Source of the DNA: Thermoproteota archaeon
GTDB taxonomy: Archaea > Thermoproteota > Korarchaeia > Korarchaeales > Korarchaeaceae
Direction: 5' to 3'
DNA length: 11,283 bases
NCBI GenBank assembly: GCA_011042755.1
Contig: DRBY01000036.1
Coordinates: forward strand, 1 to 11,283
Part shown: positions 1 to 11,283 of the stretch, piece by piece
Position numbering within the stretch: the first letter of the stretch is position 1
Layout of the letters: every line of letters begins with the position of its first letter
The notes under the pieces: model-generated
Databases searched by the model: none
What the model was told of the DNA's origin: nothing
What the model saw: the letters and a program-made list of their open reading frames with translations, nothing else
Made by a program: the position numbers and the translations under genes

Positions 1-742
1 AGACGGACCACTGCAGGGACCTAACGAGCGATAGACCTCTCTGCGCCACCAAGACTCGTGGGAACCAGAGGAAGACTCCCCAGTAGGCCATGACTATGCA
101 GAACCAGTGGAACCACAGCATGACGGTTCTCCGGAGGTACTCTCCCCTGAACAGCGTTGACACCGGCAGCCTGACCCTCTCGACCTCTTCGATGAACTTC
201 TGCGACTCGGGGACTAACCTCAAGAGCGGAGCCGCGAAGAGCGGCAGAATCCCGAACAGGAAGACTGGTCTCCAACCCATCGACGGGGCTATTGCCAAGC
301 CCAGTAGGGAAGCAAAGAGCCAGCCGTAGGCCCAGAAGGAGTCCAGTATGACTACGTTTCTTCCTCGAACCTCTGGGGGAGAGAGTTCTGTGAGGAGCGT
401 GCTTGCTACCACCATGTAGCCAGTAGCCCCCATCCCGGCGGCGAGCCTGAGCGCCGCCATGGCCACCCAGTTCGGAGCAATCGAGCAAGCGGCCGTTGCC
501 AAGGCCAAGATCAGAAGCGACAGCACCGCGGTTGGACGCCTTCCAATCCTGTCCGCGAGTCTCCCGAAGGCAAAGGCTCCAAGAAGCATCCCTACCAAAA
601 AGAGATTGAGCATGAGGCCGGTCTGCTTTCCGGTTAACGCCCACTCCTTTGCTATCAGGGGAAGAGCAAAGGATATCAAGCCGGAGTTGGAGGCGACCAG
701 CGCCCAGCCGGTCCCAAGGAGGAGCAGCTCTCTCTTCGCCAT
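1..742 (-). CDS. MFS transporter, C-terminal part cut off by the window edge
   Basis: Partial major facilitator superfamily permease; 247 N-terminal residues are visible, against about 400 for a full protein. The true frame starts at ATG 742 and stays open to base 1. Visible: hydrophobic helix at 7-30, the family's loop 2-3 motif GRLADRIGRRPT at 60-71, then RLAAGMGATG at 99-108 and a PPEVRGR loop at 122-128, a repeat of that motif style. VPES at 177-180 at the end of the sixth helix recalls sugar-porter and aromatic-acid/H+ symporter groups. About 7 of the expected 12 helices are present. GGTGAG lies about 8 bases before the ATG. It follows the glycosyltransferase by 27 bases on the same strand, so it is probably last or near last in that operon and may move a substrate or product of surface-glycan metabolism. 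The substrate cannot be read from the sequence. Confidence 0.9.
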   Translation of the reverse strand, partial: MAKRELLLLGTGWALVASNSGLISFALPLIAKEWALTGKQTGLMLNLFLVGMLLGAFAFGRLADRIGRRPTAVLSLLILALATAACSIAPNWVAMAALRLAAGMGATGYMVVASTLLTELSPPEVRGRNVVILDSFWAYGWLFASLLGLAIAPSMGWRPVFLFGILPLFAAPLLRLVPESQKFIEEVERVRLPVSTLFRGEYLRRTVMLWFHWFCIVMAYWGVFLWFPRVLVAQRGLSLVRSLQWSV

Positions 743-769
743 GCTTTCTCACCGCCCGAATAACACAAG

Positions 770-1867
770 TTAAACTCTCTCCAACGCTGTGGTGGAGGAC
801 GGGCCTGCCTTCGGCGGGGATTTAGTTCGCTTCTCTCTCAAGTCGAACCTGTCAGATCTACGCCAACTCAGGTCCTTTCTCACTAAAATTAACTCGTTTA
901 CCATGGCATGCATCCAAAGGACGCTGTCAACCGGTCTCGAGAGGAGCATTAGCGGGACGGAAGCGAGGAGGTCCCACCTGCTCCTCCTGGCGATCCCGTA
1001 GAATGCTATGCCGGTCCATGAGATCAGGTCCGCGGATATGAAGGTCGCGATCGCGCGGCCCTGCAGCCCGACTGCCTTGGATATAAGGAGCGAGATCGCT
1101 AGGAAAAAGAACAGCACATTTTCCATCGTCAGGAAGGCTATCTGAACCTTGAGCCTGACCGGCAGTCTCCTGAAGTGCTTTCTCGCGCTCTGGAAGAATC
1201 CAGCGAACCACCTCCTCGTCTGTCGAATGTAAGATCCTAGGTTGGGTGGGTCGCTCGTCCAAGACACGGCGCCTGGCTCGTAGACGACCTTGTATCCCCG
1301 CTCGAGGACTGATAGTGTTAGATCCATGTCCTCGGTCACCGTGTCTGGACTGGGGTCGAATAGCTCCTTCCTCACTGCACCTACGCAGCCTGGGATAACC
1401 ATCACCGAGCTTGTGACGTCCATCCCCCTCTTGTAGACCTCTTGGCCCATGATGTACTGGAGCTCTCGCATGCCCGTGATGGCGTTGTGTCTCCTGGACC
1501 TCACGACGCCAGAGACGCCGCCGACCTCTGCATCAAAGAAGTGGGGAAGGATCTTCTCGATGGCCTCAGGGTCCAGCTCTGAGTCACCGTCCGTATAGAC
1601 GACGATGTCGCCTCGGACGATCGGCAGCGCCGCCCTGAGGGCTAGCGCCTTGTTACCGGTGTTCCTGCCGAGGTGAACGACCGTGATGCGCCTTGAGTAC
1701 CGCTTGAGTATCTCCGCGGTTCTATCCGTCGATCCATCGTTGATCACGACGACTTGGTCAGGACGTATCGACTGGCTTAGCACGCTCTCTATGCAGGCGG
1801 CCATGCCCTTCTCTTCGTTGTAAGCTGGAATCACTACAGAAAATGTGAGGGAGAGGCTGCGAGGCAT
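770..1867 (-). CDS. membrane-bound family 2 glycosyltransferase (processive type)
   Basis: Inverting GT-A fold glycosyltransferase of family GT2, expected at the cytoplasmic face of the membrane and using a nucleotide sugar. Counting from the ATG, the motifs in order are VVIPAYNEE near residue 11, NDGST near 43 (first Asp), TDGD near 92 (metal-binding DxD), TED near 178 (catalytic base region) and QTRRW near 216. D, DxD, ED and QxxRW together are the signature of processive enzymes such as hyaluronan, cellulose and poly-GlcNAc synthases. Three hydrophobic stretches follow at about 242-268, 275-294 and 299-318, then a basic tail. A TTG at 1873 would add two residues; I prefer ATG 1867 because GAGAG lies 6 bases before it, whereas it would abut the TTG. 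It follows the small membrane protein by 11 bases, so it is in the same operon. Polymer identity is unknown; a glycolipid or S-layer glycan role is also possible. Confidence 0.93.
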   Translation of the reverse strand: MPRSLSLTFSVVIPAYNEEKGMAACIESVLSQSIRPDQVVVINDGSTDRTAEILKRYSRRITVVHLGRNTGNKALALRAALPIVRGDIVVYTDGDSELDPEAIEKILPHFFDAEVGGVSGVVRSRRHNAITGMRELQYIMGQEVYKRGMDVTSSVMVIPGCVGAVRKELFDPSPDTVTEDMDLTLSVLERGYKVVYEPGAVSWTSDPPNLGSYIRQTRRWFAGFFQSARKHFRRLPVRLKVQIAFLTMENVLFFFLAISLLISKAVGLQGRAIATFISADLISWTGIAFYGIARRSRWDLLASVPLMLLSRPVDSVLWMHAMVNELILVRKDLSWRRSDRFDLREKRTKSPPKAGPSSTTALERV

Positions 1868-1878
1868 TCTCAACTCTC

Positions 1879-2175
1879 TCAGTATGTCCCCATCCGGTAG
1901 AATCCGTATCCGAACGACACAGAACCTAACGTGGTTAGGAGCAGGTAAGAGCCGTTTACGCCTAAGAAGAGTAGAGACAGCCGCTCCATGAGCAGCATCA
2001 GCGATATGGCCATGGAGAAGAATCCAAAGGCTATGAAACCTGCGGCTATGGCGTATCTCCTCATTCGAACCTTTCTAACTCTCTCAGCTGCCTTCCAGGC
2101 CTCTTCCAGTGTCTTACTAACTTTCGCGGCCGGCTCAACCAGCTCTCGAGCACCTATTACTTCACTCTCACTCAC
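1879..2175 (-). CDS. small two-helix membrane protein of unknown function
   Basis: 98 residues, not assigned to a family. An acidic, helical, cytosol-like N-terminus (1-38) ends in a basic stretch, RVRKVRMRR at 32-40, followed by two predicted membrane helices at about 41-62 and 67-92. The basic stretch before helix 1 suggests that the N-terminus stays inside. The GTG start at 2175 is well supported: GGAGGTGAT lies 5 bases upstream, the best Shine-Dalgarno sequence in the window. The start overlaps the end of the preceding gene by 4 bases (GTGA), so translation is probably coupled. Lying between the 179-residue protein and the GT2 glycosyltransferase, it may be an accessory or anchoring subunit of that enzyme; this is inference from position only. 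Confidence 0.82.
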   Translation of the reverse strand: MSESEVIGARELVEPAAKVSKTLEEAWKAAERVRKVRMRRYAIAAGFIAFGFFSMAISLMLLMERLSLLFLGVNGSYLLLTTLGSVSFGYGFYRMGTY

Positions 2176-2711
2176 TTCGTATCACCTCCCGTGAAATTGG
2201 GTTTTACAAGGTGTTCGACGAGCCGAGCAAGCTCCTGGAGCCTAATTACGCCCTTTCGGAAGGCGTCGACTACTATCTCGAGCGGCGAAGCCGTGCTGAG
2301 ACTGAGCATCTTAGCGACCTCGCGGGCTTCTCTCCTCAGGAGTAAGACCCTGTCGTGAGGCGTGCCAACCGCTGAAGCAATCGTAGATGACTCTCCAACA
2401 GTGAGGCCAAGCTCGAGCAGCTTGGCCGCCAGGTCCGCCATCTCCTCATTAGCTTCGAGGCAGGTGGCTATGTAGGCCTTAACGTAGAGGGACTCGGGTT
2501 CGCTGTCTAGAGAAGATGCACAGAAGTCCTTCTCCATGGCTATGTCGTCGTACGTGTACCCAATGAGCCAAGGCGCCCCCGCGGCCGTGAAGGCCCTGAG
2601 GATCTCAGGCTCGACGAAGACTCTAGACGATGCTGGACTAATGATAGATCCCACGACGGCTGCGCTGCCGAAAAAGACAGACGACATTGCTCCGCTAATT
2701 GTAAAACTCAA
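2172..2711 (-). CDS. hypothetical protein, first gene of the glycosyltransferase operon
   Basis: 179 residues from TTG 2711, or 171 from ATG 2687; not recognised. The N-terminal 30 residues are small and hydrophobic (SVFFGSAAVVGSIISPASS at 11-29), which could be a short membrane or signal segment or a buried strand. The rest is mostly helical and charged, with long amphipathic stretches at about 75-105 and 118-170. The upstream TATA-like TTTAAA at 2748-2753 predicts a transcript start near 2724, and AAGGGT sits about 9 bases before TTG 2711. The ATG has only a crowded GGAG two bases away, so I favour TTG without being certain. The gene ends inside the GTG start of the next. The coupled order (this protein, small membrane protein, GT2 enzyme, MFS permease) suggests a joint role in making or exporting a glycan. 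Confidence 0.75.
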   Translation of the reverse strand: MSFTISGAMSSVFFGSAAVVGSIISPASSRVFVEPEILRAFTAAGAPWLIGYTYDDIAMEKDFCASSLDSEPESLYVKAYIATCLEANEEMADLAAKLLELGLTVGESSTIASAVGTPHDRVLLLRREAREVAKMLSLSTASPLEIVVDAFRKGVIRLQELARLVEHLVKPNFTGGDTK

Positions 2712-2747
2712 TTTTCGTACCCTTAATCCTAATACGCTAGCATTGAA

Positions 2748-2753
2748 TTTAAA
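2748..2753 (-). promoter_or_regulatory. putative TATA box of the glycosyltransferase operon
   Basis: TTTAAA within an AT-rich stretch. On the minus strand it lies 36 bases upstream of TTG 2711, which puts the predicted transcript start about 12 bases before that codon. No other good TATA candidate is closer. Inferred from spacing only. Confidence 0.45.
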
Positions 2754-2760
2754 CTTACAA

Positions 2761-2796
2761 AAATTATTTGAAGTTAAAGCAAATTACTTGAGGTTA
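2761..2796. repeat. tandem 16-base direct repeat with 20-base period
   Basis: AAATTATTTGAAGTTA at 2761-2776 and AAATTACTTGAGGTTA at 2781-2796 match at 14 of 16 positions. The 20-base period is about two helical turns, so two protein subunits would bind on the same face. The pair sits just upstream of the minus-strand TATA element, a position typical of activator sites in archaea. AATTACTT recurs in the palindrome at 2968-3006, so one regulator could act on both promoters. Confidence 0.5.
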
Positions 2797-2958
2797 TTTT
2801 TGACATTCCCGTTTGCATCATTAGCACTCCCCGAAGTCGATTAGACCATTTATCCATTGATAAGAGGATCTCTTGCGTGTTTCCTCATCCAGATATTGAA
2901 TTAGACCTACTCCAGCTGACTTGCTCCTATGCTGGGTCAGAGAATGCTTGAGTGAATG

Positions 2959-2966
2959 TTTAAATT
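2959..2966 (+). promoter_or_regulatory. putative TATA box of the Yip1/Toastrack/regulator operon
   Basis: TTTAAATT. Adding about 25 bases predicts a transcript start near 2987, giving a leader of roughly 32 bases that contains the GGGGGG Shine-Dalgarno sequence before TTG 3020. The palindrome beginning at 2968 overlaps the predicted start, so a bound regulator could block polymerase. Confidence 0.5.
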
Positions 2967-2967
2967 C

Positions 2968-3006
2968 GAATTACTTCGATTTTATCATAAATAACCGAAG
3001 TAATTC
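2968..3006. promoter_or_regulatory. nested inverted repeat, candidate operator
   Basis: Perfect 11-base arms GAATTACTTCG (2968-2978) and CGAAGTAATTC (2996-3006) flank a 17-base AT-rich spacer. A second palindrome, TTTATCATAAA (2981-2991), lies inside the spacer, with its centre one base from that of the outer arms. The element falls between the TATA box and the Shine-Dalgarno sequence, over the predicted transcript start. The natural candidate binder is the winged-helix protein encoded third in this operon (4382-5029), making an autoregulatory loop. A hairpin in the mRNA leader is possible, but the long loop makes a DNA operator likelier. Confidence 0.6.
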
Positions 3007-3019
3007 AGGGGGGAGCGGT

Positions 3020-3724
3020 TTGGCGAGTCAGTTCAGGAGCAGCCTCTATCGGGTTGGCAGCGTCCTCTTGCACCCCAGACAGGCCTTTGAGGTTATGGTG
3101 CATGAGGATGTCTCTATAGGACTCCCGCTGCTGCTAGCCGCAGCCATATTCTTTGCAGAGGGCGCCCTAATAGTGTCCGCCATACTCAGAGCGATACCCC
3201 TGCCCCTCGGCTTTCTCATAGCCCTCGCCGGTCCACTTGCGGGACTTGGCTGCGCGGTGGCGGGAGTGCTCTGGCTCGGAATCGAGGCGCTCCTATTTCA
3301 CGTAAATACCGTCCTGCTGGGTGGAGAAGGCGACATCACGAGGATGTTTAGCGTGGTCGCATACTCGGTACTGCCGGTGTCCATTCCGCTGGGAGCATTC
3401 GCGCTGGCGGTGCTCACCGGAGGGCTCGGAGCGCTCGGGTGGCTGGCGCTGGGAGGAATGCTCTGGATAGCCGCGTTGCTGTGGGGAATTGTCCTCCGGG
3501 TCATAGGAACCTCAGTGAACTACAACGTCGACGCTGGCAGGGCCTTCTTGGCCGCGGTGCTAATACCGCTTGCAGACCTGCTCTTCGTCGTCTTCTTGGG
3601 GAAATACGGTCTGGTTCTGATACTGGCGGCGTACGGCCTGGCGTACTACTTCACCAGAGTGCAGAGATCCAGGCAGCGTGAGACGAGCCTAGTGGTTGAG
3701 GAGGGTGGTGAGCATGAGGGCTGA
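3020..3724 (+). CDS. Yip1-like polytopic membrane protein
   Basis: 234 residues from TTG 3020. The N-terminal line LLHPRQAFEVMVHEDVSIG, about 16-34, matches the conserved opening of prokaryotic Yip1-domain proteins (PF04893: a short cytosolic stretch with P..AF.....E before the first helix). Five or six hydrophobic segments follow at about 35-58, 62-89, 107-134, 136-160, 175-195 and 193-210, then a charged C-terminal tail. Yip1 relatives act in membrane trafficking in eukaryotes; the prokaryotic members have no settled function. The start is chosen because a G-run (3008-3013) lies 6 bases upstream and because the longer frame would cover the promoter. Its last 11 bases overlap the next gene, so the two are coupled. 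Pairing with a membrane-anchored Toastrack-like protein and a regulator suggests an envelope-sensing unit. Confidence 0.82.
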   Translation: MASQFRSSLYRVGSVLLHPRQAFEVMVHEDVSIGLPLLLAAAIFFAEGALIVSAILRAIPLPLGFLIALAGPLAGLGCAVAGVLWLGIEALLFHVNTVLLGGEGDITRMFSVVAYSVLPVSIPLGAFALAVLTGGLGALGWLALGGMLWIAALLWGIVLRVIGTSVNYNVDAGRAFLAAVLIPLADLLFVVFLGKYGLVLILAAYGLAYYFTRVQRSRQRETSLVVEEGGEHEG

Positions 3725-4385
3725 AGAGGTTGTGGGCCTGGTGATCGTGGGCCTGGTGGTCTTCAGCATTGCGGCCAGCTTTGTGGCGCCGAAGCTCGCG
3801 CCAGCCGAACTTCCAGAAGGTCTCCGGGAGATTGCGGAGAGTCTGGGCTGGGCCATGGAGAACTTCACGTTCACGGGAGCAGCCGGGTCTCGGACGGTAG
3901 AGATACCGGTTGACCAGGCCGCCAACTTGATCCTCAAGGTCGGGGCTGGAGAAGTCAGCATAGAGAGCTCCGGGCAGGGAGAGAGCGTCGTCGTAAACGT
4001 AGAGGGCACGGGGATCAACATCCAGGGTGCCGTCGTAAACGTAGGCGCCGGAGAGGTCAGAGTCCTCTTGCCCGAGGGCTTCAGCTTCGACAGCCTGACG
4101 ATCGACCTGGGCATGGGCAACCTCGAGGGTGTTATTCCGCTCTCAGGGGCAGGCGTGGCCACAGTCGATCTCGGGATGGGAAACGCCGACCTGGCGCTGA
4201 TCCCGCAGGGTGAAGACGGAACCGTCTCAGTCAGCGTTCAGATGGGCGGAATTGATGTCCATGGCGTCCAGCCCGTAATGCAGACTGAAAACGAATTCAC
4301 AGGCGTGCTGGGCTCCGGCGAGGGATTTAGACTCACTATCAACGTTGGCATGGGGGATGTCCTAGTCAGGGTGGCCAAGCCTTGA
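3714..4385 (+). CDS. membrane-anchored beta-repeat protein, DUF4097/Toastrack-like
   Basis: 223 residues from ATG 3714, with a GGTGAG Shine-Dalgarno sequence just upstream. One N-terminal helix at about 6-26 is a signal anchor; a short linker with two amphipathic turns (31-50) follows, then a nearly pure beta region to the end. Six short repeats of the form [VL]xxG[ENGD]hxh occur at 76-83 (VGAGEVSI), 110-117 (VGAGEVRV), 132-139 (LGMGNLEG), 153-160 (LGMGNADL), 175-182 (VQMGGIDV) and 211-218 (VGMGDVLV). This is the pattern of the stacked-strand Toastrack fold (DUF4097, DUF2807 and LiaF/LiaG C-terminal domains), linked in bacteria to cell-envelope stress responses and Psp-related loci. The domain probably faces outside the membrane. 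It overlaps its neighbours by 11 and 4 bases. Family membership comes from the repeat pattern, not from a profile search. Confidence 0.8.
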   Translation: MRAEEVVGLVIVGLVVFSIAASFVAPKLAPAELPEGLREIAESLGWAMENFTFTGAAGSRTVEIPVDQAANLILKVGAGEVSIESSGQGESVVVNVEGTGINIQGAVVNVGAGEVRVLLPEGFSFDSLTIDLGMGNLEGVIPLSGAGVATVDLGMGNADLALIPQGEDGTVSVSVQMGGIDVHGVQPVMQTENEFTGVLGSGEGFRLTINVGMGDVLVRVAKP

Positions 4386-5029
4386 GGATTCCAGCGACTA
4401 GGCCGCTCGCAGCGAGGAGAGTGATTCAGGCGCTGGCCAGCGACGCGAAGCTGAGGCTGCTCCGCCTCCTGTCCAGGGGGCCATCCTCCCCCTCAGCGAT
4501 GGCCAAGGAGCTTAACATGGCTCTCAGCGTGGTGACAGAGCACCTCAGAGATCTGGAGCGAGCTGGCATCGTTAGGACGGCGGGCTACTCTAAGGAGGGA
4601 AGAGGGAGGCCGGCAAAGCTCTACTCTCTATCCAGCAGGAGGATAACCCTAGAGATCGACTTGCCCCTTTACGCGTCGGTAGGGTCTGAAGACGATGTGT
4701 TGAGCTTGGCAATAGAGTACATAAGGAAGAAAATCTCTGGAGCAGGGTTGCCGGCCTCTCCGGCGGCACTGGACATCGCGGAGACTCTGGGCGTGGACGT
4801 GAAAGTTGGGGCCGTGGTGCTAGACGCGCTCAGAGAGCCGAAGAGAGAGGTCCTCGACTTCCTAGGAGACGCCATTCTCAGGGAGCTCAAGCCTGACGAA
4901 TGGCTGAGCGCGGAGGATCTGGCGGAGAAGCTGAACATGGACAAGTACTGGGTTCTCGTGGCCTTGCGCGACATGGCTCGTAGAGGACTTGTGGAGGTCA
5001 AGGGAGGGAGAGCCAAGGCTCTCCCCTAA
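4382..5029 (+). CDS. transcriptional regulator with two winged-helix regions (ArsR-like N-terminus)
   Basis: 215 residues. The N-terminal winged helix at about 12-85 is ArsR-like: ALASDAKLRLLRLL, a recognition-helix region MALSVVTEHLRDLERAGIV at 46-64, and a wing with GRGRPAKLYSLS at 73-84. A middle region, 95-165, is helical and may dimerise or sense. A second apparent winged helix occupies about 165-212 (WLSAEDLAEKLNM, then LRDMARRGLVEVKGGRA). I see no CxC or similar metal site, so a metal sensor is unlikely. The TTG start overlaps the preceding stop by 4 bases (TTGA), with AGGGTGG about 8 bases upstream, so it is made together with the two membrane proteins. It most likely regulates its own operon, and perhaps the divergent one, through the repeats at 2761-3006. 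Confidence 0.87.
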   Translation: MRIPATRPLAARRVIQALASDAKLRLLRLLSRGPSSPSAMAKELNMALSVVTEHLRDLERAGIVRTAGYSKEGRGRPAKLYSLSSRRITLEIDLPLYASVGSEDDVLSLAIEYIRKKISGAGLPASPAALDIAETLGVDVKVGAVVLDALREPKREVLDFLGDAILRELKPDEWLSAEDLAEKLNMDKYWVLVALRDMARRGLVEVKGGRAKALP

Positions 5030-5035
5030 CCCAAC

Positions 5036-5041
5036 TTTTTT
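5036..5041 (+). terminator. T-tract, possible archaeal terminator
   Basis: Six T's occur 7 bases after the stop codon of the regulator gene. Archaeal polymerase often stops at oligo-T without a hairpin. Weak flanking complementarity (CCCA at 5030-5033 with TGGG at 5046-5049) could add little. If it functions, the 110-residue gene downstream needs its own promoter or depends on read-through. Confidence 0.35.
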
Positions 5042-5067
5042 CAGCTGGGCCCACTCAACCTCACTGC

Positions 5068-5400
5068 TTGCCCCCAAGGGTTACTCTGAGAAGGCCGCTG
5101 AAGCCTGAAGGCGGTAAGGCTCTGCTGGCGGCAGCTCTCATAGACCTCTTAGGCTTCGTCTCAACGATCCTCGGCATTTTAGACATCCCTCTCGACGTTC
5201 CTATTGGGATCTTGCAGGCGATCTTCGTCTGGTATGTGGAGAACAAGTTTGGGGAGGGGATCAGCTGGGCCAGCGTTCCAGCCATGCTAGAAGAGTTCCT
5301 CCCACCACCACTCGATATCCTCCCGATTTGCACGCTGGTGGCGGTCAGGAGGGCGTTCCAGTCTCCGGTGACACGAGGAGGCGGCTCGGAGTCGGCCTGA
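5068..5400 (+). CDS. small membrane protein of unknown function
   Basis: 110 residues from TTG 5068, the only in-frame start; no Shine-Dalgarno sequence is visible. After a basic N-terminus (RVTLRRPLKPEGGK), hydrophobic stretches lie at about 18-39, 43-58 and 82-96. Recurrent features are GFVSTILGILDIPLD at 29-43, FVWYVENKFG at 53-62 and EEFLPPPLDILPICT at 75-89. The arrangement of a G..D..D..P turn and an EE.LP..DI.P..T end resembles small membrane proteins I recall from bacteria and plastids, but I cannot name the family. The opposite strand is also open here, but its protein is Ser/Pro/Arg-rich, like a shadow. It lies 38 bases after the regulator and ends 14 bases before the convergent ModE-like gene. 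It may be a fourth member of the Yip1/Toastrack operon. Confidence 0.66.
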   Translation: MPPRVTLRRPLKPEGGKALLAAALIDLLGFVSTILGILDIPLDVPIGILQAIFVWYVENKFGEGISWASVPAMLEEFLPPPLDILPICTLVAVRRAFQSPVTRGGGSESA

Positions 5401-5414
5401 GTAACTCGCTCTAG

Positions 5415-6491
5415 CTATGAGTACATCACATAGCCAGTCTCCTCAGTAATCCTGTATCCAGGCATATTGGCGAGGATCTCGGCCAACTCTCCCGATGTCA
5501 TGATTCTGATCAGCTCCTGCGCAGCCTGCTTCTTGAGAGACTGCTTCCTGACTATTAGGTCGTACCACTCCCAAGCCAGCCTCTTAAAGCCCAGGCCGAA
5601 CTTCTCTGCCACGAATCGCACCGCGACGCCCACATCGGCCTCGCCAGACGCCACCTTCTTGGCGATGCCCACGTGCGTTCTCACCTCAGTCTGGTATCCC
5701 TTCACCCTCTTCGGCGCCTCGTGCGGGTCTATCCCTAGATCTAAGGCCTGCTGACGGAGGAGGTAGTCAAGGAGAATTCTCGTGCCCGAGCCGGGATTTC
5801 TGTTGATGAGCCTGAACTTGCCAGCGAGCAGATCCTTGAGGCTCTCAATCTTTGTATCGGGCCTGTAGACTAGGCCGATCTCTCGCTGGTAACCGCGTAT
5901 CACCACGACCTTACCGTCCAGCCAGTATCTCGAGAGGTAGGAGACGTTGTACATCCCGGTCTCCGGGTCGAGTAAGTGAGAGCCCGCCGCATCCGCCTGC
6001 TCCAGCATTAAGGCCGCGAGACCCCCAGCGGAGCCTAGCCACACCCTCTCTATGTCGAGCTCTGGTTTAGAAGATTTCACTCGCTCTAGGATTGCTTCAA
6101 GCGCGGGATCGTGGCTGCCAGCCACTAGGAAGTCGGGAGGGACCTCCCTCATCCTCCCGACGAGTTCCAACCTCCTGCGCTCCAGCTTAGACTTCTCCTC
6201 CATGTACCGCTTGAGGAGGGCCTTCCCCAACGGCTTGAGCCTGGCCCCACCGCCTCCACGTCCACCCCTTCTGACCTCTAGGACGCGCTCGCCCAAGATC
6301 TTCTCCAGGTCAGAGAGCTTCTCCCAGACTCTGGAGTAGGAGGCCCCCACGGCCTTGCAAGCCGCCAGTAGGGAGCCTCTTCTCTCTACCTCCTCCAGAA
6401 TCTTGGCCAACTTTGGATCTAGTATGACCTCCCCCCTGTACTCGAGTACTAGCGCAACTTTCGGCCTGACTTCCTCCAGCGGATTTCTCAC
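5415..6491 (-). CDS. ModE-type HTH fused to a PBP-like sensor domain, probable molybdate/tungstate regulator
   Basis: 358 residues. Residues 25-95 form a LysR/ModE-type winged helix: GSLLAACKAVGASYSRVW at 39-56 and the wing RRGGRGGGGARLKPLGKALL at 74-93, whose Gly-rich segment is a hallmark of ModE. A helical linker (95-117) leads to a periplasmic-binding-protein-like domain at about 121-345 of the PF12727 type, with NRNPGSGTR at 230-238, THVGIAKKVASGEADVGVAV at 272-291 and AGSHDPALE at 124-132. In related proteins this domain replaces the MOP domain and is thought to bind oxyanions. There is no signal peptide, so it acts in the cytosol. The GTG start at 6491 lies 27 bases from the centre of a TATA element, suggesting a leaderless mRNA. 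No molybdate transporter or cofactor gene is visible nearby, so the targets are outside the window. Confidence is high for the architecture, lower for the ligand. Confidence 0.88.
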   Translation of the reverse strand: MRNPLEEVRPKVALVLEYRGEVILDPKLAKILEEVERRGSLLAACKAVGASYSRVWEKLSDLEKILGERVLEVRRGGRGGGGARLKPLGKALLKRYMEEKSKLERRRLELVGRMREVPPDFLVAGSHDPALEAILERVKSSKPELDIERVWLGSAGGLAALMLEQADAAGSHLLDPETGMYNVSYLSRYWLDGKVVVIRGYQREIGLVYRPDTKIESLKDLLAGKFRLINRNPGSGTRILLDYLLRQQALDLGIDPHEAPKRVKGYQTEVRTHVGIAKKVASGEADVGVAVRFVAEKFGLGFKRLAWEWYDLIVRKQSLKKQAAQELIRIMTSGELAEILANMPGYRITEETGYVMYS

Positions 6492-6509
6492 AGTTATCTT
6501 GCAGGAGAA

Positions 6510-6523
6510 CGTTCCTTATAACG
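6510..6523 (-). promoter_or_regulatory. TATA box with overlapping CGTT-N6-AACG dyad upstream of the ModE-like gene
   Basis: On the minus strand the site reads CGTTATAAGGAACG. TTATAA (6516-6521) is 27 bases upstream of GTG 6491, the distance expected for a leaderless start. CGTT and AACG half-sites flank a 6-base spacer, reminiscent of the CGTTAT/ATAACG half-sites of bacterial ModE operators, and a palindromic GAACGTTC (6507-6514) overlaps. This could be an autoregulatory operator covering the TATA box. The dyad is short, so a chance match is possible. Confidence 0.45.
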
Positions 6524-6804
6524 ATATCCGCAATATCTGCTACTGTAGCGTGAATTTAGAGCGATTAATGAGCTGTTTGACCTATCTCGGGAGAGGATTT
6601 CTCAGTAAACTAGGCCGTGAGACCAGCTCCAGCCTTACAACAATCGTTTCCGAGAAATTAGAGAACGAACCTGGGATAACAATAGGAGAAAGGAGTTGCG
6701 TAGGACTCTCGTGCGGTCTTGAGTTCCCTTCCGCTCAGTTAGAATGGGATCGCTGTGCCTACTTATAGGACAAATCATACTGTGAAGGCAAGGCAAGCTT
6801 CAGA

Positions 6805-6836
6805 GTGACCGAGGGCGTTTCGACCCGCTCGGTCAC
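6805..6836. repeat. 9-bp stem hairpin, terminator or part of an RNA
   Basis: Perfect arms GTGACCGAG (6805-6813) and CTCGGTCAC (6828-6836) enclose a 14-base loop; with one bulged base the stem extends by two pairs. It is stable and GC-rich, as a thermophile RNA would need. It lies about 80 bases beyond the malate dehydrogenase stop on the minus strand, but no T-run follows on either strand, so a standard intrinsic terminator is unlikely. Confidence 0.55.
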
Positions 6837-6918
6837 CTTACCCGCCGCGCGGAGCGGATGCTAATTACCGGTGGAGAACCCGTATTCTAGAGGTCATGCC
6901 AAGATTCGGCGCCTCCTG

Positions 6919-7803
6919 TCAAGCACAGGTATACCCTAGCTCTGCCAGCTTCTCCGCGACGACGGCAGCCGACTTACGCAGCATTTCTACTTCGTCCCTC
7001 GATAGGAGCTCCTCTCTAATCTTCTCGATCCCCTTCGCTCCCACGACTGCTGGCACGCCCACAGCCGCCTTCTTAATCCCAAACTCTCCATCGAGAACCG
7101 CGTTTACCGGGAGGGTGAGCTTCTTGTCCTCGAGGATCGAGTCGATGAGAATGCTCAGACACGTCGCGGGACCGTAATACGTCCCCCCCTTCCTCGCTAT
7201 TATCTCCGCTGCGACGGATCGAACTCGAGGCGCGACGACCTCGGCCTTGCGGCCAACGCCGACTGGGAACATCGTTTCGCCATGTTCTCCCAACATCATC
7301 GGGTAGACATCTTCCTCTGGGGAGTGCAGCTCTCCCAGCTCACACCACAGCCTAACCGTGTCGAGGAAGCTGCCTGTACCGAGCACTTCACGCCTGGGCT
7401 TTCCGCTCTCTACCCAGGCAACGTAGGTCATCACGTCGACGGGGTTCGTCGTGACCACGATCAAAGCGTCGGGAGCATGCTTCATTAACTCGCGAATTAC
7501 GCTCACGATTATAGAGTGATTTCTCTTGGCTAGGTCCATTCTGGTCATTCCGGGCTTCCTAGCGACGCCAGCGGTAACGATCACGATGTCGCATCCACTC
7601 AGCAGGGAGTAGTCAGATCCCCCGCGAACCTTCAAATCCTTTCCAAGCGCTGAGATTGCGTGTTGGAGGTCTATCGCCTCTCCAACAGCCAGGTTTTCGA
7701 TTATATCTACCAGGACCAACTCATCTAGCCTGAGCCGGAGGGCGCAGGCGTAAGCCGTGGTAGAGCCTACCCTACCCGTGCCAACGATGCCTATCTTTGA
7801 CAT
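6919..7803 (-). CDS. mdh: malate dehydrogenase, LDH-like family
   Basis: 294 residues, a little short of the usual 300-330. It interconverts malate and oxaloacetate with a nicotinamide cofactor in the cytosol. Visible: Rossmann loop GTGRVG at 8-13; D33 at the end of the second strand, which favours NAD over NADP; the mobile loop AGVARKPGMTR at 78-88, where R82 occupies the position (Gln102 in LDH) that selects malate over lactate and R88 matches Arg109; TTNPVD at 118-123; LDTVR at 147-151, giving the Asp168/Arg171 pair; and GEHGE at 172-176 with catalytic H174. All key residues are present. The ATG start has no strong Shine-Dalgarno sequence; a TATA-like AATTTTATT (7838-7846, minus strand) would give a leader of about 12 bases. 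The 65-base gap from the ABC fusion gene and this promoter suggest separate transcription. Confidence 0.95.
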   Translation of the reverse strand: MSKIGIVGTGRVGSTTAYACALRLRLDELVLVDIIENLAVGEAIDLQHAISALGKDLKVRGGSDYSLLSGCDIVIVTAGVARKPGMTRMDLAKRNHSIIVSVIRELMKHAPDALIVVTTNPVDVMTYVAWVESGKPRREVLGTGSFLDTVRLWCELGELHSPEEDVYPMMLGEHGETMFPVGVGRKAEVVAPRVRSVAAEIIARKGGTYYGPATCLSILIDSILEDKKLTLPVNAVLDGEFGIKKAAVGVPAVVGAKGIEKIREELLSRDEVEMLRKSAAVVAEKLAELGYTCA

Positions 7804-7868
7804 CGATGACGACCCATTTACCAGAGCCGCTCAGAACAATAAAATTCTAGCAGACGCGACTTCTTGGG

Positions 7869-9779
7869 TTAGGTCCACCCTCTAGCCTCAGCCACGGTTC
7901 CATAGCCAACGAACAGGATTCTGTCTGGATCTAGAGCCTTAAGAACCTCTCTCCTGTGGGTTACGACTACTGCCGTAATTCCCGCCTCTCTGACGAGCTT
8001 CCCCAGCCCTCTGGCTATCCTCATGGCCGTCAGAGCGTCTAGGTGTGCCGCGAACTCGTCCAGCAAGAGGAGGTTTGGTCTCTCTGCCAGCAGGCTGGCG
8101 AGCCTAGCCCTCTCCCTCTGTCCGGTGGACAGCTCCTTGTACCTGGCCCTGTACAGCACCGCGTCGGAGAGACCGCACCTGTTCAAGATCTCCACAGCTG
8201 GCCTCTCGTCGCCCAGCTTCCTGTACACGTTCTCCAAGATGGACTCATCTCCAAACTCTAGCTCGCTCTCGCCGGGAATCAGCACGCCTGCCTTTGCATT
8301 TGGGGGCGCCTCCACTCTGCCTGCGGTCGGCTCAAACTTGGGGCCCTTCAGGCCCTCGCAAGCGCCCCAGATGAGCCTCAGGAAGGTGGTCTTGCCCGCG
8401 CCTGATGCTCCGACGACTGCCACAACTTCCCCGGGCCTTATCTCGAGGTCGACGTCTCTGAGGACTTGCCTCTGTATCACGCGGCTCCTCACGCCAAATG
8501 CCTCGAGCAGCTGCCTCAGCCTCTCCGGAAGCCCATCAACGTCGAGCTCGTTCTCAAACACCATCGAGACGTCTCTGAACCTCACGGGACCGCTCAGAGG
8601 CTCAACCCTGCCATAGGTCGGGACGCACAGCCTGCCCCCGTGCTGCCTGGCCACCGGGTCCTCCTCTAGGAACCTCTGCAGGCGCTCCCTCCCCTCGTCG
8701 GTGAGGGGGTAGTAGAGCACGGGCCTGCCCGAGGCCGTGTCCCAGACGTACTTGAACCCAACCTTCTCGAAGAACGGGTTGTACCTCGCCATCTGGGCTA
8801 TGGTCTCCACGATGTGCTTCTTCCTGCGCATCTCTGGTATCCTCCTCTCTTCTATCCACTTCAGGGCCATCTTCACCGAGAGCTGGCCCAACCCGTCCGA
8901 CCTGTAGTCTGGGTGGACGACCACCCTGGCCACCCTGGCGGCCGCCGTGTCGGTCTGCTTCAGGGCCTCCCACTTCACCTCCTCCCAGAGCCTCCTCAGC
9001 CCGACCTCCCTTCCGTACCTCTCCCGCAGTTCTGCGAGCCTCTTCTTCAGGAGCTCCTCTGGGTTGTAGACCGGGTGGAACCAGTCGGCCGGAAACACTT
9101 TCTCTCGGATGTCCCTCACAATCTCGCCGTCGGGCAACCTCCTGTGCATCTTGGGGACAGGAGGGTCTATCCTGACGTAGGCTACGTACTGAGGCTCGTA
9201 CTCCTCCCTGTCGACGAGTTCCAACACCAAGAACCTGGAGGCAGGCGTCGAGCCCTTGATCTCCAGGATGTGAACCTTGTCGTCGGTTCCGCAGTTGGGG
9301 CAGGCTGGCCTGGTGTTGGCCTCCATGATCTCCCCGCAGGTCTCGCACCACCAAAGGGCCACCAGCTCCTTCTGCGAGGCGTAGTGGTACTGCTCCAACT
9401 CTGCTATGGCCTCGAAGTCCCTCTCGTAGGTGGCCTCCCTCGCTCTAATCTTGTAGGAGTAGACGGGCTCTCCTGTCAGCGGGCTTAGCCTCCGCGACTC
9501 TTCCTCTTTCGAGAAGACGGGCCAGATCAGGAGAGGTCCATCGTCGAGCACGCGCCACAGCCTGTACTCTCCAAAGGACAGCGTTATCTCGCCTTCACCG
9601 CCGAATAGGGGCTTCCTGGTTTCTACAATCACTCTCTCTCCGGTTCTGAACCACTGGGCTACGGTTCCGGACATGTAGAGCGAGAGGAAGAGATCTCCTG
9701 TCCTCACCTCTAAGATCCCAAACCAGCGGTTCTTGAATCTCGGGATCTCAGACCCTACTACCTCGCCTTCTAAACGCAC
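7869..9779 (-). CDS. Zn-ribbon/GNAT acetyltransferase-ABC ATPase fusion (COG2401 type)
   Basis: 636 residues without membrane helices, so soluble. In order: a beta-rich N-terminal domain (1-80), possibly OB-like; a helical segment (118-142) that looks like the start of a GNAT fold; a zinc ribbon with C145, C148, C160 and C163; the GNAT core, with the acetyl-CoA loop HPDYRSDGLGQ at 289-299 and the terminal FFEKVGF at 336-342; and an ABC ATPase (about 398-636) with Walker A GASGAGKTT at 457-465, signature LSTGQ at 550-554, Walker B LLLLDE at 570-575, D-loop HLD at 579-581 and switch H608. The Q-loop region reads VLIPGESELEFGDES without the usual Gln. This matches the orphan group described as an ABC-type ATPase fused to a predicted acetyltransferase. 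The substrate is unknown; the ribbon and lack of a permease favour a nucleic-acid or ribosome-related role over transport. GTG 9779 fits a leaderless start. Confidence 0.92.
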   Translation of the reverse strand: MRLEGEVVGSEIPRFKNRWFGILEVRTGDLFLSLYMSGTVAQWFRTGERVIVETRKPLFGGEGEITLSFGEYRLWRVLDDGPLLIWPVFSKEEESRRLSPLTGEPVYSYKIRAREATYERDFEAIAELEQYHYASQKELVALWWCETCGEIMEANTRPACPNCGTDDKVHILEIKGSTPASRFLVLELVDREEYEPQYVAYVRIDPPVPKMHRRLPDGEIVRDIREKVFPADWFHPVYNPEELLKKRLAELRERYGREVGLRRLWEEVKWEALKQTDTAAARVARVVVHPDYRSDGLGQLSVKMALKWIEERRIPEMRRKKHIVETIAQMARYNPFFEKVGFKYVWDTASGRPVLYYPLTDEGRERLQRFLEEDPVARQHGGRLCVPTYGRVEPLSGPVRFRDVSMVFENELDVDGLPERLRQLLEAFGVRSRVIQRQVLRDVDLEIRPGEVVAVVGASGAGKTTFLRLIWGACEGLKGPKFEPTAGRVEAPPNAKAGVLIPGESELEFGDESILENVYRKLGDERPAVEILNRCGLSDAVLYRARYKELSTGQRERARLASLLAERPNLLLLDEFAAHLDALTAMRIARGLGKLVREAGITAVVVTHRREVLKALDPDRILFVGYGTVAEARGWT

Positions 9780-9794
9780 AAGGAAGTTTGGCTT

Positions 9795-9808
9795 GGTATA
9801 CTATATCC
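9795..9808 (-). promoter_or_regulatory. putative TATA element of the GNAT-ABC fusion gene
   Basis: On the minus strand it reads GGATATAGTATACC, with its centre about 22 bases before GTG 9779. No Shine-Dalgarno sequence intervenes, which is consistent with a leaderless transcript. Confidence 0.5.
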
Positions 9809-9849
9809 TCTACGTCAGGCCAACTACGATCCGGCCTTTTGTCGTGATC

Positions 9850-9883
9850 ATTTGAGAGAGCCTTGAGTCGATCGATCTCAAAT
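9850..9883. repeat. inverted repeat upstream of the GNAT-ABC fusion gene
   Basis: Arms ATTTGAGA (9850-9857) and TCTCAAAT (9876-9883) are perfect over 8 bases with an 18-base spacer. An overlapping alternative pairs TTGAG (9863-9867) with CTCAA (9877-9881) around the palindrome TCGATCGA (9868-9875). It sits about 45 bases upstream of the TATA element and just past the CDF gene stop, so it could be an operator or an mRNA 3' structure. No T-run follows on the minus strand. Confidence 0.4.
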
Positions 9884-9921
9884 CCACTCACTTCGAGCGT
9901 GTTGCTACGCTTGTGCGGGCC

Positions 9922-11244
9922 CTAAGCGCCTACGCTCGTGATTCTAACGACGACCTTGGCCTCAGGGTAGACCCCGGCGAAAACTGCCTCGATCTCGTGA
10001 GCCAGTTTGTTAACATCCTTTAGAGGCATGTTTGGATCTGCCCCCACCGTAATCTCAAGTCTCTCCATGTCTGGACTCTCAACGAGGCGCAGGTCCACCC
10101 GCTCTACGCCCGGCATGGCGAGAATCTTTTCCTTAAGTTCCTCAAGGCTGGGCCGCCTCTCCCCGCGGCTGTGATCTAGGTGAACGACGGCCTCCTCGAG
10201 AGCGAGTTCACCCTTTAGCCTCTCTTCAACTCTTCTGGCAAGCTTGTCTGCTTCCTTGAGCTTCATCCTATCGCTGAGGACGAGGTGAAGAGTAAGCCTG
10301 TCTCTCTCAGCCCCGTAGAACTCAATCGAGTGAACCCCGAGGACGCCAGGCTCCGACATTGCTATCTCGATGGCCCTGGTGGCCCTGCTGGCCCCCGCTG
10401 GCACTGGAGTTAGCGTCACGTCAGCAGACCCTACCTTCTCCTCTACTCTCCTAGCGGCGTTCTTCAGAAGTTCCGATGCTTCTTCGGCTGTGAGGGATGG
10501 ATCTACGCCTACAACTGCGTCTGCCAGCGCTATTCTGCCGATTCTGCGAGCCCTGACCCTCTCAACGAACACCATGCCCTCGCTCGACTCCAGGGCCGAT
10601 CGGATCTCCTCTAAGAGCTTAGGGTCTACTCGATCAAGCAAATCCGATGCAGACCAGTAAGCCACCTTGAGTGTGGAGGGCATAACGGCGGCCGATATCA
10701 GAGCGGCGGAGAGGGGGTCAAGCCAGGGGGCGACCCTGCTGGAGACCAAGAGTATGACGGCGACGAGCAGGGTTCTGCCAGAGTCCCAAGCGTAGTTGAG
10801 GGCTTCCGACTGGAGGGCCCTACTTCCCTCAGATCTGCCAACAGACCAGAGCACCCCGGATCTCACCACGTTGACTAGAGAAGTGGCGAGCAGCGCGCCG
10901 AGGGCCAGAGGGCTCGTGCTAGGGGCTGGAACCCCGCGTATGAGTCCAATGACTCCCTTCAGGAATATGTAGGCCTCTGCCTCTAGCAACACGACGGACG
11001 CCATGAGGCCGAGCAGGCTGTCAACCTTAGCGTGGCCGTAGGGGTGCTCTGCGTCTGGCGGTCGGCGCGAGACTCTCAGGGCCAAGAGGGTTATAGATGA
11101 AGTTACTACATCTCCTACAGAGTCCACGACCTCGGCTAGGACTACGACGCTTCCAGTGACCAGAGCGACGAGAGCCTTCACGCCCACCATGATCACGGAA
11201 ACAGCAATTGACCCGATGGCCGCCAGCTCGGCTCTGGAAGGCAC
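9922..11244 (-). CDS. CDF-family cation efflux protein with a triple C-terminal domain
   Basis: 440 residues against about 300 for typical members. CDF proteins export divalent metals by proton exchange and work as dimers. The membrane part (about 8-200) shows six hydrophobic segments, the helix-2 metal motif DSVGD (D41, D45), the conserved HPYGHAKVDSL at 67-77 and, in helix 5, NYAWD (N150, D154), where zinc exporters have HxxxD. The tail contains three successive alpha/beta units of about 75 residues, at roughly 203-282, 285-358 and 364-437, each a helix, a strand starting near a GV or MV pair, a strand, a long helix and a final strand: the layout of the usual single ferredoxin-like CDF domain. 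The second ends with HLDH (355-358), a possible metal site. GTG 11244 has no Shine-Dalgarno sequence and may be leaderless. The metal is uncertain; the altered helix 5 argues against a simple zinc exporter. Confidence 0.92.
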   Translation of the reverse strand: MPSRAELAAIGSIAVSVIMVGVKALVALVTGSVVVLAEVVDSVGDVVTSSITLLALRVSRRPPDAEHPYGHAKVDSLLGLMASVVLLEAEAYIFLKGVIGLIRGVPAPSTSPLALGALLATSLVNVVRSGVLWSVGRSEGSRALQSEALNYAWDSGRTLLVAVILLVSSRVAPWLDPLSAALISAAVMPSTLKVAYWSASDLLDRVDPKLLEEIRSALESSEGMVFVERVRARRIGRIALADAVVGVDPSLTAEEASELLKNAARRVEEKVGSADVTLTPVPAGASRATRAIEIAMSEPGVLGVHSIEFYGAERDRLTLHLVLSDRMKLKEADKLARRVEERLKGELALEEAVVHLDHSRGERRPSLEELKEKILAMPGVERVDLRLVESPDMERLEITVGADPNMPLKDVNKLAHEIEAVFAGVYPEAKVVVRITSVGA

Positions 11245-11283
11245 TACTCAATTGGTCCTAGCCCGCTATTTGATCCTTGGTAA

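Follow-up and report, generated by a model that had tools for sequence, protein, structure and literature searches.

The window analysed here, a stretch of 11,283 nucleotides from a Thermoproteota archaeon, carries three overlapping genes on the plus strand at 3020-5029, which encode a Yip1 membrane protein, an anchored Toastrack protein and a winged-helix regulator (the triad). The original prediction had described them as genes for a polytopic membrane protein, an anchored beta protein and a DNA-binding protein that overlap by 11 and 4 bases, and had suggested a Yip1 and a Toastrack identity for the first two; the gene arrangement is confirmed and both identities are supported. The first gene (3020-3724, plus strand) encodes a Yip1-domain polytopic membrane protein of 234 aa that matches PF04893 with an E-value of 3.1e-13 and 50.4 bits against a curated cut-off of 28.6. 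Its TTG start codon at 3020 is backed by family alignment A5. The family alignments A3, A4 and A5 comprise 17, 19 and 15 selected members, with near-duplicates and same-genome repeats left out. All 15 selected Yip1 members match PF04893 at E<=0.1, and at this threshold their Pfam scan returned, besides PF04893, one weak DUF5803 match and no HAAS profile (DUF1700/DUF1129/DUF1048). Nowhere in the triad was a HAAS or PspC profile matched.

The second gene (3714-4385, plus strand) encodes a 223-aa protein with a single N-terminal TM segment and a Toastrack (LiaF-C/DUF4097-type) beta-solenoid. No Pfam family of the Toastrack clan (DUF4097/DUF2154/DUF2807) matches the protein of the window, its LiaG profile match (2.7e-4) lies far below the LiaG cut-off, and a sequence search of solved structures returned none at E<=1. 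Its beta-helix fold is that of PDB 4QRK/4OPW, and among the 17 family members six match LiaF-like_C and six match DUF4097 (E<=0.1). The charges flanking the TM segment are ambiguous as to the membrane side of the Toastrack domain; the domain is K/R-poor in the window protein (3.4%) and could lie outside the cell.

The third gene (4382-5029, plus strand) encodes a 215-aa ArsR/Phr-like regulator whose first winged helix is followed by another at the C-terminus and which has no TM segment. Its ArsR-type winged helix has a Phr-like fold, closest to the Pyrococcus ArsR homologue/Phr, and the archaeal heat-shock regulator Phr (PDB 2p4w; 1uly of P. horikoshii) provides the best structural and sequence matches for the first winged helix. 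Alignment with Phr is good only over the first 90-odd residues of the regulator, and in contrast to Phr the triad protein has a second winged helix and is linked to membrane genes. Nineteen Pfam families match the window regulator at E<=0.001, all of them DNA-binding (helix-turn-helix) and none a ligand domain; PadR (PF03551) is neither among these 19 nor among the best 25 of 50 families for the 19 selected members. Between the relatives at loci L001 and L002 the dN/dS values are 0.032/0.087 for the Toastrack gene and 0.013/0.079 for the regulator gene. Rfam and tRNA searches found nothing. An anti-phage defence role was considered and rejected. Neither the Yip1 nor the Toastrack protein has a PADLOC match; the best PADLOC matches of the regulator are Csa3/CasR/CARF proteins, over the first winged helix, followed by three weak ones (PDC-M05B once, MkoB twice).

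The regulator alignment was used to scan genome contigs and yielded 14 loci. Ten of these (L001-L010) are archaeal and carry the triad, the middle gene surfacing only by iterated profile in three of them, and the remaining four, winged-helix genes of bacteria, lack the triad. The phylum of G001, the genome of L001, was sampled with 29 genomes, many of them the same as the genomes of L001-L010. A regulator match at E<=1e-15 was found in 19 of the 29, and in 18 of these 19 (18/29 of the phylum sample) the Yip1, Toastrack and regulator genes lie side by side on one strand, where the Toastrack gene of L035 was identified from open reading frames and the Yip1 frame of L034 is truncated by the locus end; the 19th match (L036) is a different, solitary winged-helix gene. 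The conserved neighbourhood expected from the original prediction is thus found. At E<=1e-18 a survey of 394 relatives, the 29 phylum genomes included, returned the same 18 genomes and none of the other 365 relatives, with at most seven candidates scored per genome, by which distant copies could be missed. As far as tested, the triad is archaeal and confined to one phylum. We infer that this phylum is Korarchaeota, in NCBI a class of Thermoproteota, because the L024 regulator is identical to P0016, a protein of Candidatus Korarchaeum sp. Our search of the open-licence PMC literature found neither a Yip1-Toastrack-winged-helix triad nor a Toastrack in Korarchaeota.

Genome loci extend only about 1.5 kb past the triad, and within this distance a gene similar to the VTT/DedA-type membrane protein of L004 follows the regulator in 9/18 triad genomes. 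It stands directly after the regulator at L004 10668-11330 (the one copy that was Pfam-tested), L005 3710-4387, L007 10682-11410 and L010 3326-3916, and was not found in the window; its product is a candidate output. A 300-aa protein (L004 11335-12237 and orthologues), for which three scanned copies gave no Pfam match, is encoded downstream of the triad in 12 of the 18 genomes within the same reach. The small membrane protein of 110 aa that follows the three genes in the original prediction is not conserved; it was not found in 29 other loci surveyed and was dropped as a fourth member. Two more genes of the window lie on the minus strand: 2172-2711 encodes a 179-aa protein that matches the PADLOC candidate defence family PDC-S70 (E 9e-8), and 5415-6491 a fusion of a ModE-type DNA-binding domain with a PBP-like one, apparently a one-component regulator, which is found near the triad in L001 and L002 as well.

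Upstream of the triad a predicted TATA-box-like element (TTTAAAT, 2959-2965, plus strand) marks the promoter, and TATA-like elements occupy the equivalent place upstream of the Yip1 gene in relatives, e.g. TTTATAAT in L001 and L004. Between this element and the start codon sits a perfect 11-bp inverted repeat, GAATTACTTCG-N17-CGAAGTAATTC, at 2968-3006 (arms 2968-2978 and 2996-3006, no strand assigned), which is a candidate operator and which the original prediction had not mentioned. A possible ribosome-binding site, GGGGGGAG, read from the sequence only, lies ahead of the TTG start at 3008-3015 (plus strand). Archaeal transcription starts about 26 bases past the TATA box, and judged from this usual distance the repeat arms flank the expected start. 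In 500 base shuffles of the 44-base region the repeat has p=0.004. L001 and L002 have the same repeat at the same position and with the same spacing, with a compensating T/A swap on both arms. Each of their two whole genomes contains the strict operator pattern a single time, at the triad, and the window too has one occurrence, even at up to 3 mismatches. With 3 mismatches allowed, one extra operator-like site appears in G001 and none in G002. The extra site (C17:63319-63355; about 1501-1537 of L017) is an imperfect copy with 3 mismatches between two frames, shortly 5' of a 509-aa frame with a secreted-looking start, and is possibly either a second target or a chance match. A regulon beyond the operon was rejected, as there is no second strict site in the two genomes.

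Further away, the distant locus L035 (regulator identity 27%) has ACTTCG/CGAAGT half-sites at the same place with a shorter spacer (p 0.11 on its own). Another branch carries a different element at the same place, TTACTTAAGTAAGTAAGTTT, which was derived from that branch's own promoters, occurs once each in 4/4 close genomes and has no second site in these four. When 12 upstream regions, near-duplicate promoters left out, were tested for palindromes, four (window, L001, L004 and L033) gave p<0.01 and eight, L035 included, were not significant; the combined p over the 12 promoters is 1e-5, a figure set aside because the rows are related. The inverted repeat is probably the operator of the operon's own winged-helix regulator, which would make the operon autorepressed. 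The two divergent promoter regions of the window (2745-2759 and 2953-2967) have almost the same TATA region (13/15 bases), oppositely oriented.

The original prediction had seen neither a histidine kinase nor PspA at the locus, and for the operon both parts hold: its proteins include no PspA/LiaH and no two-component kinase. HisKA (PF00512) is present in 1/29 phylum genomes, namely G004, which carries the triad, against 12/14 control genomes; this survey covered PF00512 alone in assemblies of unknown completeness, and on this footing it is plausible that the kinase-free reading holds genome-wide. The absence of PspA is true of the operon only, since PspA (PF04012) occurs away from the triad in 23/29 phylum genomes, among them 18/18 triad genomes. 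Triad and PspA are associated (18/18 vs 5/11, Fisher p 0.001; 16/16 vs 5/8, p 0.028, without genomes under 1.2 Mb), an association that is genome co-occurrence only, confounded by relatedness and completeness, and that gives a hint at most.

Away from the triad, DUF4097 proteins score above cut-off in 11 of the 29 phylum genomes and lead to a second korarchaeal Toastrack locus (L057 6310-8715; L058 6439-8846; L059 29-2431; L060 2888-5290; L037/L071; L072; L063). In eight of the 29 genomes, four of them triad carriers, an ArsR-like winged helix at the N-terminus is joined to a multi-TM domain at the C-terminus in a fusion protein of about 255-283 aa. In five of these eight genomes (G014, G015, G016, G018 and G022) the fusion gene adjoins that of the Toastrack protein, and in most of the five a small LiaI/LiaF-like membrane protein is encoded between the two (not called in G016), its LiaI/LiaF-like matches being weak and below cut-off. 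Other genes intervene in G029, the fusion is on another contig in G028, and in G006 the contig edge leaves just the end of a gene of this kind, beside a Toastrack gene. One copy of the locus has a winged-helix protein (TrmB-like, weak) with 4Fe-4S motifs beside it (L063 5532-6500, minus strand). A first profile comparison of Yip1 with the fusion protein was weak (probability 4%), and among the members scanned a single one matched Pfam Yip1, at E 0.04-0.09. Restricted to the TM region, hhalign scored the fusion's multi-TM domain against Yip1 with 26.2 over 50 columns (probability 8.6%), and 40 column shuffles of this comparison reached at most 16.8. No more than a weak Yip1 likeness of the multi-TM domain is suggested by these values.

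The closest counterpart of the triad is the bacterial PadR-HAAS-Toastrack group with the Listeria lltR operon; the archaeal variant is new. That operon encodes LltR (a PadR repressor), Lmo0600 (DUF1700) and Lmo0601 (DUF4097) (PMC6624303), and in a repressor mutant the repressor, DUF1700 and DUF4097 genes are up 107- to 151-fold, with liaI and liaH up 3.8- and 2.6-fold (PMC6624303). Like the triad it places a Toastrack-type protein and a multi-spanning membrane protein under a winged-helix repressor encoded in the same operon (in the triad a probable one), and each repressor controls just one or two units (PMC6624303), as would the triad regulator. In contrast to the Listeria case, the triad regulator is of ArsR/Phr-like type and carries a second winged helix, its gene stands last, the host is an archaeon, and the membrane protein matches Yip1 (PF04893) itself and not DUF1700/HAAS. 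Ravi et al. 2024 describe a kinase-free and PspA-free HAAS-PadR dyad with Toastrack, assign DUF1700 to the Yip1 clan, liken HAAS to the Yip1 family and propose Toastrack as a sub-membrane assembly surface (PMC11237479). The kinase-free membrane module, the Toastrack and the stand-alone winged helix (PMC11237479) are shared with the triad, which differs in having no HAAS or PspC match and in its archaeal occurrence, limited to one phylum as far as tested; because no HAAS profile matches, we do not class it as a HAAS-PadR member. The same article terms Toastrack in archaea sporadic, and its main text does not contain 'Korarchae' (PMC11237479). A membrane-anchored Toastrack domain is also found in Bacillus LiaFSR/LiaG (the LiaF C-terminus and LiaG; PMC11237479, PMC9239133), but the triad operon has no histidine kinase, response regulator or LiaH/PspA. 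Transmembrane transcription regulators act on DNA from the membrane (PMC10269533), an idea that fits the fusion at the second korarchaeal Toastrack locus, whereas the DNA-binding protein of the triad is separate and has no TM segment. By analogy, the triad probably works like the Listeria lltR and HAAS-PadR systems.

The operon, its domain identities, its phylum-wide co-travel and the conserved repeat are observed, and on balance they lead us to favour, with moderate confidence, a reading of the three genes as one autoregulated, kinase-free membrane-to-DNA signalling unit, probably a membrane-linked switch. The winged-helix protein would bind the inverted repeat as a dimer and repress its own operon, while the Yip1 and Toastrack proteins would keep the regulator at the membrane or let it go upon bilayer or envelope disturbance; once repression is lifted, more of the membrane proteins would be made until the regulator closes the promoter again. 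The direct output would be the operon itself, apparently together with the VTT/DedA-type fourth gene in half of the triad genomes. Membrane stress as the signal is our hypothesis. The direct route from membrane to winged helix put forward in the original prediction is the likeliest design, and the fused protein of the second Toastrack locus points the same way: direct coupling in the triad is favoured because winged helix and membrane domain can be fused in Toastrack loci of this phylum.

The strongest competitor, which we regard as rather unlikely although it has real points in its favour, assumes that, like Phr or other ArsR proteins, the regulator itself responds to a signal in the cytoplasm (heat, redox or a ligand) and that Yip1 and Toastrack act purely as effectors which remodel or brace the membrane and send no signal to the regulator. 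It would agree with the nature of the closest solved relatives of the regulator, which are cytoplasmic one-component regulators of Pyrococcus, with the strict operator pattern, which puts only the operon itself under control, and with the Listeria lltR operon, where a cold-growth defect came from the derepressed DUF1700 gene (PMC6624303). Direct coupling nevertheless agrees better with the phylum-wide bond between this regulator and a pair of membrane proteins and with the winged-helix/multi-TM fusion of the second Toastrack locus, and the 19 Pfam families matching the regulator at E<=0.001 include no ligand domain. It is a good deal less probable that the repeat is a 5'-UTR hairpin for translational or attenuation control, unrelated to the regulator. 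An 11-bp stem can form in RNA with a minimum free energy of -15.5 kcal/mol, but this folding is unexceptional (z -1.57; 16/200 shuffles fold equally well or better), and with two bases from the TATA box to the left arm, that arm should precede the transcription start and lie outside the RNA; a repressor site is favoured over a hairpin because the arms span the expected start. Finally, the divergent glycosyltransferase (GT2) operon, which the original prediction had called a plausible output, is very improbable in that role, in which the regulator would govern its promoter and that of the triad from the shared intergenic region and change the surface glycan under stress: the divergent genes of the window do have a region of 308 bp (2712-3019) in common, and the GT2, 98-aa and 179-aa genes stay close to the triad in L001 and L002, but the cluster (770-2711, minus strand), divergent in the window, is convergent and downstream of the triad in those two loci and has its promoter elsewhere, GT2 was not found in 25 other loci surveyed (some of them short), about 257 bases separate the repeat in the window from the beginning of the first gene of the cluster (2711), and no operator copy accompanies the cluster by the strict pattern in two genomes or, at up to 3 mismatches, in the window, so that with its neighbourhood not conserved and the operator pattern only at the triad the cluster was rejected as output.

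Beyond the membrane-to-DNA unit favoured for the triad, a wider scenario can be drawn, which we offer tentatively and hold to be unlikely as it stands: Korarchaeota may have replaced two-component envelope sensing by a transmembrane-to-DNA route with Yip1-family proteins as transducer, in a three-protein form (Yip1, Toastrack and a free double winged helix) and a fused form (winged helix-Yip1-like multi-TM beside LiaI/LiaF-like and Toastrack proteins). Yip1-family proteins are known from eukaryotic Golgi trafficking, and if the scenario is true, it would point to a signalling role of the Yip1 clan that predates vesicle traffic. With three small proteins and a promoter that carries a probable operator of 39 bp, the triad offers a compact, phylum-wide candidate unit testable in vitro and in a surrogate host. 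If our reading is true, the kinase-free Toastrack/winged-helix principle would reach beyond bacteria into a deep archaeal phylum, and the Yip1 family would be tied to gene regulation.
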